From Dacryopinax spathularia (taxonomy: Eukaryota; Basidiomycota; Dacrymycetes; Dacrymycetales; Dacrymycetaceae), in NCBI GenBank assembly GCA_037974965.1, contig JBBPFI010000006.1, positions 496,001-560,000 on the forward strand: a DNA stretch of 64,000 bases, given 5' to 3'. Positions 1-64,000 of the stretch are shown here, one piece after another (position 1 is the first letter of the stretch; each line of letters starts with the position of its first letter). The position numbers and the translations under genes were made by a program. The notes below the pieces were generated by a model. It searched no databases, was not told where the DNA came from, and saw only the letters and a program-made list of their open reading frames with translations.

Positions 1-2584
1 CGAGGAGAGGGAGTTGAGGGAGCCGTTTGTGGGGAGGGTTGCGAGGCCCTCTACGATCAACCATATTAACACAATCCCTCTCTTTTCTCAATTAGCTGAA
101 CGCACCAGTATCGTACGAAGGCATCTTCGGCTTCCCACCTCCAAACGGCTGCGCCGGAAAGACCAAGGGGGGGCAAGACTACCCCACCACATATCAGCAC
201 TTCCATCCGAACCCTCTCTCCCAAAGCAAGAAGCAAGAAGCGAGAGGCAAGAAGCGAGAAGCGAGAAGCGAGACACAAGAGATATGAAGCAAGCGAGGAA
301 AGGAGGAAGTAATAAAAAACGCACATGAACATCCATCAAATAAGCATCGATATACATCTGGATCCCCCCCGTAGGCTCCATATTGATCTCCCGGTTCTGG
401 AATACAGAGTTGTACAGCTTTTCCAGCACTGTCCAGTAATCGTCAGTTCCTTTCCGAGCCTTCTTCATAGCAGAGAGGGGCCGCCCTCTCGCTGAGGAGG
501 AGGCGAGAGGAGAAAAGAGGAGGAGGAGAAGAGGAGGAGGAGAGAAAAGGAGGACAGGGGGGGACGTACGAGAATGATCGTGCTCTCCCGGCAAACCCAA
601 CAGCTCCTCTTCACTCAACGTATACGGCCCCTCTAGCCCCCCTCCAGCAGACCTATAACTCCCACCCCCACTCACCCTGCTCATCCCGCTCATCCCGCTC
701 ATCCCACTGATTCCGCTGATTCCGCTGGCAATACTACCCCCGCTCGCCGTTGCCCTCAGGGGCATCGTGTTGAGGCTCGCCTGACTGCCCGATGTGCTAG
801 CCCGGATGAGGGCTTCGGTAGACGAGTTGGTGGTTTGTGGGGGAAGGGAAGTGGAGGTGGAACGGTCTGAGATGCTTCCTGCTGGAGCGGGTACGGACGG
901 GGAAGTGGGCTCGGTGCTCGTCGGTGGCGGGAGGCGATCGGCGCTCGACCCGGGCGGGGCGGGGTATACCGGGTCTGGGGTGTCCTGGGATATGTTGGAG
1001 TTGGAGTTGATGTTGGATGCTGATGCTGAAGCGGAGAGGGATTGGGATTCTGATTCGGTTGGAGCTGTTTGCGGAGGCGGGGTGGGAGCGCGGGAACCGG
1101 GCTTCGTGAGCAGGGGGAATATTATGTCTTCGTCTATGAATTCGAACGCTCCGCCGGGTTTGAGCACTCGGGTGACTTCTTCGAAGAATTCGAACCACTG
1201 CATCTAGCATCAGCACATCTTTCCCGGCAGGAGGCCGCGAATGGAGATCGACAAGCGGGAGTAAGAGCGCGAAGGAAGGGCAGAGGGAGTGCAGAAGGCG
1301 TGCAGAGGGAGTGCAGAGAGCGTGCAGAGGGAGTGGAGAAAGTGAGAAGAGTGAGAAAGCGGACGCACCATCCTCTCCGGCACCCCAGCACTCACAAACG
1401 CACACCTCACAAAATCAAAGCTCTCCTCCTCGAACGGCCATCCCCTTCCCCCTCTCTCTTCCCCGCCCTCCCTGCCCTCCCTGCCCTCCTCCCCTCCCAA
1501 CCCAAGAAAATCGCACTCAACCCACCTCACCCTCCCCCCCAGCGCCTCCCCAACCTCCGTCCTACGCCGGGAAAGATGAGGGTGCAGCGGGACAGCGTCC
1601 ATCCCCACAAAATTGCTGGTTGGCCACTGCGCCGCTGCGGCCAGGATCCAGCGACCCGTCCCGCACCCGATGTCGAGGATCTTTTGGGGGGGCGAGGAGG
1701 GCGGGAAGGAGTGGTATGTCACGCTCTGCTTGACGCGGATTATTATGTCTGTCGTTGCTATTTCACTGTTTGCCCGGACATTAGCACCTCATAACATAAC
1801 ATGACACAATACATCTCTTCCCCTCCTCGGGTGGGTGAGGCAGGAGGAAAGGGAAGAGGGGGACGCACTGTTTCAAAAGCCCGTCGGTATACGCAAACGG
1901 ATAGACCAACCCCCCTCCCTTGGCGAGCCTCTCCCTCCCCCTCCACCAGAACCGCGGGTCTAACCACCTCTCCTCCCTCTCCCTCTCCGCAGGGCCCGGC
2001 TCGCCCCACAGGCCTTGTCCATGTCCTCTTCCCGTCGCCCTTCGAGACCCGAATTCGTTGTCGGAGTCGGTGTCGGAGTCGCTGGGAGAGGAGGGAGGGG
2101 AGGAGGAGGAAGGGGGGATGGAAGGTGAGTGCGTTGTGGGGAGAGAAGGCGAGTGGGAGATCGCTAGCCGGAGGTCGGTGCTTTTCCTACTACTTGACGA
2201 GGCGGAATATGCAGACTGAGCACTGGAGGCGCTCCTCCCCCCCGCCCCAGCGCCGGTCAAAGACGGCCTCCCTCCATTCCCCGCTCCTGGTGCTCGACCC
2301 CCCGATAGACTGGACGTAGAAGTGGACGTGGAAGTGGAAGTAGACAACCCCTCCCTCGACCCGGGCCACGGTACTCTTATCAATCCCGTCCTCGGTCGTA
2401 CGGGCAGTGGGCGGCGAGGTTTGTAGATATATGGCGCTAGGGCGTCGAGCTCCGCTGCGTCTGTCGTGTAGAGCAGACCGGGCTCTGATTGACTTTGGCT
2501 TTGACTCTGAGCTTGCTGGGACGGCTGAGAAGATGCTGGCGGGGCTGGGGGTTGTGGGGCTTGGGCGGGGGAGAGGTGGGACAT
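1..2584 (-). CDS. Class I SAM-dependent methyltransferase (3'-truncated by window edge)
   Basis: Six exons fit on the minus strand: 2584-1869, 1765-1369, 1203-570, 491-325, 148-106 and 50 to beyond the left edge; all junctions are in phase. The first ~240 residues are low-complexity Ser/Pro/Gln. The glycine-rich SAM motif ILDIGCGTGRW lies at about residues 268-278, followed by an acidic loop and VLKPGGAFEFIDED, the usual post-II motif of Rossmann methyltransferases. A long Ser/Thr/Pro insert follows and then a conserved stretch (DYWTVLEKLYNSVFQNREIN). The layout resembles fungal LaeA/TAM-type methyltransferases with a disordered N-terminus. The substrate cannot be read from sequence. The C-terminus lies outside the window. 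The start ATG at 2584 is the first in frame; an upstream exon is possible. Methyltransferase assignment is secure, subfamily is not. Confidence 0.8.
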
Positions 2585-3988
2585 CCCTCTTTCGTTGTTG
2601 GGAGGAGGGGGAGGCCGAGATGGGGAGGGAGATGGAGAGGGTTTTGGGCGGGGACGGGGAGAGGGAGGACGGAGGGCGAGGGCGGCGCGTGGGGTGAGCT
2701 ATAATTCCATCGAAGATGTGTGGCGATTGGGCGGGGAGCTCGAGGTGTATAGTGTAGTGCGAGTAGAAAAGGGCGAGTGCTTGTAGGCAGCGGATGCTGG
2801 GTGGTGCGGGATGTGGTAGTTGTTCTGGAGGGAAGGGCGATGACGCTCCAAAGGACAATCGCACCAGTAAACAAACGCGGCCCGTCAAAGATCAGAAACT
2901 CCAGAGCAAACGCGGAAAAGGCAGAAAACGCAGAAAGGCGGAAAGTGCGATCGAAACTGCGATCGAAATCGAAATCGATCTGATCTCTGACGGGGATCGC
3001 GCCGTTTCTTTTCTTTCGTGCAATCGAAATCGAAATCGAGGGAAGCCAAAGTGTGCCGTGTGCCGCTGAAGCCGAAGTCTGAATCGAATGTGAGGAAAGA
3101 ACGGGCGGTTCAGAAGCGTTGATGCGAGAAGTCTATGTGCAACAACTCAAGAAGCGTGGAAGGAAGAAGACGCGGCCTGGCGGGTGTTATACAGTTAGTA
3201 GCTTCGTCTTCTCTTCTCCTTCGAATCGGAATAGGAATTGAAATGGATGAATCTGAGGTGTGTCCGATATTCCGATATTCCTGTATGCCGAGTAACGGTA
3301 ACGCGGTATCGTACGGTAACGCGCGCCGCGCTGGAAGGGAACGGGAGAACGGGTATCCTATGTCTTAGAATATAGTACAGTGGATCTTGCTATGGCATGC
3401 TTATCTTAAGCTAGACCAACGCACTACCAGCATTTGACTCTTCCTTCCACTTTGCTCCTACTACGCACATGACGCCTCCTTGGGAGCGCGTTGATCAGGT
3501 GGCCACCAATCATTAATATATCCAACAACCGAGCCTATCGACCCCGTCATTCACGCCATTGTGATTTGACAGGTATAACGTAACAGCGCAGCGCTATGTA
3601 GCTGCATACCGATCCCTGCGCTAGAGCTAGGCGAGACCGGAATGTATCTTTTCAACCTGGACAACTTATCGTCATTGCCCCTTTCTTTTATAGAGCTAGT
3701 GCTGGGAAAAGCCCTGCGGGGTTTTGGCTAGGCTTGATGGGGGTGGGTGATGAAACCCTGGAGAGGCTAGTGAGTCTAGCGAGTGATTGGATTGCTCGGG
3801 GCGCTAAGTCACTAGATGCACCAGCACCCATTATTGTGTGGCATCTTGTTGCGCGTACCTGGCAGTCTGGAAAAGGGTAGTATTGTGGTTATACATTTCC
3901 TCCCTTTAGGGTATTATGGGGTATGAAGATATCCAACTAATCGTCCCGTAACCCTTGGTATACGCATCGCCCGCTAGAAGACAACAGA
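2585..3988. other. Intergenic stretch, no gene seen
   Basis: It lies between the start of the methyltransferase gene and the stop of the MFS gene. Open frames up to about 2900 are low-complexity continuations and shadows without recognisable domains. From 3370 to 3900 the sequence is less GC-biased and shows no coding signal. It contains the ATCGAA microsatellite listed separately. Confidence 0.6.
2948..3040. repeat. Interrupted ATCGAA microsatellite
   Basis: Two short runs of the hexamer ATCGAA/GATCGAA lie at about 2948-2978 and 3021-3040, separated by about 40 bases. Nothing suggests a function. Confidence 0.6.
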
Positions 3989-6015
3989 TCAAACAACCTC
4001 CACCTTCTTCCCCTTCCCCTTCCCAACCCCAACCTCATCCGCACCTCCATCCCCAACACCCGGATGCCCCTCCCCCGCCCCAGCCCCCGCCCCAGCCCCT
4101 TCCGTCCCCACCCCTCGCTCGTGCAGATCCGTCCCCTCCCCTCCCACACCACCCGCAGCCTTCTCCCGATCCAGCTCCCTCCTCGCCTGCCTCCCCTCCA
4201 ACCCCCATATACACGTACACAGGACGGCAGTGACGATCGCTTGGAATATTATTGCTCTGTGCATATTGAGTGGCGGGTCGGCGCTGGAGGGGGCGCGGAG
4301 GGCGCCTTCTGCGAGGATGTATATTACTGCCATTAGGTTTGCGCTGTTGCATGGTCAGATACCAATTATCGAATAGTTTGAGAAAGAGAAGCGAGATGTG
4401 TGAGATTTTGAGAAACCGGTATGGGCCGAGAGGGGGGGGGGGGACAGCGGGAACGGAGGACAGCGGGAAGGGGGAAGGGAGAGAGGGTGGTGGACGTACG
4501 AGCACCAGAATATCGCGGAGGACGTTTCGGCGTTTCGGGAGACTTCGCATCCCAGCTCCAAAGCGACGGGGAGCAAGATAAAGGACGATATGCCAATAAG
4601 AACAAACTGGGCATATATCCCTCCCAGGTCGTTCGGTTTTACTATCCCCGGCCTTAGCTTCGCTCAAGGGGAGGAGAGCAACAGAACAAGACTCACTCCC
4701 CCAAATCAAGGTCAAGTAAATCACCGCCAACACGCTCACAAACACCCTCGCCGACCAAGCCAAATGATGCGTCAACCACCTATCATACACCGGCGCCGTC
4801 ACGCACGCCGCAACAATGCCCGACAGCAAAAACGCAGCGCCGACAAACCCGGCCGTGTCGGCCGAATAGCCATAGGGGACCATATACTGGTTCAGGAGGA
4901 TAGACATGGCTGTGAATGCCCCGACGAGGTTGCCGAACGAGATTGTGAGGATGAGGAAGTCGAGGCGTTGGCGGGGGGTCATGCGGTATTTGGCTGCATT
5001 GGGGGAAGAGGAGGAGCGGGATTTGCGGGGGAAGAGGACGTCACGGAGGGTGTCGAACATGCTGGGGCTTTCGGTCGCGGCGGAGAAGGCTGCGAGCATG
5101 CGTGTTAGTGATCTCGCTAGGCGGGTGAATGGAGAGCTTACTTGGAGGTGTGGGAGGTCGCTCGAGGACGAATGGCGCGGCGGGTATCGTCAGTGCCGAT
5201 GTTATGATCGCCAATACCAGAATCTGTAGGACGAGGTCAGTCAGAAGCAAGCATATAGATGATGCGGACCTGCCGAGAAAGAAACATCAGTAGTCCCCAC
5301 CGCAGGGGCAATCAACTGCGCCAACGCACCCCCAATCGGGTTCGCTAACCCCACCCTCATCAGCCCCTTCCCTCCAACCAAGATCATCCAAGCAAACACT
5401 TACAAACAGCAATCAACATAGTCGCCGTCGTCCTCTCCCTCAAATCAAACCACCTCTCCGAGTACTTTGGCGCCAACACCTGAAATATCGGCTGTCCAAT
5501 GCCGTTCAATACGGAGGAGAGCATGAATACTGCAAAAGTCGTCGTTTCGTCCTTGCTGCCCTTGGCGGCGCCGTATCGGACCCAGGCGGAGGAGAGGGTC
5601 ATGAATCCTCCGAAGGCGCACTGCGCTCCATCAGGGCGAGGTACCGCTGATTGTGTAAGAGGGGTACGTACGGTGGCTCGGAGTCCGAATTGTTCGACGC
5701 TGATGGGGACGGCGAGGGATACAGGCAGGTAGATGAGGTTGACGGAGTTCGCAAGCCAGTTGACGTTATCGTACGTCAAGTTCCACTGAGCAACCGCTGC
5801 AGCATCCACTTATAAGGACTTCCAGATACTCTCAGACACATTGAGTACGTACTGGAATTGGCTATAGGAGAGAACCAGAGCCAATTCATGGCAGCCTGCA
5901 CCCAAGTATCAGCATACGTCAATGAGATACGGAGTTATGGGATGCCTACGGCCAGGTTCAGCATCACTAGCGCGACTAGGCCTATCCATCTCCGTTTGTA
6001 GGAGCGGTATTGCAT
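3989..6015 (-). CDS. MFS transporter, SLC49/FLVCR-like
   Basis: Nine exons: 6015-5950, 5895-5853, 5796-5672, 5620-5404, 5344-5274, 5223-5142, 5089-4697, 4641-4500 and 4343-3989, giving about 497 residues. Family features include MNWLWFSPIANSTVAQW near the N-terminus, NVNWLANSVNLIYLPVS in TM2, LPVALELGCEVSR and SSAIFWCS late in the protein. About 12 membrane helices are expected, with a cytosolic loop (RPPTPPTFSAATES) in the middle and a Gly-rich charged tail. Animal relatives (FLVCR1/2, MFSD7) carry heme or choline; the substrate here is unknown. The fifth intron keeps frame only with a GC donor at 5273. The start at 6015 follows an in-frame stop and gives a short cytosolic N-terminus, so a further 5' exon is possible. 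Confidence 0.82.
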
Positions 6016-6660
6016 ATGGATGGAGTGGAGATGAGACTACGGGCTGGAGGATGAAGGGCACGCGACATCCACGTCGTTGGCCGGAAAGAGGCGGGGGTCG
6101 CCGCAGTGTGGCTGAGAGGATCAGAAGTCGTGATCCAAGTTCAGGGCGCGTATATGGCCGAGTCCGGCCTCGGTCAAGTTCGCGATATCGTTAAGCAGAT
6201 GATGGTTCGATCGAAGATGGTGATAGAGATCTGTACGGCTCCTCCTCCTATTCCCGCATGCGTGCACTGAATCGCAGTGTGTCTGACGATGTCTAGGGTC
6301 CCGTGGACAAGGTAGGGGACGGACGATGGCCGGCAAAGCCGACATTACCGGGCGCCGAGCGTATCGTCGTTCCATGCGGTGAGCTGTTCTGCTGAGCAAG
6401 AAGGAGGACCTCGCTGCGCATGGTACTCGTAGCAGTACGAAGACAAGATTTAGATCGAGAATACGAACGTCCGGTGAAGGCATAAATTGTGATTTGAACC
6501 GATGCTGTCACTGCCGTACGTCGAAGGCGACAGGTTGGCGTCAAGCCGTCAGTGTTGCGGAAGCAGTCCCTGGAGCTCGAGCCTTGAGGCACACAACGCG
6601 TTCCTCTCGACATCGCGCTCGACATCACTCGTGTACTGTGCTGCCATATATGCGCACTAG
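6016..6660. promoter_or_regulatory. Divergent intergenic region between MFS gene and COG2
   Basis: About 645 bases separate the two divergent starts. A 5' exon of the MFS gene may lie here on the minus strand (for example around 6030-6200), but I could not fix one. No TATA box or known element is obvious. Confidence 0.4.
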
Positions 6661-9600
6661 ATGACGGCGGTCGCATCCCAGGGGCGCGATGACCCCTACG
6701 CGCTCGACCTACTCGCATCAAAACTCGATTCCCAACCCGCGTCGCCCGACTCGTCCAAGGTTGACTTGCCCACTCTCCTCCCGCTCTCGCACACTCATCC
6801 GCATCTCGATGTGTCCTCACATAACCGGCCGTTCTTGGTGGACGAGTTCCTCCTCACCAGGGCAGCGCATACGTCCCTACCGGATCTGAGAACGGAGTTG
6901 AGGGATTATTTGGCGCAGCTGAAGGAGGAGCTGGTGGGGTTGATTAATCGTGATTATGGGGACTTTGTGAGTTTGGGGACGGATTTGAGAGGTGAAGGAG
7001 AGAGGCTTGAGAGGCTGGGGAAGCCGATTCCTGGTATGAAGGCAGAGGTCGACGTGCGTTATCGCGTTCTAGTCCTCCTATACGAATGACTTATGGCCTT
7101 GAGCAGAGAGCAAAGCAAGAGCTGGACGACGTCAAGGGCGCCGTGCGCGACAAGCTCGCAGAACGAGCAGCATTACGAGAGGAGAAGGTGCATACGTTGT
7201 GTTCCGTGTCTCTTCTTCTACTTATCCATGTCTGTCAGGCGCTTCTCCATCTCCTCCTGACATTATCAGACTCCCTCGTCCGCCTCGAATCCCTCCTCGC
7301 GCTCGCCTCCCCTCCTTCAGAAGACCCGGACATGCCATCAATATCAAGCAAAATAGAGCACATAGCACCCGTAACGAGCAGGGGAGCAAAACATCTCGCC
7401 CGAGTCGCCTCGGAGTACCTCCAGCTGTTGTATCATGCGGATAAAGCGAGGGGCGAGGGGTGCGCGTTTGTGGAGTCAAACCAATGGGTAAGGATCCTGC
7501 ATACCATGTTTGTTCAAATGCTCACATCTGAGGGTAGAGGATTGATCGGATCAAGACGACGCTCTCGCGTGACTTGGACAATCTGTTCACTTCTCTCCTG
7601 ACGTCGTCGGCGAGCCAGCAGAGCAACGAAGGGTTCTTTGCGTCGAACACGTCCGACCGAGGTCGGAGGCTGCCAGAGCTGAACGAGGTGCTTCGCACGT
7701 ACGACGCCCTCGGAGAATGGAGACAAGCGGAAGAAGTGCTACGCCGAGAGGTTGTCAGGCCCTTCATTCGCAGCGTATGTTCATACCAGGGGCTACGTGC
7801 TACCTCATGCTAATTGGATGACAGACACTCCACCCAGCAGCTCTCACAGCCCCCCTTTCACCCCTCCTCCCCCGCACACCCTTCCTCCCTAAATCATTCA
7901 ACCGCGCCTCCATCACCGAAGCGCTCCTCTCCCCCCCTCTCACCACGCCCGGCACCAGCGGCACCCCCGGCCTGCTCGGCGCATTCAACCCCCAAGCCCC
8001 CCTCCTGCTACAAGAAGACACCCCCCTCGCCGCAGTATACAACCAGCTCCTGCGTTTTGCAGAACGAGAGCTCTCAAGTCTCGTAGACGCCTCGGAACGC
8101 ATAAGCAATTCCCACAAGGGGCGGAGGAACGTCACGGACACGCCGGAACAGGGAGCGAAGCCGGAGGAGAGCCAGAATCGGTTTGATTTCTTGGCGAATG
8201 TGTTTTGGGCTGAGACGGCCGCGGCGCTGATGGACGAGATGGGCGGGCAGCTGTTTGCGGCTGGGAGACCGGATGAGTTCCTCATCGTAAGCTTCTCTTT
8301 CTCCCCTTAACCAGACTAGCCTGCTGATGTTCTGCAGAACTATCACACTACGAACGCATTCCTGCATTCGTTGGAATCGTTAGCGCCCTCATTGACGAGC
8401 GTTATGAGCTTTCGGGAACATCCAACAAGAAAAGCATTCGACAGACGCTGGCAACTCCCGGTCTACTTCCAGCTTCGGTGGAAAGAGATCGTCGGCTCGC
8501 TCGAAGACGTCCTCTCTGGCACAAGTAAGCTCCACATCCCCTCTCACATCCCCTCTCTTTAACAGGAAACATTACCATAGCCACAGCAGGGGACAACTGG
8601 GAAGGGTTCAAGTCGCCCCAGGCTGCCGCGGTGTGGAAAGCGATGGAACGATGTTGGAGCGAAGACATATTTGTACTTGAGCTGGGGGAACGCTTTTGGC
8701 GGCTGACGCTTCAGATCCTGAGTCGGTATAGGAGTTGGTTGGCTGAGAATGTGCCTGTTGAGATTGGCAGTCGGTTGCTCGCATCGGAGGAAAAGGTATG
8801 CATTCTCGTCCTACTGTTATGTATGGGATATGAAGGACTGATGGTGCAACGCAGACGCAGCGATCCGCTTCCCCGGCATTGAGTGCTGTACCTAGTCGGT
8901 CGTCTACGCCTCGCCCGCCTACTACGCCCGATCTGTCAAAGGATGGTGCGGCGGACGATGATGATGTGTTGCGAAAATATGCGTTTACTATCATCGATCT
9001 TAAGCATCTGGAGTCGCAGGTATGGGAGCTATACGACAGGATCGGCGGGTTATTGGAGGAAGCGGAAGCCGAGGAGGATGAGACTGCCAAAGGTGCGAGT
9101 ACCATTCATTACTGGGTAGTTGGAAAGCTGACCGGTTGCAACAGAAACTTTGGAATCGTCCCTCGCTCGATTGTTGTCACCCATACCAGCATACAAGAAC
9201 CAGATTCTGCAGGTTCTGATCAAGCGAAGTGCCGACCCCTTGCGGCACGTCCGATCCATCGCCTCCCAATACCGCGCCATGTCCAACAAACGGGAACCGA
9301 CCGAACCGAGCTACTTCGTGCCTGGTATCATGCGCCCCGTGAAAGTCTTCTTCGATAAGGGTGGCCCTGGCGAGCCGCTCAAAGAGACCTACGGGTCGGC
9401 ATGGGCGACAGAAGTGTTCGACGAGATCTGCCAGCGGTACACGGACATTCTGCTCGATATGAAGAAGACGGAGGATTATCTTCGGAAGTTCAAGCAGGGG
9501 AAGAAAACTGCTTTCTCGCTGTTCGGCTCCTCGTCCGCGTCGGCAAAAGAAGAAGAGGGAAGGGACGAGGAAAGGGTCAAGAAGCAGATGCTGTTGGACG

Positions 9601-9734
9601 TCACGGCGATGGGCAAAGACGCAGAAGCGCTCGGAGTGGACGTAGAAGCGAACGAGAAATTTAGGAACTTGATGCAGACTATCGGCTTGGGAGGAGGAGA
9701 AGGGGCGAATACGAGTACGAGTACAAGTACGTGA
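6661..9734 (+). CDS. COG2: Conserved oligomeric Golgi complex subunit 2
   Basis: Nine exons: 6661-7053, 7107-7187, 7239-7487, 7538-7774, 7825-8286, 8338-8524, 8587 (or 8590)-8795, 8855-9092 and 9145-9734, about 881 residues. The N-terminus carries the COG2 signature: FLLTRAAHTSLPDLRTELR, then LKEELVGLINRDYGDFVSLG and TDLRGEGERLERLG, followed by coiled-coil segments. The C-terminal third matches the COG2 C-terminal domain (NWEGFKSPQAAAVWKAMERC; PSYFVPGIMRPVKVFF). In other fungi Cog2 is part of lobe A of the COG tether that recycles Golgi glycosyltransferases in retrograde vesicles. The intron before exon 7 ends in a tandem CAGCAG acceptor. The ATG at 6661 begins the conserved N-terminus directly. 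Confidence 0.92.
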
Positions 9735-10798
9735 GCCCTGCCCCGCGAGCACCCTTTGTTCGCTGGTACACGTGTGCCATCGCGCTCCGTCGCGGATACC
9801 GTTGTCATGTAATACCACTTTTGTTTGTCTTCGTTTCGCGCGCTAGTCGGACGGGCTTGTCGATGAGCTGCGATTTGACGTCTCCGTACCTAGTAACTTA
9901 TAGTGTTTTCCCGGTTGTCCAAGGCCCGCTCGAGTCGGGTACAGGTAAAATTGCATCCCAAGACTGAGTGGCTCGGCTTGGCTTGGGGCAGCGGGAAAGG
10001 GGTGGTCCGAGTCAATCGGGTCCTCTCGTGTTGAAGCTTATTCGCGTTATTTCTGGTGACAACCCGGAAAAGCGGAGTTCCTGGCCTAAGGGCGGTGAGC
10101 GCTCATTGACGGTGTTACGGAATATGGTTGCGAGGTGAGAAGGTGGGAGGATGGAGGAAGATGGCGGTAGGTGATGCGGCGATTGGCGATTAGTTCGGAG
10201 ACGTTTCGTGCAGATCAAGAACAAAATGTGCAGAAAGGCGTCCCTTGCGGGCAAACATGAGGCGGCACAGCCACTACATGGCCCACCGCCGTTACTGCGG
10301 TGGTTCACCCTGAAATTCGCCTAGAGCGCGTTGCAGCAGCGTTTCAACAGTCCGTACCTCTCCACCTCCTCTCTTTGCTTGCATTACTGCTCTTCTTTGG
10401 CTATTTGCCTCGTGTTGGACTTGCTGCACAACCCTCTCTGTCTCCTCAAAGTGATTGGCTATCGGAGTCACCCCGCCCTTCTGGAACGTTCATTACGTAT
10501 GTCTCAAACTATTTACATCGGGTACTTTGGTGGCAGTAGATCCGTCTAACGAGTGATCCCTAGCAAGCAGCACCACCACCACCATTCACATCTTCGAACA
10601 CGTTGCCCCCTCTTAATCGCCGCCGCTATCTGTTCACGCACACACACATAGATCTAGGCTCAGCCTTAGCCATGACAACTCACTAAGCACCTTGCGTCTC
10701 TCTACTTTGAACCCCCAATTCTCTCCCCGAAGTCACTCGCGCGCGCATCCGTCACATCTCACACCCCCGGCAAACCGCCGCGTGGGAGCCTGCCCACA
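9735..10798. promoter_or_regulatory. Intergenic region upstream of the ArfGEF-like gene
   Basis: About 1.06 kb between COG2 and the next start. No coding features are visible; the last 250 bases are C/T-rich, as in many basidiomycete leaders. A CACCAC run lies at about 10571-10582. Confidence 0.5.
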
Positions 10799-13700
10799 AT
10801 GGCCTCGCCCATATCACGCTCGCCCTCTGCTACCTCCGTCCGCGCAGACGCTATCTCGCGTCTAAAGAGAGCGGCGTCTCTACCGCGAATGAAAGATGGG
10901 AGGAGACCTGCTATACCGGCGCATGGTGGTGCATTCAGCGAGGGTGGGAGGAGTGAGGAGAGCTCGCAGCGAGGCACGGAGACGCCGGTATATGGCAATG
11001 GCGATACGACACAGTCGGAGATCGACCTGGCTACACTGGACACATCTCGAGAAGGCGATGCCGACGTAGGGCAGAACAGCGCTCTCGCGCCTGCGCCTGC
11101 AACAGACCTTACAACGGAGGACGACCTGCTGACGCCCATGCCACGAGAAGGCATGAGTGGCCTTCAACATCCGCCGATGGAGGACGTATCCTTCCCCGAG
11201 CCGGTGGAAGATGTCGAACCGGTCGAGGTCGAGCCTGTCCCTGCACCAGCCGCCCGTCCTAGGGTATCGCTGCAGGTGCAGACCGACCAAGCACAACACC
11301 ATAGCCAACCAGAGCAGCAAGAGCAGCCGCCAATCCAGCTGTCGCCTGTTCAGCAACAGCAGCTTCTAGTGCAGCTGCAACTGCAAGCTTTGGCCGCAAA
11401 CGGTGTTTTCGGACCCTCCGTTTTCCCACCATCGGCTTTCCCAGCCGGCTTGCCCCCCTCCGCATTCCTGCAGAATGCCTTCCAACCGGCGTTGGGCTCT
11501 CCCCAACTCCAAAGCCCGCACGATATATTACTCTCAACGCTGCTCAACCAGCAGCAACAGCAGCAGCAGCAGCAACAAAGACAACAAGTCCTGCCGCCTC
11601 CTCAACCCCGCGCATATATCCCCCCAACCTCGCCCGTAGGATGGCAAACACCCATCAAGTCACCCGCATCGCCTCTACCTTCTCTAAATGATCTAGCTGC
11701 AGCGCATCAGCGTGGTCTCTTCCGCTCCAATAGTGCAGCCGCCAGAACCGAAGCATACAGCAAGCTGACGGGAGGGCGAGAGACGCCCATGGTCTCTCCG
11801 CCTCCATCAGTGCTCGGGCATGCAAGTACCTCTCGTCTGGGTCGCAGCAACACCGTCACTGGCGGTGAGAGGCTCGCCGCTGGTGGCCGAATGGTTCATA
11901 CGATCAAACGAAGGCAGCAGCAGGAAGACCCGAACCGCGCACCCAGCGCTCTGGATATGACCACCAGTGCAGGGGAGGAGAGTTCCGTCTCCGTTGGTCA
12001 GCGAGAAGAACGTCGCTCGCGCCGCCGACGGCGGCATTCTAGCCAATCAAAACCGGTTGTGGACGATCGCGACGTACCGACTAATACCCCGGGTACGCCA
12101 GCGATGTCTGCGACGCCATTACCGCCGGAAGACATTCCGCCTCTGCCCAGACCTGAGTCTCTCTCTTCAACATCTGCAGCTCATGCTTTAAGGCAAAGCA
12201 TGGAGAAACGCAGTGGAAGGGATAACCTCGATTTTGACTATATGGAAGCCAAGAGGAGACCAGAAACGCCTGGCTATATGTCGAAACCGGCGACAGATAT
12301 CGACACCGACTACGAGACGATCGGAAGACAACCAAGTCCCGCCCATCGGCCGGAAAGCGAAGTCGTGCCCATGCTTCCCCTACCCGCCACACCGTCTCTC
12401 TCCGGCTCTCCAGCTCAAAATCCACAGTTCCTAACGCCTGAGAGCGGTCTCCCCGCTACGGAAGAAGGACTGAACGGCATACCCGTCTACCTGACAACGG
12501 CTAGTATGAACTTTGGCCGGGACTCGTTCCCGCAAACTGTGACGGGTACCCCGTACAGTCCCTTCCAAAAGTCGCCTCAGCATGTAGGGAATGGGGATGC
12601 GAGCCATGGTGGCGAGATTTCCGGGTATGATTCCACTGCTGAAAGCCCGTGGAATCTGGGAGCTGGCGCTGAGTTCCAGGGGAGCATAGGTGATGCCATA
12701 GGTACGTTTCCGCTTTTATCTCGCACGAGCTCTAGGCTGACAGTGGTATGCCAGGACGAAATCTCATGGATCAAATTGGCAGTATGGGTGAGGACGACAT
12801 CAATGGTAGTCCGGAAGAGGGCCAGGTAGCATTCGTCCCCCCGCCCGACAGCCCAGTTCCAGACTCAGCCGCAACCCTCATGCCGAGGATGGATGCGACA
12901 CCAAGTCCTTTGCCACCAATGCCGGCCACTGCACCCGCCGCCCTGAACGCATCGGAGCCGGCTTGGCCCACGAACGCGGTTGGAAAGTCACCTTCGCTCC
13001 GTCCGGTTCAGCGAGATATCGTGAGCGAAGCGTCGTATACATCTTTCCCTCCTGCCTCGTCTCATCGCAGCCGGACCGAGTCTATCGGCTTGTCCGACCT
13101 TGAAACCGCTATCACTGATGGCGAAACGACCGGCAGGGAAGACAGGCCGAAGAAACGGCGCAGCGGCAGCAATTTCTCGGACAAGGTCAAGCAGTTCTTG
13201 TCGCATATGTCGAGCAAATCCGCATTGAGACAACGAACGACCAGCACGACCAGCAGCAGGCAAGAGCGGATGGAGCGATCCCAGTCGAACCATAGTAGTG
13301 ACCTGCTCGCGCAGAAGTTTGAGCCTTGGGAGAGTATGGAGAAGGAAGGAGAGCGGATAAGCAAAGAAAGGATGGAATACCTCGAAATCCGAGAGATGGC
13401 GGAACGGCGAAATAGCAAGGAGAAGCAGCTGCCGCAGCCTCGCGACGGTCCCTTATCAAAGAGCGTGTCCTCCGTGTCGCTGCCCGCTCAAGCATCGCCC
13501 GTATCCGGCAAGTCTCTCATGGACGTCACCACACCTCTGCCTCAAGGCAGTGTGTCTCCCATGCCGCCGCCTTCCGCGGAACAAATCGCCCGGTATAATA
13601 GCGACAAGTTGCTGCCCTTCCCCGGCATGTTGCGATTGGAGCAAGAGCGGTCGAAATTCAGAGCTCTATCTCCGCCAACCTCACCTACTACCCCTTCCTT

Positions 13701-16401
13701 CTCCCCGCCACCAACGAGTCTATCCCCTCCACTGGACTCACAGAGTACAGTAAAAGCTAGCTCGGTGAAGCTGGGGACCCCATCCCCTGGTATGACATTG
13801 CTGGATCTGCCGGCTACTCCAGACAGCGCTCCAGCAACACCTGGCACATTGGGTGAAAGAATGGGCGATCGAACGCTGCACTATATCGACTTGGGTGATA
13901 ATCTCCTCGCGGGCAGCGAGCCGTTGCCCACCACGCGACGAGGTGTCCAGCAATGGCTGCGGATGAAGAAGCCGTCCTTGACTAATGGTGGCGTCCAAAA
14001 GAAATCGTCCCTGACAGACCTGCTCAATTCAGGCATGCTTGCGGAAGGTGGGGCTGAAAAGGACGATCCTGCGACGTTCCTTGGCAAACTATCACTCGCG
14101 CGAAGCTTGAATAAGAAGCCAAGTCGGCCACGCCTTCAGGAGAAGCAAGACAGTCGTCCCAGTACGGCACCCTCTATTGAGGTGCAGCCGCCTGTTCCTG
14201 CAGCATCCACTTCTGTACCATTGTCGGCGCCACCACAAATTCCTCTGCCACCGCCTCCCAAATCGTCACCGCCCGAAACTCCTCCTGCTAGCTTAACGTC
14301 GGCCCCGCCCGATCCGCCTGTGCTGGTCGTTGCCTCTGCTACAACGACTAGTAACTCGTTGGCATCTTTAGCAGCAGCAGCAGCCATTTTCGAGGAGAAG
14401 AGCAATGGGAACAGTGCCCTTGCAGCTCTGGCGGCCGCGGCGGCGGTTTCGGATCAACCGGGAGGCAGCCACAGCTCTGTAGGAAGCGATCCGTCCGGGC
14501 CCAACAGCCAGACCACCGACGTTTCGGGCTCAGCGCTGTCTACACCATCAGTTTCGCAGGAGACATCATCCGCATCGCAGCCCTCCCTCGATTCGCCCCC
14601 ATTGCCTCAGGAGCCCCGACTCAAAGACTGGAAACCAGCGTCTACTGTACCGGCCAACCCCATTCCGGTGGCGGCTCAGACACCTCCCTTATCCTTTTCG
14701 CCGAAACCGTCTCCGCCCCGAAAGCTGCTCCTCCATAGCCCAGTGCTTCAAGTCGTACCAGGCGATCGTCTCAAAGAACGACACCTTTTCCTGTTCTCGG
14801 ACATCCTGGTCATCGCCAAGCCAGATCCACGGTCGTCAGCGAATGAAAAGCAAGACCCTCGATCATTGTCCCGTCCATTGGTCGTTAAGAGTGTTGTAGA
14901 GCTTCGTAATCTGTTCATCAAGCCGCAGCAAGATCAGAACGAGCCTGCAAGATTCGATAAGCACAAGTCGACAATGAGGGCATTCGCGGACGAATTCGCG
15001 GAAGACCCCGTCAGTGCAGTAGACAGGCTAGCGCAACAACTAGGTATCCAGGATGACCCCCGTGCCATCGCCGGTGTGCTCTTCGAAACACCTTCGCTAG
15101 ACAAACGACAGCTTGGGGAGTACCTCTCCCTGCGTCCGTCGCGGCACATCCTTCGGGCCTTCATCGATCGTTTCGGATTCGAGGATGTGCGGATTGACAT
15201 CGCGCTGAGGACGTTCATGCTTTCGCTGATCCTGCCGGAGAACGAAGACAGCGCTGATCACCTCCTCAATACCTTCGCAGCCAGATGGTGGAGCGCTAAC
15301 TCGAGAACTATCGGCTTCGATCGGGAGCTGTCTACCCGGCTGGTCCTTGCGATGCTGCAACTGAGCGACGCCCTTCATTCCTCGACCACATATTCTTCGC
15401 CCGGCAGGAGTGGGGCAATGAGCCCTTCAAGGCCACGCATCACGTCACAAGACTGGATTGACACGTTCCGCATTCGGGACCCCCGACAGCTCGTTCCTGA
15501 ACTGCTGCTCAGAGCGATCTATACTGGGATCTCCCGCTTCCGAATTGCGGAGGCGCTCGATTCGAACAGTGACTCCGAAATGCCCGCCGCCATGATTCCG
15601 GCTAGGATGAAGACCCGATTGACTCATGGAGAGCCGTCTGAACGCATACACATTCGCATTCCCAGACCAGACCGGAACTTCGCTATCCGACTGTACGGGC
15701 ATGGCTTGAAGTTCGATCCCGAGTACCTCGACTTCTCAAACTCGACCGAACAGTCCTTCGTCATTTTCCCGACTACCGTTGGCCAGAAGACCATCATTTT
15801 CGGTCGTGAAGGAGTCAACTCTGCGTTTTACACTGGCGTTCCATTGAGCAAGACGGTCCTGGTTGAGCGTGCCTTCATGAAGAACACGTTCCAACTCGCG
15901 TTTATCAATCACCTCGGTAACAAGCGCAAGTATCTTTTCAGCATGGACGACCTCTTTCGACTCACAGAGTGGACCAACACGCTCACACGGGAGATCACTA
16001 AACGAAGGTCAAGTGAACCGGTCGGCCAAAGCAAGGAAGCCGAGCGCAAAGCCGCTGCAGAAGTAATTGCGTTTGTGACATTGCGGGATGCTCTGCTACC
16101 GCGCGAAGAAAAGGAGCCGAATTCTTCAGCTGCCGACACGAGCGCTGCCAGCCTCTCTAGAAACGCTGCATCAAGACCAACCACACCGAAGGAAGTCCAA
16201 GACCGCGATAAGCTATACAGTGGGCAGCAGATCATTCAGATGTGCATTCAGAACAGCCTGCTGCCTGGCATGATCCTTCGAGCGAAGCCAGCGAGGGCGG
16301 AAGGGCTGTCCGAACCTGGAAAACGGACGCCCACACCACGAGGCGCCTCCCCCATGGTGATGACTCCTCGTGCCCGACCGATCGGCATGAACATGATTTG
16401 A
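10799..16401 (+). CDS. Large Sec7 and PH domain protein (ArfGEF-like, Syt1 type)
   Basis: Two exons, 10799-12701 and 12755-16401, joined in phase, encode about 1849 residues. The first ~1285 residues are mostly disordered (Ser/Pro/Gln-rich) with a poly-Gln tract near 11549-11588 and two Ala-rich runs near 14370-14450. A PH-like strand set (RHLFLFSDILVIAKP type) sits at about residues 1290-1325. A Sec7 fold covers about 1369-1517 (LGEYLSLRPSRHILRAFID; IALRTFMLSLILPENED) and a PH domain about 1598-1713. Sec7 proteins load Arf GTPases with GTP at Golgi or endosomal membranes; Sec7 plus PH in a long protein is the Syt1 layout. The residue aligned with the catalytic glutamate finger is Asn (LPEN at 15232-15243) and the second Sec7 motif is also changed, so exchange activity is doubtful. 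The start ATG has a good context (ACAATGG). Confidence 0.85.
11549..11588 (+). repeat. CAG/CAA repeat coding for poly-Gln
   Basis: A run of mixed CAG and CAA codons inside the disordered part of the ArfGEF-like protein encodes about ten consecutive glutamines, then Arg-Gln-Gln. The interrupted codon pattern makes it less slippage-prone than a pure CAG tract. Confidence 0.85.
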
Positions 16402-16672
16402 CGTACTCCTTGAGTTTTTTCCTTGTTCTCTCGTGTCTCCCTGCGATACCAGTGCTTGGTCCCCTCAAAATTCGGTCTCATTGTTACTGTCCAAAATTTT
16501 CCTTCGCAACGAACCACCTCAAGCCATTGTACTTCTAGCCATTGATTGTATCCATCATTATACCTTGCTATGCGCGAGACATATAGTACCCTCATTTTGA
16601 TTTTGTGCTTATGCATTCCTGTGATCAATACAACTGGTTCCAATTTGGCGATCTTTCGCTCGTACGACCAAC

Positions 16673-17631
16673 ATGACACGTCAGGGCAGTGTGATAAACA
16701 TCTTCAAGCAGCTTCAAGCAGCGCTTGGCACGCAACAAGCGCGGCAAGAAGCTGGATGGATGACCATGGAGCTTGACAGGATGAAGCGCATCTCTGATCG
16801 TCAGGCGACCTTGGACGAATGGGTGCAACGCAGGATACGTGGCGAGCCATTACAATACATCCTTGGTACGTATCTCACGCATATTTTCCCGGTCATTCGT
16901 ATGTACTTACCCGATTCATCGAAGGCAGCCAACCCTTCGGGCCTATAAATATCATTACACGCCGACCGGTTCTGATCCCTCGTCCAGAGACGGAAGACTG
17001 GGTAGCGCAGCTAGCACGACGATTCGACGTTTCCGCGCGATACGGAACCGTTTCGGTGCTTGATCTGTGCACCGGGACCGGCTGCATTCCGTTGATGTTA
17101 TGCCATATATGGCCACCGGGGAAGGTCCGAGCAACCGGGGTGGACATCTCCGCTGACGCGATCGAGCTAGCTCAGGAGAACCTGGTGAAGAATGGGGCCA
17201 ATGGGAACGAGGCCGAGTTCGTGCGGGGAGACTTGTTTGATGATCGGTTTGTCGCTTCTCTGCCGGAAAACAGAGGGAAATTCGATATCATCACGTGCAA
17301 TCCACCCTATATCCCGATCGAGGAGTATGCAAAGCTGCCGACATCAGTCAAGGAGTGGGAGGATCGCCGTGCACTCATCGGAGAATACCCGCTCCGAGAT
17401 CAAGCAGATACGGAACCAGCCTCATCCATCAACACGAACGGATTGCAGTTCTACAACCGCCTTGCCGAGATCGTGCCATATCTGTTGCAACGAGAAGAGA
17501 GCTTGTCGGTGCTGGAGTTTGGAGAAGGTCAGGGCGAGCAGGTGATGCAGATAATGGGCCCGTCGTTCCGCAAGGCCGAACTCTGGAAGGACCAGTTCGG
17601 GAAGGAGCGGGCATTTGCAGGATGGACTTGA
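16673..17631 (+). CDS. MTQ1: HemK/Mtq1-type release factor glutamine methyltransferase
   Basis: Two exons, 16673-16865 and 16925-17631, about 299 residues. The protein shows an N-terminal helical domain with RRIRGEPLQYILG, then RPVLIPRPETEDWV, the SAM-binding motif VLDLCTGTGCIPLML and the catalytic motif ITCNPPYIPIEEY. NPPY is diagnostic of N5-glutamine methyltransferases that modify the GGQ glutamine of peptide-chain release factors; the RPETE block places it with HemK/Mtq1, which acts on mitochondrial RF1 in yeast. The intron splits the conserved ILG-SQPFG turn. It lies 270 bases after the ArfGEF-like gene on the same strand, but no functional link is implied. Confidence 0.92.
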
Positions 17632-18900
17632 AAGGGGTTCTGAATGACTAGATGAGCTGGCCGCAATCGGCACATAGCCGCCGTGTTGATGTATTGTTAT
17701 TAATATGCACCGAGCTCGGTCCCTTTGCGCCTACTTACTGGGTACTTGACGTATTTACACTAGGATATACCTATATTGGCCTTTGCGCCGTACGGCATTG
17801 ATCGATCGGATTCGGCAACCGAACAGCGCGCGGCCGCCAGCCGTTATCGCGCATGCAGAAATGCGGCGCTTTGGACCTGACGTGCTCCAGAAGGGCTTTG
17901 CTGAGTATCGCTATCCGAGTGTAGACCGGACCATGCACGAAGAAGGCACAAGCATTTTTTCTTTTCCCTTCTTGGCTGTATGTTCCGACACGAACTGTTC
18001 CTGAACAGCTCCATAGCAGACATGGCTGCCTGCAGGGAATGTTCCTTCCCCCTGGTAGAAAATTTTCAGCTACCCTTATCCGACGTCACCTGTTCCCGGG
18101 GATGGCGCCCTCGAGTTGTGGATGTTTTTCGATAGTAACTTTGGCTTCGATAGGGTGGATACCACAAGCGCAGTGCGGGTAAGACAAGGTGCCTTTGTAC
18201 GGCAGAATCAGGGTGAGCGCAATAGACGAGATTAGCGCCGTCACTTGTCTCAAGTGTACAAAGCTTGGGCGACCGGGGGACACACGGGGGCCCCCTTTGC
18301 ATTCCTGAGCTTGGCTGGCTGGCTTGACAACGGGGTGCTTATTGAACCCCATCTTCTGGCGGGTGTGCGGCTTGGACAGAGAAGGGCGCTCGGCTGACCC
18401 ATTCCTTATTATTTTCGTGGCCCCCGCAATCAGAACTCGGACCATCGTTCCATCCATCGTTCCGCAGACGGTTTACTGGCAGACATCGTGGGTTGCGTGC
18501 TCGCATCAATGCGGCGCCCCATTGCCCATCAGCGGGCGGCCCTTAGGTGTTGACAGCCGGTGCAATTCGGGGATTCGAAGTCGGGGGGCCCGGCACCTGA
18601 CTCGACTGACTGGCCTGCAACCCATCCAACCCCCCCTTCCTCCCCGCTCCTATGCCATCGCATTGCCTTATCGATGCCGCAGCGCACATGGCGGGCAAAT
18701 TTATGAGCATCCCTCACAGTCATAAAGGCTCACTTGCACAATGTCCATCATCGCCGCTCAACCCTCCTTCCCCCTCTCCGCATCAGTCATTGCAGTCGCG
18801 TACATAACCCCTCGCGTTCCCCTCCCGCCTGAGCAGCCGTAGCGGTACCCTCTCGACCTACTCCTCCTCCCCTTTACAAACTTCCTGTTATTGTACTACA
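17632..18900. other. Intergenic region, no gene; short upstream ORF at its end
   Basis: About 1.27 kb. Open frames on both strands lack domain features. Near the 3' end, 18741-18842 holds a 33-codon ORF starting MSIIAAQPSFPLSAS, which stops 58 bases before the proposed start of the next gene and could be a uORF or part of an alternative first exon. Confidence 0.45.
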
Positions 18901-19631
18901 ATGTCGTCGATGTGTACGTAGCAACCAGGCATATAGACACGACGAGTATTGACTGCCCAGCAGACGCTCGTCCTGGGCCATCGATGCTCTCCCCCTCAAG
19001 CGCGACTGTACGGCCCACGTACACGCGACCTCGCGGGCACTCCAATGCCGCAAAGCCCAGTGGCAGCGGCATGCCGCCCGACCTCGAACTATTCCACAAC
19101 TTCGTGCGGTGGCACGCGCCTGATCTGCTCATCCAACCGTGGGGGCCCAAGCACCGCCAGCCTCAGCTGAACTACGCCGGCTTGCCTATACCGCACGACC
19201 GGTTCAGCAGCTCGCTCGTCATCGTCGAGCCATACGGGAAGAACGCGGTGGACGTGGTGTTCGTGCTCAACCGCCGACCGCCGCAGAAACGGTATTGCGT
19301 CAGGGCGAGGGTGTACCTGCAACAGTGGGGGAAGGACGAGCGGAGTGCGCAGCTCACGCCGGACGATGTGCGCGCCGCCGCGTTCAGGGGAGTGCAGACA
19401 CTCATGACGGCGCCGCACCTCGAGCCGGTGGAATATGTCACGTCATTGACGAACCCGCCGCAGGAGCTGGAAGAACGTGAGCACGCGGTCTTTCCGAAAT
19501 TCGGAATCGGTACTCACCTAGATCCCATGCAGCCTCCACCCCTGAATCGCGGGTCGAAAACGCGCCGTCCTTACAATGGTCGATGTCCATGTGAAGGGAA
19601 TGCATGCGCACAAGAGAATCGCGAGAGATGA
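18901..19631 (+). CDS. Hypothetical protein with a 13-nt first exon
   Basis: I do not recognise this protein. A consistent model has exons 18901-18913, 18964-19476 and 19522-19631 (211 residues). The first exon encodes only MSSM plus one base; its GTACGT donor and CAG acceptor join it in frame to YARPGPSMLSPSS. The central part (LELFHNFVRWHAPDLLIQPW; HDRFSSSLVIVEPYGKNAVD; VVFVLNRRPPQKRYCVRARV) looks folded, with alternating hydrophobic residues and no membrane segment or signal peptide. The last intron is 45 nt with no stop, so its retention would keep the frame. An alternative start is the open frame from 18891. It converges with the PRA1 gene. Confidence 0.6.
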
Positions 19632-19849
19632 GATGAAACAGAATGATGATGATACCACGCAACGCGTTAAATACTCGTTTCGAGTCTACGCAACCACAAC
19701 CACTGTACCTCCCTCCCTACGCCCACGCTTCCCGACCCAGTGCACGCATCGTCATGTCATGATTGGATCTTTAGGTGGCACATATACTCCCCCATTAATC
19801 ATACCCATTTTTGTAAATACGACGTCTGCGCCGCGCCTGCGCCTGCGCC

Positions 19850-20648
19850 TCATACGCCAGTCGTATCCGCCATGTTCGCGTACTCGCTCTCGATGCCCGG
19901 TTCCATGAGCGCGGCGTGGAAGAGGATGATAAATGCGCTCGAGCCGACGAGCCAGAAGAAGGTCCAGACAGGGGAAGCCCACCATAGGAGCGGGAGACCG
20001 ATCACGAACAGGGCGATGTACAGGGTCTTCTGGGTGATAACGTGCTGGCCGAACTCTAATGGCTCGGGCGCTGACAGGGGGAGACATGTCAGTCAGGAGA
20101 ATGGAACGGAAAGGAGGTTTCGGGGAGACGGAGACGGGCTCCGACGTACCGAATCGGTTGATGGCGATGAACCCGCCGACGAGGAAGACGAGCGCGATTA
20201 GGAGGATGGGCTTGGTGATGCTGTTGTCCTCGGCATCAGCCGCTGTATGCACGTTCATGCGCGGAGTTCGGACTCACATAGCGTAGATCGCAAGGCCGAG
20301 GATGATGAGAAGATAGTTCCCGGAGAAGTAGCGCGTGTTGTATGATATCCTCTGCGTGGTCCGACAAGCATCAGCTCGGAACGTCCTGACTGACATGCGA
20401 AGTGCTCACCGAGGTAGCCTCGTTCATGTCCACCGGACGAGAGATGCGGTGATAATCGAAGAACTGATTGTCGCTCAGTGAGCTTATTCAAGCGAGAGGG
20501 GCACGGATATGCTTACCTCTCCCGGTCCTCGTAGTGCACTCAGGCGCGTCTCCTACAATATCATGAGCTATATGCACCTCCCCGAGCATGATCCTCCACG
20601 CACCCTGATATTCTTCAAATACTCAGCTCCTCGCAAAGCGTACTCCAT
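19850..20648 (-). CDS. YIP3: PRA1 family protein (prenylated Rab acceptor)
   Basis: Six small exons: 20648-20604, 20552-20517, 20463-20410, 20351-20278, 20220-20150 and 20070-19850, all in phase, giving 166 residues. The order is a short cytosolic N-terminus (FFDYHRISRPVDMNEATS, RISYNTRYFSGNY), a paired membrane hairpin (LLIILGLAIYAI then ITKPILLIALVFLVGGFIA), the conserved loop EPLEFGQHVITQKTLYI and a second hairpin (LFVIGLPLLWWAS, FWLVGSSAFIILFHA). This is the PRA1/Yip3 pattern. Relatives bind prenylated Rab GTPases in ER/Golgi membranes and help deliver them. Length is typical. The gene is convergent with the hypothetical gene at 18901 (219 bases between stops) and divergent from the Rax2-like gene. 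Confidence 0.9.
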
Positions 20649-21669
20649 CTCGTCTATTCTTTTTCAGTCGTTCAGGCAAAGAAGTATAGAGGACGCTGGC
20701 GCTGGGGCCGAGGTTGTGGGGATAGCAAGATGGTCGTTACAGTTCAAGCAAGTTAAGCGCAGCACAGTATACGAGCCTCTGGCAGTTCCAACTAATGGGA
20801 CGGAACCCAGCCGGGAACCACGCCGCTGTTTTGTGCAGAAGGCTGAGCAGGCACCGCCACTAGGGGTCATGGCACACGTACACGTTGCGTGAAACACTGC
20901 TAATGAGCGGTTTGGTCGGGGTTTTGTGTCAGTTGTTGACGGCGTGCGTCGTAACGTCCTGGGCTGTTCTGTGCAGGGTATCTACGCGTTTTTCGGTGAA
21001 AGTGAACACTTGGAATATGTCTAGGACTGTGAATATGGTCCAAACGGGAATTGACGCGCGTGAAACAAAACAAATGCGCGCTCATCCAGACCCAAGGGAC
21101 CGCTCTCCTGCACTTCGCTCGTGAAGCAGCTACAAAACTGGCTTAGACGCATTAGATAACCACTAGCTTTTGGCTTGGACGTTCACAAGTCTTGGATGAT
21201 ATGCTGTGCCTTCAAAGCGATAATATGCTTGGCTTTGTTTATTCAGGGCCGGTTTGAGAACGCGCGACGCCACGGGGTGCGCGCTGAATGGAATCTTCTT
21301 GACGACGGCCCAAAACAGGGTCCGCTCAACGGTACTCGGCACCCGCTGCTCGCCGTCCCCCATCGGTCAGGCTCGTCTGCCTCGAGGCAATCACTGAGCA
21401 GAAGGGGTCATCGACGGTCAGAAGGCGGTCAAGGTCATTGTCCACCTCATCTTCCTCGACTTGGCCGTTCTATCTCCCTACTAAACCACCATCGCCATCG
21501 TCTCATAGCTCTCTCCAACCACCCCAACCACCCGCGTCACTCATTTGTTTACTTTTGCCTGGCTAATCCGCGCTCTTTCATGCTTCTTCGGTTCTGATTG
21601 ATCCTTCCGCCTCTCTTTTCGCTCGCCGCTCCTCGACTCAACGTCACTCCTCTCCCACTGCGACGGACA
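20649..21669. promoter_or_regulatory. Divergent promoter region PRA1 / Rax2-like
   Basis: About 1.02 kb between two divergent starts. No coding signal or canonical TATA box is seen. The 150 bases before the Rax2-like ATG are C/T-rich, as expected of a 5' leader. Confidence 0.5.
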
Positions 21670-24600
21670 ATGCTCTCGACCTCCCTTCCCCTCAGCTTGA
21701 TCCTTCTCATTCTCTCGTCAACAAATGTCCTTGCCCAATCCTACAACAATGTCACCCTCGACCCAGCCGCCTCAACCCTTTTCTCAACATCAAGTGGGAC
21801 AGTATCACCAATAGGAACGACGGAGGATGGGGGGCAGATATTCGCTGCGTGTCAACTAGACTCGACGGTCTACCTCGCTGGTCTGTTCAGCCAAATAGGC
21901 GGGACATCAGCACAAAATGTGGCATCGTACGACACATCCTCCTCAACATTCTCTGCGATGCCGAGTGGTGGGCCGAATGACGTCGTACATGCCATGTACT
22001 GCGATTCGACAAACCATCTCGTCTGGTTCGGCGGGAACTTCACAACACCAAGTCCAGCCGTGGTCGCCTACGCCCCGTCAAACTCATCATGGGTACCAGC
22101 ACCTTTCGTCGGCTTAGGTGGCCAGGTGCTCGCCATCGCCCCATCAGCCGATTCCCAATCACTCTACTTCGCTGGCTCCTTCCTCACCGCCTTCCAGTCA
22201 AATAACACCAACGCTACATACGGCAACAACCCGAACGTGCCTTACTCCGCGGGCGCCACACCATATTCCTCCTCCTTGGTTCCCATCCCGCTCGCCGGTG
22301 CCGACATCACTGCCCAACCTGCAACATCACAAACCGGGTTCAACGACATCACTAGCATCCTTTGTCCTGCTGGAGCAGATGGAGAAGGGAATACGTGGCT
22401 TGCACAAGATGGTTCAACTGCCCAGATCACCGTACGCACGTACCGGAATGAGGGAGTCAGTGGGATTAGGTTGGGCAACACCTTCGTGCAGGGACGGGGA
22501 ACAACAGCATTCACGTGAGCCTTATATACCTTCGCTCATACATGCTCGGGGATGCTCATATATGCGCACAGTGTTACCACAATCCCGAATAACCAAGTCC
22601 TCCCTCTATCCTACGTCGACCCAGTAACGAACACAACGCAGAACTGCACATCGTCTTGCCCGCTCCTCACAAACAGCACAGTCCCCTATCAAGACTTCAT
22701 CTTCAGCACGACACCAGCAGTGACCATCACCGGTTTCCAGCTGACGCTGAGCTCCTGGACCGGGTCAGGAGCGGGTCTTCACCTCTTGCAGCTTTTGTCA
22801 GAGGGGTCATTCGCATCGTTCGTGCCTTCCCTTAACACGGCTTCGTGTTTTGCGCCGGGTCCCACCACTGTGACCCAGTCCGGGACCTGGCAGGAGGTGA
22901 ACGTTACGACGGACACCGCTGGAACTGTGCAACCGGTTTTACAGGCAACATTCCCGACAAGCACGACACCTGCGTCTTCGCCAGCCCTTGACCTATCAGT
23001 CTACGTGTCTGCCGTCGGCTACTACACCGTGTACCTCGTCACGCCCGGATGCACGCAGATGCAGGACTGCGATCTCCGCACCACAGTGCAAGTTACCATC
23101 AGCCCAGGAAACGGTGCATCGCCCGTAACGCAAGAGATCGATCAGCGCGTCACATCCGACACTCTGTCCACCGTCTACCGCGGTCCGATCTACCCAACAT
23201 CACCATCTTTCTCCATTCCCGTCTCCGTCCGTCTGAGCGACACCCCAGCCGGACAAGGCTCAAATGGGAACTACGACATCGTCGCTGATCAGGTGCAGTT
23301 CGTCCTTACCGCCGCGCCGAACGGGTCATATGAGAGCGTCGTTGGCCAAGGCGTGCCGGGGTACAATGTCACTATGCAATCCCGCATCGCACGCGGGTTC
23401 GGGATCTTCGAATGGCCCGAGAAGAGCCCAGCGGAGAATGCGACGGGTACTCTGGCAAATGGGACCGAAACGGCTGTGGATGAAGCGGGCGCAGCGATGT
23501 ATCAGGCCATTCTCGGCACGTCGTACAACTCCTTCTCTGGCATTCCGCTCAGCCAGTTCGGCGCGAATGCCATCACTGCTCTCGCTGTGGGGGACAACAA
23601 CACCCTATACATCGGAGGTCAGTTCTCCCTTTCCGGCTTAGGGGCGAACAATATCGTCAAGTGGAACGGCACGAACCTGGTTGCACTGCCGTCGGGCGGT
23701 ATGAGTGGACCCGTGACAGCGCTCGCGATCGATAACAGTGCTGGTCACTTGTACGTCGGTGGCTCCTTCACGGGTACGCAGGGCGGGTCGGGCAGTAATC
23801 AGCGGAGAGCGGATAGCGGGATGGGTGGGATCGCTCGCTATGATATCAACGCCAACCAGTGGTCCTCCATGGGAGGAGGGCTGAACGGGCCTGTCAGCAG
23901 TCTCGCCATCAGCGGAAACCAGCTCATCGTGGTTGGGAACTTCACCGCCCTCTCAGCGAATAGCGGCATCCCTGCTGCTGGTCTGGCTTCTTGGTCTTTA
24001 TCGGCAGGAGCATGGGACCCACCAAACGGATTCGTGGTCGGCAACCTGACGTTCGTCAGCCCCGATGCACAGTTCATGGCTGGCAATGTTGCCATGTCTT
24101 CTATCTCGTACGGGTCCAACCATCAGTTATCCGAGGGGTTGGTCATTCTGGTCTCTATCGTCATTGGAGCCGGTATCGTCCTTTTGCTGTTCTTGATTGG
24201 CGTGCTTATTGCTCTCTGGCTACGACGATCAGAAGAGACGCCACATGCCCTAGCGGAGAAGGACGACGACGATGCGAGCAGTATCAACCATCATCCTTCA
24301 ACCCTGTTGGAGCACGTCCAAGCCGCAACACGAGCGACAATCATTGGCGAGGGTGCCTTCGCAGCCGGTGCCGGCAAGGGCAAGAGCACCAATGGCTCGC
24401 ACGAGCATCTGGGAGGGGACGACTCGATGGAGACGGAGGAAGCGCCAGGCCATGCGGAAGGTGGTAATCCGTTCGAGGAGGACGAGGGCAGGATTGCACA
24501 TGCAAGATATTCATTCGAGGCGTCTGCGGACGGCGAGCTGGATATTCACGCAGGGACGCAAGTACAAGTGTTAGATGACAGGGATGCATCGTACGTCTCC

Positions 24601-24714
24601 TTCCTCCCGTCCTTCCTTTCGCAGCGCATCTGACCCGTACATCCCAGGTGGTGGCTTGTACGTGATATGGAGACGGGTCGCGAAGGCATTATACCTGCAT
24701 CATACCTACTATAG
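21670..24714 (+). CDS. RAX2: Rax2-like cortical polarity protein with C-terminal SH3 domain
   Basis: Three exons, 21670-22514, 22572-24590 and 24648-24714, encode 976 residues. A signal peptide (LPLSLILLILSSTNVLAQ) is followed by a long extracellular part rich in Ser/Thr and Asn-X-Ser/Thr sites, with Kelch/Rax2-type repeats such as YLAGLFSQIGGTSAQNVASYD and LYIGGQFSLSGLGANNIVKW. One membrane helix lies at about residues 804-833. The cytosolic tail ends in a complete SH3 domain (about 923-976: ARYSFEASADGELDI, DDRDASWWLVRD, REGIIPASYL); its WW pair and ALYDF-like start are clear and the last intron splits it. In ascomycetes Rax2 marks cell poles and bud sites. The SH3 tail would bind proline-rich cortical partners. 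The ATG at 21670 was chosen because the signal peptide follows at once; 21598 is an in-frame alternative. Confidence 0.88.
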
Positions 24715-26679
24715 ATAAACATTCCTTGCAATGTCTGCTGTCTTCTGTCTCATGTCTCATTTCCTCTGGGTGTACATTCAATGCTTGTTCTTGCCTTGCT
24801 TCTTGACCTTCACTGGTGATATTCGCGTTACGCGTCACTCTGATTCATAACATGGCTCGACTTCTTTTCTGATGTCAGGGTGGATATCGATCCTGGCATG
24901 CTGGTGCTTGCTGTACAATACCTAAGTCACATATAATCACGATTGGTGTCATCAGAACCGTTATGCTTCGCAGCGCAAATCATGAGCGTGGACTGCCGCT
25001 AAAAAGGGACGTGCATATGGTCCGTGTAAATCATTTATCCACGGAGGGTCTGTCAACTTGCATAGCAACCGGAATATTGTCACTGCCAGGCTTCTGCCGG
25101 TGCATGGCCACCCAAGAGAAAGTGCGAAATCCGACCGGCCGGGCGGGAAACGAGATGGACAATCACATTGTTGCTCCACCTGCCGAGTCCGGACATTACT
25201 GCACGGACAACGCGGTCCCCAGCAGCGATGACGACGGAATCGAGCCCGACCAACTGAATAGCGGTATGGCCCCATGCTCTTGTTACACCAGCTGCACAAG
25301 CTAAAAGGGTGCTATCGTTCTTTGTTCCCCAACCCCTCGCCGCGCAGAATACTCACGGGTCTCGGCTTCTTCCGCACGAACCCTGAAAAGGGCATGGAAA
25401 GCAGCAAAAGAAAGACCCAGGGTTGAGCACGGTCGGTTTCTGATGGTCGGCAGGTGTCGGAGGCCTTCCCTACCTTTGCCGATCGGCCAAGTCGTGCGAT
25501 ACGACGATATTCAATGCTTGTCGAGGTCGTATGGTGCGCTGATGAAGGTCGAGGAAAATCCCACGGGCCCTGAGACCTCCGGACTCAAGGTCTTTCAGAA
25601 AAAAATTACCGTCCAAGTTATTGTAGCAATTGGAAAGTACAAGTGGAATAATACTAGTAAGCACAGTTCCGAGAAAACGACAGCTGACAGCGGAAATGAG
25701 CACGACCGTAGTGAAGGCGAATGCACAGGGGTTGGTTGGAGAGTGCCGCGGTTTACGAACAGGGACAGGCACCACATGCAACAGCCCCTCGGGGCTTCAT
25801 GCTGAGAATCCATTTACTCCCGTTACGTGATCTCTGATTGACTACCAAAGGAATCTAAAGTCGTGGAGAGTGTCACAAGCCAGCGGCGAATTCGACCTCG
25901 CGGTCAGGTTTCTGAGCAGAGGCTAGAACCGGCCACCGTGGTAGACATGCAGAAAAATAAACCGGTGCAGCTTTTTTTGGCAGCTTCGACCCTTCGCAAT
26001 ATACAGCAGCATGCACTGCAATTGAATTGCTTCTTCTTCTTCAAGTTCATTGACGTGGAGCCTTTGCTTGTCAAGTTAATCCGCACGCGGTTCTTGGGTA
26101 AGCAGCAAAGAAGACCGTTAGTTGTTGCACTCTTTGAATCGATGCTAGCGTTCGGACATGTACTGGAATGGACGAAGCCGAGAGGGAAAATGTACGGGTC
26201 CCGCAATGTTGTCTCACGGTCTTTGGCTCGTGATCTGGGGAACTGAATGTGTAATTGATTCCGGTCAACACACGGGCGCTGGGCTTGACTCTAATATTAC
26301 TTCCGCTTCTAGCGTCCGTCATTCCTTTGATGGGGCATGCTGACCAGCTTGGTCCCGTGTGCCTTCGAATTATTCAAATCCCCGGCTTACCAGGAACCCA
26401 TGAAATGCCCACTGGCTGTGGAGACTCCGCATGAGGACCCTTCTCCCCACCTGTCAGGATGAGGGTTACTGGCTCTCCCTGAACGCCTGGACCTCCTCTT
26501 GCCCCTCTTCCTTCCTTCTCTACGGCCCTGCAGGGTATATTTCTATTGCTGGTCCAGGTCCATATCGTTCTACTCTATTCAGGACTCTCTACTCGGAGCG
26601 ACGATCTGGGGCTTGATGCCTGACTGGCATCTATAAAGCCCAAGGGTTGCTTCTTTCCCCCTTTTCGACGGCCGCCAAC
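24715..26679. other. Long intergenic region, no gene recognised
   Basis: Nearly 2 kb without a supportable gene. Frames of 60-130 codons occur on both strands but show no domains, consistent codon bias or splice structure. The minus strand around 24990-25300 carries a short stretch (WGHTAIQL) faintly like an ankyrin repeat, too little to call. A TATAAA motif at 26632-26637 sits 43 bases before the next start. Confidence 0.5.
26632..26637 (+). promoter_or_regulatory. TATA box of the DUF6533 gene at 26.7 kb
   Basis: TATAAA in the context ATCTATAAAGCCC, 43 bases upstream of the start codon at 26680. Short leaders are common in this genome. Position and sequence fit a core promoter element. Confidence 0.5.
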
Positions 26680-28442
26680 ATGTCTTCTACGTCTACCCTG
26701 CCGCCAGAGACAGTGGAATATCTCACCAATGTCGTGGGTGTACAATATGCTCTTGGTACGGCTTTGATCGCGGTGTCCGTACCAAAACTTACCTTGACCT
26801 TTTCAGTGGGCGCATTTGTGTGGCTGGTTTACGATTTCGGTAAGTCATTCGGAGACCGATATGGCAATATCCTCACTTTTGTACGATGATTAGTGCTCTG
26901 CATCGGTCTTGAGGTTTGTGCACACTTGTAGTCACTCACTCTCTCCCTGAACTAATACATTGACCCTAGGTCAAATACGTCTGGGTGCGTGAACTGTTGT
27001 CGGACCGACGGATCCTTTATTGAGAGGGTCGCCTAGTTTGCGCCATGGGGCTTACCGAAAGTGCTCTATATCTGGGTAAGTTCCCCGAGCTCTGCACAGA
27101 ACGTGATCTGATCGAGATACAGACCCGATATCTAGGATTGCTGTTGATGACACTGATGGTGTGGAGTAAGCAGTCTTCTCCTCATATACTCTCTCAGCCT
27201 CATCTCTCATGCAGCGTCGACCGTGAGCCCCGTGAGCCCAAAGGTGATCCTCCCTTAAGCGGCGGACTAAGGGCCCTCACTGATACCTCGTACAGTACTG
27301 CGTCGCATTCTTCAATATCGGGACGTGGGGTAGCATCTGGATGATGGGTACTGTCTCCAGTAGGTAAAGTCCACGAGCAAGCCTACCAACTTGCTGATGA
27401 AGCTTAGGCATATTGCTATTACGCATATACGCGATGTATGAACGCAGCCGCAAGGTGGCAATCTTTGCCATCGTGATCAGTGTGGTAAGCCGTCCTCGGC
27501 TGTGGTTATGCCGGCTATCATGACCCATCTTTCTCTAGGGCCAAGTCCTTGCAGCATGTAGGCCTTCTGCAACTAACTTCCGTACACGGCTAATGCGGAC
27601 CCGCGCAGGTGTAATTCTCGGAACAGAACTGATCAAAGTGTACATCCCGCCTGCACCGATGGCTCAGTTCAACTTTAGCGGCTGTATTTCTGGCGTGAGC
27701 CCTCCAGTGTACACAACGTATTGGATCGCCCGCCTTGCCTTCGACAGTATCCTCCTTCTCATGGTTGGATACAAGATGGTACGTCACTCCCTTTCGAATG
27801 AGGTTCCGGCGATCTCATTTGCCCCCAGACCCATCGTTACGTCTCCTACAACAAGACGGACCTGCTTGACATCATGATCAAGGACAATGTCTCCACCTTC
27901 ATTTTGTGAGTTAATCTAATCACTCCACAGCCGTCGCGCTGATTACGCATTTTAGCATTTTCTGTGTTCAATCCGTCAACCTATTCACCTTCCGCCTGGC
28001 ACCGACCGAACTGGCCGCCGTCGCATTACCCTTCTCCATCGCGACAGACATTATCATGAGCACGAGGCTCATCCTGCATATCCGAGAAGCCTTCTTCGGG
28101 CCTGGTGAGGAAGCCGAACGCAGCGTCGACGACAAGACGATTCCCCTCACTCCGCTACGAGTACGCGGCAGGGGGTTACAATCTGTTCAATCACAACCCG
28201 GTTCGCGCCGCTTACGGGGCAGTGCTTCCTATCTGCACGACCTCGACTTCGAAGATGACGACCTGCTGACTGAAGAGCAAGCTGGCCCACAAGGAGTTAT
28301 CGTTACGGTGGAGATCAGCACAGACTCTGCTCAACCCCGACGGAGCGCGTTCCAAATGAGCCACGAAGCCCTAGACCTTGTACGCGAGCACAAGACAGTC
28401 AGTGGGTCAGAGGGTGACGAAGAGTCGCAGCATGGAGTGTGA
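26680..28442 (+). CDS. DUF6533-family seven-helix membrane protein
   Basis: Thirteen exons: 26680-26755, 26807-26839, 26894-26913, 26969-26983, 27037-27075, 27123-27165, 27215-27243, 27296-27359, 27408-27484, 27539-27557, 27609-27778, 27829-27905 and 27956-28442, giving 382 residues with every phase consistent. The start of the fold has the DUF6533 pattern (FVWLVYDFVLCIGLEVKYVW, then WGLPKVLYIWTRYLGLLLMT). Further helices follow (ILLLRIYAMYERSRKVAIF; ARLAFDSILLLMVGYKM; FIFCVQSVNLFTFRLAP), closing with DIIMSTRLILHIREAFFG, the usual end of the membrane domain. A charged Ser/Asp/Glu-rich tail of about 115 residues is probably cytosolic. Several exons are 15-20 nt. The family is abundant in agaricomycetes; its function is unknown, although a GPCR-like seven-helix fold is often suggested. 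It is only distantly similar to the two copies at 55.9 and 62.0 kb. Confidence 0.85.
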
Positions 28443-28991
28443 GGATGGGAGCGAACGGGATGTGCTTCATTGGGGAGGCGGGCGCGTGAGGATTACCAAC
28501 ATTTTGGATACCGGGCAATGCTTCTTTTGTACTTCTGGTTTTGGGTTTGTGACATTATCAATGGATCATTGCGTTTACTCATGTTATGTGACTCGCCCAC
28601 AGTCCGCTCTCATTGAACGTCATCATTGATCTGCGGTTCAGGCGTGAGAAGCAGGGTTCACTTCGGACGATCATCGTGGTTGCTAATGCCCCAAGGCGCG
28701 CTCCTCTCATTGTTGGGTGACATGGTTGTCTATCCTGCGAGGGGCGCAGATTACTTGCAGATGACGATGGATGCGAAGAACAGTCTTTGTCACTTGTGTG
28801 TTGGCTGATTGGCACTGGACGCCTCTGCACATGTCTTTGCCGGGTGCGCCCGTGGCTGCCAGAATCTATCCGCGCCTTGCTGGCAGCAATCTCGCTCATC
28901 TCCGAGGACTGGCTCATTCTCTGCTGCTATTTAAGCTTGCGTCGCTCTTTGCCGGGATGCCCTCAATACGAGATTCTTGCTGCACTCCATC
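28443..28991. promoter_or_regulatory. Upstream region of NmrA-like gene with TATA-like motif
   Basis: About 550 bases without coding signal. TATTTAAG at 28928-28935 lies 57 bases before the ATG at 28992 and may be the core promoter. Confidence 0.45.
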
Positions 28992-30111
28992 ATGTCTGTA
29001 TATCGTACCTTTGCTGTTGCTGGAGCTGGCAATGTCGGTGAGTCAATGCTTTCCCTGCCTGTCGGCATAATTCGCTGAGACAAGGAGCAGGAAAGTTCAT
29101 CATCGAGGAGCTGGTCAAACTGAAGAGCACAGGCAAGGTGGCCTCTGTGGACGTCTTGACACGTTCTGTGAGCTCATTCGCGGCATGTACAGCAAAGCAA
29201 TCCAGACTCATACGGCCTAGCCTGACGACCCAAAGCTCAAAGAACTCGGTGTAACGGCACTGAAGGTAGACTACAACGATCCGCCGACCCTCGAAGCTGC
29301 ACTGAAGGGGAAAGACGTCGTCATCTCCACTCTCGGACGGCCCGCCTTTCACCTGCAAGAGCTGTTGGGCAAAGCTGCGAAAGCTGCGGGAGTCAAGCTC
29401 TTCATCCCTTCCGAATTTGGCAACCCAACGGAGGGAAGGGAGGACAGCTGGTTTGCGCAGAAGAACAAGGCCCGCCAGCAGTTGAAGGATATGGGAATGC
29501 CATATATGCTGGTGTATACGGGTCCGTTCCCGGATTTCGTGTTCAATCCGTGTGTTCCTTCCTTTTCTCGGCCGGCACTTCGGCTGACGCATACTGGTAG
29601 GCATTTGGGCTGGGACCTCCCGAATGGCAAAGTGCAAATCAGCGGGAAGGGCGACACGCCGATCTCCTTCACCCAGAGGCGGGACATAGCCCGGTTCGTC
29701 GCGCATGTCCTGACTACCCTCCCTCCGGAAGAGCTCCAATGGCGCACATTCAGGATTGAAGGCGATCGTACCGTCAGTCTTCACATCTTCTCTCCTGCCT
29801 ACCCCAACTTTCTTTGCGTGTGGCGTGCGAGGAGCCGGTGCTGACCCTCCACCCCGCAGACATTCAACAAGATAGCAGAAGAATACGCCCGTCGCTCCGG
29901 CAAGAAACTCGACATCACCTACCGCAGCCTGGAAGACCTCCAAAAAGCCGTCAAGGAGAACCCGTTCCACGTGCACGACACGCTCAGGCTGGATTGGGAG
30001 CTGGGAGGAGGGGTGGTAGGCACGCCCGAGGCGCTTGATAATAAGGTTTGGCCGGAGTGGAACCCGGAGAGGGCGGTTGATGTGTTGTTGAAGCGGGATG
30101 GGTATTTGTAA
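28992..30111 (+). CDS. NmrA-like / isoflavone-reductase-like NAD(P)-binding protein
   Basis: Five exons, 28992-29037, 29091-29167, 29221-29549, 29601-29772 and 29860-30111, encode 291 residues. The N-terminus is a Rossmann motif, FAVAGAGNVGKFIIEELVKL, with GxGxxG split by the first intron. VISTLGRPAFHLQELLGKAA, KLFIPSEFGNPTEG and an active-site-region lysine (AQKNKARQQLKDMGMPYMLV) match the NmrA/isoflavone reductase-like group of atypical short-chain dehydrogenases. The C-terminal half (ARFVAHVLTTLPPEEL; FRIEGDRTTFNKIAEEY) is the usual substrate part. In fungi such proteins are either reductases of aromatic compounds or redox-sensing regulators; nothing here decides which. Its stop faces the GABA aminotransferase stop 263 bases away. 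Confidence 0.88.
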
Positions 30112-30373
30112 ACGAGAAGGAGGTGGGGGGATACTTGAGGTATGGGGTGGGAAGGATCATAGGCTTGGTTTCCGGTTTCGGCTGTCGTTCGTACTGGGTC
30201 GAAGTGAACGTCATCCCACGCAGAATTGAAAGGCACAACTATTACTACATTACCACTCAAGAAACTGCCTCAGCAGTACTATACAACACCCTTCGGCAAG
30301 AAATCATTTTCGCCTTTCTCCCCGCAGCACAAAGATGCGCTCTCGCTCCCCACCCCTTAGGTAGACGGGGCTC

Positions 30374-32039
30374 TCAGCCCTCGCGCACGACCTCCTCGCA
30401 CGCCTCCTTGAATATCCTAATCCCCTCCTTCATCTCCTCCTCGCTCACAGTCAACGGCGGTATAAACCTAATAACCTCATACACGCTCGTCGTCAGGATG
30501 AGCATCCCCTTATCCACGCACTTCTGTGCAATGCGGGCCGCCGCGTTCGCCGGCGCCTTCGAGCTGATATTAGCCTTGATGTCGCCAGGGACGTGCGGGT
30601 CAGGGGAGAAGAACTCGACGCCGATCATGAGCCCCAAGCCGCGGACGTCGGCGATCAGGCCGCTGAGTTCGGGCGAGGACTGAAGGGTCTTTAGGGCGCT
30701 GACGAGTTCTTGGCCGCGTGCGGCGACGTTTGAGAGGATGGACTCTTCTTGCAGGACTTTGGTGACTGCTATGGCGGCGGCGCAGGAGACGGCGTTGCCG
30801 TTGTAGGTTCCTCCCTAGTTACATGTCAGCACCACTGCTTCACGGAATGTATACGGCGAAACAGAGAAGAGTAGCGGAGATTAGAAAAGAAGGACGCATA
30901 TATGCACATACCATCGTCCCCGGCACCTGTTTATCTGCCAGCTCCTTCCTCGTAACGATCATACTCAACGGGAACCCATTCGCGAGTCCCTTCGCAGAAA
31001 CCATCACGTCCGGCCTCACGCCCGAATACTCCACACAGAACGTCTTCCCCGTCCTTCCCCACCCAGACTGCACCTCGTCGACAATCAGCAGGATCCCGTG
31101 CTGGTCGCAGACTTCCCGGAGACCCTTCAGGAAGGAGGTCGGGGCGGGCACGTACCCGCCTTCGCCGAGGACGGACTCGAGCAGGATTGCGGCTGTGTCG
31201 CTGGGGGCGGATTGTTGGGCCAGGATGAGCTGGAGTTGGTAGAGACAGGATTGGACCATCTCTTCTTCTGTAGCGGTCGGGGGGAGGCCGAGCTGGTGCC
31301 AGTAGGGGAAGGGCATGGCAAACACTCCGGGCTATTCACATATTATCAGTCCTACTCCTTTGCGAGTGAACAATGGAGACAGGCCGGCTCGCACCATCAA
31401 CGGCCCCTGCCCAAGCGCATAGATCGTCTTGCTCCTCGTCAAGCTCATAGTCGCATACGTGCGCCCATGGAACCCGCCCTGCATAACGATGATATTCTGT
31501 CTACCCGTAGCAGCCCGGGAGAGCTTGACGCTCGCCTCGACCGCTTCGGCCCCAGAGTTCCAGAAGAAGAAGCTGTCGAGCGAGCGGTCTGGCATGAGCG
31601 GGATGAGCCGCTCGACAAGCTCGATGTACGGGCGGGAGAAGGCGATGCTCGACTATCATTTCCCTCACTCAGCTTACTACTCAGGCAGGGGAGGAGTGTA
31701 GAGGAGGCCCACCTGCGCATGCACAATCTTCATAGCCTGCTCCGCCGCCGCACCCGATATCTTAGGATGACAATGTCCAAAGTTCACCACGCCGATCCCA
31801 CTCGTGAAATCGAGCATCTTCTTCCCTCCTTCCATGGTCACCCACGAGCCTTTGCCGGACTCGATGACGGTGTCCGTGAGCCGCTTGAGACCGCGGACGA
31901 CATGCTGTTTCCCAAAGTCTGCGAGCTGGGAGTTTTGGGTTGGGGTGGTATGGAGAGCGGCGCGGCGGTGCTGGCTGGTGCCGAGCCTGGCTACTTGGGC
32001 ACGCAGCGAGATAGGACGGAGAGCGTGACGGGAGAGCAT
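30374..32039 (-). CDS. 4-aminobutyrate-type aminotransferase (class III, PLP-dependent)
   Basis: Four exons, 32039-31713, 31652-31395, 31331-30912 and 30814-30374, encode 481 residues. A presumptive mitochondrial presequence (MLSRHALRPISLRAQVARLG, rich in Arg/Ser, no acids) is followed by the class III aminotransferase core: DFTSGIGVVNFGHCHPKI, FFFWNSGAEAVEASVKLSR, GGFHGRTYATMSLT, LLIVDEVQSGWGRTG and VMVSAKGLANGFPLS, in which Lys at about 309 binds PLP. The last exon has GGTYNGNAVSCAAA and VIRFIPPLTVSEEE. This matches GABA or related omega-amino-acid:2-oxoglutarate transaminases that send GABA nitrogen and carbon towards succinate. Exact substrate is inferred. It is convergent with the NmrA-like gene. 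Confidence 0.9.
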
Positions 32040-32835
32040 CTCTGCCTCTTACTGCCTAGAGACCAACGAGGAGAAAGAGGCGGACTGCTTGATCCCAAGT
32101 AGAAGGGGAGCGAAGTAGATAACACAAATTCCCCAGCCAATTGTTATGTATTATTATTGCCCGGTCCCATCCTCGGGGCATACACCACGAAACCACCGAC
32201 ATCATCCGCCTCCTCCCCTTCCTCTCGCTTAGCACTGATCCCCTATGCTTCCGGAAGCGTGGGAGGGGGACCCTGTTGACGTACACGGCCGTCTTATTCT
32301 CCCATGTCTTTGACACTCGGCATTCATTGGCTGTTGAGAAGATGGACTCCCTTCGTTTAGGCAAGCACGCTAGGCCAATCTTTCCAACTCATCTCTGCTG
32401 AAGTAGGAGAGGACCGTGGCACTTGAGAGCAACAGAGTTGTTGGACGACGACGGAGGCCTGCCATCCAGGAAATTCACAGGGATTCAGGGCCCAGCCTCG
32501 GCCTTCCCTTCCTTCCGCTCGGCTATCAGATCACATCGCACCCCGATCCGCCTTCTTCGTGTTCTTTGAGCGGCAGAACGCGGGGAGCAGGGCAGATAAC
32601 GTTGCTCTTATGCGGTTTTGACTGCCAAAGTGACTCGACTTTCTCCTGGTCGCGGTGTTCCACGGGTTCTACAGCGGGGATCTACTGATGGTTGGCGTGG
32701 CCGTGAATTTGCAGGTCGTGATTCGGACCGCATGACCTCCAGGTTTGCGGATGATGAACTGACCATTTCATTTGTACATGACCTTTTCTTTACTTGATAC
32801 ACCACCTGACCTCAGCGAATACTCGCTCTCTCCTC
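32040..32835. other. Intergenic region upstream of the aminotransferase
   Basis: About 800 bases between the aminotransferase start and the stop of the Bli-3-like gene, both on the minus strand. No coding feature or clear promoter element was found. Confidence 0.5.
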
Positions 32836-33613
32836 TTAAGCAGTGTTGAGTCCCTCCACCAATTGGATCTCCGCCTTCGTGATCGTCCTCAACTCCCCGG
32901 GCGCGGCAGTCCCGCCGGTGATAGCGCTCGTAGCGATCTCTGCCACCTGTCCGAGCGCGGAGCGCGTCGCGTACCAGTACCTGATTTCGTCTGGCACGAC
33001 CTGGATAACGCTCACACGAGGGTCGTTCTCGTCGCCTTTGTGGACGCCGTCGCCGAGGTCGCCGAACCATGCGGCCACGAAGGGCGACCAGAGCTTCTTG
33101 ATGAGCTCGCGGTCGTTGGTGATCCTGCAACCGACAAGTATCAGCGCACCAGCACGTAGATTATGCAAACTGTTTTGCTCACCTCGCCTTCCCGGAGACC
33201 GAAACCCAGCTCGTCGACCCCGGATCAAGGAAAGACACATTCACATTCGAATCGGCCTCAATCTCGTCAAACTTGAACGTCGCATTGTTCGCGATGAACG
33301 TGAACCACAGTCCCTCGGCTACATCGCACCCGTCCGTCAGCCCACAGCCCTTATACCGTCCGTAGGAGGCAGAGAGGTACGCACTGGAAGCAGGGGCCAT
33401 AGCACGCGAATGAAGTTCCCCAGTCGGAGAGTGAGTGGTGAGCATGCCATACTTGGTCGTCTTCAGAATCTGCTTCAGCCCTGTACGTCCCGCTTGTCAG
33501 TAACAGTCGGTCTGTTGACAAGAAAAGGACGGCGTACCATCGATCTTTTGCTGGGGCGTCAAGCCCTCAGCCTTCTTCTCGGCTTTTTGAGTGTACGGAT
33601 CAGCGCTGGACAT
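32836..33613 (-). CDS. Bli-3-like FMN-binding split-barrel protein
   Basis: Four exons, 33613-33538, 33480-33385, 33318-33183 and 33124-32836, encode 198 residues. The N-terminus (MSSADPYTQKAEKKAEGLTP, then DGLKQILKTTKYGMLTTHS) and the strands GELHSRAMAPASTEGLWFTF, SNVNVSFLDPGSTSWVSVSG and ELIKKLWSPFVAAWFGDLGD are those of the pyridoxamine-5'-phosphate-oxidase-like general-stress / blue-light-inducible Bli-3 group. Such proteins bind FMN or another flavin in a dimeric split barrel; the reaction is mostly unknown. The exon 2-3 junction restores the conserved APASTEGLWF block, which supports the splice model. A TATA-like motif about 75 bases upstream and the short leader suit an inducible gene, but regulation is inferred. 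Confidence 0.88.
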
Positions 33614-34166
33614 TTTGCTTTGATTTCTCGTTGATGTTCGTTAGGTTAGCTCAGCAGTCGTTGTGGGAAGGGGGGGTAGTCGTATATATGCGCCCATACC
33701 CCGATCTCTCGCCAGACCTTATATACAGGCTCCATCGTGACGCCCACCCACTGAACGAGCCAAGCCTCGCAAGTATGCGAGATGGGTGCGAGTGACAGAG
33801 GAGAGGCGCGACGATCGGGCGAGGTGACGTCACGCGGAGCCCTAGACCTTGGGAAGGAGGGGGGAGCAGGCGAACGAGCTGCGGGGGTCGTTTTCTCTCT
33901 TGGGGAGATGGAATGAGCCGGGGCGCCACTCGCTGCTTTGGGATCGAGAGTGATTTGGGTTCTGTGGTAGATATGTAGGTTTGAGGCCTGGTGCATTACC
34001 TGGTTAAGGAAGCTGGGTAATGGACACTTGGAACCGAGGAACGGAGAGTGTTGTAAACGGGTATGCAATCGCAAGATGTAGGAGTATATACAGCATGAAA
34101 AATCTACAGAACAATAATACATGCATATAGTGAAATGAATTCTCCCCGGGTCCGGAGTTCTATTAT
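33614..34166. promoter_or_regulatory. Upstream region of the Bli-3-like gene with TATA-like motif
   Basis: About 550 bases. On the minus strand TATATA at about 33689-33695 lies about 75 bases upstream of the ATG at 33613. The rest shows no coding signal; 34060-34140 is A/T-richer and probably holds 3' sequence of the next gene. Confidence 0.45.
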
Positions 34167-36070
34167 CTAGTTCTTCCCTTTCTCCTTCTCCTTCTCCTTC
34201 TCCCTCGCCTCCCTCTCATCCTCCTCCCTACATCTCCACTCCAGATAATCCGCAAACCCATTCAGCCCCTCGCACAACGACGAGATCTCCTTCCCCGTCG
34301 TTGGCGGCAGGGTGTCATCCCTCTTCTCGGGCTGGGGAAGCTCGCCGGTCAAGGTGGAGGAAGCGACGTGATCTATCCATTTTGATAGGCGGCGGATCTC
34401 GGTGGGAGAGGTGAAGGCGTGCCAGTGCGGGAGGAGGTCATCCCCGTTCAGGGTTGACGAGTCGGCAGAGGCAAGGGTGCGTTCGGCGTCCGAGTTGTCA
34501 GAGGGAGAGGGCTTGTTCTCTTCTGGCTCTGAGGCGGCAGGTATGGGCTGGCGCCCCCAGACGAAGACGAACCAGCTCCACTTGATCGCGTCTTCCCGGA
34601 TAGAGGAGGGCGGGATCTTCCCGTCTGCGTACGGAGAGAGCACGTAGTATACTCGTCCGTCGACGTCTCGCCCTAGGGGCTGGAAACGCGAGATCGACGC
34701 GCTAACGGAGAGGAAATGTTCCGAATTCAGGGTTGCAAGAGCTTGCTTATGCGCCTTGTTTGCTGCGGCGTACTACAGAAGCATGATCAGGGCGGAGGTC
34801 CAATGCGTTCATACGGCAAATACCCTACCTTGGTCTTGTATGCTTTCTCTCTCTCGAGCTCGGCCTTGCTCGCTCCTTTCCCCAACTTCCCTGGCCTCTC
34901 GAACATCAGCCGGCTGCGCTCTTCCTGCCACCGATCCTCTTCTTCCTTCACTGCCTTCGTCCACACCTTCGTCTTCTCCTTAATCTCCTTCTCGCCCTCC
35001 ACCAGCTCAAGCTTGACGCTCTCGCCCTGAATGGCAATGTCCACCAACGCGATCATGGCGTCCACCAGCTGCTCAGGTCTGGTAACCCTCCCAGCCGACC
35101 GACGGGTCTTCCCCTCTGTAGCAGAAGCAGGGACGGCAAGCTCGATCCCGTAAGTAGTCTCGAGCAACTTCTTCAGCGCCGCCCACGTCTGGGCAGGGTC
35201 GCCCATAGCAGCCGTCACTTCCTTCATCGCCAGCTTGACAGCCAACTTCTGCTTCGAATCCGCATCCACCGCGATCAGGTCGAGTAAGGAGTTCGTGACA
35301 GCCTTGGCGGTTTCCCGAGAAACGGTCGCAAATTCGTCAAGAGCGTCGATGTGCGATTTGGCGAGTCGTAGGATGGGTCGAAAACGGACAATAAATTCGC
35401 GTAGGTGTATGCGCGCTTCGACTTCTTCGCGATCGTCGAATCCTACGAGTTCGGTCCAGACAGGTTCAACAACCTTGCGCACGCGCTTAGCAGCTGCCGG
35501 TTGCTCATCTGCGCCACGGGCCTGCAAGGTAGGCAGTCCGGTCAGCAACAAGGAGAATAGTCATGTTAGGCTACTTACAGCCTTCTTCTTCGTCTTCCCA
35601 TTCTCGTCTATCTTTGCCTTCTTCCCCTTCTTTCCCTCACCATCGCTGTTGCTCGCACTCTCTCCTGCCTTCCGTTTCCGGATTGGACTATCCGTCAAAT
35701 CGATGACGATCCCGCTGTCCCTCCTAGGCGAAGCGACATTGAGCGGCTTATCGCTCAGAGCGGGCTTCTTCTTCCCCAAGGAAACCCGTGGCACCTCAAC
35801 AGCCACGGCCTTGGCGAAATACTTGTCTAGAGTCGTCTTCTGCTTCTTGTCCAGAGATTTCTTGGGTTTCCCAGCTTGGATGGCATTGGAGGTACGCGGT
35901 CTGGAGGGGAGCTCAATGTAGACCTCCATACGCGGTTTCTTGCCTGAGCTTGAAGCGCGCGGCGTGGTTTGATCCTGCTCGTCCGGCCGCGTCATGTGAG
36001 TGGGCGTTGTGCCGATGTGACCGTAGCCACGAGAGTGCGTTTGGAAAGCAGGATGAACGACAGCTGCCAT
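34167..36070 (-). CDS. DDT/WHIM-like nuclear protein with PIP-box-like and SUMO-interaction motifs
   Basis: Three exons, 36070-35579, 35521-34829 and 34772-34167, encode 596 residues. The N-terminal ~165 residues are basic and disordered: KTTLDKYF (78-85) resembles a PCNA-interacting box with Lys in place of Gln, IVIDLTD (121-127) fits a SUMO-interacting motif, and Lys/Arg clusters look like nuclear localisation signals. The middle (IHLREFIVRFRPILRLAKSH, then LLDLIAVDADSKQKLAVKLA) resembles a DDT/WHIM1 helical region, and FQPLGRDVDGRVYYVLSP resembles the WHIM2 turn seen in ISWI-partner proteins. The tail ends in a Lys/Glu repeat. A role in chromatin remodelling or replication-coupled chromatin is inferred from these motifs; the family call needs a profile search. 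The gene is divergent from TIM17. Confidence 0.65.
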
Positions 36071-36490
36071 TTTCCAGCAGCAGCACGTTCAGACAGAAGT
36101 GTAAAGAGTGAAGCTCAGACAGTCAGCCGCCTTTCGCGTACGATCGAAACCAAGTGATGGAACCAAACAGAGACGCGGCGCGCCGGTCATGAAGCGGCAA
36201 CGGCCTCAGGAAAGCAAAGAAACGTCACGTGATGTCTTTGGTAAGCCGGAGAAGCGGTCGGAGCCGAGAGGCGCTCGGCCGGCTTTTCTTTGCAGCCCGT
36301 CTGCTCCCGAAGAGGAGGGGGCAGCTCAAAATTGTGGATCGTCTGCTTTGAGGGACAGGTGACATTACGACGTCCAACTCTGCCATACTGTCGACCATCG
36401 TTGCTTTGCTTTTGTTCATCCTTGCTTAATACTGCACTCCCTCTTCGTCCTTCTCCTCTGGTTACTCCTCTCCATCACCGTTAAGCAAGC
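36071..36490. promoter_or_regulatory. Shared divergent promoter: DDT/WHIM-like gene and TIM17
   Basis: About 420 bases separate the two start codons. No TATA box is obvious, as is usual for bidirectional housekeeping promoters. The 80 bases before the TIM17 start are C/T-rich. Confidence 0.45.
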
Positions 36491-37217
36491 ATGTCCCACG
36501 CAGATCATACCCGGGACCCATGGTGCGTCTATCTTGCTCGCATACATCACCGTCTTGGGCTCAAACACCTCATAGTCCTTGGGTTATTCTGAATGACTTT
36601 GGTGGAGCGTTTGCCATGGGTGCAGTAGGCGGAGGGATATGGCACGGTATCAAAGGTGCACGAAACTCGCCCCGAGTGCGTCCCATTCCACCCCTCCACC
36701 CATCTCTTTGAAGCTGACGATCCCCCTTTGCGCAGGGAGAGCGCCTGGTCGGCTCGATCGCAGCTATCAAGGCTCGTGCACCTGTGACGGGAGGCAACTT
36801 CGGCGTGTGGGGAGGCATGTTCAGCACGTTCGACTGTGCTGTTAAGGGGTATCGGAAGAAGGAGGATGCGTGGAATGCGATTATCTCTGGTTTCCTGACT
36901 GGTGGTTGTTTGGCTGTCCGAAGTGAGCATGGACCTTCCGAACTGCGGTGACAGGATGCTGATAAGGTGAATAGGCGGCCCGAGAGTCATGTTCCAGTCC
37001 GCGGTGGCGTGCGGTATCCTCCTGGGTGTATTCGAGGGCGTAGGCGTGCTCATCAACCGCATGTTCAGCGAGCAAAACCGGCAGCAGCTACCACAGAGTG
37101 CGTCTTCTCAACCTCTTCTCTCCCATTCCCAGCATTAACCTTGTTCTTTCAATTACAGTAATGGAGCCTCCGCCCCCGCAGCCGCAATTATCGGGCCCGT
37201 CGCACGTCCCTGTGTAG
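36491..37217 (+). CDS. TIM17: Mitochondrial inner membrane translocase subunit Tim17
   Basis: Five exons, 36491-36522, 36576-36675, 36736-36922, 36975-37097 and 37159-37217, encode 166 residues. After the first junction the protein reads [20 protein letters not shown], the invariant N-terminus of Tim17, including the Cys of the DPCPW motif that is restored only by this splice. Four short membrane segments with GxxxG-type motifs follow ([76 protein letters not shown]). The C-terminus is Pro-rich. Tim17 is the core of the TIM23 presequence translocase in the mitochondrial inner membrane. Length and topology are typical. Confidence 0.96.
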
Positions 37218-38874
37218 ACTACTCACGCGGACGGCGCTTGAGAGAGTTAATACTGTTCCTTCTGATGTTCTTCCACTGCATACTTCGTTGTCGTCGCTCT
37301 CCGGCTTGCTGTATTCTACTCTTCTTATCGGTCAGCATCGTCAATAGCACACCACTTGCATTTTCTGGAATAAGCTCTGGAAGGTTGATAACAACAATGG
37401 AGAACCGCTTCCCGTACATAAGCACTCCCCAGTGTTGATCGAGCAGAACTGAAGAATACTCCGCATGATCTGGTGCCAGGAAGAGGCGGCAAGAGGACTT
37501 GTGTTCCAGGCCGCCTCATGCTTCGGACCAATTACGCGAATTTGTTGTCGCCCGCACGATCCACAGTGGTTTCCCCACGATTGATTGTCCATACCAGTAA
37601 AGAAACTTTGAGAAGTCATACTGGACATTGGCTCATAGCTCAAGACGAAAAGCTGATTTGTTTTCTTCGATGATAATTATCGCCATTAGTTAATATGTAC
37701 TGTTCAGCTACATTGCTAAGAGGATGACCACTAGGGACCCTAATGTCACTGATAATCAGTGATTCTACTACTGACTGTCAGTGATTCCGTGCGCCGCACA
37801 CTTATTGCCCATCTAAGCACTGATAAGAGTCCAATAGGTAGATCAGCGCTAACTTAGAACTCATAGGTAAGTTCAAAGAAAGGGTCCTGCCAAGTCACAC
37901 TCCTTCACTTAACTCCCACCAGCACAGTTCAAAGGTAAGTATATGCGCATATCCTAGCTTGAATTTGCCTCATTATCGTAGTAGGATTAAATGGTTTACC
38001 CTAAGCAAAAGCAGTGCACACACTCCTTGCATGGTCCAGGCTAATGCTAATGCTCTAGACAGGGAGTTTGCGATGTTGTCATTCTGCGGAGCGCACTTGT
38101 CCGACTCTCACAATCCTAACACACAACCCGGCCCCACATAGCTCTGTCCTTTCGTTAGTATGTTTAGTAGGTCGACAAGTGTGCGTATAATGAACTTCAG
38201 TTTATATTGGAAGTTCCTGTATCCAAGTTCAACCTAAGTGCCAAAAACAATGACCTCCAGTGTGTACGATACTGACTATCAGTGAATTGATGCACTGAAA
38301 TCGTTCATTTTACACTGATTCTCAGTGTGAGTTTGCACTGGGAATCCAGTGCCTTATGCACTGATGATCAGCACTCCGCTCACTGACTCTGCGCACTGAG
38401 AATCAGTGCACATGGAGCCCCTAGTGGACCTCCACCATTTTCGCTTGCACTGAGTGGTGGGTCAGGAATGCCTCTATCATGGGCTCAGCGAAAAGTTGTC
38501 AGCGAGAAGCCCTATCCCAGCTCCGCATCCACTAACATAATCCTTAACTAATCGTAACTGAGATAGAAATGCTCACAAAGCCACATCAGCACCTTGCTGG
38601 ACCTGCTGATGGCCGAGCAGCCGCTGACATCAGAGGTGCGAAGAAAGTTGTTCGCCCAATCACATGCCGGGCGCGTTACGACCCCAACTGCGGGCCGTTC
38701 GGTGACGAAGACCCTACGTACCGTACCCCTTCCCCCTTGTCCGCCGAGCAAGGAACCGGCTGCCCCGTCTTAGCGCCCCCAACCGCAGCTCTATCTTCAA
38801 CCTCCTTTTGCTTCATCTGGCTATTTTCTATCGTCTGCTGGCCGCATATACCTAGCAAGGATCGGAAGACGACG
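37218..38874. other. Gene-poor block with spaced palindromes
   Basis: About 1.65 kb between TIM17 and CDP-DAG synthase. Base composition is more A/T than around it and no gene is visible. From about 37747 to 38409 it holds at least six imperfect or perfect palindromes built on CACTGA..TCAGTG (listed separately). The last 300 bases are the likely leader of the next gene. Confidence 0.6.
37747..38409. repeat. Cluster of CACTGA-N3-TCAGTG palindromes
   Basis: Spaced dyads occur at 37747-37761 (CACTGATAATCAGTG), 37770-37782 (ACTGACTGTCAGT), 38271-38283 (ACTGACTATCAGT), 38312-38328 (ACACTGATTCTCAGTGT), 38335-38352 (7-base arms, GCACTGG/CCAGTGC), 38361-38371 (CTGATGATCAG) and 38393-38409 (GCACTGAGAATCAGTGC). 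Half sites (CACTGA, TCAGTG) are scattered between them. Arms are shared while spacers differ, so this is not a simple tandem repeat. It could be a set of binding sites or remnants of a palindrome-rich element. Confidence 0.75.
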
Positions 38875-41167
38875 ATGAGCAAACCGCGTATGCAGTTCGC
38901 GAGTCGGACCGCGTTCGACGCGCTCAATGTAGAGGGGGACGACGGGTATAGCTCCGACGTGGAGGATGCGTCCCCCTTACCGGTGGAAGACAAGTGCGTT
39001 TCTCCCTCGATCTGGTTCTCGACCTTGGCATGCTCATACCGTGCATAGGAAAAGCGCAAAGCCCACGAAATCGCCGACATCGGCAAACCCGCCTCCTACA
39101 CCGGCACTATCCAAAAAGGCCGCGAAAAAGGCTGCTCAGGCCGCCAAGGCCGCTGCTGCGTCCTCGCCCAACAATACCTCCCCACCCCCCGCATCAGCAT
39201 CGACGGATAGCAACCCCCTACCTGCTACTAAGCCGGTCGCAGCGCCCACTGTGCCTAGTGAGACTGCCACGAACGGGCTACACCCGCCTGGAGATGATGA
39301 TATGCGTCTGCCTGAGGTGGACAAGATGCTCGCACCTCCACCTCCGGAGAACAGGCCCGTCATCTACGACGTCCCCGAGCCGCCAACACCTCCCGCACCG
39401 GCACCGCCGCCCAAGCTGCCGGAGGAACACAAGCGCAAGCCTGAGCCGCTCACTGTCGACAAGCCGAAAATGAACGGCGTTGTTCCGTCACAGTCACCAG
39501 CGACAGCAACAGCGACCACGCCGCGCACGGCGGGTCCCCCGCAATCTCCGCGCAAACCACGATCTGGATCACATAGCAGCCAGAATGGCGTGTCTCACAA
39601 GCGTGGATCATCCATGTCGCCTGCCCCGCATACACGAGCACAAATGATGGGCCATGTGCATTCGCCGTCTGCACTCCGCCTCAGCCAAAAGATGCGAGAT
39701 GTTGTTTCCGCTCCTCCTGGAAGTGAACGAGCGAAGAAGATCCGTAGCCTAATCGTCCGCACTATGACGACGCTCATCATGCTCGCGCTCTTCTTCCTTA
39801 TCATGGCTGGCGGTACGCCCTTCGTCGTCATGCTTGTTCTGGTCTGCCAAGCGCTCGTATACCGTGAAGTGACCGCGTTGTTCGAGTTGACAGCACAGGC
39901 CGGAGGTAGGCCAATTGAGGGAAAGGGCGCGGAGAAGAGTGAGGATAGGTGGAGCAAGACGCTCAACTGGTACTTTTTCGCTGTGACCAATTACTTCCTT
40001 TACGGCGAATCGCTTATCCACTACTTCAAGGTGTGCTTCTTATATGCCGGCCCGTGGGATTTCTGACTGACCTCCTCAACAGCATGTCGTCTTCGCCGAC
40101 GCATGGCTCACGCCATTTGCGACGAACCACCGGTTCATCAGCTTCATGCTCTACATGATCGGATTCATCGGCTTCGTCTCCAACCTAAAGCGCCAGTATC
40201 TGCGACAACAGTTCGGCCTGTTCTGCTGGGTACATATGACGCTGTTCCTCATCGTCGTCTCGAGCCACTTTATCGTGAATAATATCCTAGAGGGCCTTAT
40301 TTGGTTCTGGGTGCCAGCCTGTCTAGTCATTTGCAACGATATCTTCGCCTATGTTTGGGGTAAGATACCGCATATATCTACTTCAGAACACCTGCTGATT
40401 GCGTCACACCAGGCATTACCTTCGGCCGAACGCCTCTCATCCAGCTTAGCCCGAAGAAGACAGTCGAAGGCTTCGTGGGCGCATTCTTCACCACTCTTGT
40501 CTTCGCATACGGTCTTGGCACGTTCTCGATGCGGTTCAACTACATGATCTGCCCCGGCCACGACTTGGGGGTCACAGCATGGGACAACGTAGATTGTGAC
40601 AAGAACCCGGTATTTATCTGGCGCGACTTGCCGATTGGCGAACCACTCAGGACGATTCTTAGCACATGGGTAAGCTTCGGTTCATTATTTGGGCGAAAGG
40701 CGGTGTTTGACGGGAATTCCGGCGGCGCAGGCAAGGAGACCCGTTACTTCGATTCCTGTCGCTCCCTTCCAGTTCCATTCCGTTGTGCTGGCCTGCTTCG
40801 CCTCGCTCGTCGCGCCTTTCGGCGGGTTCTTCGCTAGCGGTTTCAAGCGCGCTTTCGACATCAAGGACTTTGGCGACTCAATTCCCGGACATGGCGGGAT
40901 GACGGATAGGATGGATTGCCAGTGCGTTATTTTGACCTGACTCGACTTGACTAGAGGAGGCGATACTGATGCGGTGTTGTGCTGCGCAGGTTCTTGATGG
41001 GCATGTTCACCTACGTGTACTACAGCACGCTCATTCGCGTTAACCACGTTACGCCCGGATCTATCCTGCAGACGATTGTGTCCAGTCTGGGCCCGCAAGA
41101 GCAGCTGGAACTGTACAGGGAGTTGACGAGCTATCTGCACACAAAGGGCCTATTAGGAAGCAGCTAG
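38875..41167 (+). CDS. CDS1: Phosphatidate cytidylyltransferase (CDP-diacylglycerol synthase)
   Basis: Six exons, 38875-38993, 39049-40030, 40083-40359, 40413-40669, 40731-40921 and 40990-41167, encode 667 residues. The first ~250 residues are disordered (Pro/Ala/Lys-rich) and longer than in yeast. The membrane core then follows ([40 protein letters not shown]) with [20 protein letters not shown] and the family signature [20 protein letters not shown] plus GMTDRMD, whose acidic residues bind the metal ion. The enzyme makes CDP-DAG from phosphatidate and CTP in the ER, the branch point to PI, PS, PG and cardiolipin. The splice before exon 5 (GCGCAG acceptor) restores [20 protein letters not shown] in frame. 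An upstream in-frame ATG is absent after the local stop, supporting 38875. Confidence 0.94.
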
Positions 41168-41906
41168 GATGAGACCGAAAATGCGGCCAGCGGTGCCCAA
41201 ACTAGGGAGTAGCGGAATGTTATGTTCACGACCCTTACCATAATAAGAGATGATGAGCATTGATTATCTGATGATAATGGATGAACATGCTGGAAAGGGC
41301 AAGTCCCGAACACATTCAGATGCTACTATGCGGCCCAGCCCTCAAAGCAAACCGGGTGTATAGGGACCGGGTGGACAGAGTCTGCGTCATTGCGCCCGGG
41401 AAAGTTTTCAGCTTTTCGCGGCGTGCGAGCAGTTGGTTCTCGCATTTTGAATGGGCCGGGACCAGATTGACGCCCTCGTTATATAGTCCCTCTCATTGCC
41501 CACCCTCCTCCACAACGACTTCATCGTCCTCTTCCCTCCCCCCTCCTCCTTAGGGAGATACCCTCTGGCTTCGAAACTGCTTAACTCAAACAGCCATCAG
41601 CGCCCAGCTCGCCCGCAAGGCCTCTGAGCGCGATAAACAACTTGCGGTCACAAACCCACCGTTCCATGCATCCGTCTGCCCTCGGGGCCACGAACTTCCT
41701 TGCCCGCTTGCCTCGTTCGCCTGCTGGTGTCGTGCGCGGATCCGGACGATAGCATCGTTAATCCCCCTTTTGCCGAACGATCTACCCGATCCTCTCCAAC
41801 GCTTACTATCGAAAACTTCAAGAAATACCACCAAAAATACCGCTCTTAAGAGCATAACAAGCAAGAGATATCGCCGCAACAAGAACAAGTCCGAGTCAGC
41901 ACGAGA
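41168..41906. promoter_or_regulatory. Promoter and long leader of the AdoMet decarboxylase gene
   Basis: About 740 bases. TATATAG-like sequence lies at about 41480-41486, followed by a C/T-rich stretch and a leader of perhaps 400 bases that contains the upstream ORF at 41666-41752. No other coding signal is seen. Confidence 0.5.
41666..41752 (+). promoter_or_regulatory. Upstream ORF in the AdoMet decarboxylase leader
   Basis: A 28-codon ORF begins MHPSALGATNF and ends VVRGSGR before a TAG at 41750-41752, 154 bases before the main ATG. AdoMet decarboxylase mRNAs of animals and plants carry uORFs that repress translation when polyamines are high; that this one acts alike is inference. Confidence 0.45.
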
Positions 41907-43356
41907 ATGACCACGACTGCCGTTGCCACCACCAACGGACACCATGCCCACCCACACGAACATCATGTCGATGTGATCGACGACTCCATCGTTGCCGAGA
42001 TGCAGAGCTCGACGCCCTTCGAAGGGCCCGAAAAGCTTCTCGAGATCTGGTTCGCACCCGCTGCGGACCATCTGCCCGTCGTTGACGAGGCCAAGTATGG
42101 AAGCGGAGATGAGGACGAGGACGGAGATGGGAAGGAATACAGCAAGAGGCGGGGACTGCGCAAAATTCCGCGCGCAGTCTGGGAGGAAATGCTCGACATC
42201 GTCAAGTGCAAGGTGCTGAGCGTTATCGTCGGCGAAGAGCTCGACGCGTATCTGCTCAGGTGGGCTCCTCAGGACACACTTCGCATAGGCTGAACTCACG
42301 GTTTGCTACCCTTGGTGGTCAATTTGTCGCAGTGAATCTTCCCTCTTCGTCTCGCCGCACAAGATCATCTTGAAGACATGCGGCACGACCCTGAACCTTC
42401 TGGGGCTGCCACGTATCCTCGATATCGCTAGCCGCCACTGTGGCTTCGACAAAGTCTGGAGGTGCTTCTACTCCAGGAAGAGCTTCATGTTTCCGGAGAG
42501 GCAGCTCGGCCCGCACAGGGAGTGGGGCGAAGAAGTGCGCTACCTCGATGCGTTCTTCAGCGATGGCTCCGCATATACTGTGGGCAAAGTCAACGGCGAC
42601 CACTGGTTGCTGTATCTCACCTCCCCCGTGGAGGATGGAGAAGATACGCTGGAGCCAACGACGTACGGTTCGCGTCTGCGCATGTACACGCCAAGCCCGA
42701 CGCCATCTCTCGAGGACTCGCCGACCCTGCCGGATCTGCAGCAGGACTACACTATCGAGATCCTGATGTCGCACCTCTCCACTCCGGCGCGCCTTCCGTT
42801 CTTCTACCACCAGAAGCAGGCCGCTGAAGGCCGCGGCCATGCATACGCCGCTCAGCTGTCTACCGAATTGGGAATTGACACTCTTTTCCCAGTCGACCGC
42901 ACGACTTTGGACGCTTTCGCCTTTGATCCCTGCGGATATAGCGCCAATGCACTGGTTGACTGGGGCGGAGGAGAAGGGTACTATACTATTCACGTCACTC
43001 CCGAGGCAGGCTGGAGCTATGCCAGCTTCGAGTGCAACGTGCCTCTCGCCAGTCGCGAGTCGAGCGCTTTGGGCGTGCGTGGGCTCGATCCTGACCTGCC
43101 CGATCTCCAGACGCTCGTCCGCAACGTGGTGAACATCTTCGACCCTGGTCGTCTCTCTATCACCCTCTTCGTGTCGACCAGCGCCAAGTCCGACATCGCC
43201 ATCGAGGCTGCGCAGAAGGTGTTCAAGCAGGCTTTATCGCCGCGCGGGTACTACCGCAACGAGAAGATCAACTACGAGTTCGGCGGATACGACCTCGCGT
43301 TCGCGAGTTTCCAAAGGCTCGGGACGAAAGGCCGTAACATGGCCGATAAGGATTAA
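41907..43356 (+). CDS. SPE2: S-adenosylmethionine decarboxylase proenzyme
   Basis: Two exons, 41907-42259 and 42333-43356, encode 458 residues. The proenzyme cleavage motif LLSESSLFVSPHKIILKTCG lies across the junction: the intron falls in the Ser-118 codon, directly before Glu-119/Ser-120 where self-cleavage creates the pyruvoyl group. FEGPEKLLEIWF at the start, KTCGTTL (with the catalytic Cys), RKSFMFPERQLGPH and the C-terminal PGRLSITLFVSTSAK are family features. The enzyme provides decarboxylated AdoMet for spermidine and spermine synthesis in the cytosol. The N-terminus before the fold is about 35 residues longer than in animals (His-rich). Its leader holds a possible regulatory uORF. 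Confidence 0.95.
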
Positions 43357-44564
43357 ACGCCAAAGAAGAATGGCTTCCTTTCTCAACCAGTTGCTCCCCT
43401 TTATGTGTTTCTGCCGTTCCTCCTATCGCCGTTCTCTCGCCTCGCTTGCTCCTTTTCCGTCTTGCCTTCCTATTCCGTGACATCAACGGCTCGCATCCGG
43501 CGACGAGTAGGTAATACCGGCCAGTTCCAGCCGTCGTACCGGTTACCGAATGCGATCGTCCCAAGTCACCTGTAACATTAGACGCCGTAGAAACCCCACG
43601 ATTTTTCTCATGATTCCCCCGAAATGACACGTTGTTGCGCGCCATTCCGTGCCATGTCTGCTCTTTCCGGCCTCGCGATCTAGACCTCCAAGTCCGCGGA
43701 GGGGAAGGAAAAGAGGAAACACCTGCGATAATATCGCGATCCCGGCTGATCAGAGGTGGCTGTGACGGAAGATGACGTACGAACCTGGAACGCGCGTTGG
43801 TCCGCTTGGGGCGCGCCGACCTGCGAGTGTCATGAGTCTTTTTCTACCATTCATCGCTACGCCTCTCCTCCCCAGCCTGCTCAGCATCTTCTCTGTCGCG
43901 TATGTTCAGCTCCCGGAGCGCCTTAATGCAGCCGAATGAACGTCATTGAAGCCGCTTCAATGTAGTGCCAGTCTTCTGTCGGTGGATTCGGATCGATCCA
44001 GCGATGCTCAGCGCCCTACAGCGTCCCTGCGCCACTCGCCTAGACATTTCTCTCGCCGCCGTTCTATGCACGCCAGCTCTTTGCTTGCCTCGATCTCTTC
44101 CTGATCGGATGATGCTCATCCTGGTGGGCGCTTACAGACCCAACGCGTCCTTCTTTCGGTCTGCCCACACCCCGGCTGCCGTCACGCGGGCTGGGGACTC
44201 ATGACGTCCGGCCGTCATCGGTCGCTCTCTGGCGCTCCCGATCTCACTCTGTCGTCTGGATCGTAGATGATGGGCACGGCTAGTCTTGCCTTGTCTCTGG
44301 CAACTCTTTTTTGGACTGCGCAGTCCTTCCCCACCCCCGCCTCGCCTCGATCGCAAAGGGGCTAGCCTTGCGGTACACATGGACTTCTTGAGCTTCGTCC
44401 ACTACTGCAAAACGTCATTGGCCGTCCTCATTCACCCGCCGAGAGAATATGGCCGATCGGAAAACTCGCAGGACGCGCCACTTGTTGCTATATAAGTGCG
44501 AGGTCATTCTGCTTTATGATCGGCACCAGCGCCGTCACCCGACCCACCGACTCGCCATCAAGCC
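43357..44564. other. Intergenic region upstream of the Rds1-like gene
   Basis: About 1.2 kb without a supportable gene. A strong TATA motif near its end is listed separately. Confidence 0.5.
44489..44495 (+). promoter_or_regulatory. TATA box of the Rds1-like gene
   Basis: TATATAA (context TTGCTATATAAGTGC) lies 70 bases upstream of the ATG at 44565, a good position for a core promoter with a short leader. It fits a gene that can be strongly induced. Confidence 0.6.
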
Positions 44565-45766
44565 ATGTACCGCCAAGTCCTCGCCGTCCTTCCCTTCCTC
44601 GCCGCCGCGACTGCCGCGCCCGCAAAGCGCAATGGTGCAAACCCTTTGCCTTACATGCCCGAAGGCGGCGCGGACACCACCCCGGACTCGCCGCCGCCCA
44701 ACTACGTCGCCTTCTCCGACTTTGACTGGCAGTCGCTCAACCTCGGCTTGAACCAGGAATACCTCGAGCTCGACCTGTTCCATGCTGGCTTGGCCAAGTT
44801 CAACGCCTCTGATTTTGACGCTGCGGGGATCAACGCGGAGGATCGGTCTCTGATCGAGTTCATGGCGGATCAGGAGGTTGGGCATGCGAAGCTGATTACC
44901 GACATGCTCGGCGGTGCGTCTGCTCTCCGCTTTCACTCATAAGCCAACTTGCTGACTCACTGTTCAGAATACGCTTCCAAGCCTTGCAACTTCTCGTATC
45001 CGTTCCAGACCGTGCCCGAGTTCATCGACTTCTGCCAGAAGGTTACCCGGTACGGCGAGGCTGGCGTGTACGGTTTCCTATCGCACCTCGACTCCCGCCC
45101 TGCCGCCACCCTGTTAACCCAGTCTATCACCGTCGAAGCTCGTCAGCAACTCATCATGGCCCAGATGGAGGGTCTCTTCCCCATGCCATTCTGGTTCAAC
45201 ATGGGTATCCCGCAGTCCTGGCAATGGACGCTCATGGCGCCCTACTTCGTCAGCTGCCCCGCTGAGAACCCGAAGATCGAGTGGCAGAACTTCCCGGCTC
45301 TGAACATTACCAACAACCCGCAGGGCTGGCAGGGCAACCCGGCTATTAGTAACAACCGTACTGCTCTGAGCGCGCCCGGCAGGGAGGTGTTCTTCAGCTG
45401 GGAGCAGCCGGGCAAGCAGGTCGGACCTACGAACACGCCTTACCAGTATATCACGAACACCACTGCGGGCGCACCAAAATTCGCACTCTGGGTCTCACAG
45501 CTGAACGCTACCTACACTCCTCTCATGAACGTGACGAACGGCACAGCTTGTACGTACTTCTTTCTCTCCCCCCCAAACACCTCGCTCACTCTTTGCTAGA
45601 CACGCTCCAACCCAACGGTACCGTCTTCGAAGGTTATAACGACCCGATTGTTAACGGCACCGTCTTCGTCGCTTTGACCGACACCGACCTTTACGTCACG
45701 CCGTACAACCTGTCCTTTGTCAACCCGCATGTTGTCGCCGGGCCTGCTATTTACCAGAGCGGTTGA
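44565..45766 (+). CDS. Rds1-like secreted ferritin-fold protein
   Basis: Three exons, 44565-44913, 44968-45549 and 45600-45766, encode 365 residues. A signal peptide (MYRQVLAVLPFLAAATAAPA) precedes a ferritin-like four-helix region: NLGLNQEYLELDLFHAGLAK, DRSLIEFMADQEVGHAKLI and AATLLTQSITVEARQQLIMA. The Glu and Glu-X-X-His residues (EYLEL, DQEVGHA, EARQQ) are those expected of a di-iron fold, though metal binding is not shown. The C-terminal third has many Asn-X-Ser/Thr sites (TYTPLMNVTNGTA; NPIVNGTVF type). Fission yeast rds1 is induced by adenine and stress and its product resembles this family; the biochemical role is unknown. A TATA box lies 70 bases upstream. Confidence 0.88.
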
Positions 45767-46118
45767 TTGCTTGAATCCGATGAAAAGTAAAGGGACTTCA
45801 ATTCTATCATATGCAATTATTGTATATAATCAGCTGAATAGTATCAAATGAAGTAATGTCAAGCATTTATGATCATTTCGAGAACCACTGGCCTGTCGTA
45901 CGTTAGCTCTGCGATAAAGTTCATCGTAAAGATCGATGAAATGGCGCTCATGGGAACGCGGATATCTGATCGATCTTATCGATCTCAATCGCGACCCTAA
46001 TCCCCGCATGCCGGCGCCGGCAAAACGCGCGCCCGAGTCCATTCCCTTGTCGTCACATTAACGTTTGGACCAAATCTTGCTCTCCTTATTGGCTTCGTCA
46101 TCCTCCTTATTCTTTACA
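45767..46118. other. Short intergenic region
   Basis: About 350 bases. The first part is A/T-rich and probably carries the 3' end signals of the Rds1-like gene (TTGTATATAAT near 45828). An in-frame upstream ATG at 46065 offers an alternative start for the next gene. Confidence 0.5.
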
Positions 46119-47905
46119 ATGTCCGAAGACCTGCTTGCCACAGTACATAATCATACCCAGGCTCAGCTGGCTGCATTGCGCGACCTACCCCCAATCGCGG
46201 ACCCAGACAAGCTACGCACGGCTCTCGAGTCCCTGCCCCCTTCTCTGCCTGAGCAAGGATGGGGTGACCAACGCACACTTGATTATCTTACTGGGACTGT
46301 CGTGGGCGGCTTGGCGCAAGGTCAGGCTGGCCCGCGATATTGGGGATTTGTGACTGGCGGGGTGCTGCCCATCGCGCATGCGGCTGACAACCTCGTCACG
46401 CTGTACGATCAGGTCCCCTAATAATCTACTCTACATTCGAAAGGATGCACTGATGAAGTTGCAGAACGTCCAAGTACATCTTCCCACTCAATCACTCTCG
46501 ACCGTAATTGAATCTCGAACCTTGGAACTGTTCCTTTCCCTCCTCGGGCTCGACCCTTCCGACTACCCCGGTCGAACATTTACGACCGGCGCAACCGCAT
46601 CCAACATCCTCGGCCTGGCCTGCGGACGGGAATGGACAGTCCTGAAATCACACCCTGGATACTCGATAGCGGAAGACGGTCTTTCGGGACACGAGTTCAA
46701 AGTGTATGTCGCTGAGGCCCATGCGAGTATCACGAAGGCTGCTAGCGTGGTCGGGATCGGTAAGAAGAATGTCCAGGATTGTGGTGCGCAAAGGTCCGAG
46801 TACGGAGGACGGCCCTTCGATATCGAGAAGCTGGAGCGTTATATGCAAGAATGTAAGGAAAAGGGTGTCCAGTAAGCTCGCTACACGGCCAGGGGTCAGG
46901 CGCAATGTCCTGATGGGCTTCCAGTGTAATCATCAGCCCTGGATTTGGCGAAGTCAACACGGTATGTTCTGATTCTCTGTGCAGGTCTACACACTCATTG
47001 TTGTAGGGAGGCTTCACGCCGGATATACCGAAACTTCGCGCTCTCTGTGATAAGTACGATGCGTGGATGCACATAGACGCCGGTATGGAAGCCCCTACAG
47101 GTTATCCCGGAATGTCTCTCACACAAAACAGCCTTCGGAGCGTTTGCCAACCTCGTTCCTGATCTCCGTCCCTATGTCCAGCATCTTCATCTCGCGGACA
47201 GTATAACGGTGGATGGTACGCTGGGATATGAGCGGACTGTTGTTGTCATTCTGACCTTGTCGCAATAGGGCACAAATGGTTGAATGTACCGTAGGAAATC
47301 TTCTTGCTCGGGGCGCGTCACAGACCCAATGCTGTTCCAGGTACGATAATGCCGCGTTCTTCACTCGGCACGCGGGATTACTACAGGCTGTCTTTGGCCC
47401 AACAACGTCACGTCCACCACCTGCCTACCTATCGGCAGGACCAGCAAGGTCGTCCTATCCGGCAATGGATGCTGTCCAGAATATCCCATCACCACTAAAC
47501 GCCAACATCGAAAATTCGCGCCGGTTCCGAGCACTACCCGTATTCGCCGCTTTACTCGCGTTGGGGCGAGAAGGCTACGCCGAGCTGATTCAGCGGAATG
47601 TCGCATTCGCCCGAGAACTCGGCAAATTCATTAATCAGCATGGATCCTACGAATTGCTTAACCCCGGTGGCAAGGTTCTCCTCAACATCGTCCTATTCAA
47701 GTCCAAAACCATGCCTGCCGATGAATTGATTCAACGGCTGAATTCATCCGGCAAGATCTACGCGAGTCCTACGGCTTGGGGCGGGGTGGGTGCAGTCAGG
47801 ATCGCAGTCAGCAATTGGATGACGAGGCTGGATTCGGTGGATAGACAGAAGAGCGATCTGGACATTGCAAAGGACGTTTTGAATGAGGTTGCTAGGTCGA
47901 AATGA
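46119..47905 (+). CDS. PLP-dependent group II (aromatic/acidic amino acid) decarboxylase
   Basis: Seven exons, 46119-46412, 46465-46871, 46925-46961, 47007-47082, 47132-47215, 47269-47290 and 47341-47905, encode 494 residues. Core features are FTTGATASNILGLACGRE, AEAHASITKAASVVGIGKKN, GFGEVNTGGFTPDIPKLRAL, DAWMHIDAAFGAFANLVPDL (Asp and Ala of the PLP site) and DGHKWLNVP, with the PLP lysine at about residue 302. The 22-nt exon 47269-47290 codes for that lysine motif. The family decarboxylates tyrosine, DOPA, tryptophan, glutamate or aspartate; the loop sequence does not let me choose a substrate. It is not adjacent to the GABA aminotransferase (14 kb apart), so a GABA route is not implied. 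Confidence 0.88.
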
Positions 47906-48230
47906 TTGTTGTAATCCAAAATATGAAGAAACCCACTCTTTTGTGCAGAGTGGGACAGACGGTGGCAGTGCTCGGATTTCGGTGGAAATGTACGGAGATG
48001 AGGAGGCGCCCGATTTGGATGGAAATAGGGGCTACGTAGGACACAGATCTCAGGACAGTCCACTCTCATCTATGCACACCTTGCTTGATTCGCTTTCTAC
48101 AGATCCTATGAGGATGCACATCTATAAAATGCTTCAATCGCTCGCTGGTGACTTGCAAGCAACGATACCAAAGTCGTAAATTTAGCCTACTGTCAACGAT
48201 CCAAACCATTGCAAGCTCGAACTTCCAACT
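47906..48230. promoter_or_regulatory. Upstream region of first epimerase-like gene
   Basis: About 325 bases. TATAAA at 48123-48128 (context CATCTATAAAATG) lies about 105 bases before the ATG at 48231. No other feature. Confidence 0.5.
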
Positions 48231-49210
48231 ATGAAGGTCCTGATTCTTGGTGCCACCGGCTTCATTGGCCTTCCCATTGCCCAAGCTTTCGTGCGCAACG
48301 GTACGCCAGTACGCGTATATTCCACTCCGGCATGTGCTGATCATTGTCCTAGGGCACGAAGTCTACGGCGCAACCCGCTCGCAAGAAAAGGCAGCGTCCC
48401 TGGCTGCAGAGGAGATCTTGCCACTGGTCGGTGATGGATGGAAGTCTCGCGCAAGTGAGATGGACGTGATCATCGACTGTGCTTCTGCCGGACCAGGCGC
48501 GACCGAATACCTCAAGGTTGCTGCTGCTGCGAGCAAGGAGCGCGGTGAATTGTACAAGATCACCTACATCTATGCGAGCGGAACTTGGGTGCATGGCAAT
48601 TACGAGCAGCGCAACTATGGGTTGGCTGATGAGAGGAGCCCTACGAAGGTCTCGCCAGAGTTGGTGCGTTGTGTTGATCTAACTAGCTGAGTTTCCATGC
48701 TGACCAGTTTTGCAGGTGGCTTGGCGACCAGCTGTTGAGCGATCCATCCTGTCCAATCCGGATGTGAACGGCATCGTCATCCGCCCAGCCCTTCTGTACG
48801 GCAGGACGATGTCCCTCCTCGAGCCTCTCTTCAAGGCAGCTCAATCTGGAAAGCTCGAGTGGTACGGTGTGCCAGGAGGCCGGTACTCGCTCATTCACTC
48901 CGACGATCTTGCCGATCTCTTCTTGCGCGTGGCGGAAGCTGGTCCGATCTGCAAGGGCCTTACGTTCGACGCGGCAAACCCGCAGAGCGAGTCGGTCGAG
49001 GATATTCTCGCTACTCTCGCGCGTGTTTCTGGGTGCGAGGGTTACACGCTTCGCAAGCCCGAGAACACGTTCGAGGTCGCTATGTGTACGACGGCCATCT
49101 CGCACCCGTCGCTTGCTCGTCGTCTTGTTGGGTGGGTGCCAAAGAAGCTGGGCTTGGTGGATGGGATGTACATCTACTACAACACCTACGTAAGCAGCCA
49201 GAAGAAGTAA
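48231..49210 (+). CDS. NAD(P)-binding epimerase-like protein, tandem copy A
   Basis: Three exons, 48231-48300, 48353-48663 and 48716-49210, encode 291 residues. An N-terminal Rossmann nucleotide site reads MKVLILGATGFIGLPIAQAF (GxxGxxG), followed by HEVYGATRSQEKAASLAA, MDVIIDCASAGPGATEYL, ITYIYASGTWVHGNYEQ and GIVIRPALLYGRTMSLLEPL. It belongs to the extended short-chain dehydrogenase / nucleoside-diphosphate-sugar epimerase-like group; the YxxxK catalytic pair is not evident, so the activity is open. Copy B lies 630 bases downstream with the same exon phases and an identically sized first exon. TATA box about 105 bases upstream. Confidence 0.88.
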
Positions 49211-49839
49211 GCTTAGTCAGATAGACATTTTAGCATGTCCGAATCTCGTCCTTGTTCATCACACCATACTGCGGAAGTCTCCTGCTCTGAACCCTGCTGC
49301 GATCACATGAGATCATACCAATCGCAAGACAAGGCGACGATCCCGTATTGTCTGCTCCGCAGCTAGACAATGCTCACTAATAATACGCGGCGGAAACAAC
49401 CCCGCTCCCTGGGATGTGTCGCTGATGTAAGTAGACATCGTCTCGGCGCGTCTGTTCACTCCGCATCCAGCGTTGTAGCTTCGCAAAGACTACCAAGTCA
49501 GGCGGTGCTCCTTGCCTACGGAAATGATCGACTTTGCTCACCAGCTCGCACGAAGAGATGTCACGGCGCAGTCCAGCTATGGACGCGCAGTAGGAGGACG
49601 GGTCGCCCAAGGTGTGGATACCTGCGTGGGTTAGCATGGGAGGCTGAGTCGAAGTTGTATGAGATGGATTGACGATAGACAATGGTCGCCCTTAGTGGTA
49701 GAATCCGGCCTTCGGCGAATATATAAAGCGCGGTGTTAGGTCGATTCGTCGGCCAGCAGCACAAATAACAACATCCTTTCATCTCGACCATCCCTGTCCT
49801 ACATATTCATCCAAAGACAAAGCATCACTCTGAACAAAT
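49211..49839. promoter_or_regulatory. Spacer between the epimerase-like pair, with TATA box
   Basis: About 630 bases. TATATAAA at 49720-49727 lies 113 bases before the ATG of copy B. The spacer shows no open relic of a third copy. Confidence 0.55.
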
Positions 49840-50822
49840 ATGAAGGTCTTGGTACTCGGCGCTTCAGGCTTCATCGGCGGCCCAGTCGCGCAAGCTTTCG
49901 TTCGCAACGGTAAGAGGCAGACATTGAGTACATGCATCGTAACTGACCAGTTCAGGCCATGAGGTGTACGGCTACACCCGCTCAGCTTCCAAGGCTGCCG
50001 GTCTCGCAGCGCACGAAATCCTCCCCCTTGTCGGAGACGCCTGGAAAGCCGAGATCGACAACATGGACGTCGTAGTTGACTGCACGGCCGCATATGGCCC
50101 TGATTCCGCCATGCCGAATCTCGAGGCGGTCGCGGCTGTCAGCGAGAAACGCGATCCGAACTATAAGATCAGCTATATCTTCACTAGTGGCACTTGGGTG
50201 CACGGGAATATGGACCAGAGGAACGGCTCTTTCGCGGATGAGAGGGCGCCGCCAAGGAAGTCGGCTGACCTCGTAAGCCACCTAATTCTTGGATGTGCAA
50301 ACGATGTTGATGTGGTGTGTGAAGGTCGCTTGGCGCGCAGTCTTCGAAAAGCAAGTCCTGTCTAATCCGCATATCAACGGCATCGTCCTTCGCCCTGCCC
50401 TTCTGTACGGCAGGTCCATGTCCATCCTCGAAGGCTTGTTCAAGCAGGCGATGGCTGGCAAGATTGAGTGGATCGGCGCTCCGGGAGGACGGTACAGCCT
50501 GATCCATAGCGATGACCTTGCCGACTTGTATGTCCGGATCGGCGAAGCGGCGCCTCTTTACAAAGGCTTGACGTTCGACGCTGCGAACCCGCAAAGCGAG
50601 AGCGTCGACGATATCCTCGCCAAGCTGGCCGAAGTGTCCGGCTGCAAGGGCTATAGCTACAAAGCGCCCGAGAACCTGTTCGAGGTCGCCTTGACGACGA
50701 CTTGCTTCTCTCGTCCAACGCTCGGTCGCGCCCTCACCGGCTGGGTACCCAAGAAGTTCGGCCTGGTCGATGGGATGGCGATCTATTATAACACTTATGT
50801 GGCGAGCCAGAAGAAGTACTGA
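49840..50822 (+). CDS. NAD(P)-binding epimerase-like protein, tandem copy B
   Basis: Three exons, 49840-49909, 49956-50272 and 50325-50822, encode 294 residues. The sequence parallels copy A along its whole length: MKVLVLGASGFIGGPVAQAF, HEVYGYTRSASKAAGLAAHE, MDVVVDCTAAYGPDSAMPNL, ISYIFTSGTWVHGNMDQ, GIVLRPALLYGRSMSILEGL, GGRYSLIHSDDLADLYVRIG and FGLVDGMAIYYNTYVASQKK. Introns sit at the same places and phases. The middle segment around the dinucleotide fold is the most diverged, which may reflect a different substrate. It converges on Atg27, with 120 bases between the stop codons. Confidence 0.88.
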
Positions 50823-50942
50823 TTTCGTCGAGTCGTTAGCGTCACGAGATTCATGTCATGGCAGAGGTACATTACTGCCATCAAGAATGTAAAACAAGTG
50901 ATGTGGATGGGTCTAGAATTAGCCCCGAATGCTACAGATAGA

Positions 50943-52000
50943 TCAAACACTGGTATAACCGCCTCTGCTCCCACCGGGTCGTATCGTTGAACATAAATGG
51001 GTCGTGATGTCTCGGAGAAGGTACGGAACGTCGCGCCAGAAATCGCGGTGTCTGCAACATCATAAGTGTGTGAGACACACCACGTGCGGAGAGCACATAC
51101 GGAAGGAGATCCCAGCCGGACGCTCCGTACTGGGTGTAGTTGTAGTACGCGCCTAATCCGAAGTAGGCGACGATAGCGATCAGTAGTCTTCACCAAAATC
51201 AGCATCAAGCAGAAGCGCATATATGGTGAACGCACAACATGAAGAACCAGCCAACTCCACTTCCTCCTCTGCTTCCCCCTCCTCCGCCTCCGCCTCCATT
51301 CCCGTCGTCTGGACTGGGCTCAGCAGCCCCTTTTTGCGAACAACCCGCTTTCGTATTCCAGTCCAAGTAGAGTGTCCCTTTGCTGAAATCGTAATTCGAG
51401 AAGGATGGGTCCTGGTCTGAGTCGGAGCAGTGGAAGGTGATAGAGACACTTTGCGGAGAGGACTCATGCGGTGCTGGAGGATATGGGGGTCCGTGCAGAG
51501 TGAGCACGAGAGGTTCTGATGCTATCATTGAGCAATGGTGTGCATGGTAATACCGGGAGATACTCACTGGAGTTATCTTCGGATCCTCCAGTAAACTCAG
51601 GATTGAGTGTCGACTTGTATGAGTCTGTCGAGATATCCCCTGCCACTGGCACCACTTGGGTTATCCGGTCTGGCTCCCCGTCCTTCTTGTTCGTTGTCCG
51701 GAGGCATACTCGAGTACCAGCAGGACACTACCAACAGTCAGAACAAGCTTCTAGACGCCATGGCGAGAGACAAACCTGATCCCCGTCGGCCACACCGTCC
51801 TCCGATGGTAAAGGCTTGCACAAGCTAATGTCGATCTTGGTGGTCGAATAGGTCGGAGGGTTGTGCCGCGTGTAAGTAAGGCTGGTCTGTGCCAGATGGG
51901 TGAAGTCCCAGTGTAGTCGATCTCGAGATAGTATACAGTCCCACTCGGCCAGTACTACCGGCAGTAGTAGCCATGATATGCTGAGGTGTCGAAGTATCAT
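50943..52000 (-). CDS. ATG27: Autophagy-related membrane protein Atg27
   Basis: Five exons, 52000-51776, 51727-51568, 51521-51236, 51187-51101 and 51051-50943, encode 288 residues. A signal peptide (MILRHLSISWLLLPVVLAEW) leads into a Cys-containing MRH-type luminal domain (DISLCKPLPSEDGVADGDQC, PAGTRVCLRTTNKKDGEPD, SVSITFHCSDSDQDP, TLYLDWNTKAGC). A Gly-rich linker and one membrane helix (WFFMLLLIAIVAYFGLGAYY) follow, then NYTQYGASGWDLLPHRDFW and a tail ending GGYTSV, which resembles the YSAV-type sorting signal of yeast Atg27. The protein cycles between Golgi, endosome, vacuole membrane and autophagosome-forming sites and helps move Atg9. Divergent from the ataxin-3 gene. Confidence 0.93.
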
Positions 52001-52337
52001 GGTGGTCAGTGAGTAGCCAGCCAACACTGGCTGCGCTTGGCCAGGAGGTCGATAGGGTGAAGTGACGGTATGTATGTATGCTGCGACGGGGTTGAGGAGG
52101 CGGGACCAGACGGTCATGACGCGTCTCCCTCCATGGCCGTCCCCTGGGCCAGGGTAGCGTGTACTTATGCTAAGGGGGACGAAGGCAACAAAGCAGGCGA
52201 CCGCACCTCGTCCACGATCGTCCACCGTTGGCTCTGAGAATGTACTAGATCTGTTCTAGAAGTCCCTGTATACCCACCTGTAAGACCGCCAATCAAGGAG
52301 ACTCGCTTCAACCGCCGTAGGCGTCTCCTGAACCAAC
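52001..52337. promoter_or_regulatory. Divergent promoter: ATG27 and ataxin-3 gene
   Basis: About 340 bases between the two start codons. No TATA box is obvious. The arrangement could allow joint control of two proteostasis genes, which is only an inference from position. Confidence 0.4.
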
Positions 52338-54247
52338 ATGGACGCGCTCCTACCAAATGTATACCATGAGAAAGTGCGTCTATCTCACCACGATCAGCAA
52401 GGCCCCTTGTCTGATACTTGGGCTTCGTAGCAAACTCCGGGAACGATGACATGTGGACAGCATGCGCTGAGTGAGTCTGAGTTTCTGTGGCTACGTCGAG
52501 TCTATCTGATCCTTGCATCAGACTCTTTACTTCGTGGGTACTGTTCGGTAAGGGTTGACTGTATACTGAGCTGCTGCGACACGCTTAGAGGGACACTATG
52601 TCAGCGCATCTAAGCCCGGTATAGTACGTCACTGACAGAGTTTTGCAGTTTGGCGAGGAAGATCTCGCTAGTATCGGACGATCCCTCGATGCCGTTGAGC
52701 GCCATATCGATATAGACTCCTCGGGACGGGCAAGCAGTAATGTGGATGAGACAGGTGCGCAAGGTAACTGACAATCACTGCTGTTACTGATTTTTCCGTG
52801 TAGGATTCTTTTCTGTCCAAGTTCTGGAACAAGCACTTCAAGTCTGGAATTTGTCGCTCGTTAATTGGCGCAGTGCGGAGATGCGCCCATACAATAATAA
52901 GCCGGAGTGCGTCTGTTCGGCCTCCTACGCATCGTCCCCTACTAATGTCTTTGGCAGAGATCAATTCGCTTTTGTACTGAATCATGCCCAGCATTGGTTC
53001 ACTCTTCGCCGATTTGGTCCTCCGCCAGGTTACTGGTATAATCTGAACTCGTTCCACGATCCCCAGTGGCTAAGCCATACATACCTCGGCATGTTCCTCA
53101 ATCAAGCAGAGACCGAAGGTCAGCTTTCGGTGTGCATGCCTGCGGTTCCGGGCTGAACTGTTTGCTGCTAGGTTACACCATCTTCGCCGTGCGCCCACTC
53201 GACCCTGAGGCGCCTAACGCCGTTCCAATATCTCCAGCCGACGAGATAGCCACCGACTTGCTCACCCTATATGGACCTACATCACACGCGCCGACAATAG
53301 AGCAAATCCAAAGTCTGACGACCGGCGTGCCTGCCCCCTCCGAGGATGATCCGGAACTAGCCGCGGCCATAGCAGCTTCTTTGCAAGATGCAGGCGGTGC
53401 GAAGGCCCCGCCGCCGGAGCCCGCAGCGGGTCCTGACGAAACGCACTATGCTGGCGTATCAGACTATCAGGCGGCTTCTATGGATAATCTGTTCGACATG
53501 ACTGCTGATCGACATGCGCCCGTCGCGCCTCCGCCGCGAGCTGGTCCTTCCAGGGCGCCAGATATGGATACCGATGTGTCGGACGCACAGCTTGCAGAAA
53601 GTGTAGCCCGTAGCACCGCGGCTCTCCAACGCTTTCGTATGTCGTCGGCAGAAGATTTGCCTGATTTGGTGCCAGCTGCGACTAGTCGGAAACGTAATGC
53701 TGGCAGCGATGCCGGTGAACCGAAACGTCGTCGCACCACCGGAGCTGAGGAAGAAGAAGAGATGCTTCGGCGAGCCCTGGCTGCCAGCAGGGGGGAAGAC
53801 GATGCGAATGTCGATGAGGATGAGGACGATATCGAGAAGTTCGACGATGAATATGATCTGGGCCCGTTCGCTGGCGGCTCTAATCCTGCCAGCTCAGCTC
53901 AACCCATACGAGCTCACGACCGAGTTCTGGATGACGAAGACCTGGAACTTCAAGCGGCTCTGCGGGCCAGCCTGGAGGACCCGACAGCTGGAGTCCTCAC
54001 CATTCCTGAGGAGGTCGTGCCGATCCGTAAAGACGTCTCAGGGTCTGCAACACCTTCAACCGCTCCTGCCACCCGCACATCACATCCTTCTGGAATGCCG
54101 GCGGCCGCGACTGCGACGGCTGAGCAAGATAACGCAGAGGAAGACGAGGAAGAAGGCGGCGAAGATCAGGCACAGGACGAGCTACCAACTGCCGAGCCTA
54201 GCTTGGAAGAAATCAGAGCGCGGCGTCTAGCGAGGTTTGGCAACTAG
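52338..54247 (+). CDS. ATXN3: Ataxin-3-like Josephin deubiquitinase with UIMs
   Basis: Seven exons, 52338-52373, 52431-52470, 52522-52537, 52639-52754, 52804-52906, 52958-53118 and 53172-54247, encode 515 residues. The Josephin domain (about 1-170) has the catalytic Cys at 20 (TPGTMTCGQHALNSLL), GFFSVQVLEQALQVWNLSLV, His at 116 (NHAQHWFTLRRFG) and Asn at 132 (YWYNLNSFHDPQW). The tail has ubiquitin-interacting motifs near residues 216 (DPELAAAIAASLQ), 351 (EEEMLRRALAASRG) and 412 (DLELQAALRASLED), plus a weaker one near 295. A KRR-type nuclear signal sits near residue 340. There is no poly-Gln tract. The enzyme trims ubiquitin chains, generally with Cdc48/p97. The 16-nt third exon and a ~100-nt intron make the 5' part less certain. 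Confidence 0.9.
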
Positions 54248-54927
54248 CTAAATCGGCCCTGCATCAATTGCATGCGTTACGATCGCATTAATGCATCACG
54301 ATCTCATGTCCTGTCATTGTGAAAACCGGGTGCCCGCTCGCTGCCACTGCCACGCGCCTTAATGGTACACGAGGTTAACCCGCCTCGCTTCGCTCATCGC
54401 CCTCAGTTTTTTGGGGTTTGTTTTTCCCCTTTTTTCCCGTTCTTCTCACAATTCAGTTAAGTCATTGACATAAGGTAATTTGGCAAACCATTCAGGCATC
54501 AATGTTAACCCATCTTGCTTTGCTCCTCATTCCTCAATGTGAGAACTGTTTATGTTTCTGATTTTCTTTACCAATTTCCAGTTAAATTGTTAAGTGTGCA
54601 AAGTAAGTTAGCTGACCATCCAATTGGCTTGTAGATCTTCCTTCTAGGTAGATTGCTTCTTCCTGGCCCATGCTTGCACACCTCCGCTATGCTCCGGTGG
54701 CGCATGGTAGTATGTGTCAAGTATACAAAGTGAATTAGCTAAGTGAGCAAGCATAGTGTAGATTACTCTTTAGATAGAGTATGCCTGCTGGTGGCACAGC
54801 GTCCACATTTAGATACAGCATTATACGTGGTGTAAATGGCTGCCTATCCAGGGTGGCTTAACTTACGTGATCTTCTCAAGTAGATTCCCGTGAGCCAGCT
54901 TTGACTCTGCCTCCTTGTCCCTTAATC

Positions 54928-55036
54928 CTCCCGTCTCCCGTCTCCCGTCTCCCGTCTCCCGTCTCCCGTCTCCCGTCTCCCGTCTCCCGTCTCCCGTCTC
55001 CCGTCTCCCGTCTCCCGTGTCCCGTGTCCCGTGTCC
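54928..55036. repeat. 7-bp minisatellite (TCCCGTC)n
   Basis: About 13 head-to-tail copies of TCCCGTC run from 54928 to about 55017, then three copies of the variant TCCCGTG. The block ends in TCCCATACACC. The unit is unlike fungal telomere repeats. The variant copies are confined to one end, as expected when repeats spread from one side. Confidence 0.9.
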
Positions 55037-55323
55037 CATACACCATTTCCCATTCCTGGCTGACAGGCTTCAAGCAGAAGGAGGATGTCAAGGCCAACTT
55101 AAGAAGGTATCCCGAGCAAGTGGGTTTCACCTCTGCAGTTCCTAGTGGCCTGTTTCCTGTTCCCCATTTCCTGTCCCAAATCACTCAGTATTATAGTATC
55201 TACCGTAATGGTATGATTTTATTCTAATGTATTTAGTTTGCACAATAGTTTGTATGTTTATATAACCACATATTACATTATTTCGCTTCTATTTTAATAA
55301 ATTGAGGAAAAACCACAAAATAA

Positions 55324-55340
55324 GGGTCTTGTTAAGACCC
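55324..55340. repeat. Perfect 7-bp inverted repeat with 3-nt loop
   Basis: GGGTCTT-GTT-AAGACCC. It lies at the edge between an A/T-rich stretch and a very GC-rich stretch; no transcript is known to end here. Confidence 0.7.
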
Positions 55341-55970
55341 CCAAGGACCCCAACCCTTTTTTCCCTTGGTCCCTAGCCCGGAGCCGCGCGCCGGGCGCTT
55401 TTGCTTCCGTGGCCACGTGGCGCGAAAACGTGGCAAGGCCACGCGCGACTTTTGCACCGCTTTTCGACGCCTAGCTTTAACTTATAGATAAGTCCTGGTG
55501 CACGTGAGCCGCGTCTAGCCAAAGTTCGATCCTGCCGGAGGTCCCAAGTTGCACTGACGACTAGTCCGTAAGCACGGCGTCCCAAGTCCATAGCAACAAC
55601 TTGGACTTGGTTTTGGCAGGTTGACCGCTGCAGGCGGAATCTGTTCGAGGTTGGCGCCTCTTCCATCAGATCGCCGAACTGACTTATCCTAGCACGCACC
55701 TCCGGTCGCTTGGAAAACATTCATCAGACCGGCAATCAGGGGCATCAAAGTAGAGTCAGAAGATGTTAGCCATTGTGATAACGGTAGACTACGTGGCCGG
55801 TGGTCGACCTGAGAGGCCCGTTGGTGTTGAGCGCATGTTCTCAGAAGCGCTCTTGAACCTGACTGCGAAAGTGATTGCTTGCATGGAGACGAACATTGGG
55901 ATATATTTCAAGATCGAGGCTCGTCTTTGTTGCAACGTGCTGCTCCGAAACTCCTGCCCCTGCGCCGGCC

Positions 55971-57825
55971 ATGGGACAGTACGATTTTGTGCCGACTATA
56001 CTATCCCGCTGTAAGCCGCTCATATCCACGAGCTTCTTGAGGGTGTACTTGTCAGTGTGCGTAGACGCCTCAACCTCCTTGTTCTTGTATGATATACTTT
56101 TGACTTTGGATGATGAGGTCAGTGAGTTCCTCAAAGCTCGGGAAGCATATATAACGTCTTGTGCAGGTAGCCTTCGTATGGAGGTTAGGCAACATCTGAA
56201 CTGCGAGGTCATTAGACACACTTCTTACTGCTTGGCCTCTAGTGCGAAATGGACGCTGCCAAAGCTCCTGTATTTATGGGTCAGGTATCCTGGCTTCCTG
56301 TCTCAGTTGTAAGCTGCCTTTGCCCAAACTCAACACTTTCGCTTCAGACGCTGAATGGAATCACAGATTCACATGCATAAGTGAGTAATCTCTCAAGGGG
56401 GAAATGCGTCTTTCTCAGGTCTGCCATTAGTATCGGTGTTTCCCATGTCCGGTGAAGTGGGTCGAGTTATGATTGCTGCGCCGTGCGGGTCTAATCAGCA
56501 TTTCCAGTTGTGTGTCTAAGGATTATGTTTCATAACGGCAAGGCAAAGTTGACACGGATCTTCAAGTTGCATCGGCTACAACCTATGGTACTCCACGTGA
56601 GCTTGAAGAGCGATTGCTTTGGGTTGGTTGGCTCATGGCATCAGTTGGTTGTATATCTGCGCAGCTACCACAGACGGGCTCGTTCTGCTCCGCGTGCTTG
56701 CCTTGGTAAAGGGGAAAAAGAGATGTGCGTTGCTCCTTGCCTTCTTGGGAAGCACTTCACTGACGGGTGCGCAGTACGTATAGCCTTGATAAGCGTGTAT
56801 ACGGGTCAGTATCTCCCATCTGCCAGCCGACGACAACCTGACATCTCCATGCTTAGCGGTCTATGTGGTACGCAGTTCGCCCCCGCTCGAGCCTCTTCTT
56901 CTTACAACGTGATCTGAAAGATATTGCTTGCTCTCCTTGGATATAACTACAGCGGATGGGCAACACGCTCAACCTCATGGCCGGAGAACTTGGGCTGCAT
57001 CCAGACGATGTATGTTGGAGGGTATCCCACAATGAGGATCGGTGCAGTCCTGGTTCCAATCGCAACGTGCGTGAAACAGTCTGCATTACGGGTGATTGCG
57101 CGTCTGACGGTCGCCCAGCGCGCCCATCATAGTGTTAAACAGTTGGTTTGCCGCACTGCAGGCGGCGATCTTGGCACGACTGACTTCGCGCACCAGTCAT
57201 GATCCTTGCCGGCGTGCTGTCCGTGGTCTTGCCCCTGGCGCGACAACAGAAAGGCTTGACACCATTGGTGGGAGTGCTATTGCGCGACGGTCTGGCTTAT
57301 TTCGTTATGTACGTGCCGACAGGCTCGATTTCATAATATGCTTGCTGAGGGATAACAGCGTGTTTGGTACGCTGTGATACATTGAAGGTTGATGCGTGGT
57401 AGACTTAGAGGAACTGTAGCCGTGTCCTTGGTGACGGCGGTCACTGGCCTGGTATACTACGACTCGCCGAGAGCGGTGTCACTTGGAGAGCCGTAGGTCT
57501 TCGACCGATACCGTCCTTCTTTGCCGCTAAGGTTGTTATAGGTGGTTTATGACCATCAGCCCTATCGCTGTGAGTAGCGAACGCCCTTCTGGCGAGAAGT
57601 GCTGTGGTGTTGACGATCGAATAGGCCGGTCGGCTCTTTCTGAACTTGAAATCAAGCATGGCGAAGCCTGAAGAAGCAGGGATAGTCATAGGCCTGGAGC
57701 CTATGCCGAAACGGTTCGAAACAGAGTCCGGGAGCACGTCGTGGAACACGGCTATTCAGTCTTCCAGCTCTACCGGCCAAAGGTCCGAAGGCGGGGTGTT
57801 CGAGGGCACGGTCGCGATGGTGTAG
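55971..57825 (+). CDS. DUF6533-family membrane protein, paralogue 1 (17 exons)
   Basis: Exons: 55971-56010, 56056-56117, 56167-56183, 56243-56308, 56367-56380, 56431-56456, 56508-56509, 56567-56596, 56645-56766, 56857-56867, 56921-57066, 57119-57141, 57197-57308, 57359-57366, 57420-57492, 57542-57569 and 57625-57825; 326 residues, all phases consistent. DUF6533 hallmarks are SLFLYDILLTLDDEVAFVW and KWTLPKLLYLWVRYPGFLSQ. Later helices include ATTDGLVLLRVLALVKG, ILLALLGYNYSG, IMILAGVLSVVLPLA, RDGLAYFVIVFAVSLVTAV and AAGRLFLNLK, followed by a cytosolic tail. Function unknown; GPCR-like fold suspected. Exon 7 is only two bases (TT) and exon 14 eight bases. Paralogue 2 at 61977 has nearly the same exon sizes, which supports this model. 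Confidence 0.8.
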
Positions 57826-58072
57826 CTGGTGGTGAATCAAATAAAGTGATAGTGTGCATCCACCATGGGTCTTGATGGTGATTCTAGTCGTACTACGTCG
57901 GTGGGACGAGTAGCCGCTTTCGTAGAATCGCGGGACCGTTCTGCGCAGGACCGTCTTCGGTCTTGAAATGGCTTCATTTCTCGTCCACTAACTTCGGGGA
58001 GAACATCGACCCGTCCTGGCGGTCACCCAAAGCATGCGCATAATGGCGTGACCCTGTGTCCCGCTCGACTTC
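57826..58072. other. Short convergent spacer
   Basis: About 250 bases between the stops of DUF6533 paralogue 1 and the PTPA gene. No feature seen. Confidence 0.5.
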
Positions 58073-59479
58073 TCATGTCCTCGTGCTTCCCCATTCGTTC
58101 CTCCGGGTGCTCCCAGCGCTGATCTTCGGCGGGGGAGGGAGTTCTTCGCCTGCCGCAGGCCAGGCAGGAACGGTCGGCGGCTCCTTTTCCGCCTCCCCAG
58201 CCCGATTCTGCGTACTATTGCTCGTTGCCGGCAGAGACGACTCCCACGTAAGAGGAAATGTCCTTCTTTGTCTCGACGCCCACGGAGCAGCAGTAACCAC
58301 CGGACCGTCCATCCCCACCTCTGCCGCCGTCGGTCCTCCGCCACCCTCCCCCGAACCAGCGGGATCTGCGGTCTCCGAGGGCCCGTCCTCCTGAGGCTCC
58401 TTCGCCTCCTCTTTCCAGTCCCACTCCAGCACTCCTCCCAGTGCCAAATGCTGCACCACCACTCTCTTTCCCAGAACTTCGGCATCGTACATCTTCCTGA
58501 GCCCGCTGAGGACTTTGGCCCATGTGAGGACACTGCTGGCTATGCTGTAGAGTTGTGGGGAGTGTTCGGCAAAAGGACCAGATTTGAGCGTTAGGACGCG
58601 GCGGATCATTTGCTCGTACAGGTTAGGTGGGGCTTGAGGTTCGAGCGTACTTGCGCTGGTCGGAGGCAGAGTACCGGTCAGCGAGTGCGGGTGCGAGTGC
58701 GTGGGTTGGTGTGACTGAGAGTGGGAAGCCAGCGAGAGGATGTATGACGGTGGTACTTCCGCGTGCAGGAGCTGAGCGGCACCTAGCATATATGGGAGGA
58801 AATGATAGTCGTCCAGTCCCCATACCCCATGGCTCCCCGCAGGCTCCAAACGATACCGATCTTGCAACATCCAGCATAGCTTTAGGTATCTTGGAAACAC
58901 GACTAGTGCCGTATGACGTTCTTCTTCCTGCGTCGGTGCCAGGAAGCGTAGGAGAGCGAGAGTGAGGAGGAAGAGGAGGAAGGAAAGTTCGTGTCCTGTG
59001 CCGTAGTCCATTCGAGTTTGATTGCCGAAACAGGCGAGGAGGTGCGGTGTTAGGTGGGGAATCGCTCCATGTAGATTGTCAGGCAGGAGTGAGGAGAGCA
59101 GGTCAGGCAGTGCTGAGGCAAGAGCGTTGTGGAATGTCCGGAAGGCCAGGTTACCATATCGTTGTGGTGTTGGTAGGGGCGGGATGTCGCGCGCGATGCG
59201 CTCAACGGCGTCCAACAATGCGACGAGCGACTGGATCGCTCCCGATGGGTGAGCCAACAATGGAGAGTCGAGCGGTACGTCTGCAGACGCCGCAGTGAGG
59301 TGTGTGAGGTAGAGCTGTAGCTCGCCATAGGAGGGTGTCGTCCGCCAGCGAGAGAGATCGACATCGTTCCTGATGCGGGGACGCGGTGGTCGAAGGTCGG
59401 GGAGCTGAGCAACGTCAACTCGCACGAGGTCAGGCAGCGAAGGAGTTGAGGAGGTGGTTGAAGATGTGGGTATGGACAT
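58073..59479 (-). CDS. PP2A phosphatase activator PTPA (Rrd family), single exon
   Basis: One uninterrupted frame of 468 residues (or 485 if the in-frame ATG at 59530 is used). Features of the PTPA peptidyl-prolyl isomerase fold are present: NDVDLSRWRTTPSYGELQLY, RYGNLAFRTFHNALA, LPHLLACFGNQTRMDYGTGH with the family motif DYGTGHE, FPRYLKLCWMLQDRYRLEPA, GVWGLDDYHFLPYMLGAAQL and PPNLYEQMIRRVLTLKSGPF. The last ~110 residues are a disordered Pro/Glu-rich tail. PTPA/Rrd proteins bind the PP2A catalytic subunit, help load its metal ions and act in nucleus and cytoplasm. The complete lack of introns is odd in this window. It lies inverted between the two DUF6533 paralogues. Confidence 0.93.
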   Translation of the reverse strand: MSIPTSSTTSSTPSLPDLVRVDVAQLPDLRPPRPRIRNDVDLSRWRTTPSYGELQLYLTHLTAASADVPLDSPLLAHPSGAIQSLVALLDAVERIARDIPPLPTPQRYGNLAFRTFHNALASALPDLLSSLLPDNLHGAIPHLTPHLLACFGNQTRMDYGTGHELSFLLFLLTLALLRFLAPTQEEERHTALVVFPRYLKLCWMLQDRYRLEPAGSHGVWGLDDYHFLPYMLGAAQLLHAEVPPSYILSLASHSQSHQPTHSHPHSLTGTLPPTSASTLEPQAPPNLYEQMIRRVLTLKSGPFAEHSPQLYSIASSVLTWAKVLSGLRKMYDAEVLGKRVVVQHLALGGVLEWDWKEEAKEPQEDGPSETADPAGSGEGGGGPTAAEVGMDGPVVTAAPWASRQRRTFPLTWESSLPATSNSTQNRAGEAEKEPPTVPAWPAAGEELPPPPKISAGSTRRNEWGSTRT

Positions 59480-61976
59480 GGTTGTCGCAGATGGGTAGTA
59501 TACAGTTGTTATGAGTGGACGTGTCGTCAATCACCACCGTGAGCAGTGCGAGGTCCAGCAGACCGTCTGCCGAGTCAGGGTCAACGTCGCCTCGGAACTC
59601 TGGAAGACGACTCCTTGGAATTGACCACCATCTTGTCTCGCACAACATCAATTCTCTGACGGCAACTAACGAAGCTACAATCTCTATATCCTTCTGCTGC
59701 TATCAAGAGCGCGAGATGCGAAAGTGCTGGCCGCCTTGCTTCAACGTCCAATGACAGACTAGTTTAGGACAGTCGACGTCTGTCAATGTCTCGCTGTCGA
59801 TCATGATCGACCATCATCGCCCGCGAGACACATTAAGACAATTCTGGTCCAACCAAGCGTTTGCTAATCCTGAAGGTTTCCTGGCGCCTGGAGATGGAGT
59901 CTGACTAGGCTGATTTCGCCCCTTGTGACCTTTGGGCTCTGCGTCCCTGGTCTTTGCAGGCTCATCCCCCCAACGACTTTTTCCTAATCATCACCTCCTC
60001 CCGCTTCTTCCCTCAGTGCCCTGCTCTCCTCGACCTACTCCCAAGCCTGCTTGATCAACGTCGAGGACCTCTCATTGGCCCTTAACAAGCGCATTGACGC
60101 GTTTGCCACCACCTCCCAGAAGACCGCCGTACGACGCCTCTAGGCTGGTTCGAATGGGGCGCTGGTCAACGAAGCCCTCGCGGGCATGCCGACGGACAAA
60201 TCCACTTACCTCGTCGTCGTCCTCCAGGCGGGCAATGTAACTTCCAAGACTGGCTCGGTGCTGGCCACCTCTTCTTCGAGCGCTTCAAGGAATATCGAAC
60301 GGGCGAACAAGAAGCTGGCTCGGAGCATCGCCTTCTGGACATCTTCTCTCTTTGCCTTCTGACGATACCTCCTTAAACGGACTTCGACTCTCGCGATACT
60401 CGATCCCCCTGAGCACCATGTGGTTGCAGCCACAGCAGGAGCAACATGGAGCGCATACATGTGTATCCGGTAATGCATGATGCCTAATTTTAGCTCGGGG
60501 ACGAACCAACCTTTGTCCCGAACTGCTCTACAAAATCACTCGCGATGACGGAAGATCCCGCCCATGTGGTACGCCCTGGGAACGAAGCCTCGACAACCAT
60601 CAGTTGAAGGAGCTGACAGGGCAGAGGCTGTGGACTATCCATGTGGACTTGGAGTGCTGAAAAGCTGAGTTGCAGGGATGGCCTCTGAACCATATGGTTC
60701 GGTAACAACGGCAATCTGATGACTTCGGTATGCTTCCAGAGCGCGCTGCAGTTCCCGAGCAAGTCGTTAATCCGCAGCAAGCCGATCATGTCAAAGCAGT
60801 ACTGTACTTATTCTGCGCAACGTCCCGCAAAGTCGACATGTGTCTGGATGTGCGGTACTCGACGGGAGCTGGCGCACCCAACCGAACTGGGTTGCGTACG
60901 AACGGCGTGTCTTCCGGAAGACAAGCTTCCGAAGCACGGGCGCGTGTCAGTTTCGCCTCTTGAGGAATTCCCGGACCTATCATGCGCGAGCACCGGTAAA
61001 TCCTCATTGCCTCATCTGTTGCGGCATCGCCAGAGACCCTATTCGCAGAAAGGTGAGGCATCAACTTCCGCGAGCGATTTCCAAGACTGATAAGGACGAT
61101 GAAGAGAATTTCCGTCGGTCTCGTACTCGGCTCGGCATCACCTGAGGCCTGCCGCCTGCATTACGCTGCTTGGAAGCAAGATCAACATCCGTGACTGTTG
61201 AACCGGCTGATCGCAATACTTATGCATCGCGGCGATCCAGGTCGATTCTGCTCTGATAATGCTATGGGAAGGAATCACGATGCCGTTCACGTGTCAACAT
61301 TTGAGCATATGCCCATCTTTCGGGCTTGGATGCAGACAGACTCGTCGTCGTGCACTCCATGCGGTTCACGAACCTGAAAGCTCATACCCGGGAGAGGCGC
61401 ACGTACCCTATCTACTCGGGAAAGCGGATTGATCATCGGGAACGCTACCAATCTCCACACAAGCCGGATAGGTACAGGGACGAACCTTACAAGCGCTCGC
61501 CACCTCTACGCAGATCCCTGGGCCCAGGGTACGCTCGATTTGGTCCTCGGCAAATTCTTCAGCAATAGCACAGTCAACATTGAACAGAAAGGCCATACTA
61601 TCACATGGGACACTGGCGTAAGGCTATCGGTCCGTCAACTACGGATTTCGCGCTGCCGAAAGCGGCTCTACTGAAGACTTCGGACCACTTTGCTATCACA
61701 TCGCCAACCTTCTATGTACGAGTCGCTTTCACGTCTTCTCTGGTGCCGCATGCCATGGCTATGAGCGCCAACATGTGCATGCCATTGTCGACTTCGGTTC
61801 ATACCAGCGGTCGCCGCCCATAAGAACATCGTGCTGAGTAGGCGGCTAGTCTGCGTCCAACGCTCCTTTGACATACAGCAAGCCCAACCACGGGTCCATG
61901 TGAGTCGATTGCGACTCGGGCGTTTTTATTCTGCTGCTGAACAACGTTGGTCTGGCTGTAGTTGGAGGTGAGCAGC
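59480..61976. other. Long region without intact gene between PTPA and DUF6533 paralogue 2
   Basis: About 2.5 kb. Frames of 60-120 codons occur on both strands but none shows a domain. A coding-like relic at about 60030-60360 is listed separately. The part 60500-61900 gives no recognisable protein in any frame and no terminal repeats were found. Confidence 0.5.
60030..60362 (+). pseudogene. Coding-like relic of unknown identity
   Basis: After a polypyrimidine-CAG that looks like a splice acceptor (near 60040), one frame reads ALLSSTYSQACLINVEDLSL, then NKRIDAFATTSQKTAVRRL, a TAG stop (60138-60140) and NEALAGMPTDKSTYLVVVLQ, ending at a TGA near 60360. Codon choice (C-ending Ala, Leu, Val, Thr) is like that of real exons here. 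I do not recognise the protein; a second frame near 60250 (FFERFKEYRTGEQEAG) is also suggestive. It may be a decayed gene piece or a chance open stretch. Confidence 0.3.
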
Positions 61977-63796
61977 ATGGGCCAGTACGACCTCGTACCT
62001 ACTTTAACGTCCCGCTGTATGCGTTCGACTGGGATCTCGATCTTCTTACGTGTCTCATCTGAGGTCTAGATGCATCTACCTCTTTGTTCTTGTACGACAT
62101 TCTTCTGACCTTGGACGACGAAGTGAGCGGTTGCTCTCTCCGCATGGTTGGAACGCACGCTGACGCCCACGGCCCAGGTCACCTATATATGGAGGTGAGC
62201 CGCTTACCGAAACATTTTCGGTACAGAACAGATCTTATTATATATCATAGCACGAAGCTCACGGGACCCAAAGCCCTCTACCTATGGGTTCGATATCCTG
62301 GCTTCATGGTGCAACTGTAAGCTATACCCTGCTCAGGGCCTAGATATACGCGCTCACTTCTGGGACAGATTCTCTTGCGTCTGTGAGATCGTTATTGCTG
62401 CAGTGGGTTGCAGACTCTCACGCTCGCACAGTGTCCATATTTTCGCTGTCGGATAAGGTAAGAGTGTCAGTTTGGACCGAAGTATCAAGCTGACGCGTCA
62501 TAGTTGTATGTAGCCAAATTCTCGCTACAGTCGGACTGCTGTTTACACCGAACAAAGCTGCATCGACTATAACATGTTTTTCTCTACGTGAGTCGCATGG
62601 TTACCCTAACCTAGAGTGCCCCTTATCCCACTTAGGTGGCTTTTCCTTACCTCAGCAACAACAGACGGTCTGCTACTGTTGCGCGTACTCGCACTAGTGA
62701 AAGGGCGAAGAGGGTGTAGGGAACTTCTCGTGATTCTCTTAACCGTTTGCTGAATTGTTCGGGACAGTGAGCGTCAGCTTACGCGTTGTCTACTCCGGTC
62801 AGTCACCCACCGATCGATCGGCCCAGTACTGACGCCTTGCAGTCGTCTACGTGGTGAGAGGTGGTGCGCAAACGGTTGTTTCTCCTGCTCACTCCCACTT
62901 GCGCCTCGCAAAGACGCTGTTGGTTCTACTGGCATACAACTACAAGGAATGGGCGGGCGATAAGGCCTCATGGGCCGAGAACCTGGGCTGCATCCAAACG
63001 ATGTATGTTGGGCCATACAGTCATCTCCAAGTGGGAAATGTGCTGGTGCCCATTGCATCGTACGTCCTGTCGTCTTGATTCAGCCTCGCTAGCTGAGAAC
63101 ACGCAGACTGCCCGTGATCGTGCTGAACAGTGTGTCACGCTTTTCCCAGCGCCCGGCACAGAATAACAGACGAACCTGACAGCAATCTTCCTCATCGTTG
63201 TCCTATGCGTTGTCGGGCCGAGTGTACGCCGAGAGACGACGTCGCCCACTTTGATGGAAGCGCTTGTTCGTGATGGACTGGTGTACTTTATCATGTAAGC
63301 CCTGATCAACATTGGTGACGGAGTAAGAAGCTGATGTAGCAATAGCGTCGCAGGTATATCCTAGCCCCAAACGGGTGGCATCCGTTCTTCTCATTCACTC
63401 ACCTGACCATAGGAACAACAGCGATGATGGGAGTCACCGGCCTGATCTACTGGAATGTACCGCGGGCCACTTCGCTGGGTGAATCGTATGTCGCCCACCC
63501 CGTATAACACATCGGGAGTATAGCAACTGACGCGCTTTCCAGGTGGTTTACAGCAATATGCTCGATGGCGGTAGGCATCCAACCTCTTCCTTCGTCACCA
63601 TGTCATCCTAAGCTGCATTCGACAGGCAAGCCGGCTCTTCCTTCATCTTCGGGCGACAGGAGCGAATAAAGACCTTCCACGGCCAAGCACAACGCAAGAA
63701 GACGAGTTGGTCATTGATACGACGCTTGCTTCGTCTTCAGCAGGGGCTCTCCATTCACGCCAGTTGGCTGTCATTCCCGAAGAAGGGCTGGATTAA
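61977..63796 (+). CDS. DUF6533-family membrane protein, paralogue 2 (in-frame TGA)
   Basis: Exons: 61977-62016, 62064-62122, 62178-62194, 62251-62316, 62369-62382, 62432-62457, 62504-62505, 62558-62587, 62636-62766, 62843-62853, 62914-63059, 63107-63129, 63183-63294, 63346-63353, 63413-63485, 63543-63570 and 63626-63796. Fourteen of the 17 exon sizes equal those of paralogue 1. The protein has SLFLYDILLTLDDEVTYIW, ALYLWVRYPGFMVQ, ATTDGLLLLRVLALVKG, ENLGCIQTMYVGPYSHLQ, RDGLVYFIIVAGTTAMMG and AASRLFLHLRATGANK. Exon 9 is nine bases longer than its counterpart and contains a TGA (62751-62753) in the frame required by both flanks. Either this copy is a pseudogene, or an alternative splice removes the TGA. 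Function unknown. Confidence 0.65.
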
Positions 63797-64000
63797 TGTC
63801 TGTATTTTTTGCAGGACATGCAATGCAAAAGCGCTGGTCGCAACGATTTTGGCAACCTTCGTGGTGCGCCCTTTGAGCCAAGCTGCCGGAGCCTCATTAT
63901 GATCTGGACCGCTTGTGCTTGCCGGCCATTGCCGACAGTTATCAGATCAGAGCCAAGCGTAAGCACAAAAGAAAAGATGCTGGCGAAGAAAAATGAATCT
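63797..64000. other. Window end, no feature
   Basis: About 200 bases after paralogue 2; A/T rises at the very end. Nothing recognised. Confidence 0.4.

Follow-up and report, generated by a model that had tools for sequence, protein, structure and literature searches.

Exons of one or two bases lie at the lower limit of what the spliceosome handles, and very few are known. The CYP621A genes of Fusarium contain a single-nucleotide exon, with 20 genes given in the abstract and 24 in the discussion of the study that describes them (Nelson and Syed 2026, PMC12940212). In Arabidopsis, the single-copy gene APC11 has a natural, constitutive exon of one nucleotide (Guo and Liu 2015, PMC4674806), and intronless copies of APC11 are regarded as derived (Yu et al. 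2022, PMC8831610); the term '2-nt' is absent from the main text of the latter paper. The shortest exon given for P450 genes of Phanerochaete chrysosporium is 6 bp (PMC1184071), and passages of PMC8042270 and PMC12409088 contain nothing on 2-nt exons. No fungal 2-nt exon was named in a literature search across titles and the beginnings of abstracts, the coverage of which leaves out most subscription journals; within that coverage, two papers mention DUF6533.

Here we describe a predicted exon of two nucleotides in DUF6533 genes of Dacryopinax spathularia, which belong to a family coding for fungal membrane proteins. It would add a member to the class of sub-codon exons, of which 1-nt examples are already known in plants and Fusarium. 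Like that of CYP621A, it is an ultra-small fungal exon that recurs at a fixed position in many genes and was deduced because the phases do not match and the intron is about twice as long as normal, and in both cases relatives were used for comparison, in CYP621A an intronless one (PMC12940212). The CYP621A exon differs in being 1 nt long with a constant base, in being shared by orthologues within one ascomycete genus and in having transcript reads for two species (PMC12940212), whereas the exon described here has two bases of variable sequence, occurs in paralogues of one genome, is predicted from gene sequences and has relatives that carry each flanking intron alone. When the A of the APC11 exon was replaced by TT, the construct was spliced in Arabidopsis protoplasts as a 2-nt exon, as we propose here; it was mis-spliced in rice, however, and unlike the exons described here the natural APC11 exon is 1 nt long and belongs to a plant single-copy gene (PMC4674806). 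The sub-codon exons of APC11 and VPS55 in land plants are evolutionarily conserved, as here, with conserved donors, but they too are plant exons of 1 nt (PMC8831610). Fungal stwintrons (spliceosomal twin introns) likewise place two introns very close together and remove them in consecutive reactions; by the description in abstracts, one intron is inserted within a splice signal of the other and no exon lies between them, whereas here two coding bases would remain. A single genome provides at least seven natural versions, with different flanking signals and some variation in sequence, and sister genes have each intron alone; this makes it possible to test both the order of splicing and the proposed origin from two introns that share a codon. 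Automated gene prediction is unlikely to yield exons this small, and the annotation of these genes is therefore probably wrong.

We analysed a window of 64,000 nucleotides that forms part of contig C6 and searched the genome (29.2 Mb, 24 contigs) for relatives; the short introns and the genes present are those expected of a fungus. The window contains a pair of DUF6533 genes on the plus strand, with gene 1 starting at 55971 and gene 2 at 61977, which score 51.5 and 53.4 bits, respectively, for Pfam DUF6533 (PF20151; cut-off 24.1). A PTPA (phosphatase activator) gene lies between them on the minus strand (58607-59530). The models of genes 1 and 2 cover the first 12 exons, with further exons lying beyond; their exon boundaries, like those of a third gene described below, were chosen by hand. 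The features are as follows.

55971-56010, plus strand: gene 1 exon 1, 40 nt
56065-56117, plus strand: gene 1 exon 2, 53 nt
56167-56183, plus strand: gene 1 exon 3, 17 nt; length shared with genes 2 and 3 and both C2 genes
56243-56308, plus strand: gene 1 exon 4, 66 nt
56367-56380, plus strand: gene 1 exon 5, 14 nt; length shared with genes 2 and 3 and both C2 genes
56431-56456, plus strand: gene 1 exon 6, 26 nt, ending in phase 0
56457-56507, plus strand: gene 1 intron 6, 51 nt, GTGGGT..CAG; CTAAT branch-site match 13 nt before its end; no in-frame stop
56508-56509, plus strand: gene 1 exon 7, predicted 2-nt exon TT, bases 1 and 2 of a Phe codon
56510-56566, plus strand: gene 1 intron 7, 57 nt, GTGTGT..AAG
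56567-56596, plus strand: gene 1 exon 8, 30 nt, opening with base 3 of the Phe codon, then Cys
56645-56724, plus strand: gene 1 exon 9, 80 nt
56775-56804, plus strand: gene 1 exon 10, 30 nt
56857-56867, plus strand: gene 1 exon 11, 11 nt
56921-57066, plus strand: gene 1 exon 12, 146 nt, last in the model
61977-62016, plus strand: gene 2 exon 1, 40 nt
62070-62122, plus strand: gene 2 exon 2, 53 nt
62178-62194, plus strand: gene 2 exon 3, 17 nt
62251-62316, plus strand: gene 2 exon 4, 66 nt
62369-62382, plus strand: gene 2 exon 5, 14 nt
62432-62457, plus strand: gene 2 exon 6, 26 nt
62458-62503, plus strand: gene 2 intron 6, 46 nt, GTAAGA..TAG; CTGAC branch-site match 10 nt before its end; stop if retained
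62504-62505, plus strand: gene 2 exon 7, predicted 2-nt exon TT
62506-62557, plus strand: gene 2 intron 7, 52 nt, GTATGT..AAG
62558-62587, plus strand: gene 2 exon 8, 30 nt
62636-62715, plus strand: gene 2 exon 9, 80 nt
62768-62797, plus strand: gene 2 exon 10, 30 nt
62843-62853, plus strand: gene 2 exon 11, 11 nt
62914-63059, plus strand: gene 2 exon 12, 146 nt, last in the model

The original prediction had placed a TT exon at 56508-56509 between a 26-nt exon (56431-56456) and a 30-nt exon (56567-56596), separated from them by GT..AG introns of 51 and 57 nt, and every one of these figures proved correct for gene 1. The matching set that it had reported in the paralogue (TT at 62504-62505, introns of 46 and 52 nt) is also present, and the two genes are identical in length at all 12 modelled exons (40, 53, 17, 66, 14, 26, 2, 30, 80, 30, 11 and 146 nt), across which both reading frames are open. 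An automatic alignment of gene 1 against the gene 2 protein returned the hand-chosen boundaries, barring a 4-nt shift at exons 2/3 and a cut-off end. Tiny exons occur throughout both genes (55971-57066 and 61977-63059), with lengths of 11, 14, 17, 26 and 30 nt beside the 2-nt one that are equal between the copies.

At the junction, the upstream exon ends in phase 0 and the downstream exon requires two carried bases, so that the 2-nt exon keeps the frame. This reading was the sole structure found to fit all homologues under one exon pattern. From the gene sequences, we consider it highly probable that the two bases form a real coding exon, presumably constitutive, between two ordinary GT-AG introns inside one codon. 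Each about 50 nt long, intron 6 (phase 0) would immediately precede the codon and intron 7 (phase 2) would split it behind the second base. The two bases between the introns would be kept and the third would be supplied by the start of exon 8, so that the codon specifies Phe, Val or Tyr, followed by a conserved Cys.

When the genome was searched with protein sequence, exon matches appeared on the minus strand at C6:568925-569735, some 9 kb past the end of the window. They belong to gene 3 (C6:569990-569116, minus strand), which is oriented opposite to genes 1 and 2; identity to gene 1 is 67% for gene 2 and 69% for gene 3. Its exons of 40, 53, 17, 66, 14, 26, 2, 30, 80, 30 and 11 nt are all open and equal those of genes 1 and 2 at 11 of 11 modelled positions, and its 2-nt exon reads AG/TT/GTACGT at C6:569472-569471 (slashes mark splice junctions). 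The C12:970k gene has exons of 28, 136, 40, 2, 30 and 61 nt, in which the 40-nt exon corresponds to 14 plus 26 nt with the intermediate intron absent and the 2-nt exon is TT. This structure was picked automatically when the gene was aligned to a genes 1-3 profile with a splice-site matrix trained on 26 introns, the flanking introns being excluded. A one-intron reading of the same gene with the donor CTA/GTTGTA, obtained from an alignment without splice-site scores, was dropped: with a score of -7.3, this donor falls below all 26 training donors (2.3-12.0), and a 40-nt exon followed by TT matches gene 1 without any difference in length. Two neighbouring C2 genes (172.6-173.2k and 175.0-175.7k) both have exons of 51, 17, 66, 14, 29, 2, 30 and 73 nt, the first and last pieces ending where the query ends; the 2-nt exon is TT in C2:172k and GT in C2:175k. 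The C6:154k gene has TT at C6:154384-154385, and the C5:483k gene has TA at C5:483329-483328 but an ambiguous upstream exon and is counted as likely only.

Together, seven firm genes (1-3, C12, C2:172k, C2:175k and C6:154k) and one likely gene (C5:483k) have a predicted 2-nt exon at one shared codon, with the sequence TT in six of the firm genes, GT in the seventh and TA in the likely gene. Proteins of the seven firm genes and of one C13 gene all match DUF6533 (8/8; PF20151, 51.2-61.4 bits against the cut-off of 24.1), C5:483k not being among those compared. Four of the genes (C12, C6:154k, C2:175k and C5:483k) were first spotted by eye through the motif, whereas gene 3 and C2:172k were reached through homology and their 2-nt exons were seen afterwards.

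Relatives that lack one or both introns bear on the same codon. The genome has 54 Pfam DUF6533 hits, 10 of them outside the fetched set, and a junction state was assigned in 21 of 48 fetched genes, the remaining 27 being 24 in the C5 cluster, one other, C8 and C16. Both introns are present in 8 of the 21 (seven of them firm). The phase-0 intron alone, before the codon, is found in two genes, C13:746k (..GAC AGG/CTC TGC) and C13:749k (..GAC AAG/CTG TGT), where the Leu codon is contiguous with that for Cys, and the phase-2 intron alone in one, C1:2662k (GCA TT/C TGT). The other ten (C6:1458k, C6:1468k, C6:1477k, C2:2752k, C2:3018k, C17, C6:1303k, two on C4 and C5:1310k) have neither intron and are contiguous through the Cys. 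When ten of these proteins were aligned, this Cys was invariant and every row had a residue immediately in front of it. To us, the separate occurrence of each intron, at exactly the two positions that would enclose the exon, is the strongest argument for the predicted 2-nt exon. The phase-0 intron of C13:749k is apparently GC-AG, with the donor AAG/GCAACC; the neighbouring C13 copy has GTAAGC. No relatives were found in a scan of viral contigs.

Could an AG-NN-GT motif merely fall inside long introns? Of 781 real GT..AG spans of comparable length in the window, the two genes excluded, 60 do contain such a motif, 16 of them with a good donor and 3 with TT. However, each of the eight gaps contains exactly one AG-NN-GT that leaves two introns of at least 42 nt, always in one codon beside one conserved Cys and with both introns of normal length, and in gene 3 and C2:172k the gap was located by homology alone. 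In dinucleotide shuffles of each gap, an AG-NN-GT that leaves two introns of this minimum size arose in 13.3% of cases for gene 1, 12.6% for gene 2 and 7.6% for gene 3 (about 3% each with a good donor), or in 15.2%, 15.8% and 8.6% with a 40-nt intron limit; over all eight gaps, at least one motif appeared in 2.3-13.3% of shuffles, and one with a good donor in 0.3-3.2%. Because four of the genes were first noticed by eye, we did not multiply these values over the eight. Chance is thus an extremely improbable source of the motif, and the argument of the original prediction that the agreement of the two copies goes beyond chance is borne out. Its statement that one intron cannot keep the frame went too far. 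When the exon-8 acceptor is kept constant and donors may be GT or GC, gene 1 has eight in-frame single joins, including retention of intron 6 (donor score 5.6) and GCC/GTGCGG (5.1). Gene 2 has four such joins, led by AGT/GTCAGT (4.3) and a donor with a score of 3.4. A single intron after a longer exon 6, without any 2-nt exon, would mean that gene 1 retains intron 6, which is 51 nt long and open with the translation VGRVMIAAPCGSNQHFQ, and that gene 2 uses the fair donor AGT/GTCAGT 8 nt downstream to give SDKVRV-CIDY. This would require a separate solution for each gene, and gene 3 has no in-frame single join from its 26-nt exon under the same settings; retained intron 6 introduces a stop in six of the seven firm genes, all but gene 1. 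We also scored structures against profiles, using close relatives where these exist and keeping the residue neutral, with C12 and C6:154k run against a more distant set. The 2-nt exon was chosen in six of seven genes, C6:154k being undecided and the margin for C12 small, and blocking its acceptor cost score in all six (11.2, 8.0, 25.4, 1.7 for C12, 5.8 and 31.0). With distant profiles only, it was chosen in two of seven genes under each of two settings, most of the others ending before the junction, and under one of these settings a different structure with 18-, 27- and 30-nt exons was preferred for gene 3. Taken together, a single intron seems improbable, though less so than chance.

The phase mismatch from which the finding started could also mean that these are decaying, frameshifted copies in which TT is an artefact of a forced frame, and some relatives, for example C8 and C16, could not be read through. 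Against this, the modelled exons of genes 1-3 are all open and their substitutions are concentrated at third positions (38/18/73, 32/17/78 and 32/16/75 at first/second/third positions for the three pairs). Over their common coding part of 369 nt, dN is 0.21-0.23, while dS is saturated and not computable for two pairs and 2.9 for the third; decay is very improbable. The flanking introns are largely unalignable between genes when alignments are compared with shuffles; a few pairs keep slight similarity, with the highest z of 3.1 for intron 6 of genes 2-3 and of the C2 pair, so the gaps are not perfectly independent. With synonymous sites so diverged and flanking introns largely unrelated, the 2-nt exon appears to have outlived the synonymous sites around it, and its presence in seven firm genes and one likely gene points to conservation beyond neutral decay. 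A nested (twin) intron or recursive splice site, at which a gap of about 100 nt is removed in two steps and no exon is left, would suit both the nearly adjacent AG and GT and the double gap length. Whole-gap removal breaks the frame in every firm gene, however, and two bases are needed in the message. Every donor and acceptor of the two introns is uninterrupted, in contrast to a stwintron, and the junction reads AG/NN/GT rather than the AG/GT of a recursive site. In C2:175k, where the 2-nt exon is itself GT, AG/GT is present, but its use there would break the frame. We regard two-step removal that leaves no exon as about as unlikely as decay, and a retained 2-nt exon as the reading that these genes favour.

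The introns around the predicted exon are GT-AG and of normal size, with lengths of 46-58 nt among the firm genes; those of the likely gene measure 48 and 46 nt, and the other introns of the firm genes 45-87 nt (n = 41). Their donors match GTRNGN in 13 of 14 cases in the firm genes, with mostly modest scores for intron 7. In six of seven firm genes (6/8 including the likely gene), intron 6 has a CTRAY branch-site match 10-13 nt from its 3' end, which none of 1000 shuffles equalled, whereas intron 7 has a CTRAY match in three of seven (3/8 including the likely gene), a count reached in 11.5% of shuffles and so no clear excess. Compared with the other introns of the firm genes, intron 6 has CTRAY at 9-15 nt in 6/7 against 16/41 (Fisher p = 0.04, a post hoc and borderline difference) and at any distance from 5 to 32 nt in 6/7 against 19/41 (p = 0.10).

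The AG and GT on either side of the two bases are too close for simultaneous use, so the introns are probably removed one after the other. By intron definition, each short intron would be recognised as an intron and excised stepwise, and removal of either would leave the remaining one a normal junction. The exon definition of an unusual kind that the original prediction called for would then be unnecessary. Removal of intron 6 first may be the more likely order, a preference that we hold weakly. Beyond keeping the frame and supplying a residue, no special function of the exon need be assumed.

In a tree of 18 proteins (without C5:483k), genes 1-3 group together with support of 97/98 and the C2 pair with 99/99, while C6:154k groups more weakly (81/64) with the C1 gene that has only the phase-2 intron; the deep branches are without clear support. 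The exon would owe its origin, or its survival, to the meeting of both intron positions in a single codon. The introns may both be old, with losses of one or of the two together in different genes, or introns may have been inserted at these two positions again and again; the former would need fewer coincidences. One possible history, to which we would give somewhat less than even weight, is that the 2-nt exon is ancient in the DUF6533 family: a codon split by both introns would go back to the common ancestor of the deeply diverged paralogues, genes with one intron or none would reflect later losses, and the exon would persist through strictly ordered splicing in which intron 6, whose branch site is well placed, leaves first and thereby creates the donor context of intron 7. 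The exon would then be expected across many mushroom-forming fungi, missed in nearly all annotations.

Two further observations concern individual loci. Intron 6 of gene 1 (56457-56507) is the sole one among the seven firm genes that is both open and a multiple of three in length, so its retention could give an alternative product 17 residues longer. A dense DUF6533 array at C5:1183000-1656000 holds 34 of the 54 Pfam hits, and the few of its genes that were read differ from the window genes in intron positions.
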